Shown here: positions 1-64,000 of the stretch, one piece after another
Numbering within the stretch: the stretch's first letter is position 1
Layout: each line of letters starts with the position of its first letter
Assembly (NCBI GenBank): GCA_020845635.1
Contig: JADLFI010000037.1
Location: 62,001 to 126,000 of the forward strand
Length of the DNA stretch: 64,000 bases
Source of the DNA: Bacteroidia bacterium
GTDB lineage: Bacteria > Bacteroidota > Bacteroidia > UBA4408
Direction: 5' to 3'
Program-made: the position numbers and the translations under genes
Notes under the pieces: generated by a model
Databases searched by the model: none
The model's input: only the letters and a program-made list of their open reading frames with translations
Told to the model about the DNA's origin: nothing

Positions 1-103
1 GCTGATAAGAGTAAAAGAGATTTTACAAAATTTGGAAACTGCTACAGACAAATGCGAAGATGCTGCAAACGTTATTGAATCAATTATTGTAAAATACTCA
101 TAG
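1..103 (+). CDS. DUF47/PhoU-like phosphate transport regulator, C-terminal fragment
   Basis: The window opens inside a gene. Its last 33 codons are read from base 2 and end at a TAG at 101-103, just 6 bases before the PiT permease start. The visible residues (LIRVKEILQNLETATDKCED, then AANVIESIIVKYS) match the C-terminal helix of DUF47 proteins, PhoU-like helical-bundle partners of PiT permeases, which usually lie directly upstream of pit. The assignment rests on this short tail and on gene order; the body of the gene is outside the window. Confidence 0.7.
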   Translation, partial: LIRVKEILQNLETATDKCEDAANVIESIIVKYS

Positions 104-109
104 TACAAT

Positions 110-1555
110 ATGCATTTAGAATTACTAATTGTTATAATTTCCCTCGCGTTAATATTTGATTTTATTAATGGCTTTCATGATGCTGCCAATTCTATTGCTA
201 CGGTTGTATCCACCAAAGTACTTACTCCTTTTCAGGCAGTATTGTGGGCAGCTTCATTTAACATAGCTGCCTTTTGGGTGTTTGATATGAGCGTAGGAAA
301 CACCGTAGCTAAAACAGTTGATAATAATTATATTGATTTACTAGTTATTTTATCCGGATTAGTTGCCGCTATTATATGGAATTTACTTACTTGGTGGTTT
401 GGAATTCCTTCCTCCTCCTCGCATACTTTAATAGGTGGTTTTGCAGGTGCGGCCATAGCCCATGCAGGCTTCTCGGTAATTGAAATTGCTGAGATTACCA
501 AAATAGTTATATTTATTTTTTTAGCACCAATAATCGGTGGACTAATTGCAATCATTATTTCATTAATAACCATTTCCAGAAATGTGCTCATTAAGCTGCT
601 TATATTTTCAGGTATTACTCTTGGGGTATATTTCATGATGGATTATATGGTAAAATATCGCGACATGAAACCTATCATGAAATATATTATTACCACCACA
701 CTAAGTATTTTTACCCTTACTTATATATGGTATTACTTATTTAGAAGAAAAAAACAAACCGCTTCTGCTGAAAATAATATGTATCGAAAGTTACAGCTTG
801 TTTCATCAGCAGCATTCTCATTAGGACACGGTGGTGCAGACTCTCAAAAAGTAATGGGTATAATATGTGCTGCTTGTATGGTTTTTGGTAATTTGCATAG
901 AGACGGAAAAGTTGAAGGAGCTTTGCCTGAAATATTTAATGTGAAGGAAGTTCCTCAGATAGAATACACTGATAATACAGGAAAACTAAGAATTTTTAAA
1001 CCTTATTATAATGAAACTGAAATAATAAAAACATATTCTGAGGGCGGTAAGATTTTTGATGCTCAAAGCAGCGAAATTATTTTTGATCATAAACAAATTA
1101 ATCCATCGTACAAATATGCTGCTGTTTTTAATGATTATTTGGATAATGGTAAAATAAAAGAAGGATATAAATTAAAAACAAAAGTTCATTCCGATACTAT
1201 GCCTTTTTGGATAGCTATATCATGCTATATGGCCATAGGAATGGGAACTCTAATGGGGGGTTGGCGAATAGTAAAAACTATGGGTAACAAAATTACCAAG
1301 GTAACCCCGCTTGAAGGCGTATGTGCCGAAACTTCAGGAGCTTTAACTCTATTTACCGTATCGCAAATGGGTATTCCTGTTTCAACCACACATACTATTA
1401 CCGGGGCTATCATTGGCGTAGGAATTACCAAAAGAGTTTCGGCAGTAAGGTGGGGAATTACCGTGAATCTTCTTTGGGCATGGATTCTTACCATCCCAAT
1501 TTCAGGATTAATGGGTGGGATTGTATATTATATTGCAAGTACCTTTTTTAATTAA
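110..1555 (+). CDS. pit: Inorganic phosphate permease, PiT family
   Basis: A 481-residue inner-membrane symporter for phosphate. The first transmembrane region carries the PiT signature GFHDAANSIATVVSTKVLTP (about residues 21-40), and the inverted second half repeats it in the segment GVCAETSGALTLFTVSQMG with the PVSTTHTITGAIIGVG motif near the C-terminus. A hydrophilic stretch of roughly 140 residues (about 225-365) separates the two halves, a long insertion also seen in other Bacteroidota members. It follows the DUF47 gene by 6 bases, so the two are very probably co-transcribed and the DUF47 protein its regulatory partner. The start ATG is the first in frame after the upstream stop. Confidence 0.93.
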   Translation: MHLELLIVIISLALIFDFINGFHDAANSIATVVSTKVLTPFQAVLWAASFNIAAFWVFDMSVGNTVAKTVDNNYIDLLVILSGLVAAIIWNLLTWWFGIPSSSSHTLIGGFAGAAIAHAGFSVIEIAEITKIVIFIFLAPIIGGLIAIIISLITISRNVLIKLLIFSGITLGVYFMMDYMVKYRDMKPIMKYIITTTLSIFTLTYIWYYLFRRKKQTASAENNMYRKLQLVSSAAFSLGHGGADSQKVMGIICAACMVFGNLHRDGKVEGALPEIFNVKEVPQIEYTDNTGKLRIFKPYYNETEIIKTYSEGGKIFDAQSSEIIFDHKQINPSYKYAAVFNDYLDNGKIKEGYKLKTKVHSDTMPFWIAISCYMAIGMGTLMGGWRIVKTMGNKITKVTPLEGVCAETSGALTLFTVSQMGIPVSTTHTITGAIIGVGITKRVSAVRWGITVNLLWAWILTIPISGLMGGIVYYIASTFFN

Positions 1556-1990
1556 TTCTTCTTGCTTTTAGATTTATCTGAGGGGGTGGCTTATCTTCAT
1601 CAAAAGCCGGATTTATTAGATATAGAGGTTCTATACATATTTTCAAAAAAAAGGAATAAAAAGTGAATTGATAGGCTTATTAATAACTATATCATATTAT
1701 ATTATATATTTCGCCCTGCCAAATGCTCCTTGCTAGGAATTAGTTGGATAAAGAGGTTTCAAATCATAATTAATTCGCATAGTTAAGCTACCTATAAGCT
1801 ATGGCTAACAGAACGATGCTATGAAAGTGCAAAAAGTAAATGCGGAAAAGGAAAAACCATGAGCTTCAAAGAATATTAAGCACGCGTGAACAAAAGTTAA
1901 ACTAATTTTAATATAATTAGGCTAAATATGCCGTGAAACGTTTGAGGAAAGAGGAAAAAATAGATTCTCGTATAATACCAATTAAAACAA
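1556..1990. other. Non-coding stretch with possible decayed group II intron domain I
   Basis: No open frame of note lies between pit and the terminator. The part from about 1770 to 1970 looks structured: purine-rich single-stranded-like segments alternate with short stems, for example CTAATT...AATTAG at about 1901-1920, then a GTGAAACGTTTGAGGAAAG stretch near 1932-1950. The order of these elements resembles domain I of bacterial group II introns, but no 5' GUGYG boundary, domain V hairpin or reverse transcriptase frame is visible, so at most a degraded fragment is present. I recognise no tRNA, tmRNA, RNase P or SRP RNA here. The assignment is tentative. Confidence 0.3.
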
Positions 1991-2020
1991 AAAACGCCCG
2001 AACAATAATGCGGGCGTTTT
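1991..2020. terminator. Bidirectional intrinsic terminator between pit and secG
   Basis: A perfect inverted repeat with arms AAAACGCCCG and CGGGCGTTTT surrounds a 10-base loop. On the minus strand the hairpin is followed by a T-rich run, so it ends the miaB-to-secG operon 21 bases after the secG stop. The arms also supply a T-tract in the plus direction for transcripts from pit. Confidence 0.85.
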
Positions 2021-2041
2021 AAATTCTATATATATTTTTTA

Positions 2042-2404
2042 TTAGTTGGCCGGAGCAGGTTCTGCATTTTGAGGTTCGGCTCCTTCTGAAGGGGCAGCAG
2101 GCATTGGTGCAGGAGTTGAAGTTGGAGCATTATTAATACGATCGCGCAATTCAGTATCTTTAGCGGTGTTAGTACCGGTACTTGAGTTAGTTGCAAATGT
2201 TAATGCAATACATAATACAAACAAGGCTATTACTAAACCCCAAGTAATTTTCTCAATTAATTCTGAAGTTCTTTTTACGCCCATTACCTGATTAGAGGAT
2301 GAGAAATTTGAAGACAAACCGCCTCCTTTGCTATCTTGCACCAATACTACAAGAATTAATAGTATGGCAACAAGCATGGTTAAAAAAGTTAATAATCCTA
2401 TCAT
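2042..2404 (-). CDS. secG: Preprotein translocase subunit SecG
   Basis: A 120-residue inner-membrane subunit of the SecYEG channel. Two hydrophobic helices (about residues 3-22 and 53-72) flank the conserved cytoplasmic loop, which has the hallmark VLVQDSKGGGLSS followed by a run up to GVKRTSELIEKITW. The C-terminal 45 residues are Pro/Ala/Glu-rich and low-complexity, a common extension in Bacteroidota SecG. The ATG overlaps the stop of the upstream TPR gene in an ATGA arrangement, so the pair is translationally coupled. It is the last gene of the operon that begins with miaB. Confidence 0.93.
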   Translation of the reverse strand: MIGLLTFLTMLVAILLILVVLVQDSKGGGLSSNFSSSNQVMGVKRTSELIEKITWGLVIALFVLCIALTFATNSSTGTNTAKDTELRDRINNAPTSTPAPMPAAPSEGAEPQNAEPAPAN

Positions 2405-3567
2405 TTCGTTGTTTTATTATGTAATTGTTCCTTTAAAATTTTTATTTGGGTTGCAAATGTAGAATTATTTTTGGGATTTTTCAAACTTAAATTCTCATAT
2501 ATCTTAATTGCCTTTGCCAAATTACCTTGTTTTATATATATTTTGGCTAATGTTTCGGTAACAAACAAATCATTATCGGCCACGCTCTGCTTAGCCATAT
2601 TCACAGGATTGTAGAATTCTTGCTTGTTCGGTTTCTTCATTTGTGGCATCTTTTCTACAAAAGCATCTAAAATTTTCTTTTCTTGCTCCTTTTTATTATC
2701 TAAATTAGTTGGGTTTTCCTTAAATTCATTAGTTTCCTGTGTATTTTTACTTTCATCAGCCGATTCTTTTTGTAAGGACTTTAACCATTTAACAAAATTA
2801 CTACTTTCTTCTGTTTCAACTGTATGTGTATTTTCTTCAGGCTCCTGATAACTCGTTTCCTCAGAAACAGTATGATTAATATCTTCTGATGTAGTAGTAT
2901 TGTCCTCCGATTTCTCTTCAAACTCCTTTTGGTACAAAGATTCGGTAATGGCTAATTGTATTTCTTTCTCAAGCGGAACCTCAATAATATTTAGCTCTAA
3001 GGATTCTTTATCAGGCAAATAGCTTTTCTCAACAATATTTTCTTTCTCCATTTCAAGTTCAGAAATATTGTCTGGTTGGCTTTCAGTACTAGAAACTAAC
3101 TTTTCCTCCACAACAATATCTACTTCAGGTGCTTTGTCATCAATTACTGCTCCTTCTTTCGAGGCACTATCATTTTCTAATGAAACATCTGAATTTTCAA
3201 TTGGGGAGGGATTATTATCTTTATTTTCTTTCTCAGCTATTATATTCTCAATGGGTTGAGGTTCGGTTTTGTGAGTAATAATCGTTTCTTCTACGGGTTT
3301 GGGCACTAAGGATATTTCTTTGCCATATTTTTCATCAAATTTTTCAATTAGATTAAATAGTACTGTCCTGTTGGTAATATGGGCTGCTGCGGTGCGTATT
3401 TGTTTATCGGTATGAATACTATTGTGAGCTTTATATGCCCTTGCCGCCAATAAATGCGCCACTTGGAAATACGGAAACTCGTGTAACAATTCTTCAAGAA
3501 AAGGAATATCTGCCGGCTGTAACTCAGCAGGGTTTTTTACCAAATTTATAAACCTTTCCTTACTCAT
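2401..3567 (-). CDS. TPR-containing protein with acidic low-complexity middle
   Basis: A 388-residue protein of unknown function. The N-terminal 90 residues resemble helical regions of related Bacteroidota proteins encoded next to secG (ELLHEFPYFQVAHLLAARAY). Residues about 95-270 are strongly acidic, Glu/Ser/Thr-rich and repetitive, probably disordered. The C-terminus has one recognisable tetratricopeptide-type helical pair (DLFVTETLAKIYIKQGNLAK, then AIKIYENLSLKNP). There is no signal peptide or membrane segment, so it is likely cytoplasmic. It lies 4 bases after lptE and overlaps secG by 4 bases. A scaffold role in envelope biogenesis is only an inference from its neighbours. Confidence 0.75.
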   Translation of the reverse strand: MSKERFINLVKNPAELQPADIPFLEELLHEFPYFQVAHLLAARAYKAHNSIHTDKQIRTAAAHITNRTVLFNLIEKFDEKYGKEISLVPKPVEETIITHKTEPQPIENIIAEKENKDNNPSPIENSDVSLENDSASKEGAVIDDKAPEVDIVVEEKLVSSTESQPDNISELEMEKENIVEKSYLPDKESLELNIIEVPLEKEIQLAITESLYQKEFEEKSEDNTTTSEDINHTVSEETSYQEPEENTHTVETEESSNFVKWLKSLQKESADESKNTQETNEFKENPTNLDNKKEQEKKILDAFVEKMPQMKKPNKQEFYNPVNMAKQSVADNDLFVTETLAKIYIKQGNLAKAIKIYENLSLKNPKNNSTFATQIKILKEQLHNKTTK

Positions 3568-3571
3568 GCCT

Positions 3572-4105
3572 TTACCAATTAATTACTGCCTTATTAAAAA
3601 TATCTTGTACCAGTTGGTCGTTAATTTCCTTAATCAATCTATCTTCCTCGGCAGCCAATGTGCTGCTGGCCGGAAAATCTGCAAAACGTGTAAAGTTACT
3701 TTCAAAATTTTGTTTTTCGTTCATATTGTTAATAAACTTTACATTTACTGTTATTGTTAATCGGTTTTGAGCAGGTTGGTTAAAGCTATTGGCTCCCGCC
3801 CCCTGAATTGCAACAGGAGCCGAAGAATAAGAAGTAACACTACCTTCAAATTCTAAGTTACCGCTATTGGGGACAAAAGTTAAGTTGGTTTGCGACATAA
3901 AAATATCTTTTAATGCCTCAGTAAAAGATTGGCTGTAGGTGGGTTTAGCTAAAGGAGCATAACTCGGAAAGTATTGTATGGAAATGGTTTTAACCTCAGG
4001 GGCAATAGAAGCACCGGTAAAGGAATAATTTACCTTACATGCTGTTAAAGCAAGTATTACAAGAGCTATCAAAGAAGAAACTAATATGAAATGATATTTT
4101 TTCAC
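3572..4105 (-). CDS. lptE: LptE-family LPS assembly lipoprotein
   Basis: A 177-residue lipoprotein. The signal peptide ends in the lipobox LTAC, giving a lipidated Cys at about residue 23. The mature part has the KVNYSFTGASI and VKTISIQYFPSYAPL segments typical of the short Bacteroidota LptE, the plug partner of LptD in outer-membrane LPS insertion. Translation starts at a GTG that overlaps the TGA stop of the upstream regulator (GTGA). This start places the Lys-Lys of the signal peptide right at the N-terminus. The partner LptD is not in this window. Confidence 0.85.
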   Translation of the reverse strand: MKKYHFILVSSLIALVILALTACKVNYSFTGASIAPEVKTISIQYFPSYAPLAKPTYSQSFTEALKDIFMSQTNLTFVPNSGNLEFEGSVTSYSSAPVAIQGAGANSFNQPAQNRLTITVNVKFINNMNEKQNFESNFTRFADFPASSTLAAEEDRLIKEINDQLVQDIFNKAVINW

Positions 4106-5364
4106 TTATTCTTTTTTCTGATATTGTATTCATTAATTTTACGATACAAAGTACGTTCGGAAATTCCCAGTTCTTTCGCGGCATTTTTACGTTTCCCTTT
4201 GTTTTTTTCCAGGGCTTTGTGAATCAATTCAATCTCGCGCTCCTCTAACGACAATGATTCTTCGATAGGAATATCTATGGGATGATTCACTAAAGGTTGC
4301 TTTTCATGTATTGGTGGCGCCTTAATTATGGTAGTATTTTCAACCGGCATAGCATTAACTTCGCTATAAATTCTTTGAAAATAGTTATTGCTGTCATTTC
4401 CCAAAATATCAGGTAATTGACCACCATGCTGAATAATATTTACAACTAACTTTTTCAACTCTGCCAAATCGCGCTTCATATCAAACAATACTTTATACAA
4501 TAAGTCGCGTTCTGAAAAGTCGTTTCCACCCATTTGCTCATTTTTAAGTAGTACGGGAAAACCAGAACCAACGGCCGTTCCGGGAATCTCAGGCAAATAC
4601 TTTTTTAATGTTTCAGCATCAATCTCACGGTTTCGTTCAATAACTGAGATTTGTTCAGTAATATTTTTTAACTGTCGTACATTTCCTTGCCAATAATAAT
4701 TAATTAAAACTTGCTCCGCTTCGGGATTAAGTTTAATAATAGGCATTCTGTACTTGGCTGCGAAATCGGCTGCAAACTTACGCATCAGCAAGTATATATC
4801 CTGTTTACGTTCGCGCAAAGGCGGAACAACAATGGGAACCGTATTTAAGCGATAATAAAGGTCTTCGCGAAACTTATTTCTTTCAATAGCTTTAGGAATA
4901 TTTACATTTGTTGCGGCTACAACTCTAACATCTGTCTTTTGAACTTTTGACGATCCTACTTTAATAAACTCGCCACTTTCTAACACACGTAATAGGCGTG
5001 CTTGTGTAGCCATTGGCATTTCGGCTACTTCATCTAAGAAGATAGTCCCCCCGTTGGCCACTTCAAAATATCCTTTACGGGCTTCATGAGCACCTGTAAA
5101 ACTTCCTTTTTCATGACCAAACAATTCTGAATCTATTGTCCCTTCAGGTATAGCACCGCAGTTTACAGCAATGTAAGGGCCATGTTTGCGTGCTCCCAAA
5201 GTGTGAATGATTTGCGGAAAAACTTCTTTTCCGGAACCGCTCTCACCGGTTATCAATACGCTCAAATCGGTAGATGCTACCTGAGCGGCAATATCAATGG
5301 CGCGGTCTAACAATGGTGCGCTACCAATAATTCCAAAACGATTTTTAATATCTTGTATGGTCAT
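4102..5364 (-). CDS. Sigma-54 interacting AAA+ transcriptional regulator, Fis-type HTH, no receiver domain
   Basis: A 420-residue bacterial enhancer-binding protein. The AAA+ domain starts almost at the N-terminus: Walker A GESGSGKE at residues 40-47, the sigma-54 contact loop GSFTGA at 87-92 (canonical GAFTGA with Ala to Ser), and Walker B TIFLDE at 107-112. The C-terminus carries a Fis-type helix-turn-helix (KNAAKELGISERTLYRKI). There is no N-terminal receiver, GAF or PAS domain, so its activity must be set by level, partner proteins or the linker of about 100 residues before the HTH. It overlaps lptE and follows miaB by 10 bases. Targets are unknown. Confidence 0.9.
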   Translation of the reverse strand: MTIQDIKNRFGIIGSAPLLDRAIDIAAQVASTDLSVLITGESGSGKEVFPQIIHTLGARKHGPYIAVNCGAIPEGTIDSELFGHEKGSFTGAHEARKGYFEVANGGTIFLDEVAEMPMATQARLLRVLESGEFIKVGSSKVQKTDVRVVAATNVNIPKAIERNKFREDLYYRLNTVPIVVPPLRERKQDIYLLMRKFAADFAAKYRMPIIKLNPEAEQVLINYYWQGNVRQLKNITEQISVIERNREIDAETLKKYLPEIPGTAVGSGFPVLLKNEQMGGNDFSERDLLYKVLFDMKRDLAELKKLVVNIIQHGGQLPDILGNDSNNYFQRIYSEVNAMPVENTTIIKAPPIHEKQPLVNHPIDIPIEESLSLEEREIELIHKALEKNKGKRKNAAKELGISERTLYRKINEYNIRKKNK

Positions 5365-5374
5365 TTCTTTTAGT

Positions 5375-6805
5375 TTAGTTCACTACTTCTCCTATGAGCG
5401 TTGCAGAGGTACACGACTTGGCCAACACGTTAACATATTCGCCTTTTTTATGAGTTCCTTTAGGAAATACTACTGTTGTATTTTGAGAGTTTCTCCCATA
5501 AAGATGGTCTTCCGATTTCTTTGAGACTCCTTCAACAAGTACTTTATGCACTTTCCCAACCCCTTGTTTAGTGCGATATGCAGAGTGTTTTTGCTGCAAA
5601 TCTATAATCTCTTTTAATCTTCTCTTTTTTACTTCTTCCGGAACATCATCTTCAAACTTACGCTCTGCCAAAGTCTTAGGCCTTACGCTATATGCAAACA
5701 TATAGGCAAAATCGTACTTAATTTCCTCCATCAGTTTTAAAGTATCCTGATGTTCTTCTTCGGTTTCTGAGCAAAATCCGGTAATGCTATCGGTAGAAAC
5801 ACCACAGTCAGGAATAATTCTTCTGATCGCTGCAATACGGTTTAAGTACCACTCACGCGTATAACCACGGTTCATCATTTCCAAAATGCGGTTATTGCCC
5901 GACTGTACCGGTAAATGAATGTATTTACAAATATTCTCGTACTTGGCCATAGTATATAATACATCGTCATTCATATCCTTAGGGTGCGATGTACTGAAAC
6001 GAACTCTTAAATCGGGGTGAACCAAAGCCACCTTCTCAAGAAGTTGTGCAAAAGTTACAGCATGTTTTAATTCCTCAGGGCTTGGATTTTCTTTCTTCAA
6101 GCCTCCGCCAGTCCATAGATATGAATCAACATTTTGGCCTAATAATGTAACTTCGCGATAACCTTCATCAAATAAATTACGTGCCTCCTGTACGATAGAC
6201 TCCGGATCGCGGCTACGCTCACGTCCACGGGTAAAAGGTACTACGCAAAATGAACACATATTATCGCAACCACGTGTAATACTTATAAAGGCCGTAACAC
6301 CATTACTTTGTAAACGTACCGGTGAAATATCAGCATAGGTTTCCTCTTTCGATAAAATTACATTTACAGCCTTGCGCCCATCTTGTGCATTCTCCAAAAG
6401 ATTAGGTAAATCACGGTAAGCATCAGGCCCTACAACAATATCTACCAATTTCTCTTCTTCTAAGAATTTAGCTTTAATTCTTTCGGCCATACAGCCCAAA
6501 ACCCCAATAATTAATTCGGGTTTGGTTTTCTTTACTTTGCGGTAATCATTTAACCTTTGTCGAACTCGCTGCTCGGCATTGTCGCGAACAGCACAGGTAT
6601 TTACAAATATAACATCGGCCTTGCTTAACTCTGTGGTAGTTGAAAATCCTTTATCTTTTAATATGGAAGCTACAATTTCGCTATCTGAGAAATTCATGGC
6701 ACAACCATAGCTTTCTATATACAGTTTCTTCTCTGAAACACTATCGTCTGAATCAATATTTAATACCTCTCCCTGACGACTTTCATCAATAATTTTGTTT
6801 GTCAT
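5375..6805 (-). CDS. miaB: tRNA-2-methylthio-N6-dimethylallyladenosine synthase MiaB
   Basis: A 476-residue radical-SAM methylthiotransferase that adds the 2-methylthio group to i6A37 of tRNAs reading UNN codons. The N-terminal UPF0004 domain holds the three auxiliary cluster cysteines in [16 protein letters not shown] and GVLGCMAE. The radical-SAM CxxxCxxC motif is GCDNMCSFC, followed by RGRERSR, and a TRAM domain occupies the last 65 residues. About 25 residues precede the usual start of the family, a modest extension. It is the promoter-proximal gene of the operon running to secG. Confidence 0.95.
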
Positions 6806-7274
6806 TTTATAAAACGCCTTTAAATTGCATATCCTGCAAATTTACACCTTTTATTGAAGTATGACAAATTGACACTTAACAATTCTCTCCTGCTTAACTT
6901 TTTTTTAACCCATTTGCATAATGTCATACCGATAACCTTGTTGTTTTAAGTGCTATAGCTAAAATTTACTTGTTTTTACGACATCCCCTCGAGAACAATA
7001 AAATGAGTCACTATTGGAGATTATATTTTCTTGCTGCTTAACAGTTCAAAATCTTATCTCATATAATAAAGAAAAGCAAATTTCAAATAAGTTGTTACTA
7101 ATTGATTTAAATGAGCTGTACTTATATGGTGTCAGTAAAGCAAATAACAGCTACAGTTATTGTAAAATTTGCTGAAGTAAGGTTGTATTCATTTAAGGCC
7201 ATACAACTCAATAAATAACAATAATTGGTTTTGGCTTTATTGAAGATGATGGACATTATTTGAGTGAACACAAC
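6806..7274. other. Intergenic region between tilS and miaB
   Basis: Apart from the miaB promoter at its right-coordinate side relative to miaB, this 469-bp stretch holds no gene that can be supported. It is AT-rich, with a 35-codon frame at 7111-7218 that has no family features and no good initiation context. No hairpin with a T-tract was found beyond the tilS stop. Nothing else is recognised. Confidence 0.5.
6837..6868 (-). promoter_or_regulatory. Bacteroidota-type promoter for the miaB operon
   Basis: Read on the minus strand, a -33 TTTG (6868-6865) and a -7 TAAATTTG (6844-6837) are separated by 20 bp, which matches the phylum consensus TTTG / TAnnTTTG. The box ends 31 bases upstream of the miaB ATG, leaving a short leader. 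Confidence 0.65.
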
Positions 7275-8624
7275 TCAGGCATTGTTTATACAATGCTCTA
7301 CCCTTAAAATTCTTGTGGTGCATTTGTTAATCTTAAAAATTTCGGATACGCGCAGTCCAATTAACCAAATAACTTCGCCCGTGTGGTTACACAAAACATA
7401 GGTTTTGTTCTTAGAAAATTTATCAATTTTGGAGTCAATAAGAATATCACTTATTTTCTTATTGTTTTTCATCCCTAAAGGCTGCATAATATCCCCCTTT
7501 TTCCATAAGCGCAAAGTTAAAGGCCATTTAACTTTATCTGCATCAATAAAAGCCGTGTTTGAGTCGGCACTTTTATAATTACATTCAGACTCGGTGCTTA
7601 TTGTAAAACTCAACGATAAAGGGTTATCAATACGGAAAACATCTTCACTAATTTGAATTTCCTCTTCGGTATTAAACGCTACATTACTCTGTAATATCAA
7701 CTCATTGCGGTTATGTAATAAAATATGATCATTGCCATAAAAAATTTGCCCCGAGGAAGTAAGTGTTGCTTGCATAATTTGACTTATCTGTTCGGCCGTA
7801 AAACCTTTATCTTTTAGCCAAAAGAATAACAATGCCGATGCGTTTTTATAAGCAAGTAATTTCGTTATGTTTAAGGCTTGTCCCTGCGGATGTTTGCTGA
7901 CAAGGTCTTGCAATACTTGGCTTCCTAACTCGTTTAACAATTCACTGTCCATAGCTGCATATTGCATACTCTTTAATATTTGCTGTGCCGCATGGTTATG
8001 CAACTTGTCCCATATTGGGGTTAAATGGTGTCTTATTCTGTTTCTTAAATAATAATCCTCATGATTACTGCTATCGGTGCGGTATTCAATATGGTGTTGG
8101 TGGGCGTAGGCCTCAATTTCTTCTCTCCGGGCAAAGAGCAAAGGGCGTATAATATGCCCATTTTTAACAGGAATACCCCCTAAGCCTTTTATGCCGCTGC
8201 CTCGTATAAGATTAATAAAAAAAGTCTCCAAATTGTCATCGGCATGATGTGCAGTGGCAATGTAATCATAGCTATTCTCGGCCAACAGTTGTTCAAAATA
8301 TTTATACCTTAATTCGCGAGCCGCCATTTGTATAGAAACTTTGCTTTCCTTTGCTACACTTTGAGTATCAAACTCGGTATGATGTAAAACTATTTCATAT
8401 TGCTTACAAACCCTTTGCACCAAAAGCTCATCACCATCAGACTCAGAACCTCTTAGTCTATAGTTAATATGGGCTACTCCAAACGAAATACGACATAAAT
8501 GAAACAAGTGCAGCATTACCATACTATCAACACCTCCGCTTACCCCAAGCAAAACCTTACTATTGCCATTAAGCAGTTTATTATTGTTGATAAATTTCAG
8601 AAACTTTTCTTCAAGACTCATCAT
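7275..8624 (-). CDS. tilS: tRNA(Ile)-lysidine synthase TilS
   Basis: A 449-residue PP-loop ATPase that converts C34 of the CAU-anticodon tRNA-Ile to lysidine, an essential step for reading AUA. The ATP-binding SGGVDS motif is at residues 29-34, followed by the family segments INYRLRGSESDGDE, ATAHHADDNLETFF and RPLLFARREEIEAY. A C-terminal substrate-binding domain ends with the LRLWKKGDIMQPLGM region. The ATG overlaps the stop of the upstream small gene (ATGA), so the two are coupled. Confidence 0.95.
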   Translation of the reverse strand: MMSLEEKFLKFINNNKLLNGNSKVLLGVSGGVDSMVMLHLFHLCRISFGVAHINYRLRGSESDGDELLVQRVCKQYEIVLHHTEFDTQSVAKESKVSIQMAARELRYKYFEQLLAENSYDYIATAHHADDNLETFFINLIRGSGIKGLGGIPVKNGHIIRPLLFARREEIEAYAHQHHIEYRTDSSNHEDYYLRNRIRHHLTPIWDKLHNHAAQQILKSMQYAAMDSELLNELGSQVLQDLVSKHPQGQALNITKLLAYKNASALLFFWLKDKGFTAEQISQIMQATLTSSGQIFYGNDHILLHNRNELILQSNVAFNTEEEIQISEDVFRIDNPLSLSFTISTESECNYKSADSNTAFIDADKVKWPLTLRLWKKGDIMQPLGMKNNKKISDILIDSKIDKFSKNKTYVLCNHTGEVIWLIGLRVSEIFKINKCTTRILRVEHCINNA

Positions 8625-9001
8625 TTATTATTTTTCAAATTATCGCGACTAATCATTTTGGTCATAACCTTCTGAAAAGCCCTGTATATAATCATTTCAG
8701 TTACTACACGTACATAACTTTTGTTGGAGCTGTAGCGCAATTTTTTGTTCAGTGCATTTTCACTAATATCTACTTTATATATTACCCTTGCAAATCGTTG
8801 CGGGTTGTGTTGTATCATGTCGAACAAATAAGGCTCTAAGTACTCTAATAACTGTTGGTATGCACTTTCAGGATTTCCCTCAAAAACAAGTAAATCATCA
8901 TCAATCCCAATATCTTTTTTTAGTTGTAAAAAAGTTTCAGCAATAATGGCCAACCTTTTCTCGTAAGGGGTTTGCAATAGCAAAGCTTCGGTTTCGTTCA
9001 A
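8621..9001 (-). CDS. Conserved-looking hypothetical protein upstream of tilS
   Basis: A 126-residue soluble protein with no family that I recognise. It looks helical and mixed-charge, with no signal peptide or membrane segment (for example ESAYQQLLEYLEPYLFDM and YVRVVTEMIIYRAFQKVMTK). The only upstream in-frame start is a TTG at 9001; the first in-frame ATG would discard about half the protein, so TTG is preferred. The 4-base overlap with tilS argues that it is a real, co-translated gene. Confidence 0.65.
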   Translation of the reverse strand: MNETEALLLQTPYEKRLAIIAETFLQLKKDIGIDDDLLVFEGNPESAYQQLLEYLEPYLFDMIQHNPQRFARVIYKVDISENALNKKLRYSSNKSYVRVVTEMIIYRAFQKVMTKMISRDNLKNNK

Positions 9002-9195
9002 AGTGTTTTGGTATTATATAGGTTTTGTAAAAATATAAAAAGAAAAAACATTACATATCATTTTTATTTAAGAAGTACAATTCCCATATTTATTTTTAAG
9101 CTCCACGAAACATTGGTAATACGCATATATTTGAGAAGATATATACGGCAAATCATAAAATGTTTGTTCAATTAGTATTACATTTTGTAATTGCT

Positions 9196-9203
9196 TATAT
9201 TTG
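9196..9203 (+). promoter_or_regulatory. Candidate -7 box of the deoC cluster
   Basis: TATATTTG matches the -7 consensus TAnnTTTG and ends 21 bases before the deoC ATG at 9225. No well-spaced -33 TTTG is obvious. The box overlaps a potential TTG start at 9201, which supports initiation at the downstream ATG. Confidence 0.45.
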
Positions 9204-9224
9204 GCAGTTAATCATAAATTATAT

Positions 9225-10136
9225 ATGAATAAAATTATAAATATTCCTGATTTTACCCAAACGGTAACTGTTGATCAAGTTGGTGTAGAAGAACGATGTG
9301 CCCGATTTGCCACGCGCAGTATCAAAAAAGAGGCTAAAGTTCAAGGACTAAAAATGGTGCTTAACATGATTGATTTAACCACTCTTGAAGGTAAAGATAC
9401 CGAAGGAAAGGTTAAACAAATGTGCTATAAAGCTACGCACTTGCATGATGTACTGCCGGGGCTACCCACCACAGCAGCCGTTTGTGTTTATCCAAGCATG
9501 GTTAAAACAGCAAAAGAGGCCTTAAAGGGAAGCCATGTAAAGGTTGCTTCGGTAGCTACTGCTTTTCCGAGTGGGCAATCAAGCACCGAAATAAAAGTGG
9601 CTGATACGCGATATGCTGTTGATAACGGGGCCGATGAGATTGATATGGTAATTAGTCGTGGTGAGTTTCTAAAAGGTAATTACAATTTTGTTTTTGATGA
9701 AATAGCCTTGATTAAAGAAACATGTGGCAAAGCACGCCTAAAAGTGATATTTGAAACAGGTGAACTTTCAACGCTTGATAATGTACGTAAAGCCAGTGAA
9801 ATAGCTATGTATGCCGGAGCCGACTTTATTAAAACATCAACCGGAAAAATATCGCCAGCGGCCACTATGCCCGTAACCTTAGTAATGCTTGAGGCTATTC
9901 GCGATTTTTATTACAAAACAGGAATTATGGTAGGCATGAAGCCTGCCGGAGGTATTTCAAATGCCAAAACAGCATTACATTATTTAGTGATGTTAAAAGA
10001 AACCTTGGGCGCCTCTTGGTTAAACAATCATTGGTATCGCTTTGGAGCCAGCAGTTTGGCTAACGATGTACTCATGCAGATAATGAAAGAGACAACCGGA
10101 GTTTATCAAGGAGTTGATTATTTCTCAAAAGACTAA
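9225..10136 (+). CDS. deoC: Deoxyribose-phosphate aldolase
   Basis: A 303-residue class I aldolase that cleaves 2-deoxyribose 5-phosphate to glyceraldehyde 3-phosphate and acetaldehyde. The Schiff-base lysine is K203 in FIKTSTGK, and the second active-site lysine is K239 in VGMKPAGG; the acidic ADEIDMV motif is also present. An in-frame TTG at 9201 could add 8 residues, but a -7 promoter box overlaps it, so the ATG is chosen. The protein is longer than the E. coli enzyme (about 260 residues) through an N-terminal segment. It begins a same-strand cluster with two aldehyde dehydrogenase-family genes, which could oxidise the acetaldehyde product. Confidence 0.93.
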   Translation: MNKIINIPDFTQTVTVDQVGVEERCARFATRSIKKEAKVQGLKMVLNMIDLTTLEGKDTEGKVKQMCYKATHLHDVLPGLPTTAAVCVYPSMVKTAKEALKGSHVKVASVATAFPSGQSSTEIKVADTRYAVDNGADEIDMVISRGEFLKGNYNFVFDEIALIKETCGKARLKVIFETGELSTLDNVRKASEIAMYAGADFIKTSTGKISPAATMPVTLVMLEAIRDFYYKTGIMVGMKPAGGISNAKTALHYLVMLKETLGASWLNNHWYRFGASSLANDVLMQIMKETTGVYQGVDYFSKD

Positions 10137-10141
10137 TAGTT

Positions 10142-10768
10142 ATGGCTGCATTGCTCAATTTACGATGTAATCAATATTATTATTTAGAAAGTACTGAAAG
10201 TGCTTCGGTTCTTTTTAGAGATGAGCATGATTACAAATATTTTTTTAGTTTGTTTGCCGAAAAAATTGAGCCTTTAGCCGATTTGTATGCCTATTGCTTA
10301 AGCCATGTGTCACTGGGCTTATTGATAAAGATAAAAGACGAAGAAAGTGTTTTCAAGTATTTAAAGTTTGAAAATAAATTTCCTGATGAGATGATGACCT
10401 TAAAAGAATTAAAATCTTTATCCGCAGCGCAGGGACTTAATAATATAAATATTTTGCAATTGCATCTAAACAAATTGTTCAACTCCTTTATACAATCATT
10501 AAGCAATGCCCTAAATCATAAAAACATAGTTTTACAGGCCGAGTTATTGGAAGAGCCCGAAACCATGAGAAACAAAGTAATTAACCTGCATCAAAAAGTG
10601 TTGCACCAAAATTTGGTTTTGCAAATTCAACAATGGAAATACTCGTCTTATAATGCCATTCTTTCCGAAAAGCCAACCAAAATAAAGCGAGAAGAATTAT
10701 TGAAGTGGTTTGGCGGTATAAACGAGTTTAAACATCAACATAAAATAACAGAAGAAATAAAAATTTAA
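10142..10768 (+). CDS. Transposase-derived protein (IS200/REP-type Y1 fold) lacking catalytic residues
   Basis: A 208-residue protein that aligns by eye over its length with the Bacteroidota IS200/REP-associated (Y1) transposases. Shared parts are the DEHDYKYFFSLF and LADLYAYCL segments, the LLIKIKDEE strand and the C-terminal WKYSSYNAIL...PTKIKREELLKWFGG. The catalytic parts are gone: the family HUH in PNHFHLL reads HVSLGLL, with S57 and G59 at the two His positions, and the nucleophile Tyr in the SYSKA-type helix is F116. The HxNPV segment is also lost. The frame is intact and starts 5 bases after deoC and 23 bases before the aldehyde dehydrogenase, so it looks retained as an operon gene. 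A nucleic-acid-binding role is inference. Confidence 0.7.
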   Translation: MAALLNLRCNQYYYLESTESASVLFRDEHDYKYFFSLFAEKIEPLADLYAYCLSHVSLGLLIKIKDEESVFKYLKFENKFPDEMMTLKELKSLSAAQGLNNINILQLHLNKLFNSFIQSLSNALNHKNIVLQAELLEEPETMRNKVINLHQKVLHQNLVLQIQQWKYSSYNAILSEKPTKIKREELLKWFGGINEFKHQHKITEEIKI

Positions 10769-10791
10769 TAAGCAGAAATAAGCATTTAAAA

Positions 10792-12261
10792 ATGGGAAAG
10801 AAAACAACAAACAGTCTTGACTTTACAAGTGGCTGGGCGTATGCCCCGGCACCGGAAGACACTAAACATATACAACTGAAGAAACAGTATGATTTGTTTA
10901 TTGACGGAAAGTTTGTAAAACCAACTAAGGGGAAATATTTTGAAACTGTTAATCCGGCTAATGAAGAAGTTATAGCCAGTGTTGCCGAAGCAGACGAAAA
11001 TGACGTAAATAAAGCTGTAAAAGCAGCGCGCAATGCATATCAAAAAGTGTGGGGCAAGATGCCCGGTGCCGAGCGTGGTAAATACATTTACCGTATTGCG
11101 CGTTTAATGCAGGAAAGAGCACGCGAGCTTGCAGTTATTGAATCTATGGATGGTGGTAAACCTATACGAGAAAGTAGAGATATTGATATTCCTTTAGCCG
11201 CTAATCATTTCTTTTACTATGCCGGCTGGGCCGATAAGTTAAACTATGCCTTTCCTAACCGTAAACCTAAAGCTTTAGGGGTTGCAGGACAAATTATTCC
11301 GTGGAATTTCCCTTTACTAATGGCTGCTTGGAAAATAGCTCCTGCCTTAGCTTGCGGAAATACGGTAGTGCTTAAACCTGCCGAAACAACTCCTCTAACA
11401 GCATTAAAACTTGCAGAAATAATCCAGGAAAGCGGACTCCCCGAAGGTGTAGTCAATATTATTACAGGTGCCGGGAAAACTGGCGCTACACTGGTTAATC
11501 ATCCTGATATTAATAAGATTGCATTTACCGGCTCTACCGATGTGGGTAAGATAATTCAAAAAGCTATTGCCGGAACATCAAAGAAATCAACACTTGAACT
11601 GGGTGGTAAGGCTGCCAATATTGTTTTTGATGATGCTCCTATTGACCAAGCTGTTGAAGGAATTATCAATGGTATTTTCTTTAATCAGGGACACGTGTGC
11701 TGTGCAGGTAGTCGTTTATTTATACAAGAAAACGTAGCCGATATGGTTATTCAAAAACTGAAAGACCGTATGGAGACGCTTATTGTTGGAAATCCTTTAG
11801 ATAAGAATACCGATATTGGGGCTATAAATAGCAAGGCACAGCTAAATACTATTAATAACTATTTGAAAATAGGAAAAGATGAAGGGGCCGAGTTGTACCA
11901 GAGTTCATGCAGTATTCCTAAGAAAGGTTATTTTTGCCGCCCTACTTTATTTTTGAACACTTCGCAAAGCCACCGTATAGTGCAAGAAGAAATTTTTGGC
12001 CCTGTGTTGACCATTCAAACTTTCCGAACTGTTGAAGAAGTAATTGAGAAAGCCAACAATATACCTTATGGTTTAAGTGCCGGAGTATGGACCGATAAAG
12101 GCTCTAAAATATTTAATTTGACTACTAAATTACGTGCCGGTGTGGTTTGGGCAAATACTTATAATAAGTTTGACCCTACTTCACCTTTTGGAGGATATAA
12201 AGAAAGCGGCTTTGGTCGCGAAGGCGGTTTACATGGACTAAGCGCCTATTTAGAATTTTAA
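10792..12261 (+). CDS. NAD(P)-dependent aldehyde dehydrogenase, ALDH16-like catalytic subunit
   Basis: A 489-residue member of the aldehyde dehydrogenase superfamily with all catalytic parts: the general base Glu269 in TLELGGK, the nucleophile Cys303 in NQGHVCCAGSR, the IPWNFPLLMAAWK cofactor loop, and FGPVLTIQTF near the C-terminus. A preceding N-terminal extension of about 35 residues (SLDFTSGWAYAPAPEDTKHI) is of the kind seen in ALDH16-type proteins. It is followed after 32 bases by a second, truncated ALDH, and the pair adds up to about the length of two-domain ALDH16. With deoC upstream, acetaldehyde is a plausible substrate, but this is inferred from context. Confidence 0.88.
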   Translation: MGKKTTNSLDFTSGWAYAPAPEDTKHIQLKKQYDLFIDGKFVKPTKGKYFETVNPANEEVIASVAEADENDVNKAVKAARNAYQKVWGKMPGAERGKYIYRIARLMQERARELAVIESMDGGKPIRESRDIDIPLAANHFFYYAGWADKLNYAFPNRKPKALGVAGQIIPWNFPLLMAAWKIAPALACGNTVVLKPAETTPLTALKLAEIIQESGLPEGVVNIITGAGKTGATLVNHPDINKIAFTGSTDVGKIIQKAIAGTSKKSTLELGGKAANIVFDDAPIDQAVEGIINGIFFNQGHVCCAGSRLFIQENVADMVIQKLKDRMETLIVGNPLDKNTDIGAINSKAQLNTINNYLKIGKDEGAELYQSSCSIPKKGYFCRPTLFLNTSQSHRIVQEEIFGPVLTIQTFRTVEEVIEKANNIPYGLSAGVWTDKGSKIFNLTTKLRAGVVWANTYNKFDPTSPFGGYKESGFGREGGLHGLSAYLEF

Positions 12262-12293
12262 TAACCATAAATGCTTTATAAAAATAATTAATC

Positions 12294-13178
12294 ATGGCAA
12301 GAGTAAAAGTTTTGAAAACGTATAAGATATACATTGGCGGGGCTTTTCCGCGTACCGAAAGTGGCAGATACTACCCGCTATACAATAACAACAAAGATTT
12401 AATTGCTAATATTTGCTTGTCGTCTCGTAAAGATTTTAGAAATGCAGTGGTAGCAGCACGTGCAGCTTTTGGTGGCTGGAGCTCAAGAGCTGCGTTTAAC
12501 CGCTCACAAATTATGTACCGTATGGGTGAGATGTTGGAAACCCGTAAGCAGCAGTTTATTGAAGAATTATTAATGCAGGGCGCTAATGCTAAATCAGCCG
12601 AGCAAGAATTTAACAATGCCGTTGACCGCCTCATTTATTATGCAGGTTGGTGCGATAAATATCAACAAATTTTCGGGACGATTAACCCGGTAGCTTCTTC
12701 ACATTTTAATTTCTCGGTTCCTGAACCTACAGGAGTAGTAAGCATTATGGCTGACGAGAACAGCAGTTTAATAGGGCTGATTGATGCTATTGCCCCGGTT
12801 ATTGCAGGCGGTAACACTTGTGTGGTACTAGCTTCCGAGAGTAAACCTTTATGTGCAGTAACTTTTGCCGAGGTTATCAATTCATCTGACGTTCCGGGGG
12901 GGGTAATTAACATTCTTACCGGAAAAAAGGACGAGTTGCATAGTTATTTCAGCAATCACATGGATGTTAATGCAGTTGTTTATTATGGGAATAACACCAC
13001 TATGATTAAGAGCATTCAGGAAAATGCTACTAATAATGTAAAACGTGTTTTTATCTATAATCAGAAAAGAGAAAACCCGGAGGAGTTCCAAAATCCGTTT
13101 TATATTTTAGATACTCAGGAAATTAAAACTACCTGGCATCCTATTGAAAATATTGGTGTAGGCGGGGCTAAGTATTAG
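12294..13178 (+). CDS. Truncated aldehyde dehydrogenase-family pseudoenzyme, ALDH16 C-terminal domain-like
   Basis: A 294-residue protein homologous to the first half of an aldehyde dehydrogenase: KTYKIYIGGAFPRTESGR at the N-terminus, then RSQIMYRMGEMLETR, and VPEPTGVVSIMADENSSLIG and PGGVINILTG of the Rossmann fold. The segment that should carry the catalytic Cys and most of the catalytic domain is absent; the protein ends in a short tail (HPIENIGVGGAKY). The usual cofactor-loop IPWNFP is replaced by MADENSS. This is the architecture of the non-catalytic second domain of ALDH16 proteins, here as a separate gene right after the catalytic partner. It is not a broken copy of its neighbour, since the sequences differ throughout. 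Confidence 0.8.
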   Translation: MARVKVLKTYKIYIGGAFPRTESGRYYPLYNNNKDLIANICLSSRKDFRNAVVAARAAFGGWSSRAAFNRSQIMYRMGEMLETRKQQFIEELLMQGANAKSAEQEFNNAVDRLIYYAGWCDKYQQIFGTINPVASSHFNFSVPEPTGVVSIMADENSSLIGLIDAIAPVIAGGNTCVVLASESKPLCAVTFAEVINSSDVPGGVINILTGKKDELHSYFSNHMDVNAVVYYGNNTTMIKSIQENATNNVKRVFIYNQKRENPEEFQNPFYILDTQEIKTTWHPIENIGVGGAKY

Positions 13179-13427
13179 CAAAAGGAAATAACATATCTGT
13201 AATATAAAATTCAAATAGTCAGGCAAACATTTGTTGTAGGTACTGAATTTCCGGTTTTGATATAATTGTAATGTGCTCCTGGAACCCTATTCTCAATTAG
13301 TCTTTTAACAATGTGGAAATTGACATGTATAAATAAGAGGCACTGCTAGTAAGTGTCAGCATAAAGCATCTACAAATTCATTATCACAACATCCTTGCTA
13401 AAAAATATATTCTATTTTTTGCACAAA

Positions 13428-15266
13428 CTACTCTACTGTTACACTTTTGGCTAAGTTTCGTGGTTGGTCAACATTGCACCCGCGCATTACGGCTATGTGG
13501 TAGCTAAGCAATTGAAGAGGCACAACAGAGATTAAAGGAATAAGCGTGTCGTCTATTTCAGGTACTTCAATCACATAATCAGCCATTTCTTTTACTTGCA
13601 CATCACCTTCGGTAACTACGGCTATAATGGTTCCTTTGCGGGCTTTAACTTCCTGAATATTACTAACTACTTTCTCGTAACTAGCGCCTTTGGTAGCAAT
13701 TACCACAACAGGCATATTTTCATCAATTAATGCTATAGGCCCATGTTTCATCTCGGCAGCCGGATAACCTTCTGCATGGATATACGAAATCTCTTTCAGC
13801 TTTAAAGCTCCTTCAAGAGCTACAGGAAAACTATAGCCGCGGCCTAAATAAAGAAAATTTCGGGCATCTTTAAACATAGAAGCTATATACTCTATTTGCT
13901 CATTTGTTTTAAGTACTCTATCAATTAAATCGGGAACCGTGCTTAAATCGTGCAATACCTGATGGAATCTTGATTTTGTAATAGCACCTTTATGCTGAGC
14001 TATACTTAAAGCAATTAATGTAAGTACCGTAACCTGTGCCGTAAAAGCCTTGGTGCTGGCCACGCCTATTTCGGGGCCGGCATGGGTATAAGCACCGGCA
14101 TGAGTAGCACGTGCTATGCTTGAGCCTGCCACATTACACACTCCAAAAATAGTTGCTCCTTTTGATTTAGCTAATTCAATAGCGGCAAGTGTATCAGCAG
14201 TTTCTCCTGATTGCGAAATAGCAATAACTATATCTTTTTCATTAATAATAGGATTTCTGTATCTGAATTCCGAAGCGTACTCTACCTCAACCGGAACACG
14301 AGCCAAATCTTCAATCAAGTACTCGGCCACTAAACCTGCATGCCAACTTGTACCGCAACCGATAATAATTATTCTTTCGGCATTTTTAATTTTTTGCAGA
14401 TACTCTAATATGCCACCCATTTGAATAATGCCCTTTTCAGGGTTGATTCTTCCTCTCATGCTATCTAGTATAGAACGCGGTTGTTCAAATATTTCTTTCA
14501 GCATAAAATGGTCAAATCCTCCTTTCTCGATTGCTTCCAGGTTAAGTTCCAGCTCTTGGATATACGGAGTAATATCTTTGTTCTTTATAGTAATAATTCT
14601 CAAATTTTTCTTGCGGTCAAGTACTGCAATTTCTTCTTCTTCAAGATAAACCACATTCTTGGTATATTCAATAATGGGCGAAGCATCAGATGCAACAAAA
14701 TATTCATTATCTCCTATTCCAATTACCATTGGGCTTCCCTTTTTAGCGGCTACCAAAACATCAGGTTGTTTTTTTTCCATTACTACAATGGCGTAAGCTC
14801 CCGAAACTTCATTTAGCGCCAAGCGTACGGCTTCCACCAAGTCTGTATTGGCTCTTTTACGGATATGATTAATTAAGTGTGCCAACACCTCGGTGTCTGT
14901 TTCGCTTGTAAAATGATAACCTAATCTGATAAGCTCTGTTTTAAGGGTTCCGTAGTTTTCAATAATTCCGTTATGAATTAATACCAAATTACCATCTTCG
15001 CTATAATGCGGATGTGCATTAACATCATTAGGCTCACCGTGCGTAGCCCAGCGTGTATGACCAATTCCAATAGTCCCATTTACATTTCTATCTCCAATAA
15101 ATTTTTCAAGGTCAGATACTTTGCCTTTGCATTTATAAATATTTATATCATTATCCATCAATGCTATTCCGGCACTGTCGTAACCTCTGTATTCAAGTCT
15201 TTTTAATCCCTTTATGATGATAGGGTAAGCTTGTTTTTCTCCAATATAGGCAACAATTCCACACAT
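13428..15266 (-). CDS. glmS: Glutamine--fructose-6-phosphate aminotransferase (isomerizing)
   Basis: A 612-residue enzyme making glucosamine 6-phosphate, the entry to peptidoglycan and LPS amino sugars. The N-terminal glutaminase domain begins with Cys2 after Met removal (CGIVAYIGEKQAYPIIIKGL) and contains GHTRWATHGEPNDVNAHPH. Two SIS domains follow, with CGTSWHAGLV and SQSGETADTLAAI, and the C-terminal signature ends DQPRNLAKSVTVE. Length is that of the family. It lies 3 bases after the DUF4270 lipoprotein gene. No glmS ribozyme-like leader is possible at this position. Confidence 0.96.
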   Translation of the reverse strand: MCGIVAYIGEKQAYPIIIKGLKRLEYRGYDSAGIALMDNDINIYKCKGKVSDLEKFIGDRNVNGTIGIGHTRWATHGEPNDVNAHPHYSEDGNLVLIHNGIIENYGTLKTELIRLGYHFTSETDTEVLAHLINHIRKRANTDLVEAVRLALNEVSGAYAIVVMEKKQPDVLVAAKKGSPMVIGIGDNEYFVASDASPIIEYTKNVVYLEEEEIAVLDRKKNLRIITIKNKDITPYIQELELNLEAIEKGGFDHFMLKEIFEQPRSILDSMRGRINPEKGIIQMGGILEYLQKIKNAERIIIIGCGTSWHAGLVAEYLIEDLARVPVEVEYASEFRYRNPIINEKDIVIAISQSGETADTLAAIELAKSKGATIFGVCNVAGSSIARATHAGAYTHAGPEIGVASTKAFTAQVTVLTLIALSIAQHKGAITKSRFHQVLHDLSTVPDLIDRVLKTNEQIEYIASMFKDARNFLYLGRGYSFPVALEGALKLKEISYIHAEGYPAAEMKHGPIALIDENMPVVVIATKGASYEKVVSNIQEVKARKGTIIAVVTEGDVQVKEMADYVIEVPEIDDTLIPLISVVPLQLLSYHIAVMRGCNVDQPRNLAKSVTVE

Positions 15267-15269
15267 AAA

Positions 15270-16604
15270 TTAATTTTTTGAGTATGTTAAATTTAATTTT
15301 ATTTTATTACTTCCTTTCAGGACTACTCTATTGGCGCCAATACCTGATGCTATTGGAAGTAGATACAGTCCTTTTTGTGTTTCTTTTCCACTTAATATTT
15401 TTTGCAAATATACTGCTATATTAAATTTATAGCATTGCTCGGCTGAATAATAATTGCCTCCAAAATAGTTTTCGCCTAAGTCAAAATCAGGGATTGATTT
15501 ATATTGGCCATCGGTGCCTTTTTCGACCAAAAGTAGTTTTGACGGAATGCCGTAAATGTCAATCAAAGAGCTTTCTACGGGTAATATCAATTCGGCCTTA
15601 GTTATTACAAAAGGAACAGAGTCTTTCCAATTTTCTATTTCCGAAAACCATATTTTTGAATTATAGCCTGCCATGCCTTGAATAAATATTTGTGATTGTC
15701 CTTGAGCGGTATCACTAAGTTGAGTATTTATGGCTGGTATGCCATTTCGATCGTGCTTAAAAAAATTAATACGGGCACAATCACTGGTAATATTCATATC
15801 AAACTTTTGCACAACAGTACTGGTATCATTATGAAAATATAATGAAATTTTTGAAGGTGTTTCGGTGTTAACCAAATTAAAGTATAAAATAGCCCCATTG
15901 CCGGTGGTCTGAAAATTATTCTCAGGTTTAAAATATAGCCCTTTAAAGAAGCTAGGTAAGTTAGTACTGTTTATTGTGCTTTGATTATTTAGAATATCCT
16001 GACCTAAACTAAGCGGTAATCTAAATTTCTGAACCGCACTGCTGCTTTGATATTTACCATCAGGATCGGGTAAGAAACTATACTCTCCCAACAAATCGCT
16101 TTCTTGATAGTATTTTTCAGGGTTCTGAGCCGAGTAGTAAACACTGTCTTTGTATATTGTAGAGGAAATTCTGTATATTTTTAATTTCTGAAGCCCATCA
16201 AGTTTATTTACTTTCCCATAATAACCGTTATAAGTCATAGATAATACTACCGAGTCGGCAATAGGGTTAGAACCAAAATCGAGCTGGTTGGTACTGGCAA
16301 AAAACTGAGAAATAAACGATGCTGTAGATTTTCCGAAAATTGGGTCAACATAGCTTCCCAAAAGACTGTTTGATAATTCATCAGATTTTACCGAATCTTC
16401 TTTCACAGTAAAAGTAACGAGTTTTAAAGCTGAATTATCATTGAAAACTGATTGGTCGGACTTGGGTAATAAGTTCCCCCCCAAAGTATCTTTTTCTTTG
16501 CATGACCCTAACACAATCATGATTATTCCTAAAATTAACAGCCAACTAAAAAAAGAAGCGGAAAACACATTAGTTTTCCGCGAATGATATAGAGGATTTT
16601 TCAA
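15270..16604 (-). CDS. DUF4270 family lipoprotein
   Basis: A 444-residue exported lipoprotein of unknown function. The signal peptide ends in VLGSC, with the lipidated Cys followed by KEKDTLGGNLLPKSDQ, the typical N-terminus of DUF4270. The body is beta-rich with paired segments such as VDPIFGKSTASFISQFF and LGANRVVLK-like strands at the end. The upstream in-frame start is a TTG (16604), chosen because it places KNPLYHSRK before the hydrophobic core. The gene sits between the glycogen synthase-like gene and glmS, an order also common in other members of the phylum. Confidence 0.85.
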   Translation of the reverse strand: MKNPLYHSRKTNVFSASFFSWLLILGIIMIVLGSCKEKDTLGGNLLPKSDQSVFNDNSALKLVTFTVKEDSVKSDELSNSLLGSYVDPIFGKSTASFISQFFASTNQLDFGSNPIADSVVLSMTYNGYYGKVNKLDGLQKLKIYRISSTIYKDSVYYSAQNPEKYYQESDLLGEYSFLPDPDGKYQSSSAVQKFRLPLSLGQDILNNQSTINSTNLPSFFKGLYFKPENNFQTTGNGAILYFNLVNTETPSKISLYFHNDTSTVVQKFDMNITSDCARINFFKHDRNGIPAINTQLSDTAQGQSQIFIQGMAGYNSKIWFSEIENWKDSVPFVITKAELILPVESSLIDIYGIPSKLLLVEKGTDGQYKSIPDFDLGENYFGGNYYSAEQCYKFNIAVYLQKILSGKETQKGLYLLPIASGIGANRVVLKGSNKIKLNLTYSKN

Positions 16605-16623
16605 GCTTTTTCGTATTATTTAC

Positions 16624-17451
16624 TTATTCAGCCATTACAGGCTCATTTACAAGAATTTCATCATAAAAATTAGAAAAAGCATCAATATAATTTTCCGGTA
16701 ATTGATAATCAAGAACAGGAATATTTAATGTTTTAAGATACTTTTCTACTTCCGGATTAATTTTTTCTGAAGATTTAATAACCGCATCAGAAAAATCAAT
16801 AGCATGCTTGGTGAGGTTGGCAAAAGTAGGATCTTTAAGTTTTTTTACTTCGGCCTCTGAAATTCCTTCGCATACCACTTTATTAATATATTGCTTGCAC
16901 AAGGGTTTGGTAAATTCATCATCATAAACTGAGTAAACCACTCGAGTATCAGAAAAAAGCGGGTCTTCATTGTATATTTTTTTAATTAAAACAGGCATGG
17001 CACAAGTCATCCAACCATGGCAATGAATAATATCGGGCGACCAACCTAATTTTTTTACAGTTTCAATAACCCCCTTACAGAAAAATAAACTGCGCTCATC
17101 ATTATCGTCAAAATGTACATTGTTTTCATCAGCATACAAACTCTTTCTTTGAAAAAACTCCTCATTATCAATAAAATACACCTGCATACGGGCTGACTGA
17201 ATAGAGGCTACTTTTATAATTAACGGATGGTCGCAATCGTTTATAATAATGTTCATACCTGATAAACGAATAACTTCATGTAACTGGTTTCTTCGCTCAT
17301 TGATTAATCCAAAGCGAGGCATAAAAGTGCGAATTTCTTTCCCGCGTTCTTGAATTCCTTGAGGAAGATGCCTCCCTATATTAGCCATAGGACTATCTTC
17401 CAAATAAGGAGCTATCTCCTGAGAAACAAAGAGTACTTTAGGTTTTTTCAT
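16624..17451 (-). CDS. Glycogen/starch synthase-like protein, GT5 N-terminal domain only
   Basis: A 275-residue protein equal to the N-terminal Rossmann domain of GT5 glycogen synthase (KPKVLFVSQEIAPYLEDSPM, RHLPQGIQERGKEIRTFMPR, IIHCHGWMTCAMPV). The C-terminal GT-B domain, which binds the sugar nucleotide, is absent, and the usual KTGGLADV loop reads SPMANIGRHLP, without the Lys. Such single-domain forms are widespread in Bacteroidota and are normally annotated as glycogen synthase, but catalysis is doubtful. It begins the minus-strand group with the DUF4270 gene and glmS and is divergent from panC. Confidence 0.8.
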   Translation of the reverse strand: MKKPKVLFVSQEIAPYLEDSPMANIGRHLPQGIQERGKEIRTFMPRFGLINERRNQLHEVIRLSGMNIIINDCDHPLIIKVASIQSARMQVYFIDNEEFFQRKSLYADENNVHFDDNDERSLFFCKGVIETVKKLGWSPDIIHCHGWMTCAMPVLIKKIYNEDPLFSDTRVVYSVYDDEFTKPLCKQYINKVVCEGISEAEVKKLKDPTFANLTKHAIDFSDAVIKSSEKINPEVEKYLKTLNIPVLDYQLPENYIDAFSNFYDEILVNEPVMAE

Positions 17452-17703
17452 GCTTTATTAATTTACGTTATACTATATATTTAAATCCTAATTATTCAAT
17501 TTTCAGAGATGTATTTCATGTTTTTTTCAAAACAAGCACAAAAATAATAAAAAAAATCTTTAAAATAAAGTAATATATTAGCTTTGAGGGCTGAAAAAAA
17601 TTTAAAATAGTATATAATTACTTGCTAAAGTCTTATTCTTGTTGATGTACAGCGTTTTGAACGGTAATTTATTATATCCTCTTTTAATCAAAATATAATT
17701 GAT

Positions 17704-18540
17704 TTGAAAGTATTTAAGAGTAAAACAGAATTAGCAACCTATTTGAAGGGTAAAACAAATATTGGTTTTGTACCCACCATGGGTGCTTTACATAAGGGAC
17801 ACATTTCTTTGATAAAATTATCATTAGAACAATGCCAATACACCATTTGCAGTATATTCGTAAATCCCACCCAGTTTAACGATAAAAACGATTTGTTGCG
17901 CTATCCGCGTACTCCCGAAAAAGATATTAAAATGCTTGAAGAAGCCGGATGTGACATTGTTTTCGTCCCGGAAAACGATGAAATATATCCGGAGGGTGAT
18001 GTTCTAAAAGAATTTGATTTCGGCCATTTAGAAACAGTAATGGAAGGTAAACAGCGCCCGGGACATTTTAATGGAGTAGCTAATGTAGTGCAAAGGCTTT
18101 TTGAAATTGTTAAACCACATAAGGCATTTTTTGGTCAAAAAGATTACCAACAACTTTGTATTATAAAACAAATGGTAAAACAACTTCAACTTCCAATCGA
18201 AATTGTTGCTGCTGAAATTATTCGTGAACCTGACGGTTTGGCTATGAGTTCTAGAAACGCCCTGCTTGAAACGGAAGAGCGAAAACAAGCAGCCGGAATA
18301 TTTGAAACATTGCAATTGATTAAATCAAAAAGTAAAGAATTAACTCCTACCCAACTGCTGCAATTAGCTAACGATAATATTAAGAAATACCCTTTAATAC
18401 ATCTGGAATATATTGTGTTTGCTAATGCTGAAACCCTTCAGGAAACAATAATTTTTGATAAAAATATTTCCATCATCATGTTTATAGCCGTTAAACTTGG
18501 AAAAGTTAGGCTTATAGATAATATGCTTTTGGCCTCATGA
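17704..18540 (+). CDS. panC: Pantoate--beta-alanine ligase
   Basis: A 278-residue cytoplasmic enzyme that forms pantothenate from pantoate and beta-alanine with ATP. The nucleotidyltransferase-type motif is GALHKGHISLI, and the family segments FVNPTQF, PGHFNGVANVVQRLF, FFGQKDYQQ and REPDGLAMSSRN are all present. The start is a TTG at 17704, which gives the expected N-terminus MKVFKSKTEL; no ATG lies between it and the upstream stop. Its stop overlaps the ATG of the next gene by 4 bases. Beta-alanine can be supplied by panD at 25009. Confidence 0.95.
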   Translation: MKVFKSKTELATYLKGKTNIGFVPTMGALHKGHISLIKLSLEQCQYTICSIFVNPTQFNDKNDLLRYPRTPEKDIKMLEEAGCDIVFVPENDEIYPEGDVLKEFDFGHLETVMEGKQRPGHFNGVANVVQRLFEIVKPHKAFFGQKDYQQLCIIKQMVKQLQLPIEIVAAEIIREPDGLAMSSRNALLETEERKQAAGIFETLQLIKSKSKELTPTQLLQLANDNIKKYPLIHLEYIVFANAETLQETIIFDKNISIIMFIAVKLGKVRLIDNMLLAS

Positions 18541-19568
18541 TAAAACGTAAAACATTAAATGATATTCTTAAAACCTTAATTTTCTTAGGTATTGGAGGGC
18601 TGCTAATTTGGTTGGTAGTAAGAAACCTCAGTCCGCAAGATAAGTTAGAAATAATGAATGCCATTAAACAATCAAATATTTGGGCAATCATTTTAGTATT
18701 ATTGATAGGTATAGTGAGCAATATTAGCCGTGCTATAAGATGGCAAATAATGATAGAGCCTTTGGGACATAAGCCTTCTTTTAAGAATACTTTTATGGCT
18801 GTGTGGGTTGGATATTTGGCAAATCTGGCAGTACCCCGCTTGGGCGAAGTTTCACGCTGTGGGGTTATTAACCGTTATGAAAAACTGCCTGTTGAAAGTG
18901 TGTTGGGAACAGTAGTGGTAGAACGTATTATTGACACTCTATTGCTACTGGTGGTTTGTGTAGTTACTTTAGTTTGGCAATTCAATATTTTATCAGACAA
19001 GTTGTATGAGTTTTATAATTCCTATGCTTCAAATGAATCTGACAACAGTGTGGGAACGCTTAAAATAATAGTTTTGGTTAGTATGGCAGGCGTAATTATT
19101 CTTTTGTGGGTATTTCGCAATCGTATTAAAAACAGCAACCTTGTTATCAAACTGATTGATTTATTTAAAGGCTTTACCAAAGGAATAAAAACAATTACCC
19201 AACTAAAAAAACCATTTTGGTTTATTTTCCACTCTATATTTATTTGGGTTTGCTATTTCTTTGGCACTTATGCCGGTTTTTGGGCATTGCAGGAAACAAG
19301 TGTCCTAGGTGCCGGTGCAACTTTTGCTATACTCTTTTTTGGCACCTTTGCTTTTATTTTGGTACAAGGTGGAATAGGAGCTTATCAAATTATTGTACAA
19401 AACACACTCCTGCTATACGGCATCTCTTCAAATATAGGATACGCATTAGGCTGGATTATATGGAGCAGCCAAACTCTTGGAATTATATTAGGTGGTTTTA
19501 TTTCCTTATTATTACTGCCTTTATTAAATAAAAATAATCATGGATTATCTGCAAGTACTAAAAAATAA
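18537..19568 (+). CDS. Flippase-like integral membrane protein (LPG synthase transmembrane-domain family, UPF0104)
   Basis: A 343-residue polytopic inner-membrane protein with about eight predicted helices and the family marker SRAIRWQIMIEPLGHKPSFK followed by LANLAVPRLGEVSRCGV. It corresponds to the transmembrane part of MprF-type proteins, without the soluble aminoacyl-transferase domain. Related proteins are proposed to move lipids across the membrane; the substrate here is unknown. It overlaps panC by 4 bases and the rfaE2 start by 29 bases. Confidence 0.82.
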   Translation: MIKRKTLNDILKTLIFLGIGGLLIWLVVRNLSPQDKLEIMNAIKQSNIWAIILVLLIGIVSNISRAIRWQIMIEPLGHKPSFKNTFMAVWVGYLANLAVPRLGEVSRCGVINRYEKLPVESVLGTVVVERIIDTLLLLVVCVVTLVWQFNILSDKLYEFYNSYASNESDNSVGTLKIIVLVSMAGVIILLWVFRNRIKNSNLVIKLIDLFKGFTKGIKTITQLKKPFWFIFHSIFIWVCYFFGTYAGFWALQETSVLGAGATFAILFFGTFAFILVQGGIGAYQIIVQNTLLLYGISSNIGYALGWIIWSSQTLGIILGGFISLLLLPLLNKNNHGLSASTKK

Positions 19569-20034
19569 AATTGTTGATTCTACAGCACTCTCAAGAATCA
19601 TTGAGAATTATAGATTAAAAAATCAAAGTATTGTATTTACTAATGGATGTTTTGATTTGTTACACCAAGGACATGTTACCTATTTAGCGCAAGCCGCCTC
19701 CTACGGAAACCGCCTTATAGTTGGCATAAACAGCGATAGCTCAGTAAAAAAACTAAAAGGTTCACATAGACCTATACAAGATCAGGATAGTCGTTGTTTA
19801 ATTATGGCCTCAATGCATGTGGTAAGCGCTGTCATCATCTTTGATGAAGATACTCCTTTAGAACTCATTAAACTAATAAAGCCTGATTATTTGGTTAAAG
19901 GTGGCGATTGGACTCCCGACAAAATTGTAGGAGCTAAAGAAGTTTCTGAATATGGTGGTCAGATTATTAGTATTCCGTTTGTTGAGGGTTTTTCAACCAC
20001 TGCCATTGAAAGCAAAATAAAGTCAGGATTTTAA
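19540..20034 (+). CDS. rfaE2: D-glycero-beta-D-manno-heptose 1-phosphate adenylyltransferase
   Basis: A 164-residue stand-alone nucleotidyltransferase, equal to the C-terminal domain of HldE. The signature is FTNGCFDLLHQGHVTYL, followed by VGINSDSSVKKLKG and YLVKGGDW, with GFSTTAIESKI near the end. It would activate heptose 1-phosphate with ATP for ADP-heptose synthesis in LPS core or related glycans; the kinase half is not in this window. It begins inside the 3' end of the flippase-like gene and overlaps the end of the convergent fusion gene by 4 bases. Confidence 0.9.
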   Translation: MDYLQVLKNKIVDSTALSRIIENYRLKNQSIVFTNGCFDLLHQGHVTYLAQAASYGNRLIVGINSDSSVKKLKGSHRPIQDQDSRCLIMASMHVVSAVIIFDEDTPLELIKLIKPDYLVKGGDWTPDKIVGAKEVSEYGGQIISIPFVEGFSTTAIESKIKSGF

Positions 20035-21698
20035 TTCATAAGTTTCTTGAATTTTCTTTTCAACTGGTTTATAAAATTATATCTACTGAATTGGTATAGT
20101 TTTAAGTCAACCAAAACAGTATTACCTTGTATGGAGATATGATGAATTCCTTGATAATTGCCAACTTCAGAAGGATGAATACTGCGTACTACTTCTTCTT
20201 GAAAGGCTGTTGGGCTTAATTTTGTAATCATATTAATATTTAGAACACTGCCATAAGCCCCGGCACTGTCTTGTGCCGGACGATATAATCTATTTTGCTC
20301 CATAAATAAATTCCCCGCAGGGCGTGCATTTCTAACATCTGTTTTTACCGGATTGTTTTGATGTGCAGTAAAGGGTTGAAACAAATTATCAGAATAAAAA
20401 ATATACAACGCAGCATTCTCAAAATTATCTTTTCGTGAACAAAAAAGCCACCAATAATTTTCGTAATAGAATAAGGATGAATCGCGGGCAGCAAAATTTT
20501 CAACCAGGTTGCATTGATGAATAATATTCCCCTCCTCTGTAATTTGGTATAAGGATATTTTATTGCTGTCGGCCTGTTCGGGAATACAATAAACCTGCTT
20601 GTTGTATGAGAAACAAAATGGATATGAAAAGTGGCAATCAGTAGCAACGAAAATTTCTTTATAAGCATTACTATGTAAGTTATTCATAGCAATTATACCC
20701 TTGTTGTTCTTATATGAAAAATGTTCAAAAAGCATTAACTGTTTGGATGTGTCAGGCCATAAAAAAGGATCGGCAAAGTACTCTTCGGGAGAATTTTCTA
20801 AAACCGGCTCAAAGTTCGGAATATAGCCATTGACAAGCTGTTTAACACTCATTGTTGCTTTGGCAATTATCCATGATTCAGATTTAAAAAGTTGATTATA
20901 ATGAAAATGAATTTTATTTTTAATCAACAAAAAACAAAATAAAACAAATTGATAGTTTTTAGGATATCGGAAAATAGGGGCTTGGGTTACTATTGATTCT
21001 CTCTTGTCCTGAAACTCGTGATGTAAAATATCTATACATACCTGTAAAGGCCATATAGAGGCCATAGTTGTAATTTGGTCAATATTCTCTTTAAAACTGT
21101 GATGAGCTGTATTTAAATAGCCTTTACGTAGAACAACTCCCTTATCTAGATTGTCATTTAACTGCTGAAGGACGGCAGCAGATGTTTTGTGTTTTAAATA
21201 TATCTCCCAAAAGCCCATAGGGCCGCCTCTTATTAAATCATTATCGGCATGATGAAATGACCATATACCATACTTGCAACTCTTTAAAATTTCGCCTTTT
21301 ATAATATTAAAGCCAAAACGCAGCATAAAGTCCAGATTCCGGTTTTTTATCTTCGTGATATCATCATCCCGAAAATACTCACTATACTTGCCTTTCTTGA
21401 TAGGGGTACAATAAAGCTTGGTTATTTCTTTAAACTTTTCGTGATAAGAAATAATTTTATACGACTGTGCTTTTAAGAAAAATCTTTTGTAAAAACGATA
21501 TAAGAAATGAGTGTAAGGGTAATTAAAAATTTTACGCAAAAACCTTGAACCCTCAGACCCTGTATCGTTATTAATTACCAACAGTTTGAGTTCAATAGAT
21601 GGATGTTGAAATAAGTGTTCTATACAATCGGCCTCCCACTTTTCAAAGTATAAACTATTACATAATATACCAAACTTAAGTGTTGTGTTTTCACTCAT
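20031..21698 (-). CDS. Formyltransferase-like / GINT1-like propeller fusion protein
   Basis: A 555-residue two-part protein without signal peptide. Residues about 1-240 look like a formyltransferase fold (FGILCNSLYFEKWEADCIE, then GIWSFHHADNDLIRGG, the position of the catalytic Asn-His-Asp set), though the folate SLLP motif is replaced by FHHADN. Residues about 280-540 resemble the beta-propeller region of glucosamine inositolphosphorylceramide transferase-like proteins: ADPFLWPD, CIPEQADSNKISLYQ, DSSLFYYENYWWLFCS and RPAGNLF. It overlaps the GT4 gene by 4 bases, so a role in sugar or glycolipid modification is likely, but the substrate is unknown. Confidence 0.65.
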   Translation of the reverse strand: MSENTTLKFGILCNSLYFEKWEADCIEHLFQHPSIELKLLVINNDTGSEGSRFLRKIFNYPYTHFLYRFYKRFFLKAQSYKIISYHEKFKEITKLYCTPIKKGKYSEYFRDDDITKIKNRNLDFMLRFGFNIIKGEILKSCKYGIWSFHHADNDLIRGGPMGFWEIYLKHKTSAAVLQQLNDNLDKGVVLRKGYLNTAHHSFKENIDQITTMASIWPLQVCIDILHHEFQDKRESIVTQAPIFRYPKNYQFVLFCFLLIKNKIHFHYNQLFKSESWIIAKATMSVKQLVNGYIPNFEPVLENSPEEYFADPFLWPDTSKQLMLFEHFSYKNNKGIIAMNNLHSNAYKEIFVATDCHFSYPFCFSYNKQVYCIPEQADSNKISLYQITEEGNIIHQCNLVENFAARDSSLFYYENYWWLFCSRKDNFENAALYIFYSDNLFQPFTAHQNNPVKTDVRNARPAGNLFMEQNRLYRPAQDSAGAYGSVLNINMITKLSPTAFQEEVVRSIHPSEVGNYQGIHHISIQGNTVLVDLKLYQFSRYNFINQLKRKFKKLMN

Positions 21699-22858
21699 TT
21701 TTTCTTTTCTAATGCTTGGTTAAAGATTACCTCAAAATTATGCGAAACCGCACTATATGAGAATTTTTCAACAACATAATTTCTTATCTTATCTCTATCG
21801 TATCGTTTATAATTATGCATCAAATCTATCATGGCATTGCTTAGTTGATTTGTATTACCCCGCTCAATCAATAAACCATGTTCTTCCTCTATTATTTCAG
21901 GTACAGCACCCACCTTGGTACTAATTACAGGTAAGCCACACGACATAGCCTCTATCAAAACACAAGGTAGCCCTTCGTAATTACTATTTAAAATAAACCC
22001 ATCTGATTGCGACATCATATCAGCAACCTTTTGTGGCTCACAATAGCCATGAAAAAAAATAACCTTATTCAACAACCCGTATTGTTCTGCCAAAGCCTCA
22101 AAGTCCTTTCGTTCAGGCCCATCACCAATTATTTCAATCACAAAAGCATTGCCTTTGCTATATACAACACTTGCTGCTTGAATGATGCCGCTGATATTCT
22201 TTTCTTTATCATTTACGGTTGAAACGTGTATAAAGCGAAACACATCATTCTTTTTGAGTTTATTCTTGATAACAAATAAGTTAGTATTCACAACATTTCC
22301 AATGCGGCAGTAACTTTGATGTAAACCGTGAGCTTTCATGCTTTGTTCCAACTTATTGGAAACTACCACCACTGCGCCTGCCTTTTTTACACACAGTTTT
22401 GTAATATACTTCATTATAAACCCTTTATAATTGCCATCTTCAGGGTAGTAACCCGACCATTGCTCCTGAATGATAAAAGGAATATTCTTAAGATAATACA
22501 ACCATAAAACATAAATCCCGGCCGGAAAAATTACGTTCAACAACACCAAGTCAGGCTTTGATTTTTTTTGTATTAAAACATGGTAAGCCTTGGTAAAACA
22601 TAGCAAAGAACGCCATAATTTTAGAAGAGATGATAGAAAGGGAAAGTTAGTATTTACTTTTTTATAATAAGCAAGTATGGTAAAAACCTTCTCTTCGGTA
22701 AAAATATCAATACCCTGCTCCTTTCCGGAACTTATATGAATAGAGGAAATGTCATTGCTTAAAGCTGCCGACTCGGCATGCCGCTTAAAGAAAATACCAT
22801 GACTTTTTTTCTCGGGTGTAGGATACCAACTATTTACAAATAGTATATGTTTGCCCAT
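21695..22858 (-). CDS. Glycosyltransferase family 4 protein
   Basis: A 387-residue GT-B-fold glycosyltransferase. The N-terminal half starts HILFVNSWYPTPEKKSHGIF, and the C-terminal nucleotide-sugar-binding domain has SNYEGLPCVLIEAMSCGLPV followed by STKVGAVPEIIEEEHGLLI, with the EX7E-type glutamates. It is soluble and membrane-peripheral by prediction. The stop overlaps the start of the next gene (ATGA). Acceptor and donor are unknown; surface polysaccharide or glycolipid synthesis is the usual role. Confidence 0.88.
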   Translation of the reverse strand: MGKHILFVNSWYPTPEKKSHGIFFKRHAESAALSNDISSIHISSGKEQGIDIFTEEKVFTILAYYKKVNTNFPFLSSLLKLWRSLLCFTKAYHVLIQKKSKPDLVLLNVIFPAGIYVLWLYYLKNIPFIIQEQWSGYYPEDGNYKGFIMKYITKLCVKKAGAVVVVSNKLEQSMKAHGLHQSYCRIGNVVNTNLFVIKNKLKKNDVFRFIHVSTVNDKEKNISGIIQAASVVYSKGNAFVIEIIGDGPERKDFEALAEQYGLLNKVIFFHGYCEPQKVADMMSQSDGFILNSNYEGLPCVLIEAMSCGLPVISTKVGAVPEIIEEEHGLLIERGNTNQLSNAMIDLMHNYKRYDRDKIRNYVVEKFSYSAVSHNFEVIFNQALEKKK

Positions 22859-22895
22859 GTTGCTGATATTTTACACTAACGATAGTTTAGTTAAT

Positions 22896-23492
22896 TTATT
22901 TAATAAAAAATGAATTATGAGCCGAAACACTGATAATTTCAGGAATCCCCGGCATAATATGAATACCTGCCGCGCTGTTTTTGTTGTAATGATATTGATA
23001 TTCTATAAATCCGCCATGCCATACAAAACGGTATTGCCAACGTTTATTTCTACTTTCCCTCATTGTTCCATCATCTTTATAATCGGGCAAAGCTGTCCAG
23101 CTTTTACGATAAAACATTAAAGGACCGCCAATGATAATACCTTCGTGCGGGCTTACTGTATTAAAAGCTTTAGTGCTTAAAAAAGCTCCAATATGTGTAG
23201 TGCCAAAAAATTTATTTGCACAATCATTTGGAACTATTGCTTGGGTAATGGTAAGTCCGGCATACTGATTATAGTAATAGCTTATACGTATTCCCAGCCC
23301 AAGGTTATATACCAACTTTTTACTTTTGTTGAGTGTGCGGTGAAACAAGTGAGGGTTAACAGGTTGTTTTAAATGAATATTCAGTCCATTAACATAAAGT
23401 CCAACACTCCACATTTGCGCTTTTGCCTCTGTAAAGCCTGTTATTAATAGTGTCGCCAAAATTAACCATCTGAAATACTCAAAAACCTTCAT
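22896..23492 (-). CDS. Probable outer-membrane beta-barrel-type protein
   Basis: A 198-residue exported protein. A signal peptide ends with EAKAQ (cleavage near residue 26). The rest has alternating aromatic/hydrophobic strands (LGIRISYYYNQYAGLTITQA, WQYRFVWHGGFIEYQYHY), typical of a small barrel or surface protein, and ends with a Phe-Phe-Ile-Lys terminus. I recognise no named family. It lies 7 bases downstream of kynU and may simply share its transcript. Confidence 0.6.
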   Translation of the reverse strand: MKVFEYFRWLILATLLITGFTEAKAQMWSVGLYVNGLNIHLKQPVNPHLFHRTLNKSKKLVYNLGLGIRISYYYNQYAGLTITQAIVPNDCANKFFGTTHIGAFLSTKAFNTVSPHEGIIIGGPLMFYRKSWTALPDYKDDGTMRESRNKRWQYRFVWHGGFIEYQYHYNKNSAAGIHIMPGIPEIISVSAHNSFFIK

Positions 23493-23499
23493 TATGTAA

Positions 23500-24792
23500 T
23501 TATTTCAGTAGTTTTATTAAAATACTACCCAATTCAAAAACATCCTCAAAGCTGTTATAAAGCGGAACCAAAGCAATGCGTATTACCTCAGGTTCACGCC
23601 AATCTGAAATTACACCATGTTTTAATAAATCTTCATAAAGTTTCTTTCCATTTGCTTTAGTTTTAAAGCTTATTTGATTGCCACTCCCAAAAAAGTCTTT
23701 GGGATTGCTGCTTAAAGGAGTTATTATTTCGAGTTTGTTCGAAACATCTATTTGCTTATTAACCTCATCAAAAACAAACTCAGCAAATTTTTTCAGGTCT
23801 TTACTTTTTTTGATGATATTTTCCATGCCTGCTTCCTCAAAAATGCTCAATGAGGCCTTATAGGCAGCCATAGATAAGATAGGCATATTGCTTATTTGCC
23901 AGCCTTCGGCTCCCTCAATAGGGTCAAAATTTTTAGGCATTTGGAAACGTGTTTCCTTGTTATGTCCCCACCAACCGGCAAAACGAATTAAATTTTCATG
24001 ATCGTATTTCTGATGCACAAAAGCACCTCCAACGCTTCCAGGACCTGCGTTAAGATATTTATTGCTACACCACACTGCAAAATCAACACGCCAATCATGT
24101 AATTGCAAGTCAATATTTCCAACGGCATGAGCCAAATCAAACCCCGCAAAGGCTCCCGCCCGGTGAGCCTTATCTGTTATAGTTTTTATATCAAAAGCCT
24201 GTCCGGTAAAAAAATTTACACCACCCCACAAAACAAGCGCCAACTCATCTTTGTGTTTTTCAATGGCGGCATAAATGTCTTGGTGTGCAATACAATATTC
24301 ACCCGGAGGCGGTAGCACTTCAATAATGGTTTCTTTAGGGTCTAAGCCGTAAAATCTTACCTGACTTTCCAGAGCATATTGATCTGATGAAAAGGCCTGT
24401 GCTTCGCAAATAATTTTATACCGTTGTTTGGACGGGCGATAAAACGATACCAACAATAAATGAAGATTTACGGTAAGTTGGTTCATTATAACTACTTCGG
24501 AGGGTATAGCTCCGATAATATTTGATGTTTCGTTAACCAGCAAATCATGATAAGTAAACCAAGTGTTTCGCGAGTGAAAATAGCCTTCGGCTCCGTAGTT
24601 AGCCCAATCTTCCAACTCGGTTAATATTTCGTCCTGAGTATTATGTGGTTGCAAACCTAATGATGCCCCGGAGAAATAGAGTGCCTTGCGTTCATGGATA
24701 TAAGGAAAATAAAATTTATTTTGGAAATTGTTTAACAAATCATGAGCATCTCTTTGTTTGGCATAATCCAAACTAAAAACTAATTCTTGCAT
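23500..24792 (-). CDS. kynU: Kynureninase
   Basis: A 430-residue PLP enzyme that splits kynurenine or 3-hydroxykynurenine into anthranilate or its 3-hydroxy form plus alanine, in tryptophan breakdown or NAD synthesis. The family N-terminus (YFSGASLGLQP), the GAEGYFHSRNTW segment and the PLP-lysine region WCSNKYLNAGPGSVGGAF are clear, along with FAGWWGHNKETRFQM. Length matches bacterial kynureninases. No other kyn gene is nearby. Confidence 0.93.
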   Translation of the reverse strand: MQELVFSLDYAKQRDAHDLLNNFQNKFYFPYIHERKALYFSGASLGLQPHNTQDEILTELEDWANYGAEGYFHSRNTWFTYHDLLVNETSNIIGAIPSEVVIMNQLTVNLHLLLVSFYRPSKQRYKIICEAQAFSSDQYALESQVRFYGLDPKETIIEVLPPPGEYCIAHQDIYAAIEKHKDELALVLWGGVNFFTGQAFDIKTITDKAHRAGAFAGFDLAHAVGNIDLQLHDWRVDFAVWCSNKYLNAGPGSVGGAFVHQKYDHENLIRFAGWWGHNKETRFQMPKNFDPIEGAEGWQISNMPILSMAAYKASLSIFEEAGMENIIKKSKDLKKFAEFVFDEVNKQIDVSNKLEIITPLSSNPKDFFGSGNQISFKTKANGKKLYEDLLKHGVISDWREPEVIRIALVPLYNSFEDVFELGSILIKLLK

Positions 24793-24992
24793 ATATATAA
24801 TTTTTAAATATCAGTAAAGGCATTTTACCCATATAAATAACTATGCAATATTAACCATTTTAAGGCAATAATGTGGGAATGCTTGGGGCTGAATAATTAG
24901 TTCAACTTCTCAAAATCGTTAATTCAATATAAAAATCCCCCATTTTGGACTTTAATCGTATTTAATAGTTCAATATTTTATGAAAACTTTTG

Positions 24993-25000
24993 TAATTTTG
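24993..25000 (+). promoter_or_regulatory. Candidate -7 box for panD
   Basis: TAATTTTG matches TAnnTTTG and ends 8 bases before the panD ATG, implying a very short or absent 5' leader. No -33 TTTG at standard spacing is visible. Confidence 0.4.
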
Positions 25001-25008
25001 CGCCCGAA

Positions 25009-25353
25009 ATGGAAATACAAGTATTAAAATCAAAAATTCATAGAGCCCGGGTTACCGAAGCCAATATTGATTATATAGGCTCTGTTACTATTGATGAAGA
25101 TTTAATGGATGCTGCCAATCTAATTGAAAACGAGCAGGTTCATGTGCTAAATTATCGTAACGGTCAGCGTTTAATTACTTATGTAATTAAGGGTAAAAGA
25201 GGTTCGGGAGTTATCTGCTTAAACGGGCCGGCTGCCTTACATTTTTCAGAAGGCGATGAAGTAATTATTATCTCCTATGCCGGTATGAATTTTGAACATG
25301 CTAAAAAGTTTTCCCCTACCATAGTTTTCCCAAAAGAAGGTAATAAAGCATAG
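25009..25353 (+). CDS. panD: Aspartate 1-decarboxylase
   Basis: A 114-residue pyruvoyl-dependent enzyme that makes beta-alanine from aspartate for pantothenate. It starts [18 protein letters not shown] and has the self-cleavage site at Gly24-Ser25 (YIGSVTID), whose Ser becomes the pyruvoyl group. The catalytic Tyr/Arg segment [14 protein letters not shown] and the [18 protein letters not shown] motif are present. It is a single gene convergent with the DUF5686 gene; panC is 7 kb away. Confidence 0.95.
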
Positions 25354-25361
25354 AAAAAAAC

Positions 25362-25375
25362 TGGATTATAATCCA
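25362..25375. terminator. Possible bidirectional terminator at panD / DUF5686 junction
   Basis: TGGATTATAATCCA is a perfect palindrome, preceded by a run of A and followed by a T-rich stretch, giving a short hairpin with U-tracts in both directions. It overlaps the last codons of the minus-strand gene. The stem is short (about 5 bp after allowing for a loop), so efficiency is uncertain. Confidence 0.4.
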
Positions 25376-27816
25376 ACTTTAATTTTTATTCCGGAGTTTA
25401 TTCTTGTTTTTTGACTATAAGCTGCCAATAATTCTAATCGAAGAAAGAGTCTTTGTATCCCTATACCAAACTCAAAATAATTTTGAATATGGTCGTTATT
25501 CAAATAATGTATAGAAAGTACTTCTTGCAAACGTAATAGTTTTATCAGGGGTATTTTGTTAAACAAAAAGCCTTTCATGTTATACTCTCCGTGGGCTTGC
25601 AAAAAATAGTTATTGGTGCTGTAGGTATAATAATCTAACAACAAAAAATTAGTTAGTTCCATAGAAGCTATAAAGATATTTTTTTCATTAAAATGAAAAT
25701 AATCAATAAAGTAATTAGGCTTCCTAAAGAGTGATTTTCCGGCAGATAATTGATAATTAAATTCGCCAAATAATTTCATATTAAGACTTTGCTTTAATGA
25801 AAAAATTGCAAAATCAAAGTACTTATTATTTCCCTTTTCAATAGTATATCCCAAAGTGTATTTTAGATTCAGCTCAGGGTAATTGTTATCCAACATATAT
25901 TTGTAATGCGGATATTTAATATAGGTTTGTTTAATCTTGTAGGTAAATTCAGGACTAAGCTGTATTAAAGAATGTTCTTTAAAAGCAGGGGCATCATTTA
26001 CTTTATCTTCAGGGTTATTAGACCAAAATTCTTTATTTTTTATATTGCGAAAGCTATAGGAACTATGATTTACAGCGGCTTTTCTGTAGGCATACTGTAA
26101 ATTAAGTTTTAAATATCCACCATTAACAACTTCGCTATTATTAGAGATAGATATATAATTCCTTTGATATAGTTTCATGAAATTTTCTTCTTTAAGAAGT
26201 GTATATCCTGTATTGAAAAAAGGAGGGATAGCGTAAGGTTTATATTGTTCAAAAACACTGCCGGCATTTATTGAAAATTGAGCCGATTTTAGTGGATTAT
26301 AATTATTCTGGTACATTAAATAACCCAACCAAGTTTTATTGGCAAAACCATAACCTAAGCCGCCTCTATAGGTTGTACTTTTATTGTTCTCATAGTCTTT
26401 ATAATAACTTACTATCGGCAATATACATAAGCCCTGCACCGTATTAAATGACAAAAATGAACCGGGGGAGTTTATACCCCAACCCCATTTTTCATGAGTA
26501 TTCCTATAGTTGTATCCTGTAATAAAACTAGTCCATTTTAATTGATTTCTTTCTTTATCTACCGAGTCTTTAAATTGTTTGGTGTTCTTAATGGCAGCAA
26601 CACTATCGCGCCATCTATAATCTCTTTCTTCTTCGTATGTTAAAGCTACAGGCCTATTTTCTTTCCAATATATCGAATCTTTTTTATTGGCATCTTCTTT
26701 TACTTCCATTTGGTTGCTAGAGAAATATCGGTATGGGAAATAAGGATTAATTTTATAATCAGAGTTTATTCCAAGATAAGTTCCTCCTCCTCTAAACCCC
26801 ATAAAATCAAAGCTAAAAGAGAACTTGTTGGTAAAAGGCATCCAAATATCATCAGTTACAGGTAAAAAAATTTGATTTATGTAAAGCGTATCCACATATT
26901 CAATCTGGGCATCTTTTGTTAAATACAAATCGGTGCTATGAATACGCCAACTGTCTTCCATAATATAAATAATTCCGGCAAAGGCCGGATCATTTTTTCG
27001 TTTAGGAATTACCTGTATTTTATTGATAAGTTGTCCGTTTTCGTAAAAGGTTCCCAACAACTTATAGCGATAGGTTAACATGGCACTGTTGGATATAGGT
27101 GATATAAAACCCCTATTTCCCAAACCCGCAATGTCCAAAACATTCTCATAAAAATTAAACAACATATCGCTGGCCTGATTATAGCTGAAAGCTTGATTAT
27201 CACCACTTACCAGTGAGGAAATCATTTCTTCTCTGATTTTATCGGGCTGTTTAAAACTAAACTTTGAGACCGATTCTGACATGTATATTATTCCCGAGGT
27301 TTTATCCCAGCTATTTTGAATGTTTACTTTCACGCCCATTACCTTGCGTGGAACATCTTTAAGTTTTTGAACTCCTTTAATGTAAACATTGCACGAGTAT
27401 GATTCCACTTGATCTTTATAAAATTTGCGCTTATTAATTGCATTTCTGATTACGGCATAAGCCGGGTCTTCGGCATCTGCATACACAATCATTTCTTTAA
27501 TTTGAACAGTTTCTTCTTTTAATACAAAATTGAGTGTTGCGTTGTTTTGGTCAAGAATAATTGTTTTAGTTTCGGGTTTATAACCAATACTTTTTACGGT
27601 AATTGAATAATTCCCATTACTCAAATTAAGGGTATATAAGCCTTCTTCATTACAACTTGTACCAATGGTTGTGCCACTCACAAAAACACTGGCAAATGGT
27701 ATTACCTTTCCTTTTTCATCTTTAACCGTACCACTGATTGTATAAGCTATTGCAGTGTAGTTGCAGAACAAAAACAAAACATAAAATAAGAATCTGTCTT
27801 TAAAATCAATCTTCAA
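25366..27816 (-). CDS. DUF5686 outer-membrane protein with carboxypeptidase regulatory-like domain
   Basis: An 816-residue exported protein. After a signal peptide (residues 1-24) comes a CarboxypepD_reg-like domain, marked by ISGTVKDEKGKVIPFASVFV and GNYSITVKSIGYKP (about 27-115), as in TonB-dependent receptors. The remainder matches the DUF5686 organisation, with long beta-strand segments ending in an aromatic-rich barrel-like terminus (FEFGIGIQRLFLRLELL). It has no TonB box or plug, so it is not a typical transporter. A TTG at 27816 is the start, supported by the signal peptide directly after it. It lies 7 bases after glnN. Confidence 0.8.
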   Translation of the reverse strand: MKIDFKDRFLFYVLFLFCNYTAIAYTISGTVKDEKGKVIPFASVFVSGTTIGTSCNEEGLYTLNLSNGNYSITVKSIGYKPETKTIILDQNNATLNFVLKEETVQIKEMIVYADAEDPAYAVIRNAINKRKFYKDQVESYSCNVYIKGVQKLKDVPRKVMGVKVNIQNSWDKTSGIIYMSESVSKFSFKQPDKIREEMISSLVSGDNQAFSYNQASDMLFNFYENVLDIAGLGNRGFISPISNSAMLTYRYKLLGTFYENGQLINKIQVIPKRKNDPAFAGIIYIMEDSWRIHSTDLYLTKDAQIEYVDTLYINQIFLPVTDDIWMPFTNKFSFSFDFMGFRGGGTYLGINSDYKINPYFPYRYFSSNQMEVKEDANKKDSIYWKENRPVALTYEEERDYRWRDSVAAIKNTKQFKDSVDKERNQLKWTSFITGYNYRNTHEKWGWGINSPGSFLSFNTVQGLCILPIVSYYKDYENNKSTTYRGGLGYGFANKTWLGYLMYQNNYNPLKSAQFSINAGSVFEQYKPYAIPPFFNTGYTLLKEENFMKLYQRNYISISNNSEVVNGGYLKLNLQYAYRKAAVNHSSYSFRNIKNKEFWSNNPEDKVNDAPAFKEHSLIQLSPEFTYKIKQTYIKYPHYKYMLDNNYPELNLKYTLGYTIEKGNNKYFDFAIFSLKQSLNMKLFGEFNYQLSAGKSLFRKPNYFIDYFHFNEKNIFIASMELTNFLLLDYYTYSTNNYFLQAHGEYNMKGFLFNKIPLIKLLRLQEVLSIHYLNNDHIQNYFEFGIGIQRLFLRLELLAAYSQKTRINSGIKIKVGL

Positions 27817-27823
27817 AATAATC

Positions 27824-30013
27824 CTATTTTGTAAACAGCAACTCTCGGTACTTAGGTAAAGGCCAATAGGTGTTATCGAGTAATAATTCTAATTTATCAA
27901 CCTCATACCTGATTACCTCAAAATAAGGTTTTACTTTATGGCAGTAGGCTAATGCTTGTTCTTTACCATGTTCCAGCTTATTGGCTTTTTTACGCTCTTC
28001 TATCATTTTATTTACAGATGATATGATAACCGAGACTCTTTCTGATATAGTTTTTATCATTTCAAGTTGTTCTCCGGCAATAGTCTGAAATTCTTTTCCG
28101 GCAAATAGCTCTTTTAACCCTTTTACATTGTCAACCAATACTTTTTGATAGCGTATAGCTACCGGCACTATGTGATTTAAGGCCAAATCGCCAATTACTC
28201 TCGATTCTATTTGTATCTTTTTTGTGTAAGTTTCTAAGTAAATTTCATGACGGGCCTCCATCTCGCGCTCGTTAAATATTTTATGAGCAAGGAAAAGTTT
28301 TTTTGTTTTCTTTGATACTAAAACCTCTAACGCCTCGGGAGTAGTTTTAATATTTTTCAAACCTCTCTTTTCAGCCTCTTTAACCCACTCGTCACCATAT
28401 CCGTTTCCTTCAAATCTAATATTTTTTGAGGCAACTATATACTCGCGCAACACTTTAAATATGGCTTCATCTTTTCCAACTCCTTTCTCAATCAAAACAT
28501 CTACTTCTTTTTTAAATTGTGTCAATTGTTCAGCAACAATAGTGTTAATCACTGTCATAGGCAATGAACAATTAGCCGATGAGCCAACAGCACGAAATTC
28601 AAACTTATTTCCGGTAAATGCAAATGGCGATGTTCTGTTTCTATCTGTATTGTCCCACAATATTTCAGGTATCTTGCCTATTCCTAATTTTAAATCTGTT
28701 TTTTCATCTGCCGACATCTTTCCGGCTTTTACTTTTTTCTCAATTTCATCAAGAATTTCGGAGAGTTGACTTCCTATAAAAACAGACATAATGGCCGGAG
28801 GAGCTTCATTAGCCCCTAATCGGTATTCGTTACCGGCAGTAGCTATAGATGAGCGAAGTAGGTCGGCATGTTCGTGAACTGCTTTTATGGTATTGATAAA
28901 AAATGTAAGAAACTGTAAATTGGTTTTTGGATTTTTTCCGGGCGATAACAAGTTTACTCCGGTATTTGTGCTTAAACTCCAATTATTATGTTTACCTGAA
29001 CCATTTACTCCGGCAAAAGGTTTTTCATGAAATAATACCTTAAAATTATGTCGTTCAGCCAATTTTGACATAATGTCCATTAATAATTGATTATGGTCAA
29101 CCGCTAAATTGCACTCTTCAAAGGCAGGGGCACACTCAAATTGATTAGGTGCTACTTCGTTGTGACGGGTTTTTACCGGAATTCCAAGCATTAAACATTC
29201 GGCCTCTAGCTCGCGCATATAATTTAAAATACGTTCAGGAATACTTCCAAAATAGTGGTCGTCTAATTGTTGCCCCTTTGCCGGAATATGTCCAAAAAGT
29301 GTACGGCCTGTCATAGTCAAATCAGGACGAGCATTAAACAAAGCCGAGTCCACCAAGAAATATTCTTGCTCCCACCCTAAGGTAGCATTAACTTTTGTAA
29401 TATTTTTATCAAAATACTGGCAAACCTCAACAGCCGCTTTATCAACTGCATTTAAGGCCTTAAGCAAAGGGGTCTTATAATCTAAAGCATCACCGGTGTA
29501 CGAAACAAATATAGTAGGAATACATAATGTTTTTCCAATTATATAAGCAGGCGAGGTAGGATCCCAAGCGGTGTAACCTCTAGCTTCAAAAGTGTTACGA
29601 ATACCTCCGCTCGGAAAACTTGATGCATCCGGTTCCTGTTGTACTAATTTATCGGCCTCAAAGCTCTCAATGGCATTTCCTTTGCTGTCAGGCTCAAAAA
29701 AAGAATCGTGTTTCTCGGCAGTAGTACCGGTTAAAGGCTGAAACCAATGGGTATAATGTGTTGCCCCCTTGCTCATAGCCCATGCCTTCATTCCGGTAGC
29801 AACAATACCGGCTATTTTACGATCAATAATGGTTCCTTTCTCTATGGCTTCCATTATATTTTCATACGCTTCTTTAGGTATAAACTCACGCATGGCACGT
29901 TTATTAAATACTCTGATTCCATAAATTTCAGAACTCTTACTATATGAAACTAATGGTGCAACAGGAGTGCGGTGTAGCACTTCGTTAAAGGCTGTAAATC
30001 TTAAAGAGGACAT
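27824..30013 (-). CDS. glnN: Glutamine synthetase type III
   Basis: A 729-residue ammonia-assimilating enzyme, far longer than GSI and with the GSIII N-terminus (SLRFTAFNEVLHRTPVAPL). Conserved GS active-site segments include ATLGWEQEYFLVD, TRHNEVAPNQFECAPAFEEC, GVNGSGKHNNWSLSTN and DRNRTSPFAFTGNKFEFRAVG. The C-terminal region of about 150 residues is helical, as is normal for the family. It makes glutamine from glutamate, NH3 and ATP and would supply GlmS and PabB among others. It is preceded by a -7 box and two direct repeats. Confidence 0.96.
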   Translation of the reverse strand: MSSLRFTAFNEVLHRTPVAPLVSYSKSSEIYGIRVFNKRAMREFIPKEAYENIMEAIEKGTIIDRKIAGIVATGMKAWAMSKGATHYTHWFQPLTGTTAEKHDSFFEPDSKGNAIESFEADKLVQQEPDASSFPSGGIRNTFEARGYTAWDPTSPAYIIGKTLCIPTIFVSYTGDALDYKTPLLKALNAVDKAAVEVCQYFDKNITKVNATLGWEQEYFLVDSALFNARPDLTMTGRTLFGHIPAKGQQLDDHYFGSIPERILNYMRELEAECLMLGIPVKTRHNEVAPNQFECAPAFEECNLAVDHNQLLMDIMSKLAERHNFKVLFHEKPFAGVNGSGKHNNWSLSTNTGVNLLSPGKNPKTNLQFLTFFINTIKAVHEHADLLRSSIATAGNEYRLGANEAPPAIMSVFIGSQLSEILDEIEKKVKAGKMSADEKTDLKLGIGKIPEILWDNTDRNRTSPFAFTGNKFEFRAVGSSANCSLPMTVINTIVAEQLTQFKKEVDVLIEKGVGKDEAIFKVLREYIVASKNIRFEGNGYGDEWVKEAEKRGLKNIKTTPEALEVLVSKKTKKLFLAHKIFNEREMEARHEIYLETYTKKIQIESRVIGDLALNHIVPVAIRYQKVLVDNVKGLKELFAGKEFQTIAGEQLEMIKTISERVSVIISSVNKMIEERKKANKLEHGKEQALAYCHKVKPYFEVIRYEVDKLELLLDNTYWPLPKYRELLFTK

Positions 30014-30044
30014 TTTAATATTATTTAATGTTATTTTATGGGGG

Positions 30045-30052
30045 CAAAAATA
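30045..30052 (-). promoter_or_regulatory. Candidate -7 box for glnN
   Basis: On the minus strand the sequence reads TATTTTTG, matching TAnnTTTG, 31 bases upstream of the glnN ATG. The expected -33 position falls on the first of the two C-rich direct repeats. Confidence 0.45.
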
Positions 30053-30072
30053 AATATTTTTTTAAATATTCT

Positions 30073-30091
30073 ACAACACCCCCCTAAAAAA
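30073..30091. repeat. Direct repeat copy 1 upstream of glnN
   Basis: ACAACACCCCCCTAAAAAA is nearly repeated 54 bases further upstream. It covers the expected -33 region of the glnN promoter, so it may be a regulator-binding site. Confidence 0.55.
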
Positions 30092-30126
30092 TTTACATTA
30101 AAATAGTAAAAATTATATTTTCTCAA

Positions 30127-30145
30127 ACAACACCCCCTAAAAAAA
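30127..30145. repeat. Direct repeat copy 2 upstream of glnN
   Basis: ACAACACCCCCTAAAAAAA, differing from copy 1 by one C in the C-run and one A at the end. The 54-base spacing is close to five helical turns. It is followed by TGGGGT, which could pair with part of the C-run as a weak hairpin after the subtilase gene of the other transcript direction. Confidence 0.55.
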
Positions 30146-30171
30146 TGGGGTCTAACTAAAATAATATTACT

Positions 30172-31848
30172 TTATTGCTTTATTAATTTGGCTATGATAC
30201 GATCTTTTTTACCCACTATTTCTAATATATATAATCCTTTACCCATACTATTAGCCATAGGAAGATTAAAATCATTAATACTTCTGCCTTCACACCACAA
30301 CTTATCTCGCAATACTTCTCTGCCCATTATATCAAACATTTTAATTTCTATTTCCTGAGTATCGCCCGAGTAGTATTTTATTCTAATCATATCGTTAAAG
30401 GGGTTGGGAGCAATAAGTTCTACACGACTTATATTTATATGCTCTAACTTTTGCCCGGTTATAATATAATAGGCCTGTGCAAAATCAGGAATACCGTACC
30501 CCTTAAGAGAATCGGGGCTATTAAACTGATCGCAGCTTTGCAGTATTTTTTGTATTAACTCTGATGCTTTAAGTGTTGGTGCTGCCTCCCACAACGAAGC
30601 GCAAAGACCTGCAATTAAGGGGCTAGACAAAGAAGTACCATTGCCCGTTATAAACTGTAAGGGTTGATATTGCCCAACCGTGGCAACCCCTTGAGCAGCC
30701 AAATCTGGCTTTATACGCCCATCAGCACTATTTCCGCGCGAACTAAAATCGGCCACGTTCTCGTTAGAATCAACAGCTCCTACTGTAAGAATATTATTGG
30801 CGTCAGCAGGAACTGAAATGCGCAGCCAAGGGTTATTACCACTATTTCCGGCACTGTTACAAACAACCATTCCTTTGGAGGCTGCTATTTCTGCTCCAAT
30901 ACTCGCCATGGCTGTTTGTCCATCTAAATCAGCATAAGTATGGTTTTGAGCCGGGTTATCAAAAGTGGTATAACCTAATGATGAGTTTATAATGTCGGCT
31001 CCCACACTATCGGCAAACTCTGCAGCACATACCCAATTAAACTCTTCAATTAGGTATTCATTTGCTGCATCTTCGCTACGTAACAACCAATAATCAGCCT
31101 TTGGCGCAGTACCAATTAAAGAACCGGGTGAATTACCCCCCATAATAGATAATACATACGTTCCGTGATAATGATCGTCATAGACATTACTATGGCGTGA
31201 TACAAAATCCCAAGTTCCCTTTATTTGATTATTGATAAATAAACTATCAAAGGTTTCGCATTGGTTGGTAATTAAAAAACCCGCATCTATAACAGCTATA
31301 GTTTTATTATTCCCTAAATAACCGGCATTATGTAGCATATCGCCATTGAGCATGTGAATTTGTGTATATGCCGGTCCGTAATCAAGTAATGAGGTAGAAC
31401 TACTTTGTTGGATTTTTAAATTATTATTTAATGGTTTGAAGTCATTTTCAAATTTTGACTCTTTGGGTGTAATGGCCTTTCGTTGAACAGCGTTTATGTT
31501 AACAACAAATGGAAGATTTTGAATTTGAGTCAAGATGGTTGAATCATTACAATATATAGAAACAGCATTTAACCATTTTGAACGATTTAACACCTGAGCT
31601 CCTGTGTTCTCAATTTGACTTATATAGTTATTATTTACAGGAAAATCTTGTTGCGAAATAGTAATGGCTTGGTTATTTCTCCTGTCAATGGCTTTTTGTG
31701 ATAAGTACTGTAATGGTGCTCCTACGGTGTAGGGTGTATTATTTTTATCTGAAAATTTTACAATAAAAATGGTTGAAGAGGTTTGTTGCGCTAAACATAC
31801 AGTTAAGCAGGCACATAAAAAAATGTAAAGTAAAATATACTTTCTCAT
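30172..31848 (-). CDS. Subtilisin-like serine protease (S8) with T9SS type A sorting domain
   Basis: A 558-residue secreted protease. A signal peptide ends at CLAQ (about residue 21). The catalytic triad reads D188 in AVIDAGF, H228 in DDHYHGTYV and S406 in GNGTSLSSPLIAG, with the oxyanion N335 in NSAGNSG. The last 80 residues form a type IX secretion sorting domain (LIAPNPFNDMIRIKYYS ... GKGLYILEIVGKKDRIIAKL), so the enzyme is exported to the surface or medium. Residues between the signal and the triad probably form an inhibitor-like prodomain. Confidence 0.92.
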   Translation of the reverse strand: MRKYILLYIFLCACLTVCLAQQTSSTIFIVKFSDKNNTPYTVGAPLQYLSQKAIDRRNNQAITISQQDFPVNNNYISQIENTGAQVLNRSKWLNAVSIYCNDSTILTQIQNLPFVVNINAVQRKAITPKESKFENDFKPLNNNLKIQQSSSTSLLDYGPAYTQIHMLNGDMLHNAGYLGNNKTIAVIDAGFLITNQCETFDSLFINNQIKGTWDFVSRHSNVYDDHYHGTYVLSIMGGNSPGSLIGTAPKADYWLLRSEDAANEYLIEEFNWVCAAEFADSVGADIINSSLGYTTFDNPAQNHTYADLDGQTAMASIGAEIAASKGMVVCNSAGNSGNNPWLRISVPADANNILTVGAVDSNENVADFSSRGNSADGRIKPDLAAQGVATVGQYQPLQFITGNGTSLSSPLIAGLCASLWEAAPTLKASELIQKILQSCDQFNSPDSLKGYGIPDFAQAYYIITGQKLEHINISRVELIAPNPFNDMIRIKYYSGDTQEIEIKMFDIMGREVLRDKLWCEGRSINDFNLPMANSMGKGLYILEIVGKKDRIIAKLIKQ

Positions 31849-31882
31849 AGTTAAAGCGATGAAATATTATGTAAATATATCT

Positions 31883-34800
31883 CTAATTTTTCTGAAGCTT
31901 AAAACTTAAACGATAAACTGTTCCTGAAACATTCAATTTTTCAACAAAACCATCTAATTGTGCCGATAGAACTTTTATTAGTTCCAGCCCCAAGGTGTTA
32001 TTCTCTGTATTATTCGGGTTTATATCAAACCCCCTCCCATTATCACCGATTGTCATTTCATAAACATTATACCCTTTCTCTGTTAACCTAATACTTATTT
32101 CACCTTTTTTCAAATCAACAAACGCATATTTAAGTGAGTTTGACACAATCTCATTTAGAAGCAATCCAAGGGGTACCAATGTGTTCAGGTTAAAGTATTC
32201 TGTTTGCAATTCTGTTTTCAACTCTATTTCTTTATCAATATTGTAAATCTTAATCAAATCCTGTATTAGTATTATGATATATTCTTTTAAATTAATTTTT
32301 TTAAAGTCTTTCGATTTGTATAGTCTTTCGTGGATGAGCGAAATAGTTCTGATTCGGTTTTTACATTCTTCAAACACATGTAATGCTTTTTTATCTTCAA
32401 TATAGGTTGCTTGAATGTTTATTAAACTGTTTATTACCTGCAAGTTGTTTTTTACTCTATGATGAACTTCTTTTAATAATATTTCTTTCTCTTCATTTTG
32501 TTTTTGAATTTGGTAAGTACGTTCGGCTATAATATATTCTAATTTCTCTAAGTCCTTCAACGCTAATTTTTTCTTATACTTGTTGTAAAAATAATATAAA
32601 TATCCGGCTATAGCAGATACCAATAATATAACCCAAATATTCATATAAATGGGAGTTTTTATTTCAAAAGGATATTCAACAATATTACTTTCTAAATTAT
32701 TATTATTGATTGACTTAACTTTTAGCGTGTATTTCCCGGGAGATAGGTTTGAATAGGAAGCTATGTTTAATTGAGACCAAGGAGACCACTCATTATCAAC
32801 ACCTTCAAGGATATAAGAATACTTCTTCTTATATGGGTTAGAGGGATTAATCGCATAAAAACTAAATGATACCCTATCTGTACCGTAAGGTAGTTTGGGG
32901 TTTAAGGCTAACCTATACCAATAATCTTTATATTCTTCCTGTGTATTAACATACTCATTAAAATTAACTTTAAATGATTCTATTTGTAGAATATCTTTAG
33001 AGTTCTGGGGTATTTCCAATAAGGAATTGTATTTTATTATTCCTTTTACTGTTCCAAAATAAATCTCCCCTTCTTTGTTCATTGCCACTGAGCGACTATT
33101 ACATTCTATTCCTTTAAATCCTTCATTTAATCCATAACTCTTTATATTTAATAAAGCACCCTTCTCATCAAACGAAAGCTTATCAATACCTTTATTGGTT
33201 CCTGCCCATATATTTCCATCTTTATCACATATAACCGAATAAATAGTGCTTGCCGATAATCCGCTCTTTACTCCATAATTAACAAATTTCTTCCCATCCC
33301 AAAATGAAATACACTTGTCTGTCCCTATCCACAACCTATTGAATTTATCTACCGCCATTGATCCAATATATGAATTACAAAAACTTTTGTTATTATCTAA
33401 AAAAGAAAAATCATCATCTTTTATTACCCATACTCCAACAGCAGTTCCCACGTATATTTCATCTTTTATTTGGCAAATACTGTAAATATTTATTTGATAT
33501 AATTTTTTTGCATCAATTACTGATATTAATTTTCCATTACGATATTTATAAACTCCTTGTCCTGATGTTCCCACCCAAATATCCCCATTTTGACTTTGAA
33601 AAATTGTGCTAATCCTTAATCGGGGTTCCTCCGGCACGCCAGGCAATCGTTTAAAGCTATTCCCATCATAAACAACTAAGCCTCTTGAGCCTCCAAAAAG
33701 TATTCTTTTATCTTGCAAAACACAAATACTTTGTAAATGCAAAGTTCTGATTAAAGGGTCTTCTTTATAGTTTATAACCCTTTTTCCATCGTATTTTAAT
33801 ACTCCCAAAAAGTTTGAGCCAAACCATAAATTATTGTCATTATCTACAGCCATACTAAATACTTCTTCCTGGTTCAAACCATTAATGTTGTCAAAATAGG
33901 TAAAGGATCGATCTTTAAATTTTATTAGTCCAAAGCCTCTGGTACCAATCCACATAGTATTATGGCTGTCCTGATACACGGAAATAGTTTTATTGCTTTG
34001 CAATCCATTTTTTGTACTGTAATGAAAATACCCATCACTTTCTTGGCAAAATAAACCCGATGTACTGGTTGTAATCCACCTCCGGTTTAAACGATCTATA
34101 TAAATATTGTTATAATGGTCATCGGCATGTACTGTTGGAAGGTCTGACGAAATATTTTCCGCGGTATTTAATGTCCCGTCTGCTTTAATTTGCTGTAAAA
34201 AAATTTTATTTGATTCTAATATTAGGTTTATCCTATTATTGGTATCAATATCAAAGGCTACAATTCCTTCCCGTGTGGCGTTATTTATTGACTTTAAGGT
34301 ATTATCTTCGAGTGTAAACAAACCCTTATCAGAGGCTACCCATATTTTCCCCTGTTTGTCTTGTTTTATTCCGCTAATTTTAATTTTTGCTTTAAGTTCT
34401 TGTTTAATAGAAACAAATTTTCCATCCTTTAGATAGCTTATACCGGCAATAGTTCCTGCATATATTTTACCCTGCTTATCAATATAAATTTTAGTAATAT
34501 AACTACTAGGCAGACCTTTGTTGTAAATGGTAAATTTCTTCCCGTCAAACTTTGATAGCCCTCCCCATGTAGCCCCAATCCATAAATTTCCGTTTTTGTC
34601 TTCTGCAATTCCGGTAACAATCTGCCCTCCCAATCCGTTCTCTGAATCGAAGGTAATAAACTCCTTACCATCAAATCTACAAATACCACCACCTGAGGTG
34701 CCCACCCAAATATATCCTCTGGAATCTTGAAAAATACAATTAACCTCACTCTGTGCTAATCCTTCCTCTAATGAAAAACTTTTAAAATTATATAGCTGCG

Positions 34801-34894
34801 CTTTGGATATTAACGAAAAAAGAACAAAAGGGATAATAAGAAAAATCCTTTTATATAACGCAAGTTGCCATAGGCTATTATTAGATACTATCAC
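31883..34894 (-). CDS. Two-component-regulator propeller sensor histidine kinase (HisKA_2 type)
   Basis: A 1003-residue membrane sensor. After a signal anchor come two-component-regulator propeller repeats over about residues 35-640 (motifs such as DSRGYIWVGTSGGGICRFDG and DKNGNLWIGA), then a Y_Y_Y domain (YSNLSPGKYTLKVKSINNN), a single helix (IWVILLVSAIAGYLYYFY) and a cytoplasmic kinase. The dimerisation/phospho-acceptor box is EVHHRVKNNLQVINSL with His811/812, and the ATPase has NEIVSNSLKYAF and GDNGRGFD. There is no receiver or HTH, so it differs from the hybrid SusR-like proteins. GTG at 34894 is the upstream start. A cognate response regulator is not in the window. Confidence 0.88.
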   Translation of the reverse strand: MIVSNNSLWQLALYKRIFLIIPFVLFSLISKAQLYNFKSFSLEEGLAQSEVNCIFQDSRGYIWVGTSGGGICRFDGKEFITFDSENGLGGQIVTGIAEDKNGNLWIGATWGGLSKFDGKKFTIYNKGLPSSYITKIYIDKQGKIYAGTIAGISYLKDGKFVSIKQELKAKIKISGIKQDKQGKIWVASDKGLFTLEDNTLKSINNATREGIVAFDIDTNNRINLILESNKIFLQQIKADGTLNTAENISSDLPTVHADDHYNNIYIDRLNRRWITTSTSGLFCQESDGYFHYSTKNGLQSNKTISVYQDSHNTMWIGTRGFGLIKFKDRSFTYFDNINGLNQEEVFSMAVDNDNNLWFGSNFLGVLKYDGKRVINYKEDPLIRTLHLQSICVLQDKRILFGGSRGLVVYDGNSFKRLPGVPEEPRLRISTIFQSQNGDIWVGTSGQGVYKYRNGKLISVIDAKKLYQINIYSICQIKDEIYVGTAVGVWVIKDDDFSFLDNNKSFCNSYIGSMAVDKFNRLWIGTDKCISFWDGKKFVNYGVKSGLSASTIYSVICDKDGNIWAGTNKGIDKLSFDEKGALLNIKSYGLNEGFKGIECNSRSVAMNKEGEIYFGTVKGIIKYNSLLEIPQNSKDILQIESFKVNFNEYVNTQEEYKDYWYRLALNPKLPYGTDRVSFSFYAINPSNPYKKKYSYILEGVDNEWSPWSQLNIASYSNLSPGKYTLKVKSINNNNLESNIVEYPFEIKTPIYMNIWVILLVSAIAGYLYYFYNKYKKKLALKDLEKLEYIIAERTYQIQKQNEEKEILLKEVHHRVKNNLQVINSLINIQATYIEDKKALHVFEECKNRIRTISLIHERLYKSKDFKKINLKEYIIILIQDLIKIYNIDKEIELKTELQTEYFNLNTLVPLGLLLNEIVSNSLKYAFVDLKKGEISIRLTEKGYNVYEMTIGDNGRGFDINPNNTENNTLGLELIKVLSAQLDGFVEKLNVSGTVYRLSFKLQKN

Positions 34895-34907
34895 AAAGTA
34901 GTTATTA

Positions 34908-35270
34908 TTAATTTTCTGTTCTTTTTACAATCATATAATAGTTATTATCAAGCCCTAAATAACCATACTCATAACAAAAATGGTAAACATTGCCGGTTTT
35001 GGTTTGGTATATATGTGTAAAGTATTTGAAATTAAATCCCTTTTCATTCAGTTTTGTTAAACTTATTTTTGCCTTCCCTTCATCATTATCTGCAATTTCT
35101 TCTAAAATTCTTCGATTTTTTCGCAATATATTATTAATATATCTAATCTCGGAGTTAGTGGTGCTGCTTAGTTTATTGTTATAGTTATTACGGCATTGAT
35201 CGTTGCAAAACTTTTTGTCTGAACGACCAACAATTTTCTCACCACAATCTAAACAAATTCTATCCATCAT
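34908..35270 (-). CDS. Small zinc-ribbon protein
   Basis: A 120-residue cytoplasmic protein. The N-terminus has a C4 zinc ribbon: CLDCGEKIVGRSDKKFC then NDQC, spaced as CxxC...CxxxxC. A basic and helical middle (NNILRKNRRILEEIADNDEG) and a beta-rich C-terminus (FKYFTHIYQTKTGNVYHF) follow. Similar small proteins are widespread in the phylum without a known role. It precedes the histidine kinase by 13 bases and may be co-transcribed. A second Met three bases in is an equally good start. Confidence 0.7.
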   Translation of the reverse strand: MMDRICLDCGEKIVGRSDKKFCNDQCRNNYNNKLSSTTNSEIRYINNILRKNRRILEEIADNDEGKAKISLTKLNEKGFNFKYFTHIYQTKTGNVYHFCYEYGYLGLDNNYYMIVKRTEN

Positions 35271-35381
35271 TAACTATAAAAGCTTGTTAACAACAATTTA
35301 CAATTATACTAAATTTTATGTCATTAACCCTTACAATTTGATAAATAATTTTCCATTTTCAGGAATTAGACCTAAAATAAC

Positions 35382-35389
35382 TATATTTG
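35382..35389 (+). promoter_or_regulatory. Candidate -7 box for tig
   Basis: TATATTTG matches TAnnTTTG and ends 20 bases before the trigger factor ATG. The -33 region is T-rich but lacks an exact TTTG at standard spacing. Confidence 0.5.
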
Positions 35390-35409
35390 CAGCCCAATTT
35401 TTAGAATAG

Positions 35410-36753
35410 ATGAATATTACACAAGAAAAAGTAAACAATCTTAACTCGGTATTAAAAATAAAATTAGGTCCGGCCGATTACCAACAAAAAGTAGATAGTC
35501 AATTAAAAGAAATTCAACGTAAAGCAAGTATGCCGGGCTTTAGGCCAGGGAAAGTTCCGGTTGGGTTAGTGAAAAAAATGTACGGAAAATCTGTTTTAGC
35601 CGATGAAATAAATAAATTATTAAATCATTCGGTAAATGAATATATCAATACCAACAAAATTGAAATTATTGGTCAGCCTATACCGGTTAGCTCAGAAAAC
35701 GATAGTATTGACTGGGATAACTTAAAAGATGTTGAATTTTCGTATGAGTTAGGGCATGCTCCTGAATTTAGTATCAATATTGATAACGAACCTTTTGAGT
35801 ATAAAATGATAAAGGTAGATGATACTATGGTGGATAAGGAAATTGAAGAAATGCAACGCAGATACGGCAAAGTAAGTAATCCGGAAAAAGTCGAAGCCGA
35901 GGATATTGTATTTGGTGAATTTGCCGAGCTTGACCAAGAAGAAAATGTGCTTTCTGATGGTATTAAAAAAAGTTCTTCTGTGGCAATTAACACTATTAAA
36001 AATGCCGATTTGGCAAAACGTTTTGAAGGTCTGAAAAAAGAAGACACTATAATACTCGACCCTCATGATATTACAGGGAATTTAGCTGACCTTGGCGCCA
36101 TGCTTGGAATTACCAAACCACAGGCTGAATCACTAAGCAGTAAATTCAGGTTTACCATAAACAATATTAGTCGTGTTGAACTTGCTGAACTTAATCAGGA
36201 GTTTTACCATAAGATATATGGCGACTCGGTTAATTCTATTGAAGAATTTAGAGCCAAAATAAAAAGCGAACTAAACTCTATGTTTAATGCAGAGAGTGAT
36301 AAGTTTTTTATGAGTGATGTTATAAAAGGTTTGGTGAAGAAGTACGACTTACAATTGCCCGAAGAGTTTTTAAAAAGATGGTTATTATTAACTAATGATA
36401 AAAAACAAAATACCGAGCAAATAGAAAAAGAGTTTCCAATATTTGCCGAACGACTAAAAACCCAATTGGTAATAAACAAAGTATTAAAACAAAACAATAT
36501 TGTTGTAGCTGAAGATGAAATTAGGAATTATGTAAAAGATTTAATTAAAAAACAATATGCTATGTACAACGGAGGAATTGAAATGGAAGAGGAAGACTTG
36601 AGTAGTACCACTAATCGTATATTATCGGACGAAAAAGAATATAATCGTATTGTTGAAAAATTATACGATAATCGTTTATTAGAGTTTTTTAAATCTAAAT
36701 TAAAACTTAACTTTACCGAAGTTCCTTTTGAAGAATTTTATCATAGACACTAA
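35410..36753 (+). CDS. tig: Trigger factor
   Basis: A 447-residue ribosome-associated chaperone. The ribosome-binding tail signature appears as MPGFRPGKVPVGLVKKMYGK (about residues 38-57). The middle PPIase-like domain is weakly conserved, as usual in Bacteroidota, and the helical C-terminal chaperone domain runs from about residue 260 (FYHKIYGDSVNSIEEFRAKI) to the end. The gene leads the tig-clpP-clpX group on the same strand, a conserved bacterial order. Confidence 0.93.
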   Translation: MNITQEKVNNLNSVLKIKLGPADYQQKVDSQLKEIQRKASMPGFRPGKVPVGLVKKMYGKSVLADEINKLLNHSVNEYINTNKIEIIGQPIPVSSENDSIDWDNLKDVEFSYELGHAPEFSINIDNEPFEYKMIKVDDTMVDKEIEEMQRRYGKVSNPEKVEAEDIVFGEFAELDQEENVLSDGIKKSSSVAINTIKNADLAKRFEGLKKEDTIILDPHDITGNLADLGAMLGITKPQAESLSSKFRFTINNISRVELAELNQEFYHKIYGDSVNSIEEFRAKIKSELNSMFNAESDKFFMSDVIKGLVKKYDLQLPEEFLKRWLLLTNDKKQNTEQIEKEFPIFAERLKTQLVINKVLKQNNIVVAEDEIRNYVKDLIKKQYAMYNGGIEMEEEDLSSTTNRILSDEKEYNRIVEKLYDNRLLEFFKSKLKLNFTEVPFEEFYHRH

Positions 36754-36783
36754 AATTATTAATAACTAAAAACCAATAATAAT

Positions 36784-37467
36784 ATGTCGTCATTAGCTAA
36801 TGAGTTTAAAAAATTTGCTGTAAAAGACCGTGGAATAAGTAGTGCAACACTACATAATTACACCTCTATTTACAATGATTATATATCACCTACCATTATT
36901 GAAGAAAGACAAATGAATGTTGCCTCAATGGATGTATTTTCTCGTTTGATGATGGATAGAATAATATTTTTAGGAGTAGGGATTAACGATTATGTGGCTA
37001 ATATTATTCAAGCACAGTTACTTTTTTTAGAGTCGGTTGACTCAAAAAAAGACATTCAGATCTATCTTAACTCTCCGGGAGGCTCTGTATATGCAGGGTT
37101 AGGAATATATGATACCATGCAATATATTAATTGTGATGTATCAACTATATGTACAGGAATGGCAGCTTCTATGGGGGCTGTACTATTGTGTGCAGGTGCA
37201 GCCGGAAAACGTACTGCTTTAAAACACTCAAGAGTAATGATTCATCAACCTATGGGTGGTGCACAAGGACAAGCTTCTGATATTGAAATTACAGCTCGTG
37301 AAATACAAAAACTAAAAAAAGAGTTATACGATATCATTGCTTTTCATAGCGGTAAAGATTACGAAACTGTTTGGAAAGATAGTGATCGTGACTATTGGAT
37401 GACCTCAGAAGAAGCAAAAGCTTATGGAATGATTGACGAGGTTTTAATACGCAATGTAAGCAAATAA
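36784..37467 (+). CDS. clpP: ATP-dependent Clp protease proteolytic subunit
   Basis: A 227-residue serine peptidase that forms the tetradecameric Clp chamber. The triad is S129 in GMAASMGAVLL, H154 in SRVMIHQP and D203 in DSDRDYWM. An N-terminal segment of about 30 residues before the usual start (ERQMNVASMDVFSRLMMDRI) probably includes a propeptide. It follows tig by 30 bases and precedes its unfoldase partner clpX. Confidence 0.96.
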   Translation: MSSLANEFKKFAVKDRGISSATLHNYTSIYNDYISPTIIEERQMNVASMDVFSRLMMDRIIFLGVGINDYVANIIQAQLLFLESVDSKKDIQIYLNSPGGSVYAGLGIYDTMQYINCDVSTICTGMAASMGAVLLCAGAAGKRTALKHSRVMIHQPMGGAQGQASDIEITAREIQKLKKELYDIIAFHSGKDYETVWKDSDRDYWMTSEEAKAYGMIDEVLIRNVSK

Positions 37468-37579
37468 ACCTTGCTTAGGTTTCCAAAGGCCACTTTTAAG
37501 CACTTATAATTTATTTCATAGTATTACAAACAAATCATTTCCTTATCCGTATTATGATTAACGGATAACGTATTTTGAC

Positions 37580-38809
37580 ATGGAAAAAACACCAACCAAA
37601 TGCTCTTTTTGTGGGAGAGACAAAAAAGATGTTTCGATATTAATTGCAGGCATTCATGGTCATATATGCAACTTTTGTATTGAACAAGCCCACGGTATTA
37701 TCAGTGAAGAAACAAGCGAAAGAAGAGCTAAGGATTCAAAAAAAATAAATTTATTGAAGCCTTCAGAAATAAAGGCTCATTTAGATGAGCATGTTATTGG
37801 TCAGGAGGCTGCAAAAAAAGTATTGAGCGTAGCCGTATATAATCACTTTAAACGAATTACCCAGTCGCAACCCGAAGATGACGATGTAGAAATAGAAAAA
37901 TCAAACATTGTTATGGTTGGTGAAACCGGTACCGGTAAAACATTGCTGGCCCGCAGTATTGCAAAAATACTTAATGTCCCGTTTTGTATTGCCGATGCCA
38001 CCGTGCTTACCGAGGCAGGCTATGTGGGCGAAGATGTAGAAAGTATTTTAACCCGATTATTGCAAAGTGCAGATTATAATGTACAAGCCGCAGAAAGAGG
38101 TATTGTTTTTATTGATGAGGTAGATAAAATTGCGCGTAAGAGCGATAATCCTTCTATTACCCGTGATGTTAGCGGGGAAGGCGTTCAGCAAGCATTATTA
38201 AAGTTGTTGGAAGGAGCTCAAGTTAATGTTCCTCCGCAAGGTGGGCGTAAGCATCCTGAACAAAAAATGATATCGGTTAACACAAAAAATATATTGTTTA
38301 TTTGTGGTGGAGCCTTTGATGGAATTGATAAAAAAATTGCCAGACGCCTTCAAACTCAAATAATCGGATACAATGTTTCCAACAACAAAGAAGAAATAGA
38401 TAAGGATAATTATTTGCAATATGTATCACCTCTAGATTTGAGAACCTTCGGCCTAATTCCTGAGTTAATTGGGCGATTGCCGGTAGTGGTTCATCTTGAT
38501 CCCTTAGATAGAAATGCGCTTCGTAGAATACTTACGGAACCGAAAAATGCCATCATTAAGCAATATATTAAATTGTTTGAGATGGATAATATTAAGTTAA
38601 GTTTTGATAAAGCTGCTCTTGATTTAATTACTGACAAGGCCATTGAATTTAAATTAGGAGCACGTGGGTTGCGCTCTATTTGCGAAACTATTATGACTGA
38701 TGCCATGTTTGAAATTCCGGGGACTAACGAGAAAGAATTAAAAATTACCAGTCGTTATGTTAGCGACAAACTTAAAAAAAGTAACTTTAATAAACTTCGA
38801 GTAGCTTAA
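37580..38809 (+). CDS. clpX: ATP-dependent Clp protease ATP-binding subunit ClpX
   Basis: A 409-residue AAA+ unfoldase that feeds substrates to ClpP. The N-terminal zinc domain has [11 protein letters not shown] and ICNFC. Walker A is [12 protein letters not shown], Walker [11 protein letters not shown], and the substrate pore loop is GYVGEDVES; the ClpP-binding IGF-type loop appears as [13 protein letters not shown] near residue 290. Length is as in the family. A 112-base gap separates it from clpP. Confidence 0.96.
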
Positions 38810-38824
38810 CCTGAGCGATTTAAA

Positions 38825-39970
38825 TTACCGGTTAATAACCTTTGTGGTAATGGTTTCTGTATTGCTTATTACTGTAATAAAGTACAACCCTATATTGGGT
38901 AATTGATATTGGTATTGGTTGGAATATAATTCAATGGTATGAATTACCCGCCCTAAGGCATCTTTTATAACCACAGATTTTAAATTATTATCATCAAACA
39001 ACATGTTTACTGCCCCATTTGAAGGGTTAGGGTAAACAGAGAACTTGAAACTTTTTTCCTTAGCTTTGGCTTCTGTTACTATATTATTTAGATGATATTT
39101 TCTAAAAAATCGCCATATTTCAGTGCTGGCACTAAAATCCATATTGGTAACATTTATATTTACAGGTGCTCCGGGCCATGAATGACCTCCATCAATAATC
39201 TTATAGAACTCAACCTCTGTACCATTGTTGCCATTCATATAAACGTAATGCTCAGCAGTACATAAATCGGTAAGTACAGTGTTAGGTACCTGGTTATAAA
39301 TTGGCAGCGTATCGCAATTATTAAATTGCACCCAATAGTTTACCAACGACTCGATTGGTTCAAATAAAATATTTCCATTATAAGGCACTGTTCCATCAGC
39401 AGTACCGTGTATTTGCATAACCGGCATTGGGTGCTGGCAATTACAAGCAGCAATATGTGAAGGTAACATTGAACCCGTAACCGATGCAATAGCAGCTATT
39501 CTTTGGCTTAGCTGACAGGCTAATTCATAACTCATAAAACCACCATTGCTCATTCCGGTACTATACACCGAGTTAGTGTCAATATTATAAGTTGCTATTA
39601 ACGTATCCAATAGTTCAGAAATAAATGCTACATCATTAACTGTACCATTATCAAAAGTGTTCCATGAGCTATTCCCGAAATTATCCGTTGATCCATTTGG
39701 GTGAACAATTAAAAATCCTGCAGTATCGGCTATAGGTCTAAAGTCTCCATACACTTCTTGCTCCAAATAATTTGAATTGTATCCATGAAAGTTAAAAATT
39801 AAAGGATAAGAAATTGTACTATCATAAGATGCCGGAATGTAAATACTATAATCTCTACTAAGTCCGTCAGTAGTAATTATTTGACTAAAGATAGTGTTTT
39901 GGGCATAAGTTAAATTAGCTCCAAAAATTACACTAACTAACACTAAAGCAAACAGTTTTATAGGTTTCAT
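38825..39970 (-). CDS. Secreted PHB depolymerase/feruloyl esterase-like hydrolase with T9SS sorting domain
   Basis: A 381-residue alpha/beta hydrolase. A signal peptide ends at TYAQ (residue 24). The nucleophile elbow is GMSNG with S141, preceded by the oxyanion HG motif NFHGYNSN; the catalytic His is in IDGGHSWPGAP. This places it among the LpqC/poly-3-hydroxybutyrate depolymerase-like esterases. The final 75 residues are a T9SS type A sorting domain (FSVYPNPSNGAVNMLFDD ... TTKVINR), so it is exported. The natural ester substrate is not known. Confidence 0.87.
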   Translation of the reverse strand: MKPIKLFALVLVSVIFGANLTYAQNTIFSQIITTDGLSRDYSIYIPASYDSTISYPLIFNFHGYNSNYLEQEVYGDFRPIADTAGFLIVHPNGSTDNFGNSSWNTFDNGTVNDVAFISELLDTLIATYNIDTNSVYSTGMSNGGFMSYELACQLSQRIAAIASVTGSMLPSHIAACNCQHPMPVMQIHGTADGTVPYNGNILFEPIESLVNYWVQFNNCDTLPIYNQVPNTVLTDLCTAEHYVYMNGNNGTEVEFYKIIDGGHSWPGAPVNINVTNMDFSASTEIWRFFRKYHLNNIVTEAKAKEKSFKFSVYPNPSNGAVNMLFDDNNLKSVVIKDALGRVIHTIELYSNQYQYQLPNIGLYFITVISNTETITTKVINR

Positions 39971-40069
39971 TTATATTGAAAATAAAAAGTTTATCATATA
40001 AAATTCTTCTTGGTATTTTATTGACCCTTTCTATTAAAGAAAAAAAACAGATACTTCGCCTAAAAATGA

Positions 40070-40690
40070 TTATTCATTTTTATTCCGATTATTCAGTTCA
40101 TCTCTAATATGTGAAGCTTTCTCATAATCTTCATTATCTATGGCTTCTTGAAGCATTTTTTTCAGCTCTTCCTCATTTATATCGGCAAGATTTGAGCCTT
40201 TGTCCGATAGTGCTTTTCTTTTAGTTTTAGTTTCAGTGCCTTGAGACTCATCTTCACCTCCTTTAAGTTTATTGCTTTTTTCGTCAAGCACTACACCGTA
40301 GGTTGACAGTATTGACTCATAGGTGTAAATAGGACAATTGAAGCGTAAAGCTAAGGCAATGGCGTCAGAAGTGCGTGCATCAATTTCTGCTGTTTGTTGA
40401 ATATTGTTGGCAACAAGCTTCGAATAAAATACCCCTTCCACAATTTTATAAATTATTACTTCGGTTATGACAATATCAAAACCTTCGGCAAAAGCTTTTA
40501 GTAAATCATGGGTTAATGGTCTGCTCGGAATCATTTTTTCCAATTCAATGGCAATAGCTTGAGCTTCGTAGGCTCCAATAATTATAGGTAATCTTCTGTT
40601 ACCATCGGTTTCGGCTAATACCAAAGCGTAAGCTCCACTTTGCGTTTGGCTGTATGATAAGGCTAATATTTCTAATTTAATTTTTTTCAC
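40070..40690 (-). CDS. Bifunctional nuclease-domain protein with C-terminal UVR motif
   Basis: A 206-residue cytoplasmic protein. Residues 1-130 form the DUF151/bifunctional nuclease domain (LSYSQTQSGAYALVLAETDG, RRLPIIIGAYEAQAIAIEL, DARTSDAIALALRF). A charged linker leads to a UVR motif at about 175-200 (LQEAIDNEDYEKASHIRDEL), the UvrB/C interaction type. The fusion of the two is regular in Bacteroidota. The start is a GTG; it gives the expected N-terminus MKKIKLEILALS. The nuclease activity of the family is not well proven. Confidence 0.85.
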   Translation of the reverse strand: MKKIKLEILALSYSQTQSGAYALVLAETDGNRRLPIIIGAYEAQAIAIELEKMIPSRPLTHDLLKAFAEGFDIVITEVIIYKIVEGVFYSKLVANNIQQTAEIDARTSDAIALALRFNCPIYTYESILSTYGVVLDEKSNKLKGGEDESQGTETKTKRKALSDKGSNLADINEEELKKMLQEAIDNEDYEKASHIRDELNNRNKNE

Positions 40691-40711
40691 AAACCTAAGT
40701 TATATAAAAAC

Positions 40712-40746
40712 ATTTATCCGACATATCAATGTATAGTCGGATAAAT
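40712..40746 (-). terminator. Intrinsic terminator after etfA
   Basis: Perfect 11-bp inverted repeat arms (ATTTATCCGAC and GTCGGATAAAT) around a 13-base loop, followed on the minus strand by GTTTTTATATAA. It starts 13 bases after the etfA stop, so the etfBA transcript should end here, before the nuclease gene. Confidence 0.75.
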
Positions 40747-40759
40747 TTACTGAATTTTA

Positions 40760-41734
40760 TTAATTCTGAGAAGCTTTGAATTTTTTTACAGCCTCTATTA
40801 ATTTAGGTACAATCTCAAAGGCATCACCTACAATTCCATAGTCGGCAGATTTAAAGAATGGAGCTTCCGGGTCTTTGTTAATAACAACAATTGTTTTGCT
40901 TCCGTTAACACCGGCTAAATGTTGAATTGCCCCTGAAATACCTACTGCAATATATAAGTTAGGTCGTATGGCCAAGCCTGTTTGTCCTACATGCTCGTGG
41001 TGTGGACGCCATCCCAAATCAGAAACAGGACGAGAACATGCTGTTGCAGCACCTAAAGCTTTAGCTAAATCTTCTATCATTCCCCAATTTTCGGGGCCTT
41101 TTAAACCACGACCTGCCGAAACAACAAGTTCAGCCTCGGGAAGTGATAACTCATTGCTTTCGCGTTTTACTTCTTTTACTTTTATTCGTGAGTTCAATAA
41201 ATCGGCCGGTATATCAAAACTTGTTGAAGCCACAGGGCTTCCGCTGGTTTGCACCTGAAAGGTGTTGGGTAATAAACTAATTACTTTTTTTGAGCTGAAA
41301 ATTTGGTAATTGGCTGTAGCTTTTCCTGAAAATACATTTTTGGAAACACTAAACTGTCCATCAGTTGTAGGGTAATCAATAGCGCCCGGTACAAATCCTG
41401 CTTTCATTCGCGCTGCTAAACGAGGAGCTACGGCTTTTGCTGTATAGTCATGAGAAAAAATAACTATTTGGGCATTTTCTGCCTCAGCTGCAAAATTCAA
41501 AACGCGCGCCATTACTTGCGAGTCGCTAGTGTTGATATTGCTGTTTGAAACACTCAACACTTTATTTGCTCCGGCTTTACCTAAGTCATCTAAATTAACA
41601 TCGCCCGGATTAATAATGATAGCTGTTGTAGAACTTCCGGTTGCCGAAGCTATATGTGCAGCATAATTGACAGCTTCTAAAGATACTTTTTTAATTTTTC
41701 CTTTTGAGATTTCGGTATATACTAATATTGACAT
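40760..41734 (-). CDS. etfA: Electron transfer flavoprotein subunit alpha
   Basis: A 324-residue FAD-binding subunit. The C-terminal FAD domain shows the family signature in order: SAGRGLKGPENWGMIEDLA, SRPVSDLGWRPHHEHVGQTG and AVGISGAIQHLAGVN. It would carry electrons from acyl-CoA dehydrogenases to the quinone pool via ETF dehydrogenase. It follows etfB by 25 bases and is followed by a strong terminator. Confidence 0.95.
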   Translation of the reverse strand: MSILVYTEISKGKIKKVSLEAVNYAAHIASATGSSTTAIIINPGDVNLDDLGKAGANKVLSVSNSNINTSDSQVMARVLNFAAEAENAQIVIFSHDYTAKAVAPRLAARMKAGFVPGAIDYPTTDGQFSVSKNVFSGKATANYQIFSSKKVISLLPNTFQVQTSGSPVASTSFDIPADLLNSRIKVKEVKRESNELSLPEAELVVSAGRGLKGPENWGMIEDLAKALGAATACSRPVSDLGWRPHHEHVGQTGLAIRPNLYIAVGISGAIQHLAGVNGSKTIVVINKDPEAPFFKSADYGIVGDAFEIVPKLIEAVKKFKASQN

Positions 41735-41759
41735 TTCTTGATAGTTTAAAAATTAATTA

Positions 41760-42503
41760 CTAAATTACTTTTGCTTCGTTATGCAACAAATCAATTAAAC
41801 CGGCTGCATTTTCAGCATCAATCATTTTACAAGTTGTTCTACCCTGTGATAAGGCATAGCTTGATACTCCCGTAAGTTTTTCGGCAGCTATTGCCGGAAT
41901 AACTTTTAATTCTTTAGTACGAGCGGCCATAATTCCACGCATGTTAGGAATACGTGCTTCGGCCATTCCTTTATTTGCACTAATTACAAAAGGAAACGAA
42001 CATTCAACTACTTCAGTTCCTCCGTCAATATCACACTCGGCAGTTGCTGTAGTATCATTTACATCTAACTTGGTTGCCATTGATATATAAGGCATATCAA
42101 GCATCTCAGAAATCATACCACCAATAGCTGAGCCATTAAAGTTAATGGTTTCTTTTCCGGTAAAAATAATATCAAAAGCATTTTCTTTAGCATAAGCTGC
42201 TATTTGTTCTGCAACAAAATAAGCATCGGTAGGTTCTGCATCAATACGAACTCCGTTATCGGCACCTATAGCAAAGGCTTTACGTATAATGGCATCCATG
42301 TCTGCCCCACCCACAGTAATTAATGTAATTGAACCTTTTTTTAACTGTTCTGTCAATTCAATGGCACGAACTAAAGCGTACCATTCATCATAAGGATTAA
42401 CAATATACTGTACATTGTTTTCATCAAATGAAGTGTTATTATCTTTAAAAGCAATCTTGGCTGTAGTATCAGGCGCTTTGCTTATACAAACTAATATTTT
42501 CAT
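41760..42503 (-). CDS. etfB: Electron transfer flavoprotein subunit beta
   Basis: A 247-residue partner of EtfA. The N-terminus is MKILVCISKAPDTTAKIAF, with VNPYDEWYALVRAIEL and FTGKETINFNGSAIGGMISE of the nucleotide-binding fold and a C-terminal arm that embraces the alpha subunit. It is the first gene of the etfBA pair, with its own -33/-7 promoter in the region shared with the divergent korAB genes. Confidence 0.95.
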   Translation of the reverse strand: MKILVCISKAPDTTAKIAFKDNNTSFDENNVQYIVNPYDEWYALVRAIELTEQLKKGSITLITVGGADMDAIIRKAFAIGADNGVRIDAEPTDAYFVAEQIAAYAKENAFDIIFTGKETINFNGSAIGGMISEMLDMPYISMATKLDVNDTTATAECDIDGGTEVVECSFPFVISANKGMAEARIPNMRGIMAARTKELKVIPAIAAEKLTGVSSYALSQGRTTCKMIDAENAAGLIDLLHNEAKVI

Positions 42504-42533
42504 AGGTTTTATTTAGGTTAGTTTAAATTCGTG

Positions 42534-42565
42534 CAAATTTACTAAAATCAATATATAAAGCCAAA
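42534..42565 (-). promoter_or_regulatory. Bacteroidota-type promoter for etfBA
   Basis: On the minus strand, -33 TTTG (42565-42562) and -7 TAAATTTG (42541-42534) are separated by 20 bp. The box ends 30 bases before the etfB ATG. Confidence 0.65.
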
Positions 42566-42714
42566 CCTAATTTAAAGACTTTGGTCATATTTTTAAATCT
42601 GTTTAAACTTTATATAAAACTCAATGTATTTTTTGTATATTAAGAACGAAAAAAGTCAATATTTAGGCTAAAATTCTTATGCTTTTATAACAAATCATAA
42701 GTGTATAAATTTAG

Positions 42715-42722
42715 TACCTTTG
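42715..42722 (+). promoter_or_regulatory. Candidate -7 box for korAB
   Basis: TACCTTTG matches TAnnTTTG and ends 27 bases before the korA ATG at 42750. It overlaps a TTG at 42720 that would otherwise extend the frame, which supports the ATG as the start. Confidence 0.5.
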
Positions 42723-42749
42723 CACCTGTATAAACAATATATATTTTAT

Positions 42750-44624
42750 ATGAGTAAATTAACTGAAATAAAAGATGATGTTACCATTATGTTTGCCGGT
42801 GACTCAGGAGATGGGATTCAGTTAGCAGGCACTCAATTTACCGATACAGCCGCTTTATTTGGTAATGATATAAGTACTTTCCCAAATTTTCCGGCCGAAA
42901 TTCGTGCCCCACAAGGTACTTTAGCCGGAGTTTCGGGTTTTCAGCTTCATTTTGGCAGTGTTAAAATAAATACCCCTGGCGATAAATTAGATGTATTGGT
43001 GGTTATGAATGCCGCAGCATTAAAAGCTAATTTAAAGAATCTAAAAAAAGGAGGAACCATTATAGCTAATATTGATGGGTTTGACCGTAAAAATTTAAAA
43101 TTAGCTCAATATGACGATAACCAAAATCCACTTGAGGACAACTCTTTAAATAATTATAAGTTATATACCATTGATGTAACAAAACAAACCAAGGCATCAT
43201 TATCAGAAAGCGGTTTAGGAACTAAAGATGCAGAACGTTCAAAAAACATGTTTTTGTTGGGATTCATATACTGGATGTACAACCGAAAAATGGATTCCAC
43301 TATTAAATTTATTGAAGATAAATTTAAGCATAATCAACAACTAATTGATGCCAATATAAAAGTATTAAAAGCCGGTTATAATTTTGGTGAAACAAGTGAA
43401 GTGTTTAGTAACAGGTACGAAGTTAAGGCTGCACCTATGCCTAAAGGCACTTATCGCGGTATTACCGGAAATCAGGCTACTGCTTTGGGTTTAATAGCAG
43501 CAGCCGAGAAATCGGGTTTAAAGCTATTTTACGGAACTTATCCTATAACTCCTGCTTCTGATATTTTGCATGAGCTGAGTAAACATAAAAACTTTGGAGT
43601 TAAAACATTTCAGGCCGAAGATGAAATTGCCGCTATTTGCGCCTCAATAGGCGCTTCATTTGGTGGTGCTTTAGCGGTAACAGGCTCATCAGGGCCTGGT
43701 ATAGCTCTAAAAACTGAAGCCATAGGTTTAGCTTTAATGCTTGAGTTACCATTAGTAATAGTTAATGTTCAGCGCGGTGGGCCAAGTACGGGCTTACCTA
43801 CAAAAACAGAGCAGGCCGATTTACTTCAAGCTGTATATGGTCGCAATGGGGAGGCTCCGGTACCGGTTATTGCTGCATGCAGTCCGAGCAATTGTTTTGA
43901 TATGGTTTTTGAGGCGTGCCGTATTGCTGTTGAATATATGACCCCGGTAATGTTACTTACCGATGGTTATATTGCGAATGGTGCTGAACCATGGAAATTT
44001 CCTTCCAGTACAGAGCTCCCCGAGATTAAAGTTGAATTTGCACAAAGCAGTAATACAATAGAAAACTTTATGCCTTATGCTCGCAACGAAAAATTGGCAC
44101 GTCCGTGGGCTATCCCCGGAACTAAAGGTCTTGAGCACCGTATAGGAGGATTAGAAAAGGAAGATATTACCGGAAACATTTCATATGACCCGAATAATCA
44201 TGAGAAAATGGTTAAACTGAGGGCTGCAAAGGTTGAAGGGATAAGCCACAGAATACCTGAGCAAACTTATGAAAATGGTCAAAAAAATGCTGATGTGCTG
44301 CTTGTAGGATGGGGCGGTACATACGGTGTAATAAAAAGTGCCGTAGCCGAACTTATTGCCGAAGGGTTTTCAGTTGCCCATATACATGTTAAGTATTTAA
44401 ACCCTTTTCCTTCAAATTTAGGAAGTATCTTAAAACAACATAAAAACATTTTGGTGCCCGAATTAAATAACGGACAATTAGTAAAAATTATCCGTGATAA
44501 ATATTTAGTTCCTGCTCAAGGAATAAATAAAATTCAAGGATTACCATTTCACGCCTCAGATATTAAAGAGGCAGTTTATACTTTATTAAATCAAAAATCA
44601 ATACTAGCCGGTAACCCGGCTTAA
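42750..44624 (+). CDS. korA: 2-oxoglutarate/2-oxoacid:ferredoxin oxidoreductase, alpha subunit (gamma-alpha fusion)
   Basis: A 624-residue subunit when started at the ATG (MSKLTEIKDDVTIMFAGDSG). The N-terminal 200 residues form the gamma-type domain (FAGDSGDGIQLAGTQFTDTA, FPNFPAEIRAPQGT), followed by the alpha-type pyrimidine-binding domain (YPITPASDILHELSKHKNFG, QAEDEIAAICASIGASFGG, TGSSGPGIALKTEAIGLALM) and a C-terminal transketolase-like domain. It is paired with korB and catalyses ferredoxin-linked oxidation of a 2-oxoacid, probably 2-oxoglutarate. A TTG 30 bases upstream is disfavoured. Confidence 0.92.
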   Translation: MSKLTEIKDDVTIMFAGDSGDGIQLAGTQFTDTAALFGNDISTFPNFPAEIRAPQGTLAGVSGFQLHFGSVKINTPGDKLDVLVVMNAAALKANLKNLKKGGTIIANIDGFDRKNLKLAQYDDNQNPLEDNSLNNYKLYTIDVTKQTKASLSESGLGTKDAERSKNMFLLGFIYWMYNRKMDSTIKFIEDKFKHNQQLIDANIKVLKAGYNFGETSEVFSNRYEVKAAPMPKGTYRGITGNQATALGLIAAAEKSGLKLFYGTYPITPASDILHELSKHKNFGVKTFQAEDEIAAICASIGASFGGALAVTGSSGPGIALKTEAIGLALMLELPLVIVNVQRGGPSTGLPTKTEQADLLQAVYGRNGEAPVPVIAACSPSNCFDMVFEACRIAVEYMTPVMLLTDGYIANGAEPWKFPSSTELPEIKVEFAQSSNTIENFMPYARNEKLARPWAIPGTKGLEHRIGGLEKEDITGNISYDPNNHEKMVKLRAAKVEGISHRIPEQTYENGQKNADVLLVGWGGTYGVIKSAVAELIAEGFSVAHIHVKYLNPFPSNLGSILKQHKNILVPELNNGQLVKIIRDKYLVPAQGINKIQGLPFHASDIKEAVYTLLNQKSILAGNPA

Positions 44625-44637
44625 TATTAAGCTAAAG

Positions 44638-45657
44638 ATGGATGATAACAAACCGTTAACCGCCAAAGATTTGGTAACCAACCAGGAGGTGCGTTGGTGT
44701 CCGGGTTGTGGCGATTATTCAATATTAAAACAAGTACAAACCGTTATTCCTGAATTAGGATTAAAACGAGAGAACATAGTTTTTATTTCCGGAATTGGTT
44801 GCTCTTCACGTTTTCCATATTATATGGAAACCTACGGAATGCATAGTATTCATGGACGTGCAACAGCCATTGCAAGTGGCCTAAAAGCTGTTCGTGATGA
44901 TTTAAGCGTATGGATAATAACCGGTGACGGTGACTCATTATCTATTGGCGGTAACCATTTTATTCATTTGTTACGCAGAAATTTTGATGTAAACATATTA
45001 TTGTTTAACAACGAAATTTATGGTTTAACCAAAGGTCAATATTCGCCTACTTCACATAAGGGTCAAATAACCAAATCCAGTCCCTTTGGAACAGTTGATT
45101 ACGCTTTTAATCCGGTGGCTTTATGTTTAGGTGCCGATGCTTCATTTATTGCTCGCACTATGGATAGAGATCCAATACACATGCGTGAAATTTTAAAGCG
45201 TGCACATTTACACAAAGGGGCTTCGGCCATTGAAATATACCAAAATTGCAATGTTTTTAATGATGGGGCTTTTGAATTATTTACTGAAAAGACCACTAAA
45301 AAGTTGCATACTGTTTTTGTAAATCATGGTAAACCACTAGTATTTGGGCAAGATAGCGAGAAAGGAATAATCTTAGATGGGACTACTCCGCGCATTGTAG
45401 AACTAAGCAACTATTCGTTAAATGACTTATGGATTCATGATGAGAGTGACAGAAACAAAGCCTTTATTTTAGCCCGAATGTTTGATGATCCAACCCAAGA
45501 GGGTGCTATGCCTCGTCCTTTTGGTGTATTTTATGCTGAAACTCGTGCATGTTATGAAGACCTTTTAAACCAACAAGTTGAAAAAATAACCACAACGCGG
45601 GGTAAAGGAAATTTAGATGCTATATTGCGAGGTAATAGTGTTTGGGAAATAGTCTAA
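44638..45657 (+). CDS. korB: 2-oxoglutarate/2-oxoacid:ferredoxin oxidoreductase, beta subunit
   Basis: A 339-residue thiamine-diphosphate subunit. It has WCPGCGDYSILKQVQ, the cofactor-binding GIGCSSRFPYYMETYGMHS and ITGDGDSLSIGGNHFIHLLR (GDG...N TPP motif), and NNEIYGLTKGQYSPTS. There is no ferredoxin domain; the CPGC and other cysteines may bind one cluster, as in the family. It lies 13 bases after korA. Confidence 0.93.
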   Translation: MDDNKPLTAKDLVTNQEVRWCPGCGDYSILKQVQTVIPELGLKRENIVFISGIGCSSRFPYYMETYGMHSIHGRATAIASGLKAVRDDLSVWIITGDGDSLSIGGNHFIHLLRRNFDVNILLFNNEIYGLTKGQYSPTSHKGQITKSSPFGTVDYAFNPVALCLGADASFIARTMDRDPIHMREILKRAHLHKGASAIEIYQNCNVFNDGAFELFTEKTTKKLHTVFVNHGKPLVFGQDSEKGIILDGTTPRIVELSNYSLNDLWIHDESDRNKAFILARMFDDPTQEGAMPRPFGVFYAETRACYEDLLNQQVEKITTTRGKGNLDAILRGNSVWEIV

Positions 45658-45683
45658 TACAAATATATAGTTCAGCTCAATTG

Positions 45684-46973
45684 CTAATTAATTATCCATT
45701 GAGCCGGATTGAGCAATACCGAACCCTTCCAAATCTCAAAGTGAAGTTCACCTCTATCATCATCGCTCTCTGACACCCTACCTATTTGTTGTTTTGTATT
45801 TACCTTATCACCCTTATTAACGGTTACATTATCTAAATTCGAATAAACCGTAAGGTATTCACCATGACGAACAATAACTGCTTTTCCGGCTCCAGGAATA
45901 CTAATTACGCCTGAAACCGTTCCTTCAAAAATAGCTCGTACCGGTGCTGTATTCTTGGTACTAATATCAATGCCGTTGTTTTTTACTTTAATCCCTTTTA
46001 AAACAGGATGGTCGTGCTCCCCAAAACCACTACTAATAATTCCTTCTGTTACCGGCCATGGTAATTTTGATTTATTGGCTGCAAAATTATTAGATAATTT
46101 TTGAGCCTCAGGGGTAAGCTTTAATTCGGGTTCGCTTTTGTCTTCCGGTTCTTTTGCATCCGGTTTGTTAGTTGTTCCACTTGTATTTTTTGATGTCTCC
46201 TTTTTCTTTTTTGCTTCGGCAGCAGCCCTTCTAGCCTCTTCTCGTGCCTTTTTTACCTCTTCATCAATAATCTTTTTAATAGCTGCATTCAATTTATTAG
46301 CATCAGCTTGCCTCTTGGCCAGTTCTGCTTTAAGCTGTTTTTCTTTACTTTGTAATTGCGATAATACTTTCTCTTTCTCTTGTTTTTCTTTAGTTAATGA
46401 GTCTTTTTGTTCTTCCTCTGAAATTAAAAGTTTATTCTTCTCCTCCTTTTTACCCATCAGCAACCTGTTCTGCATATTTATTTTGCTCTTTGTGCTATCA
46501 ATTAATGCAGCTTGCTTTTTTCTATATTCACCATATTGCTGAAAATATTTCAGTCTTTTAAATGCCTGATTAAAATCATCGGCAGAGAAAACAAACATCA
46601 ACTTATTATAATTACTCTGATTTCTATGGGCAAAAATTATCATTTCAGCATATTCTTTCTTTAAAACCTCAAGCTCTTTTTCTAAGTAACTTATTTTTTG
46701 TTGATTCTCATCAATCTGATTTCCCAACAAATTTAACTCTGTACCTATAGTAGATATGAGCTCCTCACGCATTCCAATCTTTTTATTTAAAGTCACTAAT
46801 TGGTTTAAGGATGTTCTTTTATTCTTCTTAGTTTCATCCAATAACTTATTCGTGGCTTTAATTTCACTTTGTAATTTTGCCTTCCTTTTTTCTAATTCCT
46901 TTTTGCTCTGAGCACAAACAACGGTATTCAGAAAAATAAAAAATAATAATAACCATTTACCAAATGCGTTCAT
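45684..46973 (-). CDS. EnvC-like murein hydrolase activator (coiled coil plus degenerate M23 domain)
   Basis: A 429-residue exported protein. A signal peptide ends at VVCAQ (about residue 22), followed by a long coiled coil (about 23-250, with a Lys/Glu/Ala-rich hinge) and a C-terminal LytM/M23 fold. The M23 domain has lost parts of the Zn site: the usual HxGxD reads NNGIDI, and the YxHL motif reads YSNL, although HFEIW is kept. EnvC-type proteins with this kind of loss activate amidases rather than cut peptidoglycan. The start overlaps the upstream DUF4292 gene by 17 bases. Confidence 0.87.
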   Translation of the reverse strand: MNAFGKWLLLFFIFLNTVVCAQSKKELEKRKAKLQSEIKATNKLLDETKKNKRTSLNQLVTLNKKIGMREELISTIGTELNLLGNQIDENQQKISYLEKELEVLKKEYAEMIIFAHRNQSNYNKLMFVFSADDFNQAFKRLKYFQQYGEYRKKQAALIDSTKSKINMQNRLLMGKKEEKNKLLISEEEQKDSLTKEKQEKEKVLSQLQSKEKQLKAELAKRQADANKLNAAIKKIIDEEVKKAREEARRAAAEAKKKKETSKNTSGTTNKPDAKEPEDKSEPELKLTPEAQKLSNNFAANKSKLPWPVTEGIISSGFGEHDHPVLKGIKVKNNGIDISTKNTAPVRAIFEGTVSGVISIPGAGKAVIVRHGEYLTVYSNLDNVTVNKGDKVNTKQQIGRVSESDDDRGELHFEIWKGSVLLNPAQWIIN

Positions 46974-47823
46974 ACTTCTCAGGTATATTAAAAGGCATAG
47001 TTAAAGCTTCATCGTGTACAACTTTACTATATTCAATATTAACAAATATCTTTTTTGATGCTTCAATATAAAAATCAGCCTTAAATGGGAAATAAGCATT
47101 TTCAATTGGCTTAAAATTGTAGTAATTAGCCGTGAAAGTCCTGTTGTTAGGCATATCGAAGATAACCGTTTTTTGTATTTTAAAGGTTAAAGGATTTAAC
47201 CAATAACTCTGTACAGTTTCGTTATAGGATTTATTTATATCTCCTTTCAAAATCTTATGTAACTTTCTTTTTTTTATGGTACTTAATAAGTAAGAAGAGC
47301 TGTCCTTGGCTGATTTAAGTCTATCATCTTCCATATAAAACTCCGTGCTATTGCCTATAAGCAAAGCTTGCACATCGTCAAAATCAACCCCTAAATTAAG
47401 TAGTTTGCTTAAATATTGGTAATCGCCTTTAAAATATTTTTTATTTATTTTATCCATATATTTAACCGAATCTTGGGTAATCAACATTCTGGCTCCTTCA
47501 ATCCCCAACAAAGATACAGAAATCCACATGGCACTATCCTTTTTGGCTCTTACCGAAACATTAAAAGAGTTCTTGCTTCCGTCATTCTCAACTGTAGCAC
47601 TAAATTTAGTGCTTAACCAATCAAAGTTAAATTCATTTTCCTTAAGATACTTAGTAAGAGTTTTTGGGGTTTTAAAGTCTAATTTTTTAGCCGTTGTATC
47701 ATTAATTGTAGTGGTTGGCTTTACCGGTTTTAAAGTGCGGCAAGAACTAATAAATACCAAAGCTAATGTAAGTAATAGTATATAACCTAAGGAAGAAAAT
47801 ACTCGTGAAAAAATTGTCATCAT
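46957..47823 (-). CDS. DUF4292 family lipoprotein
   Basis: A 288-residue lipoprotein with the lipobox FISSC followed by RTLKPVKP (Cys about residue 27-28). The mature part has the DUF4292 pattern: FDWLSTKFSATVENDGSKNS, RAKKDSAMWISVSLLGIEGA, RMLITQDSVKYMDKINKKYF, and C-terminal beta segments. It resembles LolB/LppX-type lipid-binding folds, so a role in moving lipids or lipoproteins is possible but unproven. It lies between the TPR lipoprotein and the EnvC-like gene, an order common in Bacteroidota. Confidence 0.83.
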   Translation of the reverse strand: MMTIFSRVFSSLGYILLLTLALVFISSCRTLKPVKPTTTINDTTAKKLDFKTPKTLTKYLKENEFNFDWLSTKFSATVENDGSKNSFNVSVRAKKDSAMWISVSLLGIEGARMLITQDSVKYMDKINKKYFKGDYQYLSKLLNLGVDFDDVQALLIGNSTEFYMEDDRLKSAKDSSSYLLSTIKKRKLHKILKGDINKSYNETVQSYWLNPLTFKIQKTVIFDMPNNRTFTANYYNFKPIENAYFPFKADFYIEASKKIFVNIEYSKVVHDEALTMPFNIPEKYERIW

Positions 47824-47838
47824 TAAAAATTCTCATGT

Positions 47839-49587
47839 TTATTCAATAAGTCTTCTTTCGCTTATTTTACGATCTAATAAACTGCTCCCATTTCCGCTTT
47901 TTTGTGCTTTCCCCCAATACTCCATGGCTTCATCAATTTTGTTTAGTTTAAACATAATATCTCCCATGTGTTCAAGAATAACAGCATTACTTTGTGCCCC
48001 GTTTTCAATGGCCTTCGCTATCCATTCTCGGGCTTCGTCATACTTTCCCATAGTATATAATATCCAGCCATAGGTGTCGTTGTACGAAGAATTATCTCTA
48101 TCTATCTCATTTGATTTTTTTGACATTTCCTCAGCCTTTTCTAGGTTTTCTTTACGTAAGGATAAGTAATAGGCATAATTATTTAAAACATAAGTATCGT
48201 TAGGATTAATTTTAAGGGCTTCTTCGTATGCTTGGTCCGATTCAGCCATTTGTTTTGTACGATAATAAGCATCACCTAAATTAGCATAAAATTGTGCGCT
48301 GAGTGTTTTATTGTCAATAATCATATTTTTACCTTGAAGAAGTACTTTAATAGCTTCCTCAGGTTTTTTTAATTGCAAATAGGAAATCCCTAAAAATAAA
48401 TAAATGCCCGGCTCATTCGGGAAAAGTTCCACAGCCTCATTGCCATGTTTAATTACATCTTCATATTTTTGTAATTCAAACTCAATAGCCAATAGTTGAT
48501 TCCATAATACAAATTTGCTTTTATCTAGTTCTATGGCTTTTTGGTAATTTTCTTTGGCTTTATTTAAATCATTTTCACGATAATAAAAGTCGCCTGATAT
48601 ACTATATACTTTAGCTTCATTAGGATGCGCTTTAATAAGGACATCACACAGTTCTATACTTTTCTTTCTTAGCTCCTCAGATTTTTCACTAATTAAGTAG
48701 TAATTCAACAATATTTTTACTTTGGTATCAATATCTAACTCTTCTGACTCAAAGGCGGTTCTAAGATAAAGGAATGATTTATCATAGTCGCGTTTTTGTC
48801 GATAGTATTCCGCAAACGATAAATTGATGTAAGGGTTTTCAGGTTCAATTTTTAGTGCTTTCTGATATGCATCAACAGCTTGAGTATCCATATTATTAGC
48901 ACTATACAGTTCTCCTAATATACCATAATAGCGTGCTTCATTGGGGTAGGCTTCAATAAGTTTATTAATTTCATCAACAGCTTTAGAAAACTCACCCATT
49001 CTGATATAAACCTTCTCTTTTTGTAATGAAAGCTCAGGGTCAATGCCTATTACTTTTTCAAGTTTGTTGTAAACATCAATTGCGTTTTTAGGCTTATTTT
49101 TTCTTAAATAACAATCGGCAAAGTCGTAATATAAATCTTGTCGGGCCGGATATTTTTCAATTAAACTTTGGTAAATTTTAATGGCTTCGTCTATTTTGTT
49201 GTTTTTCTGCAAAACATCCGCCAAAAGAATAGCATACCACTCGTTATTGGGTTTTAAATGGTAAGCCTTTTTTCCATACACTTCGGCACTTTGCAAATCG
49301 CCCATATTATAGGCGATAATAGATAACTCATAGGCTGCTGCGTCATTATTGGGGTTAATTTGGAGGCTTTTCTTAAATAACCGAATAGCATTTTCGGTAT
49401 TTCCTAACAACTTTTCTTTATTGGCATTTAAAAAATAAAAATTCTCGTCAATATCTGTTTTGGTAAAAACAGGATTTTCACTTTTATCTGTTTTATCTTC
49501 TCCTATGGATGTAACCTGTTTACTCCCTTTACAACCAACATGTATAGATGCAACAACAATCAGTATAATGTAAAAGGTTTGTTTCAA
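47839..49587 (-). CDS. TPR-repeat lipoprotein
   Basis: A 582-residue lipoprotein with the lipobox VGC (IHVGCKGSKQ). The mature part is built almost wholly from about a dozen tetratricopeptide repeats, for example NTENAIRLFKKSLQINPNND, EARYYGILGELYSANNMDTQ and AVDAYQKALKIEPENPYINL. It would act as a protein-protein scaffold at an envelope membrane. TTG at 49587 is the only upstream start and is supported by the signal peptide that follows it. It lies 15 bases upstream of the DUF4292 gene. Confidence 0.85.
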   Translation of the reverse strand: MKQTFYIILIVVASIHVGCKGSKQVTSIGEDKTDKSENPVFTKTDIDENFYFLNANKEKLLGNTENAIRLFKKSLQINPNNDAAAYELSIIAYNMGDLQSAEVYGKKAYHLKPNNEWYAILLADVLQKNNKIDEAIKIYQSLIEKYPARQDLYYDFADCYLRKNKPKNAIDVYNKLEKVIGIDPELSLQKEKVYIRMGEFSKAVDEINKLIEAYPNEARYYGILGELYSANNMDTQAVDAYQKALKIEPENPYINLSFAEYYRQKRDYDKSFLYLRTAFESEELDIDTKVKILLNYYLISEKSEELRKKSIELCDVLIKAHPNEAKVYSISGDFYYRENDLNKAKENYQKAIELDKSKFVLWNQLLAIEFELQKYEDVIKHGNEAVELFPNEPGIYLFLGISYLQLKKPEEAIKVLLQGKNMIIDNKTLSAQFYANLGDAYYRTKQMAESDQAYEEALKINPNDTYVLNNYAYYLSLRKENLEKAEEMSKKSNEIDRDNSSYNDTYGWILYTMGKYDEAREWIAKAIENGAQSNAVILEHMGDIMFKLNKIDEAMEYWGKAQKSGNGSSLLDRKISERRLIE

Positions 49588-49641
49588 GATTAACTAGGTT
49601 TATTTTTAGCTAAATTAAAGAATTAGATTGTCTGTTTGCTG

Positions 49642-50649
49642 TTAAACTTTGTAAACAGAATAATCACTAATACTCAAATCCATAGGCTTTTGTTTAATTT
49701 CAGCATAAGCTCCAACCATACTGTTTTCAATATTACTATTGATTATTTGTGTATTGTTTTGTATAATGCTGTTTGAAACATTTGACCTTTTAATTTTGGT
49801 ATTGGCTCCTATTGAAACGTAAGGTCCAACAACAGATTCTTCAATTATTACATTTTCTCCAATATAACAAGGGGGAATAATTACAGAATTTATATTTTGG
49901 ACAGTGCTATGAATTAAATCTGAACTTTCAATGAATGTTAATACTCTGGAATTAGTATAAACTGTAGCATCTTTGTTTCCGCAATCTAGCCATTCGGTAA
50001 TCTTCCCGGGTAAAAACTTAGCTCCTTTTTGCTTCATATTTTCTAAAGCATTAGTAAGCTGATATTCGCCTTTTTCTTTAATGTTGTTATCAATTAAATA
50101 TTGAAGTTCGTTTCTTAAGTACTCACCATCTTTAAAATAATATATGCCAATAATGGCTAAGTCTGATACAAATTGTTGCGGTTTTTCAACAAAGTCGGTA
50201 ATTACATTATTCTTATCAACTTTTACAACCCCAAACATAGTTGGGTCTTCAATTTTTTGAACCCAAATTATACCATCGTGCTGGGCGGTCTCAATCTTAA
50301 AGTCGGCTTTAAATAGGGTATCGGCAAAGGCTACAATGACTTTACCGCTTAGGGCCTGTTCTGCACAAAGTATAGCATGTGCTGTACCTAAGGCTTCGTG
50401 TTGATAATGTATTGAACCATTAGCTCCTAAGTTTTTGGCAATAGTCAAAAGTTGGTTCTCAACATCTTTTCCAAAATCGCCAATTACAAAAGCTATTTCA
50501 TCTATTTTCTCATCAATTACTTTGGCAATATCTTCAACCAACCGTTGAACTATAGGTTTTCCGGCAACTTTTATTAAGGGTTTAGGTACTGTTAAAGTAT
50601 GTGGGCGCATTCTTTTACCCATTCCGGCCATTGGCACAATAATCTTCAT
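49642..50649 (-). CDS. Sugar-phosphate nucleotidyltransferase with left-handed beta-helix C-terminus
   Basis: A 335-residue enzyme. The N-terminal nucleotidyltransferase domain has PMAGMGKRMRPHTLTVPKPL (the GXGXRXXP-type signature) and a metal-binding VAFADTLF segment; the last 80 residues contain hexapeptide repeats (IPPCYIGENVIIEESVVGPY, VSIGANTKI). It most resembles glucose-1-phosphate thymidylyl/uridylyltransferase-type enzymes, but the substrate nucleotide and sugar cannot be read reliably. It lies between dut and the TPR lipoprotein gene. Confidence 0.85.
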   Translation of the reverse strand: MKIIVPMAGMGKRMRPHTLTVPKPLIKVAGKPIVQRLVEDIAKVIDEKIDEIAFVIGDFGKDVENQLLTIAKNLGANGSIHYQHEALGTAHAILCAEQALSGKVIVAFADTLFKADFKIETAQHDGIIWVQKIEDPTMFGVVKVDKNNVITDFVEKPQQFVSDLAIIGIYYFKDGEYLRNELQYLIDNNIKEKGEYQLTNALENMKQKGAKFLPGKITEWLDCGNKDATVYTNSRVLTFIESSDLIHSTVQNINSVIIPPCYIGENVIIEESVVGPYVSIGANTKIKRSNVSNSIIQNNTQIINSNIENSMVGAYAEIKQKPMDLSISDYSVYKV

Positions 50650-50679
50650 AGTTTTTCTTTACTTATTTAAAATATATTA

Positions 50680-51114
50680 TTACTTTTTTCCGGTATGTCC
50701 AAAACCACCTGCTCCTCTTTCGGTTTCAGAAAGTTCTGAAACAAGATTCCAATTAATTTTTTCATACCTGCTTATTATCATCTGTGCAATTCTGTCGCCA
50801 TTGTTGATAGTAAAATTAGTATCTGATAAATTAATGAGCAACACTTTTATCTCGCCCCTATAATCAGCATCAATAGTGCCAGGACTGTTTAATACAGTTA
50901 TTCCGCTTTTATAGGCCAATCCGCTTCTTGGTCTTATTTGAGCTTCAAGTCCTTCGGTCAATTCAATAAATAAGCCCGTAGGAATTAAAACTCTTTGCAT
51001 AGGTTTAATTTCAATAGGGACGTCTGTAAATGCGCGTAAATCCATGCCTGCCGCCAACATTGTTTCGTAGGCGGGCAAAGGATGTGATGATTTATTGGTA
51101 ATCTTAATATTCAT
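50680..51114 (-). CDS. dut: Deoxyuridine 5'-triphosphate nucleotidohydrolase
   Basis: A 144-residue trimeric dUTPase, from an ATG that reads [20 protein letters not shown]. Motifs are AAGMDLRAF (1), [11 protein letters not shown] (2), [15 protein letters not shown] (3), DRIAQMII (4) and the C-terminal arm [12 protein letters not shown] (5). A TTG 21 bases further upstream lies inside the -7 promoter box and is rejected. It keeps uracil out of DNA and supplies dUMP, and it leads the operon through to the EnvC-like gene. Confidence 0.95.
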
Positions 51115-51132
51115 CTGCTTAAAATAAAGTTG

Positions 51133-51163
51133 CAAAGGTACTTATTTAAGTTTAATACTCAAA
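51133..51163 (-). promoter_or_regulatory. Bacteroidota-type promoter for the dut operon
   Basis: On the minus strand, a -33 TTTG (51163-51160) and a -7 TACCTTTG (51140-51133) are separated by 19 bp. The box ends 18 bases before the dut ATG. Confidence 0.65.
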
Positions 51164-51312
51164 AAAAGTAAAATGCAAACTTATTTTTCTACAGTTTATT
51201 TTGTCCCGAAAGTTTGATTGATACTTAGCTAATATCTAACTCATAGACTTTTCAGCAGCAGCAAAATCATTCAATTTCTGTAAAAACTATTTCAAAAGGT
51301 TAAACTGCCTAA

Positions 51313-54300
51313 TTACCTGGTTAGGGTTATATTACCTTTTAGTTCTCCAAAGCCACCATCATACTTTTCATAATTCAAATAATAGGTGTACACTCCGGAA
51401 ACTACCGGTTTATCTTCAAAAGTTCCGTCCCAACCTTCCTTCATATCGGTGGTTTTAAACACTTGGCCACCCCAACGGTCAAAAACAGTGAAAGTAAACG
51501 ACTTTATTCCTGTGCCACGCACATATAAATAATCGTTGATTCCATCCTGATTAGGTGAAAAAGCTGTGGGAACAAAAATACTAAAATCATAAGTTACGTA
51601 AACGTCAACAGTATCGTAATTAACACAGCCGGTACTTATATCGGTAATGGTTAAAAAGTAAGTTGTTGATGTATTTGGTGTAGCCTCGGTGCTTGGGCAA
51701 ATGTCACACACCAGAAAGGTGGCCGGCTCCCATAAATATTGAGCATTGGCTCCATTTGTAATACCTGTTAATAACGTACTTTGCCCGTTGATAATAGTAT
51801 CGGGGTTAGCGGTGGCATTAATACTTGGTGGTGCTGATATATGAATGGTAAGCGGACTTGATGTAGTAGTATTACTTCCGGTTAAACATGGGTAATTGGA
51901 ACTCATAATAACAGAAACAACATCGCTATCCATCAATGTAGGACTGGTGTATTGATTAGAGCTGCCTGCTTGTACTGATTGTCCGTTAACCATAAATACA
52001 AACTGCGGATTAGTACCTCCGTATAAAGGAGTAGAGATAACCGTAATTGCTTGACCGAAACAAACAGATGGTGGATCGGTGGCCAAAGTAACTATTGGCG
52101 AAGCATTAGGCATTACATTTACAGTGATAATATTTGAGGTTATTTGTGTTGGATTGGCACAAGCGGCATTTGAGATAACCTGAATAGCTACAGAGGCGTT
52201 TCCTGTTAATGTAGATGTGCTATAATTCAACGAAGTTTCGCCCGGAACCGGATTACCATTTACTAACCACTGTAAAGTTGGATTGGTTCCGGCATTATTA
52301 ACTACTGCCGAAAAGGAAATCAAACTACCCTGACATACGTTTACAGATGTTGATGTAATAACTGCTTCAGGAACTACACTCGGATTAACAACAACCACTA
52401 TTTCGCTTCTAGAGCTTTCACAACCACCTACGGTTTGGCTTACATAATAGCTGGTGTTTCCAGGAGTAGCAGTAGATGGGGTAAGTGTTGGTGTTCCTGT
52501 TCCGCCTGTAGGAGTAGTGTACCATAATAACCCTGAACCTGTAGCGGTTAATGGTGTTGCTGTTGCCCCCTGACAATATGATACAGGAGATACTACATTA
52601 GGTGCGCTGGGTCCGGGACCTACAATAACATCTATTTGAGTTCTTACGCTTTCGCACCCATTATTGTTTTGACTTACGTAATAACTTGTTGTTCCCAAGG
52701 CTGAAGTTGATGGTGTAGGGGCTGTAGGGCTTCCTGTACCTCCTACGGGAACAGTGTACCAAAGTAAATTATTTCCGGTTGCAGTAAGTGGGCTTGAAGA
52801 GCCTCCTAAGCATAGATTAACCGGACTTACTACTGAGGGTCCTGTCGGAGGGTTTGAAACAATAACATCTATTTGAGCCGTACTACTCTCGCAGCCATTT
52901 ACAGTTTGTGTAACATAATAGCTAACTGTTCCTATAGTACTTGTTGAAGGGGTAGGTGCGGTAGGACTTCCTGTACCTCCGGGTACCAAATACCAAGTTA
53001 AATTGTTGCCAACTGCAGTTAATGGTATGGCTGTAGCTCCTTGACAGTATGTCACCGGAGAGTTAACCACAGGAGCTTGTGGTCCCGAACTATTTGTAAT
53101 TTGTTGGGGTGTAGTGGAACTGCTACATCCGGAAGCATCGGAAACGGTAAGTGTATAAGTACCTGCCGGTTGATTGTTTAAATCGGCATTTGCTGTTGAA
53201 GTACTTACTACATTTGATAAAGCATCTGTCCAGGTATAAGTTAAAGTTCCTGAACCTGTAGCGGTGAAACCGGTAATAGAGCCGTCACTTTGGCCACAAT
53301 TGCTCGGTGAAATTACTGCTGTTCCATTAATCACAGGACTTCCGTTAACCTGAACTGTAATTTGCGCTGCCGGCCCTTCACATGAACCCATATTATCGGT
53401 AACATAATAGGTAGTAGTACCCGGAGTGCTTGTACTTGGGGTTGGTGCTGTGCTACTTCCTATACCTCCTGGAGGTGCTACAGTGTACCAAAGTAGGCTA
53501 TTTCCCGTAGCTGTCAACGCTGTTGCTGTACTATTTTGACAATAGTTTACCGGACTGGTAACTGTTGGTGCTGCCGGAGTTGCAGTAACTATAATATCAA
53601 TTTGAGCGTAAGGACTTTCGCAACCACTTACCGTTTGAGATACATAATAACTTACTGTCCCCGGAGTACTGGTTGAAGGCGTTGGGGCTGTAGCACTAGG
53701 TGTACCACCAACCGGAACAGTGTACCATAATAAATTGGTACCAGTTGCACTCAATTGTGTAGCCGTTGCCCCCTGACAATAATTAACCGGACTGCTTACC
53801 ACCGGTGCTCCCGGCCCTGTGTTATTGGTAATTTGAACAGGAGTACTTGACACACTACATCCTGCAGCATCTGTAACAACAAGTGTATAAGTTCCCGCAG
53901 GCTGATTGTTTAAGTTAGCATTGCTTGTTGAGGTGCTAACCGTAGTAGATCCACCACTCATCCAAGTATAAGTTAGTGTACCTGTTCCTGTGGCGGTAAG
54001 GCCACTTATAGAACCATCGCTTTGGTTACACGAGCTTGGCGTAACAATAGGTGATCCGCTAATAGTTGGAGGCGCGGTTATAGTAACAGTAATTTGGGCT
54101 AAAGCGCTTTCGCAACCACCAACCGTTTGTGAAACATAATAGCTGGTTGAACCAACTGTGGCAGTTAATGGTGTTGGAGCTGTTGCTGAACCTGTACCCC
54201 CGGAAGGCACCGTGTACCATAATAATGCTGTCCCTGAGGCGGTTAATGGTGTAGCTGTTGCCCCCTGACAATAATTAACAGGACTTACCACCGTAGGTGC

Positions 54301-56757
54301 GGCCGGGGCGCTATTAATAATAACATCTATTTGAGTACGACTACTTTCACATCCGCTTACGGTTTGCGATACATAGTAACTTGTTGTTCCCGGAGTAGCC
54401 GTTGAAGGTGTTGGAGCTGTTGCAGAACCTGTGCCGCCTGTAGGAACAGTGTACCACAACAATGCGGTTCCGGTTGCCGTTAAAGGAACTGCCGTTGCCC
54501 CCTGACAATAATTAATTGGAGTTGTAGCTGTTGGATTTGATGGTGGTGCCGCAGAAGTAATTACCACAGGGCCATAGCTATTGGTACATCCGTTGGCATC
54601 GGTTACTAAAAGTGTATAATTTCCTGCGGGTTGACCGGTAATGTCTGCTGTAGTGTTACTGGTTCCTACTACTACAGGTACACTATTTGACCATGAATAG
54701 GTAAATGGAGAAGCCCCTGAGGCAGACAATCCGCTGATTGCACCATCAGAGCCCCCGCATGAAGCTTGGGTAATACTGGCACCTCCATTAATAGCCGGAA
54801 ACGCATTTACAATAACATTTATTTGCGCTCTGGTACTTTCGCACCCTCCAATAATTTGTGATACATAGTAACTGGTTGTTCCGGGAGTTCCGGTTGATGG
54901 TGTAGGCGCTCCTGTTGGTGTTCCACCCGTAGGGGTAGTGTACCATTGCAATGATGTACCTGTTGCTGTTAAAGGTGTTGCTGCCTGATTTTGGCAATAA
55001 TTTATTGGACTAGTTACTGTAGGGGGAGCAGGTGGTGGTGTTATGGTTACTGCTTTTGATGCTGTTACCGTGTTGCCACAGGCATCTGTTACTATACAAT
55101 AAATGGTGTATGCCCCTGACGATGGAAAATTGATAGAAACCGAATTTCCTGTTCCTACCGAAGGAACACCTGAAGCACTTAAACTCCAGTTTACAGAGTA
55201 TGGTGCAACCCCATATTGTGAACCCGCCAAATTAGCTGTGATATTCTGCCCCTCACAAACTGTATTGGTTGAAAGACTGAACTCATTGGGGGCATTGTTG
55301 GTAAAGCTTACTGTTTGTCCTTTTATGGTCATAACCCAAGGGCTGTTGGCTCCTATACATGTATTACTACAACCGGCACTTCCCCAACATGAACGATAAA
55401 ATTTCATTCCAAAAGTTACTGATTGCGGTGAGCACGAAGGTGGAGGTAAACAAGAGTTTAAATCACTAAACAAGGATAAATTAGTAGCATCACATGTTCC
55501 GGGGTTAGCATCCAGACACATCCAATATAAGCCTGTAGCAGTTGGAGGACTAACACACGAGCCTAAGGTAAATCTTAAAGCACCATCTTCCAAATAACAC
55601 AATCCTTGTGCAATATATTCAAAATCAACCAAGATATCAGTAAACACGGCTGCTGCCGGTGTGTTCACACTCAAAGTGTAATCACATGATAATAGGTGTA
55701 AGCAGCTAGAATTATACATTGAACCTGTTATAGATGCCTGCGCCAAAGTATTTGAACTGGACACCAAAGGGTCAATTATCACTCTGCCCTGCGTAAGACT
55801 CTGCTCTAACCAATTTGTGGGGATAACAATCCCTAAATTGTTTTCATGAATTAGATAATCAGGCATAAACCTTGAGTTGTTATTATTTTCAACATAAGCC
55901 AAAGCCTGATCAATTTCGAGTATTGGTGTATTGCCAACCACGAAATTAACATTACCGCTTCCTTGTTTATTGGCACTTATGTCTGTAAAATTAAGCACCC
56001 CGCTATTATTCTCCGGCTCAATTTTATCTCTAAAAATTAAGGTGTTATAATGACTAAAGTTTAATGATTTTACAATAAAATTTGTTTTTACCGAACCTCT
56101 GCTTACACTCATAGTTGCATCAATTCCCGGAAAAATTTCGGTAATATATATACCATCTTCACCGGCAGTATAATTATTCCATTGCGCATTGGCCAAGACA
56201 GTTTCGTTATGATTGTCTATTCCTATCAACTGCCATTGATTAAATTTAACTTTTCCTTGTGGAGTATTTATAAATGTTACTTGGTTTTTAGCACTTATTC
56301 CTACCGGATCTATTTGTTCGTCAGCAATATATTCGCCATTCCCAATATCTTTCAAATGATGGTCAATAGTTAACCATTGTCCTTCTTTTTGATAATGCAA
56401 GGCCCCTGCAGCTTTCTGAATAAAAAATTCTTGCGGGTTTTTGGGATTAATAAAATAGCGATAATCAACTTCTCTTTTCTCCAATAACTCTACAAAATCT
56501 CCCTTTGGGGCATTGTACGCAATAATTCCAAAATTGGGGTGATTTTCGAAGCCCTTATTGTCAGCCCTCCAAAGGTCAATATAGGCTGATTTTTTTTCAC
56601 TCTGAAAAGTTGTATAATTATACTTCTTTGTTTGCATTTGGTTCAGTTTGTACCCTTCAGGGCTAACTTGAATTTGTGCAAGCGATAATTTAAAAGTACA
56701 AATGGAAAAAATAAATAAGAAAGTAAAAATATTTGATATAGATAAGGGTTTTACCAT
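51313..56757 (-). CDS. Giant gliding-motility-type adhesin with patterned Ig-like/SprB-like repeats and T9SS type B sorting domain
   Basis: An 1814-residue secreted protein. After a signal peptide comes a 250-residue N-terminal region of the DUF7948 type (NFGIIAYNAPKGDFVEL, YRYFINPKNPQEFFIQ). Residues about 575-1455 hold eight Ig_7-like modules with YCQGATATPLTATGTALLWY followed by YYVSQTVGGCES, interleaved with three SprB-like modules (QSDGSISGLTATGTGTLTYT). Further Ig-like domains follow, and the last 90 residues form the CHU_C/T9SS type B domain (FVPTAFSPNQDGINDYLYV ... KGNITLTR). Conserved Cys pairs in each module suggest disulfides. It is a single-gene unit. A surface adhesin role is inferred. 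Confidence 0.88.
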   Translation of the reverse strand: MVKPLSISNIFTFLFIFSICTFKLSLAQIQVSPEGYKLNQMQTKKYNYTTFQSEKKSAYIDLWRADNKGFENHPNFGIIAYNAPKGDFVELLEKREVDYRYFINPKNPQEFFIQKAAGALHYQKEGQWLTIDHHLKDIGNGEYIADEQIDPVGISAKNQVTFINTPQGKVKFNQWQLIGIDNHNETVLANAQWNNYTAGEDGIYITEIFPGIDATMSVSRGSVKTNFIVKSLNFSHYNTLIFRDKIEPENNSGVLNFTDISANKQGSGNVNFVVGNTPILEIDQALAYVENNNNSRFMPDYLIHENNLGIVIPTNWLEQSLTQGRVIIDPLVSSSNTLAQASITGSMYNSSCLHLLSCDYTLSVNTPAAAVFTDILVDFEYIAQGLCYLEDGALRFTLGSCVSPPTATGLYWMCLDANPGTCDATNLSLFSDLNSCLPPPSCSPQSVTFGMKFYRSCWGSAGCSNTCIGANSPWVMTIKGQTVSFTNNAPNEFSLSTNTVCEGQNITANLAGSQYGVAPYSVNWSLSASGVPSVGTGNSVSINFPSSGAYTIYCIVTDACGNTVTASKAVTITPPPAPPTVTSPINYCQNQAATPLTATGTSLQWYTTPTGGTPTGAPTPSTGTPGTTSYYVSQIIGGCESTRAQINVIVNAFPAINGGASITQASCGGSDGAISGLSASGASPFTYSWSNSVPVVVGTSNTTADITGQPAGNYTLLVTDANGCTNSYGPVVITSAAPPSNPTATTPINYCQGATAVPLTATGTALLWYTVPTGGTGSATAPTPSTATPGTTSYYVSQTVSGCESSRTQIDVIINSAPAAPTVVSPVNYCQGATATPLTASGTALLWYTVPSGGTGSATAPTPLTATVGSTSYYVSQTVGGCESALAQITVTITAPPTISGSPIVTPSSCNQSDGSISGLTATGTGTLTYTWMSGGSTTVSTSTSNANLNNQPAGTYTLVVTDAAGCSVSSTPVQITNNTGPGAPVVSSPVNYCQGATATQLSATGTNLLWYTVPVGGTPSATAPTPSTSTPGTVSYYVSQTVSGCESPYAQIDIIVTATPAAPTVTSPVNYCQNSTATALTATGNSLLWYTVAPPGGIGSSTAPTPSTSTPGTTTYYVTDNMGSCEGPAAQITVQVNGSPVINGTAVISPSNCGQSDGSITGFTATGSGTLTYTWTDALSNVVSTSTANADLNNQPAGTYTLTVSDASGCSSSTTPQQITNSSGPQAPVVNSPVTYCQGATAIPLTAVGNNLTWYLVPGGTGSPTAPTPSTSTIGTVSYYVTQTVNGCESSTAQIDVIVSNPPTGPSVVSPVNLCLGGSSSPLTATGNNLLWYTVPVGGTGSPTAPTPSTSALGTTSYYVSQNNNGCESVRTQIDVIVGPGPSAPNVVSPVSYCQGATATPLTATGSGLLWYTTPTGGTGTPTLTPSTATPGNTSYYVSQTVGGCESSRSEIVVVVNPSVVPEAVITSTSVNVCQGSLISFSAVVNNAGTNPTLQWLVNGNPVPGETSLNYSTSTLTGNASVAIQVISNAACANPTQITSNIITVNVMPNASPIVTLATDPPSVCFGQAITVISTPLYGGTNPQFVFMVNGQSVQAGSSNQYTSPTLMDSDVVSVIMSSNYPCLTGSNTTTSSPLTIHISAPPSINATANPDTIINGQSTLLTGITNGANAQYLWEPATFLVCDICPSTEATPNTSTTYFLTITDISTGCVNYDTVDVYVTYDFSIFVPTAFSPNQDGINDYLYVRGTGIKSFTFTVFDRWGGQVFKTTDMKEGWDGTFEDKPVVSGVYTYYLNYEKYDGGFGELKGNITLTR
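52390..55035 (-). repeat. Coding tandem-repeat array of the adhesin
   Basis: Eight related units of about 235-240 bp each carry blocks such as the minus-strand coding for YCQG, LLWYTVP and GCES. Three longer SprB-like units of about 255 bp fall between them. In protein order the pattern is A-S-A-A-S-A-A-S-A-A-A (A Ig_7-like, S SprB-like). Similarity at DNA level is high enough for unequal recombination. Confidence 0.75.
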
Positions 56758-57013
56758 GTATAATTGTATTTATATAATAAACTACGTAAAGCTAAAAAGA
56801 AATGTTAGAATAAAATTCTATTAGTATATTTTTATGTTACTATTAATCAACAAGTTACGATTACTCCTTGATTATTCACCTAAAATTATTCTTTATTTTA
56901 GGTCAGGATTAACTAAAAAATATGTATCTTTTACAAAGGTTTTATTAGTCAAAAAGTATAAAAAGTGCTTAACTTTAGTAACTTCCATTACAAAGTTATG
57001 CTTATACTTTTAA

Positions 57014-58762
57014 CTACTTTAATTCGTTTAACATTAGCTCAGAAATATTTTTAACCGGGGCGCTTCCAAAACTTAAAAATTTCTCATGAAAGTTTTTTAA
57101 GTTAAACTCCTTTCCTTGTTTCTGCTTTAATTTTTCACGTAGCTCGTATATTTCAGAAAACCCTGTAAAGTAACTACAAAGTTGCACTTGTGTTAAACTA
57201 GCTCTTTTAAATTTTCCTTTTGCTTCAGCATCTTGTTGAAAGGCCTCTTTAATAAGCAAATTCATAGCCTCATTTTCGCTCATATTATTTACATGCAGGC
57301 TATAATCTAATATTGTATTGCAAACTGTGCGTAAGTGCCACTTATAATACATTAGCCACATTTCGGGACTATTATTTCCGTAGCCGTTTTCTAACATCAT
57401 CAGCTCTCCATATACTGCCCAGCCTTCAATCATTGCGCCATTGCCTAATATAGATTTTATAAGGCTTGGCGAATTGTTACTATAAACCAATTGTGTATAA
57501 TGCCCGGGAATAGCTTCGTGTATGTTTAATATTTGAAGGGTATAATTATTATACTCACGCAGAAAGCTTTCAGCATCTTCTTTACTGTATCCTGAAAGAG
57601 AACCTACGTTATAATAGGTATTTCCATTTTTATCATAAGGTCCCGGACTTGAAATTGAAGCTCCGGCTACTCCTTGCATGTATGCCGGTTCTTTACGTAC
57701 CACCAGTGGTTTTGAAGGGTCAATATAAATTAATTTTTTTTGTTTAATAAATTCAACCAATGCCGGAATTTGCTGATCAATGGCTATTTGAAACGAATCA
57801 ACGTTGGCATGCTGTAAGGAAAGTTTATCAATAACTTTTCTAATGACTAATAAACTATCCTTTGGTTTATCCTCATTTCCCAAATATTTTGACCAAAGTT
57901 TATTAGCTAAATCATACATTTTTTCGTGCAAATACTGTTTGCGTTTAAGGGCAATATCATAAATTTCTTTGGCAGAATATTTACTTTGAATATCATACTT
58001 AAACTTCTTTTCAAACAATTCTTTTCCAATACGAAAACTTCGAGCATTATCAAATTTTAATGACTTTAAGTATGCAATATAACTATCAATTTCAAGCAAT
58101 GCCTCCTTACATCTCTCATTTAGCTGTTTCTTTTCACTCTCGCTTAATTTTGATTTCTGAACCACACTTGGTATTTCCTCATTAAAAACTGATTTACTCC
58201 CTTCAACTTGGCTAATGGCCAAAAGGGTATGATCTTTTACCGGATTATTTAAATTTTCTTTGGCTGCCTTATAGTACTGTTTAACCATTTTAAGCTTTAA
58301 TGATATATTTCTTAATCTCTCCTCCTCAGGATATTGACCGGAATATAAAATTTCTGAAAATGTTCCACCAATATTATACTCGGCCGGATTCCATGTATAA
58401 CTCTTAAACTCATTAATGTACCAAATACTTCCTTCTAAAGAGTTTTTTATTAATTCGTAATCGGTTTTATTGTTTTCTGAGAGGGTTTTTAGATCAAATT
58501 TCTTTAAAGAGTCTAAATAATTTGAATAAAAATTCAATGTTGCATTACGCGACACCTTATCATTTACACTTAATACACTATCATATTTGTGGTATCCTAC
58601 GCTTGTTGCCCACTCAGGGTTATGATACCATAAATCTTCCAGATAATTGCTTTTAAACCTATTAAATTTTTCATCATTATGGCCGACTTGAGCCATGATA
58701 ATTTTATGATTGCAGGTGCTGAAAACAATTAATGCAAGAAAAGTAAGTTTAATATTTCTCAT
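57014..58762 (-). CDS. DUF885 family protein, putative exported metallopeptidase-like
   Basis: A 582-residue exported protein; the signal peptide ends near IIMAQ (residue 25). The DUF885 marker HEAIPGHYTQLVYSN, which resembles the HExxH-type helix of distant M32-like proteins, lies at about residue 433-447, followed by MIEGWAVYGELMMLENGYG, also usual for the family. The N-terminal half is helical (LWYHNPEWATSVGYHKYDSV). Activity of the family is not firmly established. It lies 9 bases after yidD. Confidence 0.85.
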   Translation of the reverse strand: MRNIKLTFLALIVFSTCNHKIIMAQVGHNDEKFNRFKSNYLEDLWYHNPEWATSVGYHKYDSVLSVNDKVSRNATLNFYSNYLDSLKKFDLKTLSENNKTDYELIKNSLEGSIWYINEFKSYTWNPAEYNIGGTFSEILYSGQYPEEERLRNISLKLKMVKQYYKAAKENLNNPVKDHTLLAISQVEGSKSVFNEEIPSVVQKSKLSESEKKQLNERCKEALLEIDSYIAYLKSLKFDNARSFRIGKELFEKKFKYDIQSKYSAKEIYDIALKRKQYLHEKMYDLANKLWSKYLGNEDKPKDSLLVIRKVIDKLSLQHANVDSFQIAIDQQIPALVEFIKQKKLIYIDPSKPLVVRKEPAYMQGVAGASISSPGPYDKNGNTYYNVGSLSGYSKEDAESFLREYNNYTLQILNIHEAIPGHYTQLVYSNNSPSLIKSILGNGAMIEGWAVYGELMMLENGYGNNSPEMWLMYYKWHLRTVCNTILDYSLHVNNMSENEAMNLLIKEAFQQDAEAKGKFKRASLTQVQLCSYFTGFSEIYELREKLKQKQGKEFNLKNFHEKFLSFGSAPVKNISELMLNELK

Positions 58763-58771
58763 AGTTTGAAA

Positions 58772-59002
58772 TTATTTAACAGGGTCATGCCCGTGGCCGC
58801 CCCAAGGGTTACATCTTAAAATTCTTTTTACCCCCATCCATCCGCCTCTTATTAATCCGTATTTATTTAAAGCCTCAATAGTATATTGCGAGCAGGTAGG
58901 ATAATATCTGCATGAATTAGGTAATAATGGCGAAATTGCCAGTTGATATATTTTTACTAAAAAAACGAAAGGTGCTATAATTATTTTACGTAAAGTAAAC
59001 AT
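58772..59002 (-). CDS. yidD: Membrane protein insertion efficiency factor YidD
   Basis: A 76-residue membrane-associated protein with the whole family signature: [20 protein letters not shown] followed by [19 protein letters not shown] and [16 protein letters not shown], with the three conserved cysteines. It assists YidC-dependent insertion of inner-membrane proteins. The usual neighbours rpmH, rnpA and yidC are not here. It precedes the DUF885 gene. Confidence 0.95.
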
Positions 59003-59174
59003 TGTATTATTGATGGGTTAAAGGTAATTATTTTAACGCAAACAAATATCAGAAAATATTGCATCTTTAAAGTTCTTAGAAATTTACACCCGTCTTAAAG
59101 AATGTTTATCATTAATTCAAGGCTTAATTATTTATTTATTATTTTGCATTAATCTTTTACAAAAGTTATGATAT

Positions 59175-60473
59175 ATGCCATCCAACAGCTTCAAAATAAA
59201 ATCGGCTTCGCTGCGAAATAAACTGCTGAACTACTGTGAGAAGTATGATTATTGCTTTTTTTATGATAGTAATGCCGAAGTAAATCCACCAAGTAATTTT
59301 ACTTATCGTTCGTACGATTTCTTGGTAGGGTTAGGTCTAAAAAAGATGGTTAAAATAAACAAAGATAATACTTTCGCCTATCTTGAGTCATTCCAAAACA
59401 AGCATAAAACCTGGTTATTCGGCTATTTTGGGTATGACTTAAAGAATGAAATTGAAGACTTGCAATCAAACAATAAAGACATACTGCAATTACCTCCATC
59501 GTATTTCATAGAACCACAAATAGTAATTACCGTAAAGGCCGATTACATACAAGTACACGCACTTGACCGAAGATTTAAGGTTTCAAAAATTATTGCGGCC
59601 ATTCAGAATAGTGAAGACAGGATAGCAAGTTATCAATACAAAAACACCATACATGCAGAAACAGATAAGAAACATTATAAAAATACTTTTACGCAATTGC
59701 TAAACCAAATAGCGTTAGGTAATATTTATGAAGTAAATTATTGCATTGCTTTTCAAACCAAGTTTTATGGTACCACAAATTTAAATGGATTATACCACAA
59801 ATTAAACAATATAAGTAAGGCACCATTTTCAGCTTATGTGCGAACGCCCGAAATGGCTATAATTAGTGCCAGTCCTGAAAGGTTTATAAAAAAGTCGGGG
59901 CTTAAAATAATTTCGCAACCTATAAAAGGAACACGTAAGCGAGGTGAAAACAACAAAGAAGACTTAAAACTTAAAAAAGATTTAGAAAACAGTGAGAAAG
60001 AACGCTCGGAAAACATTATGATTACTGACCTTGTGCGAAACGATTTAAGTATATATGCCTCAAGAAACTCGGTAACTGTAGAAGAATTATGCGGTATATA
60101 TTCATTCAAGCAGGTGCATCAAATGATAAGTACCATTGTTGCCAAAATTAAAAATAACAAAGACTATATCAATGTTATCAAGGCTGCATTTCCTATGGGT
60201 TCTATGACAGGGGCTCCAAAAATAAGTGCCATGAAAATTATTGAAAAACATGAGCAAATGAAACGAGGTTTATACTCTGGGGCTTTGGGTTACATAAGCC
60301 CTTCAAAAGATTATGATTTTAATGTTTTAATAAGAAGTATTTTTATAAATATAAAAAGTAAAAAGTTGATGTATTGTGTAGGAAGTGCAGTTACATCAAA
60401 GGCTAATGCCGATGAAGAGTATAACGAATGTTTAATAAAGGCTAAGGCTATGATGCAGGTGCTTACCTCGTAG
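59175..60473 (+). CDS. pabB: Aminodeoxychorismate synthase component I (chorismate-binding)
   Basis: A 432-residue chorismate-utilising enzyme. The C-terminal chorismate-binding domain has PIKGTRKRGENNKEDL, NIMITDLVRNDLSIYA, YSFKQVHQMISTIVA and the signature FPMGSMTGAPKISAMKIIE. The PIKGT motif with Lys is the PabB mark (anthranilate synthases usually have PIAGT), so 4-amino-4-deoxychorismate synthesis for folate is the likely role. The amidotransferase subunit is not in the window. The N-terminal 150 residues are less conserved. Confidence 0.88.
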   Translation: MPSNSFKIKSASLRNKLLNYCEKYDYCFFYDSNAEVNPPSNFTYRSYDFLVGLGLKKMVKINKDNTFAYLESFQNKHKTWLFGYFGYDLKNEIEDLQSNNKDILQLPPSYFIEPQIVITVKADYIQVHALDRRFKVSKIIAAIQNSEDRIASYQYKNTIHAETDKKHYKNTFTQLLNQIALGNIYEVNYCIAFQTKFYGTTNLNGLYHKLNNISKAPFSAYVRTPEMAIISASPERFIKKSGLKIISQPIKGTRKRGENNKEDLKLKKDLENSEKERSENIMITDLVRNDLSIYASRNSVTVEELCGIYSFKQVHQMISTIVAKIKNNKDYINVIKAAFPMGSMTGAPKISAMKIIEKHEQMKRGLYSGALGYISPSKDYDFNVLIRSIFINIKSKKLMYCVGSAVTSKANADEEYNECLIKAKAMMQVLTS

Positions 60474-60483
60474 GAATAATATT

Positions 60484-60511
60484 TTTGAATTGAAAACTTT
60501 AAATAATTTTG
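60484..60511 (+). promoter_or_regulatory. Candidate promoter for recG
   Basis: A TTTG (60484-60487) and TAATTTTG (60504-60511) are separated by 16 bp, close to the phylum consensus. The -7 box ends 44 bases before the recG ATG. Confidence 0.4.
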
Positions 60512-60555
60512 GGCTAATATTAAGTAACCCGCACGTAAGTTAATAATGTAAGTGT

Positions 60556-62667
60556 ATGAATAGTCCTAATATTATGGATACTCCAATTACCTACCTGAAA
60601 GGAGTGGGACCCCAGCGAGCACAATTGCTTGCCGCGGAGTTCAATATTCATACCTATGAAGATTTACTAAATCATTTTCCCTTTAGATATGTTGATAGGA
60701 GTAAGTTTTACAACACGTCACAAATTACTGATACCAATACTTACATACAGTTAAAAGGATTTGTAATAAAAACCGAAACACTAGGTGAGAAAAAGGCCAA
60801 ACGTTTTGTAGCCACTGTAAAAGATGAGTTTGGAACCATTGAGTTGGTCTGGTTTCAAGGACTAAAATGGGTAAGCAGCTTTGTGCAGGCAGGGCAGCAA
60901 TATGTTATTTTTGGGAAACCCAACGAGTTTAAAGGAAAATATTCATTCTCGCATCCTGAGATTGAACTTTTTGACCAATATATACAAATGGGTTCTGAGG
61001 GTTTACAAGGTATTTATTCGACCACCGAGAAACTCAAAAGTTTTGGACTTGACAGCAAAGGATTTCTTAAGCTTATGCGCCAGTTATTACAAGTGCTTGA
61101 AGGAAAATTTGTTGAATTTTTGCCTGATAATCTCATCCGCAAATATCATTTAGTAGAGCGTGAAGACGCCTGGAGAAATATACATATTCCGGCCAATAGC
61201 AGTGATTTAAAGGCAGCAGAGTTACGCTTAAAATTCGAAGAATTATTTTTGATTCAAATGCGTTTGCTAAAGATAAAAAGTAAACGTAATATTATATACA
61301 AGGGCATAGTATTTAGTAAAATTGGCGAAAACTTTAATAATTTTTATAACAACTACCTTCCGTTTGAGTTAACTAATGCCCAGAAAAGAGTAATCAAAGA
61401 AATACGTGCCGATATGGGACACGGAAAACAAATGAACCGCCTATTGCAAGGAGATGTAGGCAGCGGAAAAACTGTAGTGGCTTTAATTTGTATGCTCATA
61501 TCTTTAGATAATTCTTATCAAAGTTGCTTAATGGCGCCTACCGAAATTTTAGCTACTCAACACTACAACACCATTAGCGAATTACTTAAAGATATGCCTG
61601 TAAGGGTGGGTTTGCTTACCGGTTCAACAAATAAAAAACAACGAACACAATTATTTGAAGAATTAAATAATGGGGTAATTGACATTCTTATAGGTACGCA
61701 TGCCTTAATTGAAGATAATGTGCAATTTAAGAGTCTGGGATTTGTGGTAATAGATGAGCAGCACAGATTTGGTGTTGAACAACGAAGTAAATTATGGAAC
61801 AAGAATGAACACTATGTTCCGCATGTTTTAGTTATGACGGCCACACCTATTCCGCGCACACTTGCCATGACAGTTTATGGCGATCTTGATGTTTCCATAA
61901 TTGATGAATTGCCTCCCGGCCGCAAACCAATAATGACCGTACACCGCTTTGATGACAAACGATTAGATGTATATGAGTTTATCAGAAAACAAATACATGA
62001 AGGCCGGCAGGCATACATTGTGTTTCCACTTATTGAGGAGTCGGAAAAAATGAGCTACAAAAATTTAATGGATGGTTATGATATGGTATTACAGCGTTTT
62101 CCTATGCCAAAATATCAAATCAGTATTGTGCACGGACAAATGAAACCAAAAGTTAAAGACTGGGAAATGCAGCGCTTTTTAAATGGCACTACACATATTA
62201 TGGTAGCCACCACAGTTATTGAAGTTGGTGTCAATGTGCCTAATGCGAGTATTATGCTTATTGAAAGTGTGGAGCGTTTTGGGTTATCGCAGCTACATCA
62301 GTTAAGAGGTCGTGTAGGCCGTGGAGCCGACCAATCATATTGTATATTAATGAGCTCTTATAAGCTAAGTCGTGAAGCTCGTTTACGAATAGAGACTATG
62401 GTACGCACTAATGACGGTTTTGAAATAGCCGAGGTTGATTTAAAATTGCGAGGTCCGGGAAATATTGAAGGTACACAGCAAAGTGGGCTAATAGACTTAA
62501 AGCTCACTAATATATCGCAAGACCAAGCCATTATAGAACTAGCACGCAATGCTGCTCAACAAATAATTAATGATGACCCCGATTTGCAACACCCTGAACA
62601 TGTTGCCTTATTAGAATATTTAATCCAAAATAAAAAATCAAAGTCAAATTGGAGTCGTATAAGTTAG
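60556..62667 (+). CDS. recG: ATP-dependent DNA helicase RecG
   Basis: A 703-residue superfamily 2 helicase that reverses stalled replication forks and migrates branched DNA. The N-terminal wedge/OB domain begins with PITYLKGVGPQRAQLLAAEF. Helicase motifs are LLQGDVGSGKTVVALI (I), APTEILATQHY (Ia), IDEQHRFGV (II, DEQH box), TATPIPRTLAM (III) and QLRGRVGRGADQSYC (VI). Length is near that of the family. The start at 60556 or the Met six codons on are both possible. Confidence 0.95.
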   Translation: MNSPNIMDTPITYLKGVGPQRAQLLAAEFNIHTYEDLLNHFPFRYVDRSKFYNTSQITDTNTYIQLKGFVIKTETLGEKKAKRFVATVKDEFGTIELVWFQGLKWVSSFVQAGQQYVIFGKPNEFKGKYSFSHPEIELFDQYIQMGSEGLQGIYSTTEKLKSFGLDSKGFLKLMRQLLQVLEGKFVEFLPDNLIRKYHLVEREDAWRNIHIPANSSDLKAAELRLKFEELFLIQMRLLKIKSKRNIIYKGIVFSKIGENFNNFYNNYLPFELTNAQKRVIKEIRADMGHGKQMNRLLQGDVGSGKTVVALICMLISLDNSYQSCLMAPTEILATQHYNTISELLKDMPVRVGLLTGSTNKKQRTQLFEELNNGVIDILIGTHALIEDNVQFKSLGFVVIDEQHRFGVEQRSKLWNKNEHYVPHVLVMTATPIPRTLAMTVYGDLDVSIIDELPPGRKPIMTVHRFDDKRLDVYEFIRKQIHEGRQAYIVFPLIEESEKMSYKNLMDGYDMVLQRFPMPKYQISIVHGQMKPKVKDWEMQRFLNGTTHIMVATTVIEVGVNVPNASIMLIESVERFGLSQLHQLRGRVGRGADQSYCILMSSYKLSREARLRIETMVRTNDGFEIAEVDLKLRGPGNIEGTQQSGLIDLKLTNISQDQAIIELARNAAQQIINDDPDLQHPEHVALLEYLIQNKKSKSNWSRIS

Positions 62668-62692
62668 TCATGCATGGCATAATACTTCACCA

Positions 62693-64000
62693 CTATGGCC
62701 TAACACTAATAAAATAAGGATCAACAGAGACCTCAACTTTTTTCTTGGGAATTAATTCCAGAGTGTTCAAATCAACAAAAGTAAGATAACCGTTTCGGCC
62801 TCCACAATCAGATATATGATGCGGTGCAGGCCCGCCTAAAGTGGCATTTCTATTTGCAACAATTAATTGATTGCGTTTTTCATCTACCGTAATTCCGTGT
62901 GGTTGATGGCCGGTATAAATATGCTTAACAAGGCTGAGAGAATTTAAATCTATAACTGCTACTGAGCCTCTTAATCCCTGAAAACTAACTGTATCTTCCA
63001 TACATGCGGCAAATAATATATTTCTTTGAAAATCTATGGCTAACTCTTGTGGAAAAGTACCTACGGGAATGGTTTTAATAAGTTTATCATCTGCTGTATT
63101 ATAAATACGTATTTCATTAGTATTTTGACATGAAAGAAAATACCTATTTCCAGATTGCGAAAACAATACATCATGCGGTTTTAATATTTGACCGTTTGAT
63201 TGATCCATTTGAATACGCATACTTATTTCGGGTGATAATGCAGAGTTCCCTTGTGAACTTTGCATATTAATTTTATAGAAGAAGCTAGCTTCCTGCCCAA
63301 ACACATATAAAATATCTTCACTATGATTTAAAGCAACAGCATGCGGGTATGAGAATAAATTAGAACCAACATAGGTAGCTTTTACGGCCATTTCGGTTAA
63401 ATCAATATACTTCACTCTCCCTTCACCGGAAACAGGGCCGTCTCCGGAATTATAGTCAACCGCAAAAGCATATTTAGAATCTTTGGTAATTACAAAGGTA
63501 TTCCAACTACCGAAACCAATATAAGCTTGTGCCACAAAGCTATCATCGGAAGCTCTGAACTTTTGAAAAACGGTTCCATTTAAAAAAATAATGTAATAAT
63601 ATTGGCCATCGGGCGAAACCCTTATTTGATGTGGCGACTCTGTTTGATTCTTTGTTTGTCCTACTTCAAAACACCGCATAGGAAGGTTTGTTTCTGCATC
63701 AAAAACCGTAACCAAATCACAGCCTTGGTTGCATACATAATATTTTGAGCGATTGGGGTTATCGCTAAACTTCACAAAACCATTACTATTAGGGGCTCCC
63801 ACATCAATCCAGTTTCTAATCGTAATTACCTCTTCTTTGGTTAAAGGTGTGTCATTTGTCGGCATGGTGGGTTTTACCCATGTTCCTAACTCATCAAAAG
63901 TATTGCAAAACAAGAACATGGTGCTTTGCTTATGGTTATATGGGATTACGGCTGCTCCGTTGCGAGTACCTTCAAAAAGCTTGTCCCAGCTTGACATGGA
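62693..64000 (-). CDS. YncE-like beta-propeller protein, N-terminus beyond the window
   Basis: The frame stays open to the window edge, so the 434 residues from the Met at 63997 are only a C-terminal part. The first 70 residues (SSWDKLFEGTRNGAAVIPYN, TMPTNDTPLTKEEVITIRNW, IDVGAPN) look like the end of a cytochrome c-like domain of the type whose CxxCH motif would lie upstream. The rest is a seven-bladed 40-residue-repeat propeller (YYVCNQGCDLVTVFDAETNL, SPDGQYYYIIFLNG, HQPHGITVDEKRNQLIVANR). It is probably exported. Substrate or partner is unknown. Confidence 0.75.
   Translation of the reverse strand, partial: SMSSWDKLFEGTRNGAAVIPYNHKQSTMFLFCNTFDELGTWVKPTMPTNDTPLTKEEVITIRNWIDVGAPNSNGFVKFSDNPNRSKYYVCNQGCDLVTVFDAETNLPMRCFEVGQTKNQTESPHQIRVSPDGQYYYIIFLNGTVFQKFRASDDSFVAQAYIGFGSWNTFVITKDSKYAFAVDYNSGDGPVSGEGRVKYIDLTEMAVKATYVGSNLFSYPHAVALNHSEDILYVFGQEASFFYKINMQSSQGNSALSPEISMRIQMDQSNGQILKPHDVLFSQSGNRYFLSCQNTNEIRIYNTADDKLIKTIPVGTFPQELAIDFQRNILFAACMEDTVSFQGLRGSVAVIDLNSLSLVKHIYTGHQPHGITVDEKRNQLIVANRNATLGGPAPHHISDCGGRNGYLTFVDLNTLELIPKKKVEVSVDPYFISVRP

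Follow-up and report, generated by a model that had tools for sequence, protein, structure and literature searches.

Proteins of the RAYT group (TnpA_REP) are domesticated transposases that retain catalysis (PMC8266576). The window analysed here, i.e., the whole stretch of 64,000 nucleotides from a Bacteroidia bacterium, raises the question of what becomes of such a gene when the catalytic residues are gone: a reading frame of this descent, with its catalytic set replaced, lies between deoC and an aldehyde dehydrogenase gene (ALDH1), and we asked where it came from, whether it is maintained, and what it may do for its host.

Position, descent and predicted fold

The frame is open throughout, with a gap of 5 nt to the deoC stop and of 23 nt to the ALDH1 start, so that the coordinates bear out what the first-pass annotation had said about its extent and spacing (Table 1). 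Since the chance that a random sequence of the same composition stays open over 208 codons is only about 2e-8, the ORF is not a chance product. Of two candidate starts of deoC, TTG at 9201 and ATG at 9225, the latter is the more probable. The third gene of the cluster encodes 294 amino acids corresponding to only the N-terminal half of PF00171, without the usual catalytic Cys region, and was found 3' of ALDH1 in most Bacteroidota loci (55–76% identity) and in Actinobacteria (41–49%); it appears to encode a widely conserved pseudoenzyme partner.

Table 1. Coordinates of the deoC-ALDH1 cluster and of positions within the RAYT-derived protein
Feature	Position in window	Strand	Basis
deoC, deoxyribose-phosphate aldolase, upstream operon partner	9201..10136	+	TIGR00126, E 1.1e-56
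RAYT/TnpA_REP-derived, putatively catalysis-dead protein, 208 aa	10142..10768	+	Alignments, tree, model
HUH position, S57-L58-G59 replacing H-F-H	10310..10318	+	Two alignments, strand beta-3 ungapped
Deletion site of about 8 residues (RxGSLF segment of intact RAYTs), helix alpha-C/strand beta-4	10526..10531	+	Exact place alignment-dependent
YxxxNP position, N148 L H150 Q K152 V153	10583..10600	+	Alignments; PMC6006769 motif; Y115/N119 of E. coli TnpAREP
Best-conserved part, W165-K-Y-S-S-Y-x-A-I-L-S-x-K-P to R183	10634..10690	+	Common to three degenerate copies
Aldehyde dehydrogenase (ALDH1), downstream operon partner	10792..12261	+	PF00171, E 5.7e-165
Half-length aldehyde dehydrogenase homologue, conserved third cluster gene	12294..13178	+	PF00171 positions 16-232 of 461

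Searches of Pfam, NCBIfam and PHROGs with the window protein resulted in no match above noise, PF01797 and NF047646 included, so that the PF01797 profile proposed at first pass as a check left it undetected, and a search of viral contigs revealed no relative. PF01797 also remained sub-threshold on the intact relatives (17.8 bits against a cut-off of 23), and NF047646, the model for REP-associated tyrosine transposases, matched the intact copy L026 with an E-value of 8.6e-15, under its cut-off. In a single direct comparison, the window protein was 34% identical to L026, which also lies at a deoC locus, over 212 columns (E 2e-38). Judged by such alignments, the ORF is a descendant of a REP-associated Y1 transposase (RAYT/TnpA_REP), and the homology to Bacteroidota REP-type Y1 proteins claimed at first pass holds, the syntenic copies also forming one clade (see below). 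Within the 3.05 Mb genome (G000) the gene occurs once; no other RAYT was detected there, and PF01797 matched only two canonical IS200-like Y1 proteins located elsewhere.

A model built from 27 aligned homologues (pLDDT 92.9, pTM 0.89) predicted a TnpA_REP-type fold for the window protein. Its best structure match was 4er8, E. coli TnpA_REP (Foldseek E 6.8e-5), to which VIA-align superposed 147 residues at 3.1 A with a Z of 13.6, the next-best match reaching 6.7; the structural overlay suggested at first pass thus agrees with the proposed fold. Prediction from the single sequence was uninformative (pLDDT 37.9), so the fold claim leans on homology, the model borrowing from the intact homologues. 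IS200/IS605 TnpA (PF01797) has the core fold of the same HUH superfamily (Z about 6), but the window protein is PF01797-negative, its gene is single-copy, and no hairpin ends were detected.

Catalytic residues and flanking palindromes

The intact syntenic copies carry NHFH and YIHxNP, the class 2 Y1 signature of TnpA_REP/RAYT proteins (PMC6006769). In E. coli TnpAREP, Y115 is the nucleophile and N119 helps in metal binding (PMC8266576, PMC6006769), and a profile of the window-family proteins aligns to the Y115/N119 stretch of PDB 4er8. The two HUH histidines of the window protein read S57 and G59 in an ungapped alignment of beta-3, exactly as in the first-pass annotation. The same annotation had taken F116 for the position of the nucleophile, a register produced by a local gap in one alignment; the class 2 nucleophile sits in YxxxNP, where Tyr is replaced by Asn (N148). 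The HxNPV segment, described there as gone, is substituted and reads L149-H150-Q151-K152-V153, with the metal-binding Asn changed to Lys (K152), Pro changed to Val (V153), and the His kept, while the segment really deleted is a different one ahead of beta-4. Helix alpha-C holds another conserved Tyr, which in the window protein is L120 in the ungapped register, and altogether 45 of the 80 positions conserved among intact copies are altered. The His of YIHxNP, H150 (10589–10591), is invariant in 27 of 27 aligned Y1 proteins, catalysis-lost ones included, and another His, at position 55, lies near the lost HUH motif.

Two further copies of the window's family (G006 and G007) are similarly degenerate, and together with the window copy they form a trio from three genera. 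At the two HUH positions G007 has Q and H, and G006 has E and H; in both, the nucleophile Tyr is replaced by Asn, and the metal-binding Asn by Lys in G007 and by Leu in G006. Hence, both have lost the first His, the Tyr and the Asn and retained the second His, and the loss of both HUH histidines is confined to the window copy. Within the trio, the region around the catalytic helix and the loop that precedes beta-4 is the least conserved, and a C-terminal block (residues 157–190) the most; over this block the window protein shows 53% identity both to G006 and to G007. Overall, a catalytic residue was lost in 5 of 14 syntenic copies, as opposed to 0 of 28 non-syntenic copies in the tree; the five losses could represent as few as three events. 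The copy in G002 (L006) retains HFH and has Gln for Tyr, and that in G167 (L130) reads HFS, the second His being replaced by Ser, and retains the Tyr; both frames are open, and the two are possible early stages of the route taken by the window gene. The idea that a loss of basic charge signals lost DNA binding was discarded, as the intact syntenic copies share the near-neutral pI of the degenerate ones.

Among intact copies, eight of nine revealed a significant flanking palindrome and the ninth (L007) an imperfect one; in L124, for example, ACCCCTGTCAGGGTTTCAAACCCTGACAGGGGT flanks the RAYT on both sides. Genome-wide repeats, examined by pattern matching only, included CCCTG-type palindromes, the kind seen in L124, in G070 (7), G137 (59), G195 (9), G221 (7), and G105 (5), and none in G000–G007 and G167, while G001 harbored a different type with three copies, one of them adjoining its RAYT. 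The 59 copies in the whole genome of G137 (L027), of the CCCTGTCAGGGTTnnnAACCCTGACAGGG type, constitute a REP population linked to its deoC-locus RAYT. Intact copies and palindromes together are the RAYT-REP arrangement, and the intact copies were assigned, by motif and phylum only, to Bacteroidetes subclass 2.6 (RAYT group 5), for which atypical flanking structures with copies elsewhere have been described (PMC6006769).

None of the five catalysis-lost copies has a flanking stem of more than 6 bp. The flanks of the window gene (8 and 26 nt) contain no palindrome and no hairpin ends, the palindrome types of its relatives gave no hit in G000 by pattern search, no perfect hairpin with a stem of at least 11 was found within the 64 kb window, and upstream of deoC no conserved operator or hairpin was found. 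A second, frame-broken RAYT in G001 (L025/L020, G001:C58) has one palindrome beside and one inside the gene and lies, by eye and from the translations, between an apparent cas9 and cas1.

In sum, the window protein corresponds to class 2 Y1 proteins such as E. coli TnpA_REP (4er8) in its predicted fold, motif order, single copy, and W-x-x-S-S C-terminal block, and its intact orthologs do so in their NHFH and YIHxNP motifs and in flanking palindromes that have copies dispersed across the genome. Unlike these, the window copy has neither HUH His, and the Tyr, both NP residues (Asn and Pro), and the RxGSLF segment are missing too, as is a flanking REP-like palindrome; it also lies closely packed within a cluster of metabolic genes.

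Distribution and history at the deoC locus

A search of 100 related genomes revealed six further copies with 27–36% identity as best matches, all located between deoC and the same ALDH. Across the loci carrying the Y1 gene, deoC is 79–86% and ALDH 80–90% identical, so that divergence is far quicker in the Y1 gene than in the genes beside it. Within the window's family (G000–G007), it occupies this site in G000, G001, G002, G006, and G007, and within two other families in G070, G074, G105, G137, G167, G195, and G221; contigs L026–L028, L030–L032, and L078, which partially overlap with these genomes, also carry it there. With an intact copy as query, 52 of 395 surveyed genomes of the class gave a match, those at the deoC locus belonging to three families; the matches off this locus whose surroundings were read lie elsewhere in the genome. 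Among 80 named deoC loci, deoC followed directly by ALDH was the usual state in Bacteroidota and Actinobacteria, and the Y1 gene occurred only in a set of related uncultured Bacteroidota. The ortholog survey proposed at first pass therefore did find orthologs at deoC loci, with the full set of losses in the window copy only and part of it in G006 and G007.

Three members of the window's family lack the gene, namely G003, a congener and the closest relative by deoC and ALDH, G004, and G005; since G003 does without it, the gene is dispensable. Large deoC-ALDH gaps in L044, L047, and L040 were considered as RAYT remnants and rejected, as other inserts were found there. Inspected by eye, the inserts in L044 (7910–8480) and L047 (7907–8445) look like a four-helix-bundle gene of the 23S rRNA insert type and a GxxExxY-type gene. 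The deoC-ALDH gap thus looks like an insertion-tolerant site. In G074 (L120), from a distant family, a RAYT occupies the same site although its own deoC and ALDH stand apart from those of the other genomes; this is the clearest case of a site that was either reached repeatedly or lost its RAYT many times.

The 14 syntenic copies form one clade against 28 others (support 99/98). Inside it, the strongly degenerate trio is monophyletic (96/90) and sits on long branches, the end branch of the window copy measuring 2.18 versus a median of 0.65. Eight positions shared by the trio differ from the intact majority, the change of the nucleophile Tyr to Asn among them. A tree of deoC and ALDH places the window and G003 beside G001 and G002, with G006 and G007 outside, and so conflicts with the Y1 tree: the G001/G002 pair, called intact as a pair in this comparison with Gln for Tyr in G002, falls within the family between the degenerate lineages. 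A Y1 topology grouping the window copy with G001/G002 was marginally rejected (AU p 0.045), long branches being involved. Based on these trees, we favour a shared catalytic loss with a fresh copy in G001/G002 over independent losses that would have converged on Asn. Presence at the deoC site requires at least six changes on the deoC and ALDH tree, so loss or re-arrival there is frequent.

Selection, rival explanations and possible role

The frames of the degenerate trio are open over 208–224 codons. Codon models over 204 codons of 14 copies, with tree fits from several starts, gave an omega of 0.05 for the background and 0.11–0.14 for the degenerate branches, values that are rough since silent substitutions in deoC and ALDH have reached or nearly reached saturation among these genomes; an omega of 1 was rejected (LRT 70 to 85). 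For the three degenerate tips, omega was 0.11 (LRT 70.5 against omega 1; 74.8 on the species topology), and for the window tip alone, a modest test, 0.13 (10.4; 15.3 on the species topology). The rise over background was not significant on terminal branches (LRT 1.2–1.9) and suggestive only for the whole clade (5.6). Pairwise estimates within the trio, with time set from ALDH1, ranged from 0.06 to 0.12 (LRT 90–112). As judged from these models, the amino-acid sequence of the degenerate trio is under purifying selection, and the dN/dS check named at first pass speaks against neutral evolution. That the constraint acted later than the catalytic loss is moderately supported, as it depends on the loss having been shared in the trio; had each copy lost catalysis separately and only recently, some of the measured constraint could be older than the losses.

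The best-surviving rival, still unlikely in our estimation, is a functionless RAYT decaying under relaxed selection, with a frame still unbroken. It would fit the fast amino-acid change on the window branch, the many altered positions (45 of 80), the sister genome G003 without the gene, and two other RAYT copies that are visibly decaying, one at the same locus (L031) and the second RAYT in G001 (L025). However, these two already have broken frames at 40–68% identity to intact copies, three genera keep the frame open at saturated silent divergence and share the conserved C-terminal block, omega 1 is rejected, and under simulated neutral decay the frame stayed open in 3% of cases at 0.1 substitutions per site and in 0 of 300 at 0.2 or above.

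We give less credence still to the idea that the ORF is a mere spacer that keeps ribosomes on the deoC-ALDH message, by translational coupling or protection from Rho termination, while its protein idles. Though this would account for open frames despite the changed residues and would suit the tight gaps (5 and 23 nt) in a multi-gene cluster on one strand, it predicts selection against stop codons only, which is again the rejected omega 1 model because the codon models exclude stop codons, and in most Bacteroidota deoC directly adjoins ALDH, with no spacer gene between them. Least of all do we expect continued enzyme activity, through other residues or through a partner that contributes the catalytic ones, for which the invariant H150, the His at 55, and the swapping of Tyr between subunits by IS200-type HUH transposases (PMC2817692) might be invoked, since the loss takes in the two motif His, the Tyr, and the metal-binding Asn at once and the genome shows no second RAYT, just the two IS200-like PF01797 matches.

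Selected retention of a nuclease-dead, domesticated RAYT is the explanation we hold to be probable for the window gene. The first-pass annotation had argued from lost catalysis with retained fold and operon place to an exapted protein; with a fold match, orthologs at deoC loci, and non-neutral evolution all found, exaptation is the best reading, the picture of complete loss needing correction in that the losses are graded and G006 and G007 keep the second His. At the fixed deoC-ALDH site, a RAYT has lost its catalytic set and its palindromes in the window's lineage, two sister genera included, the spacers being short and the protein still constrained; the window protein would have lost DNA cleavage and been kept for some host benefit. 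As the fold and the C-terminal part persist, the likeliest remaining activity would be binding of a folded single strand, either DNA or the operon's own mRNA, without cleavage. The likeliest target would be the deoxyribose/acetaldehyde operon itself, whose expression such binding might tune, because the gene lies between deoC and ALDH and is presumably co-transcribed.

A specific nucleic-acid-binding or regulatory role is nevertheless a tentative suggestion, and a shade more tentative is a hairpin-specific binding regulator of this nucleoside/aldehyde catabolic operon, which would make the protein a Y1-transposase counterpart of TnpB-derived TldR. TldRs are RNA-guided transcription factors with known guide RNAs and targets, and TnpB partners IS200/IS605 transposons. 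PMC13418256 describes them as nuclease-dead, TnpB-derived exapted proteins; the exaptation logic would be comparable, a transposon nuclease having lost its active site and the gene having been kept, whereas the protein fold is unrelated and the guide RNAs and targets are known for TldR.

The tree of a published phylogenomic survey was built from sequences with conserved HuH and Y motifs only (PMC6006769), and a limited literature search turned up no account of a RAYT that is dead in catalysis and retained within a metabolic operon. RAYT domestication and the exaptation of dead TnpB are known. Why RAYTs are kept by their hosts has been a standing question. A lineage that retains the gene after losing both the catalytic set and the REPs would separate REP spread from host benefit. 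As one locus holds intact REP-flanked, Tyr-lost, His-lost, and degenerate copies as well as empty sites, it makes the question of host retention directly testable.
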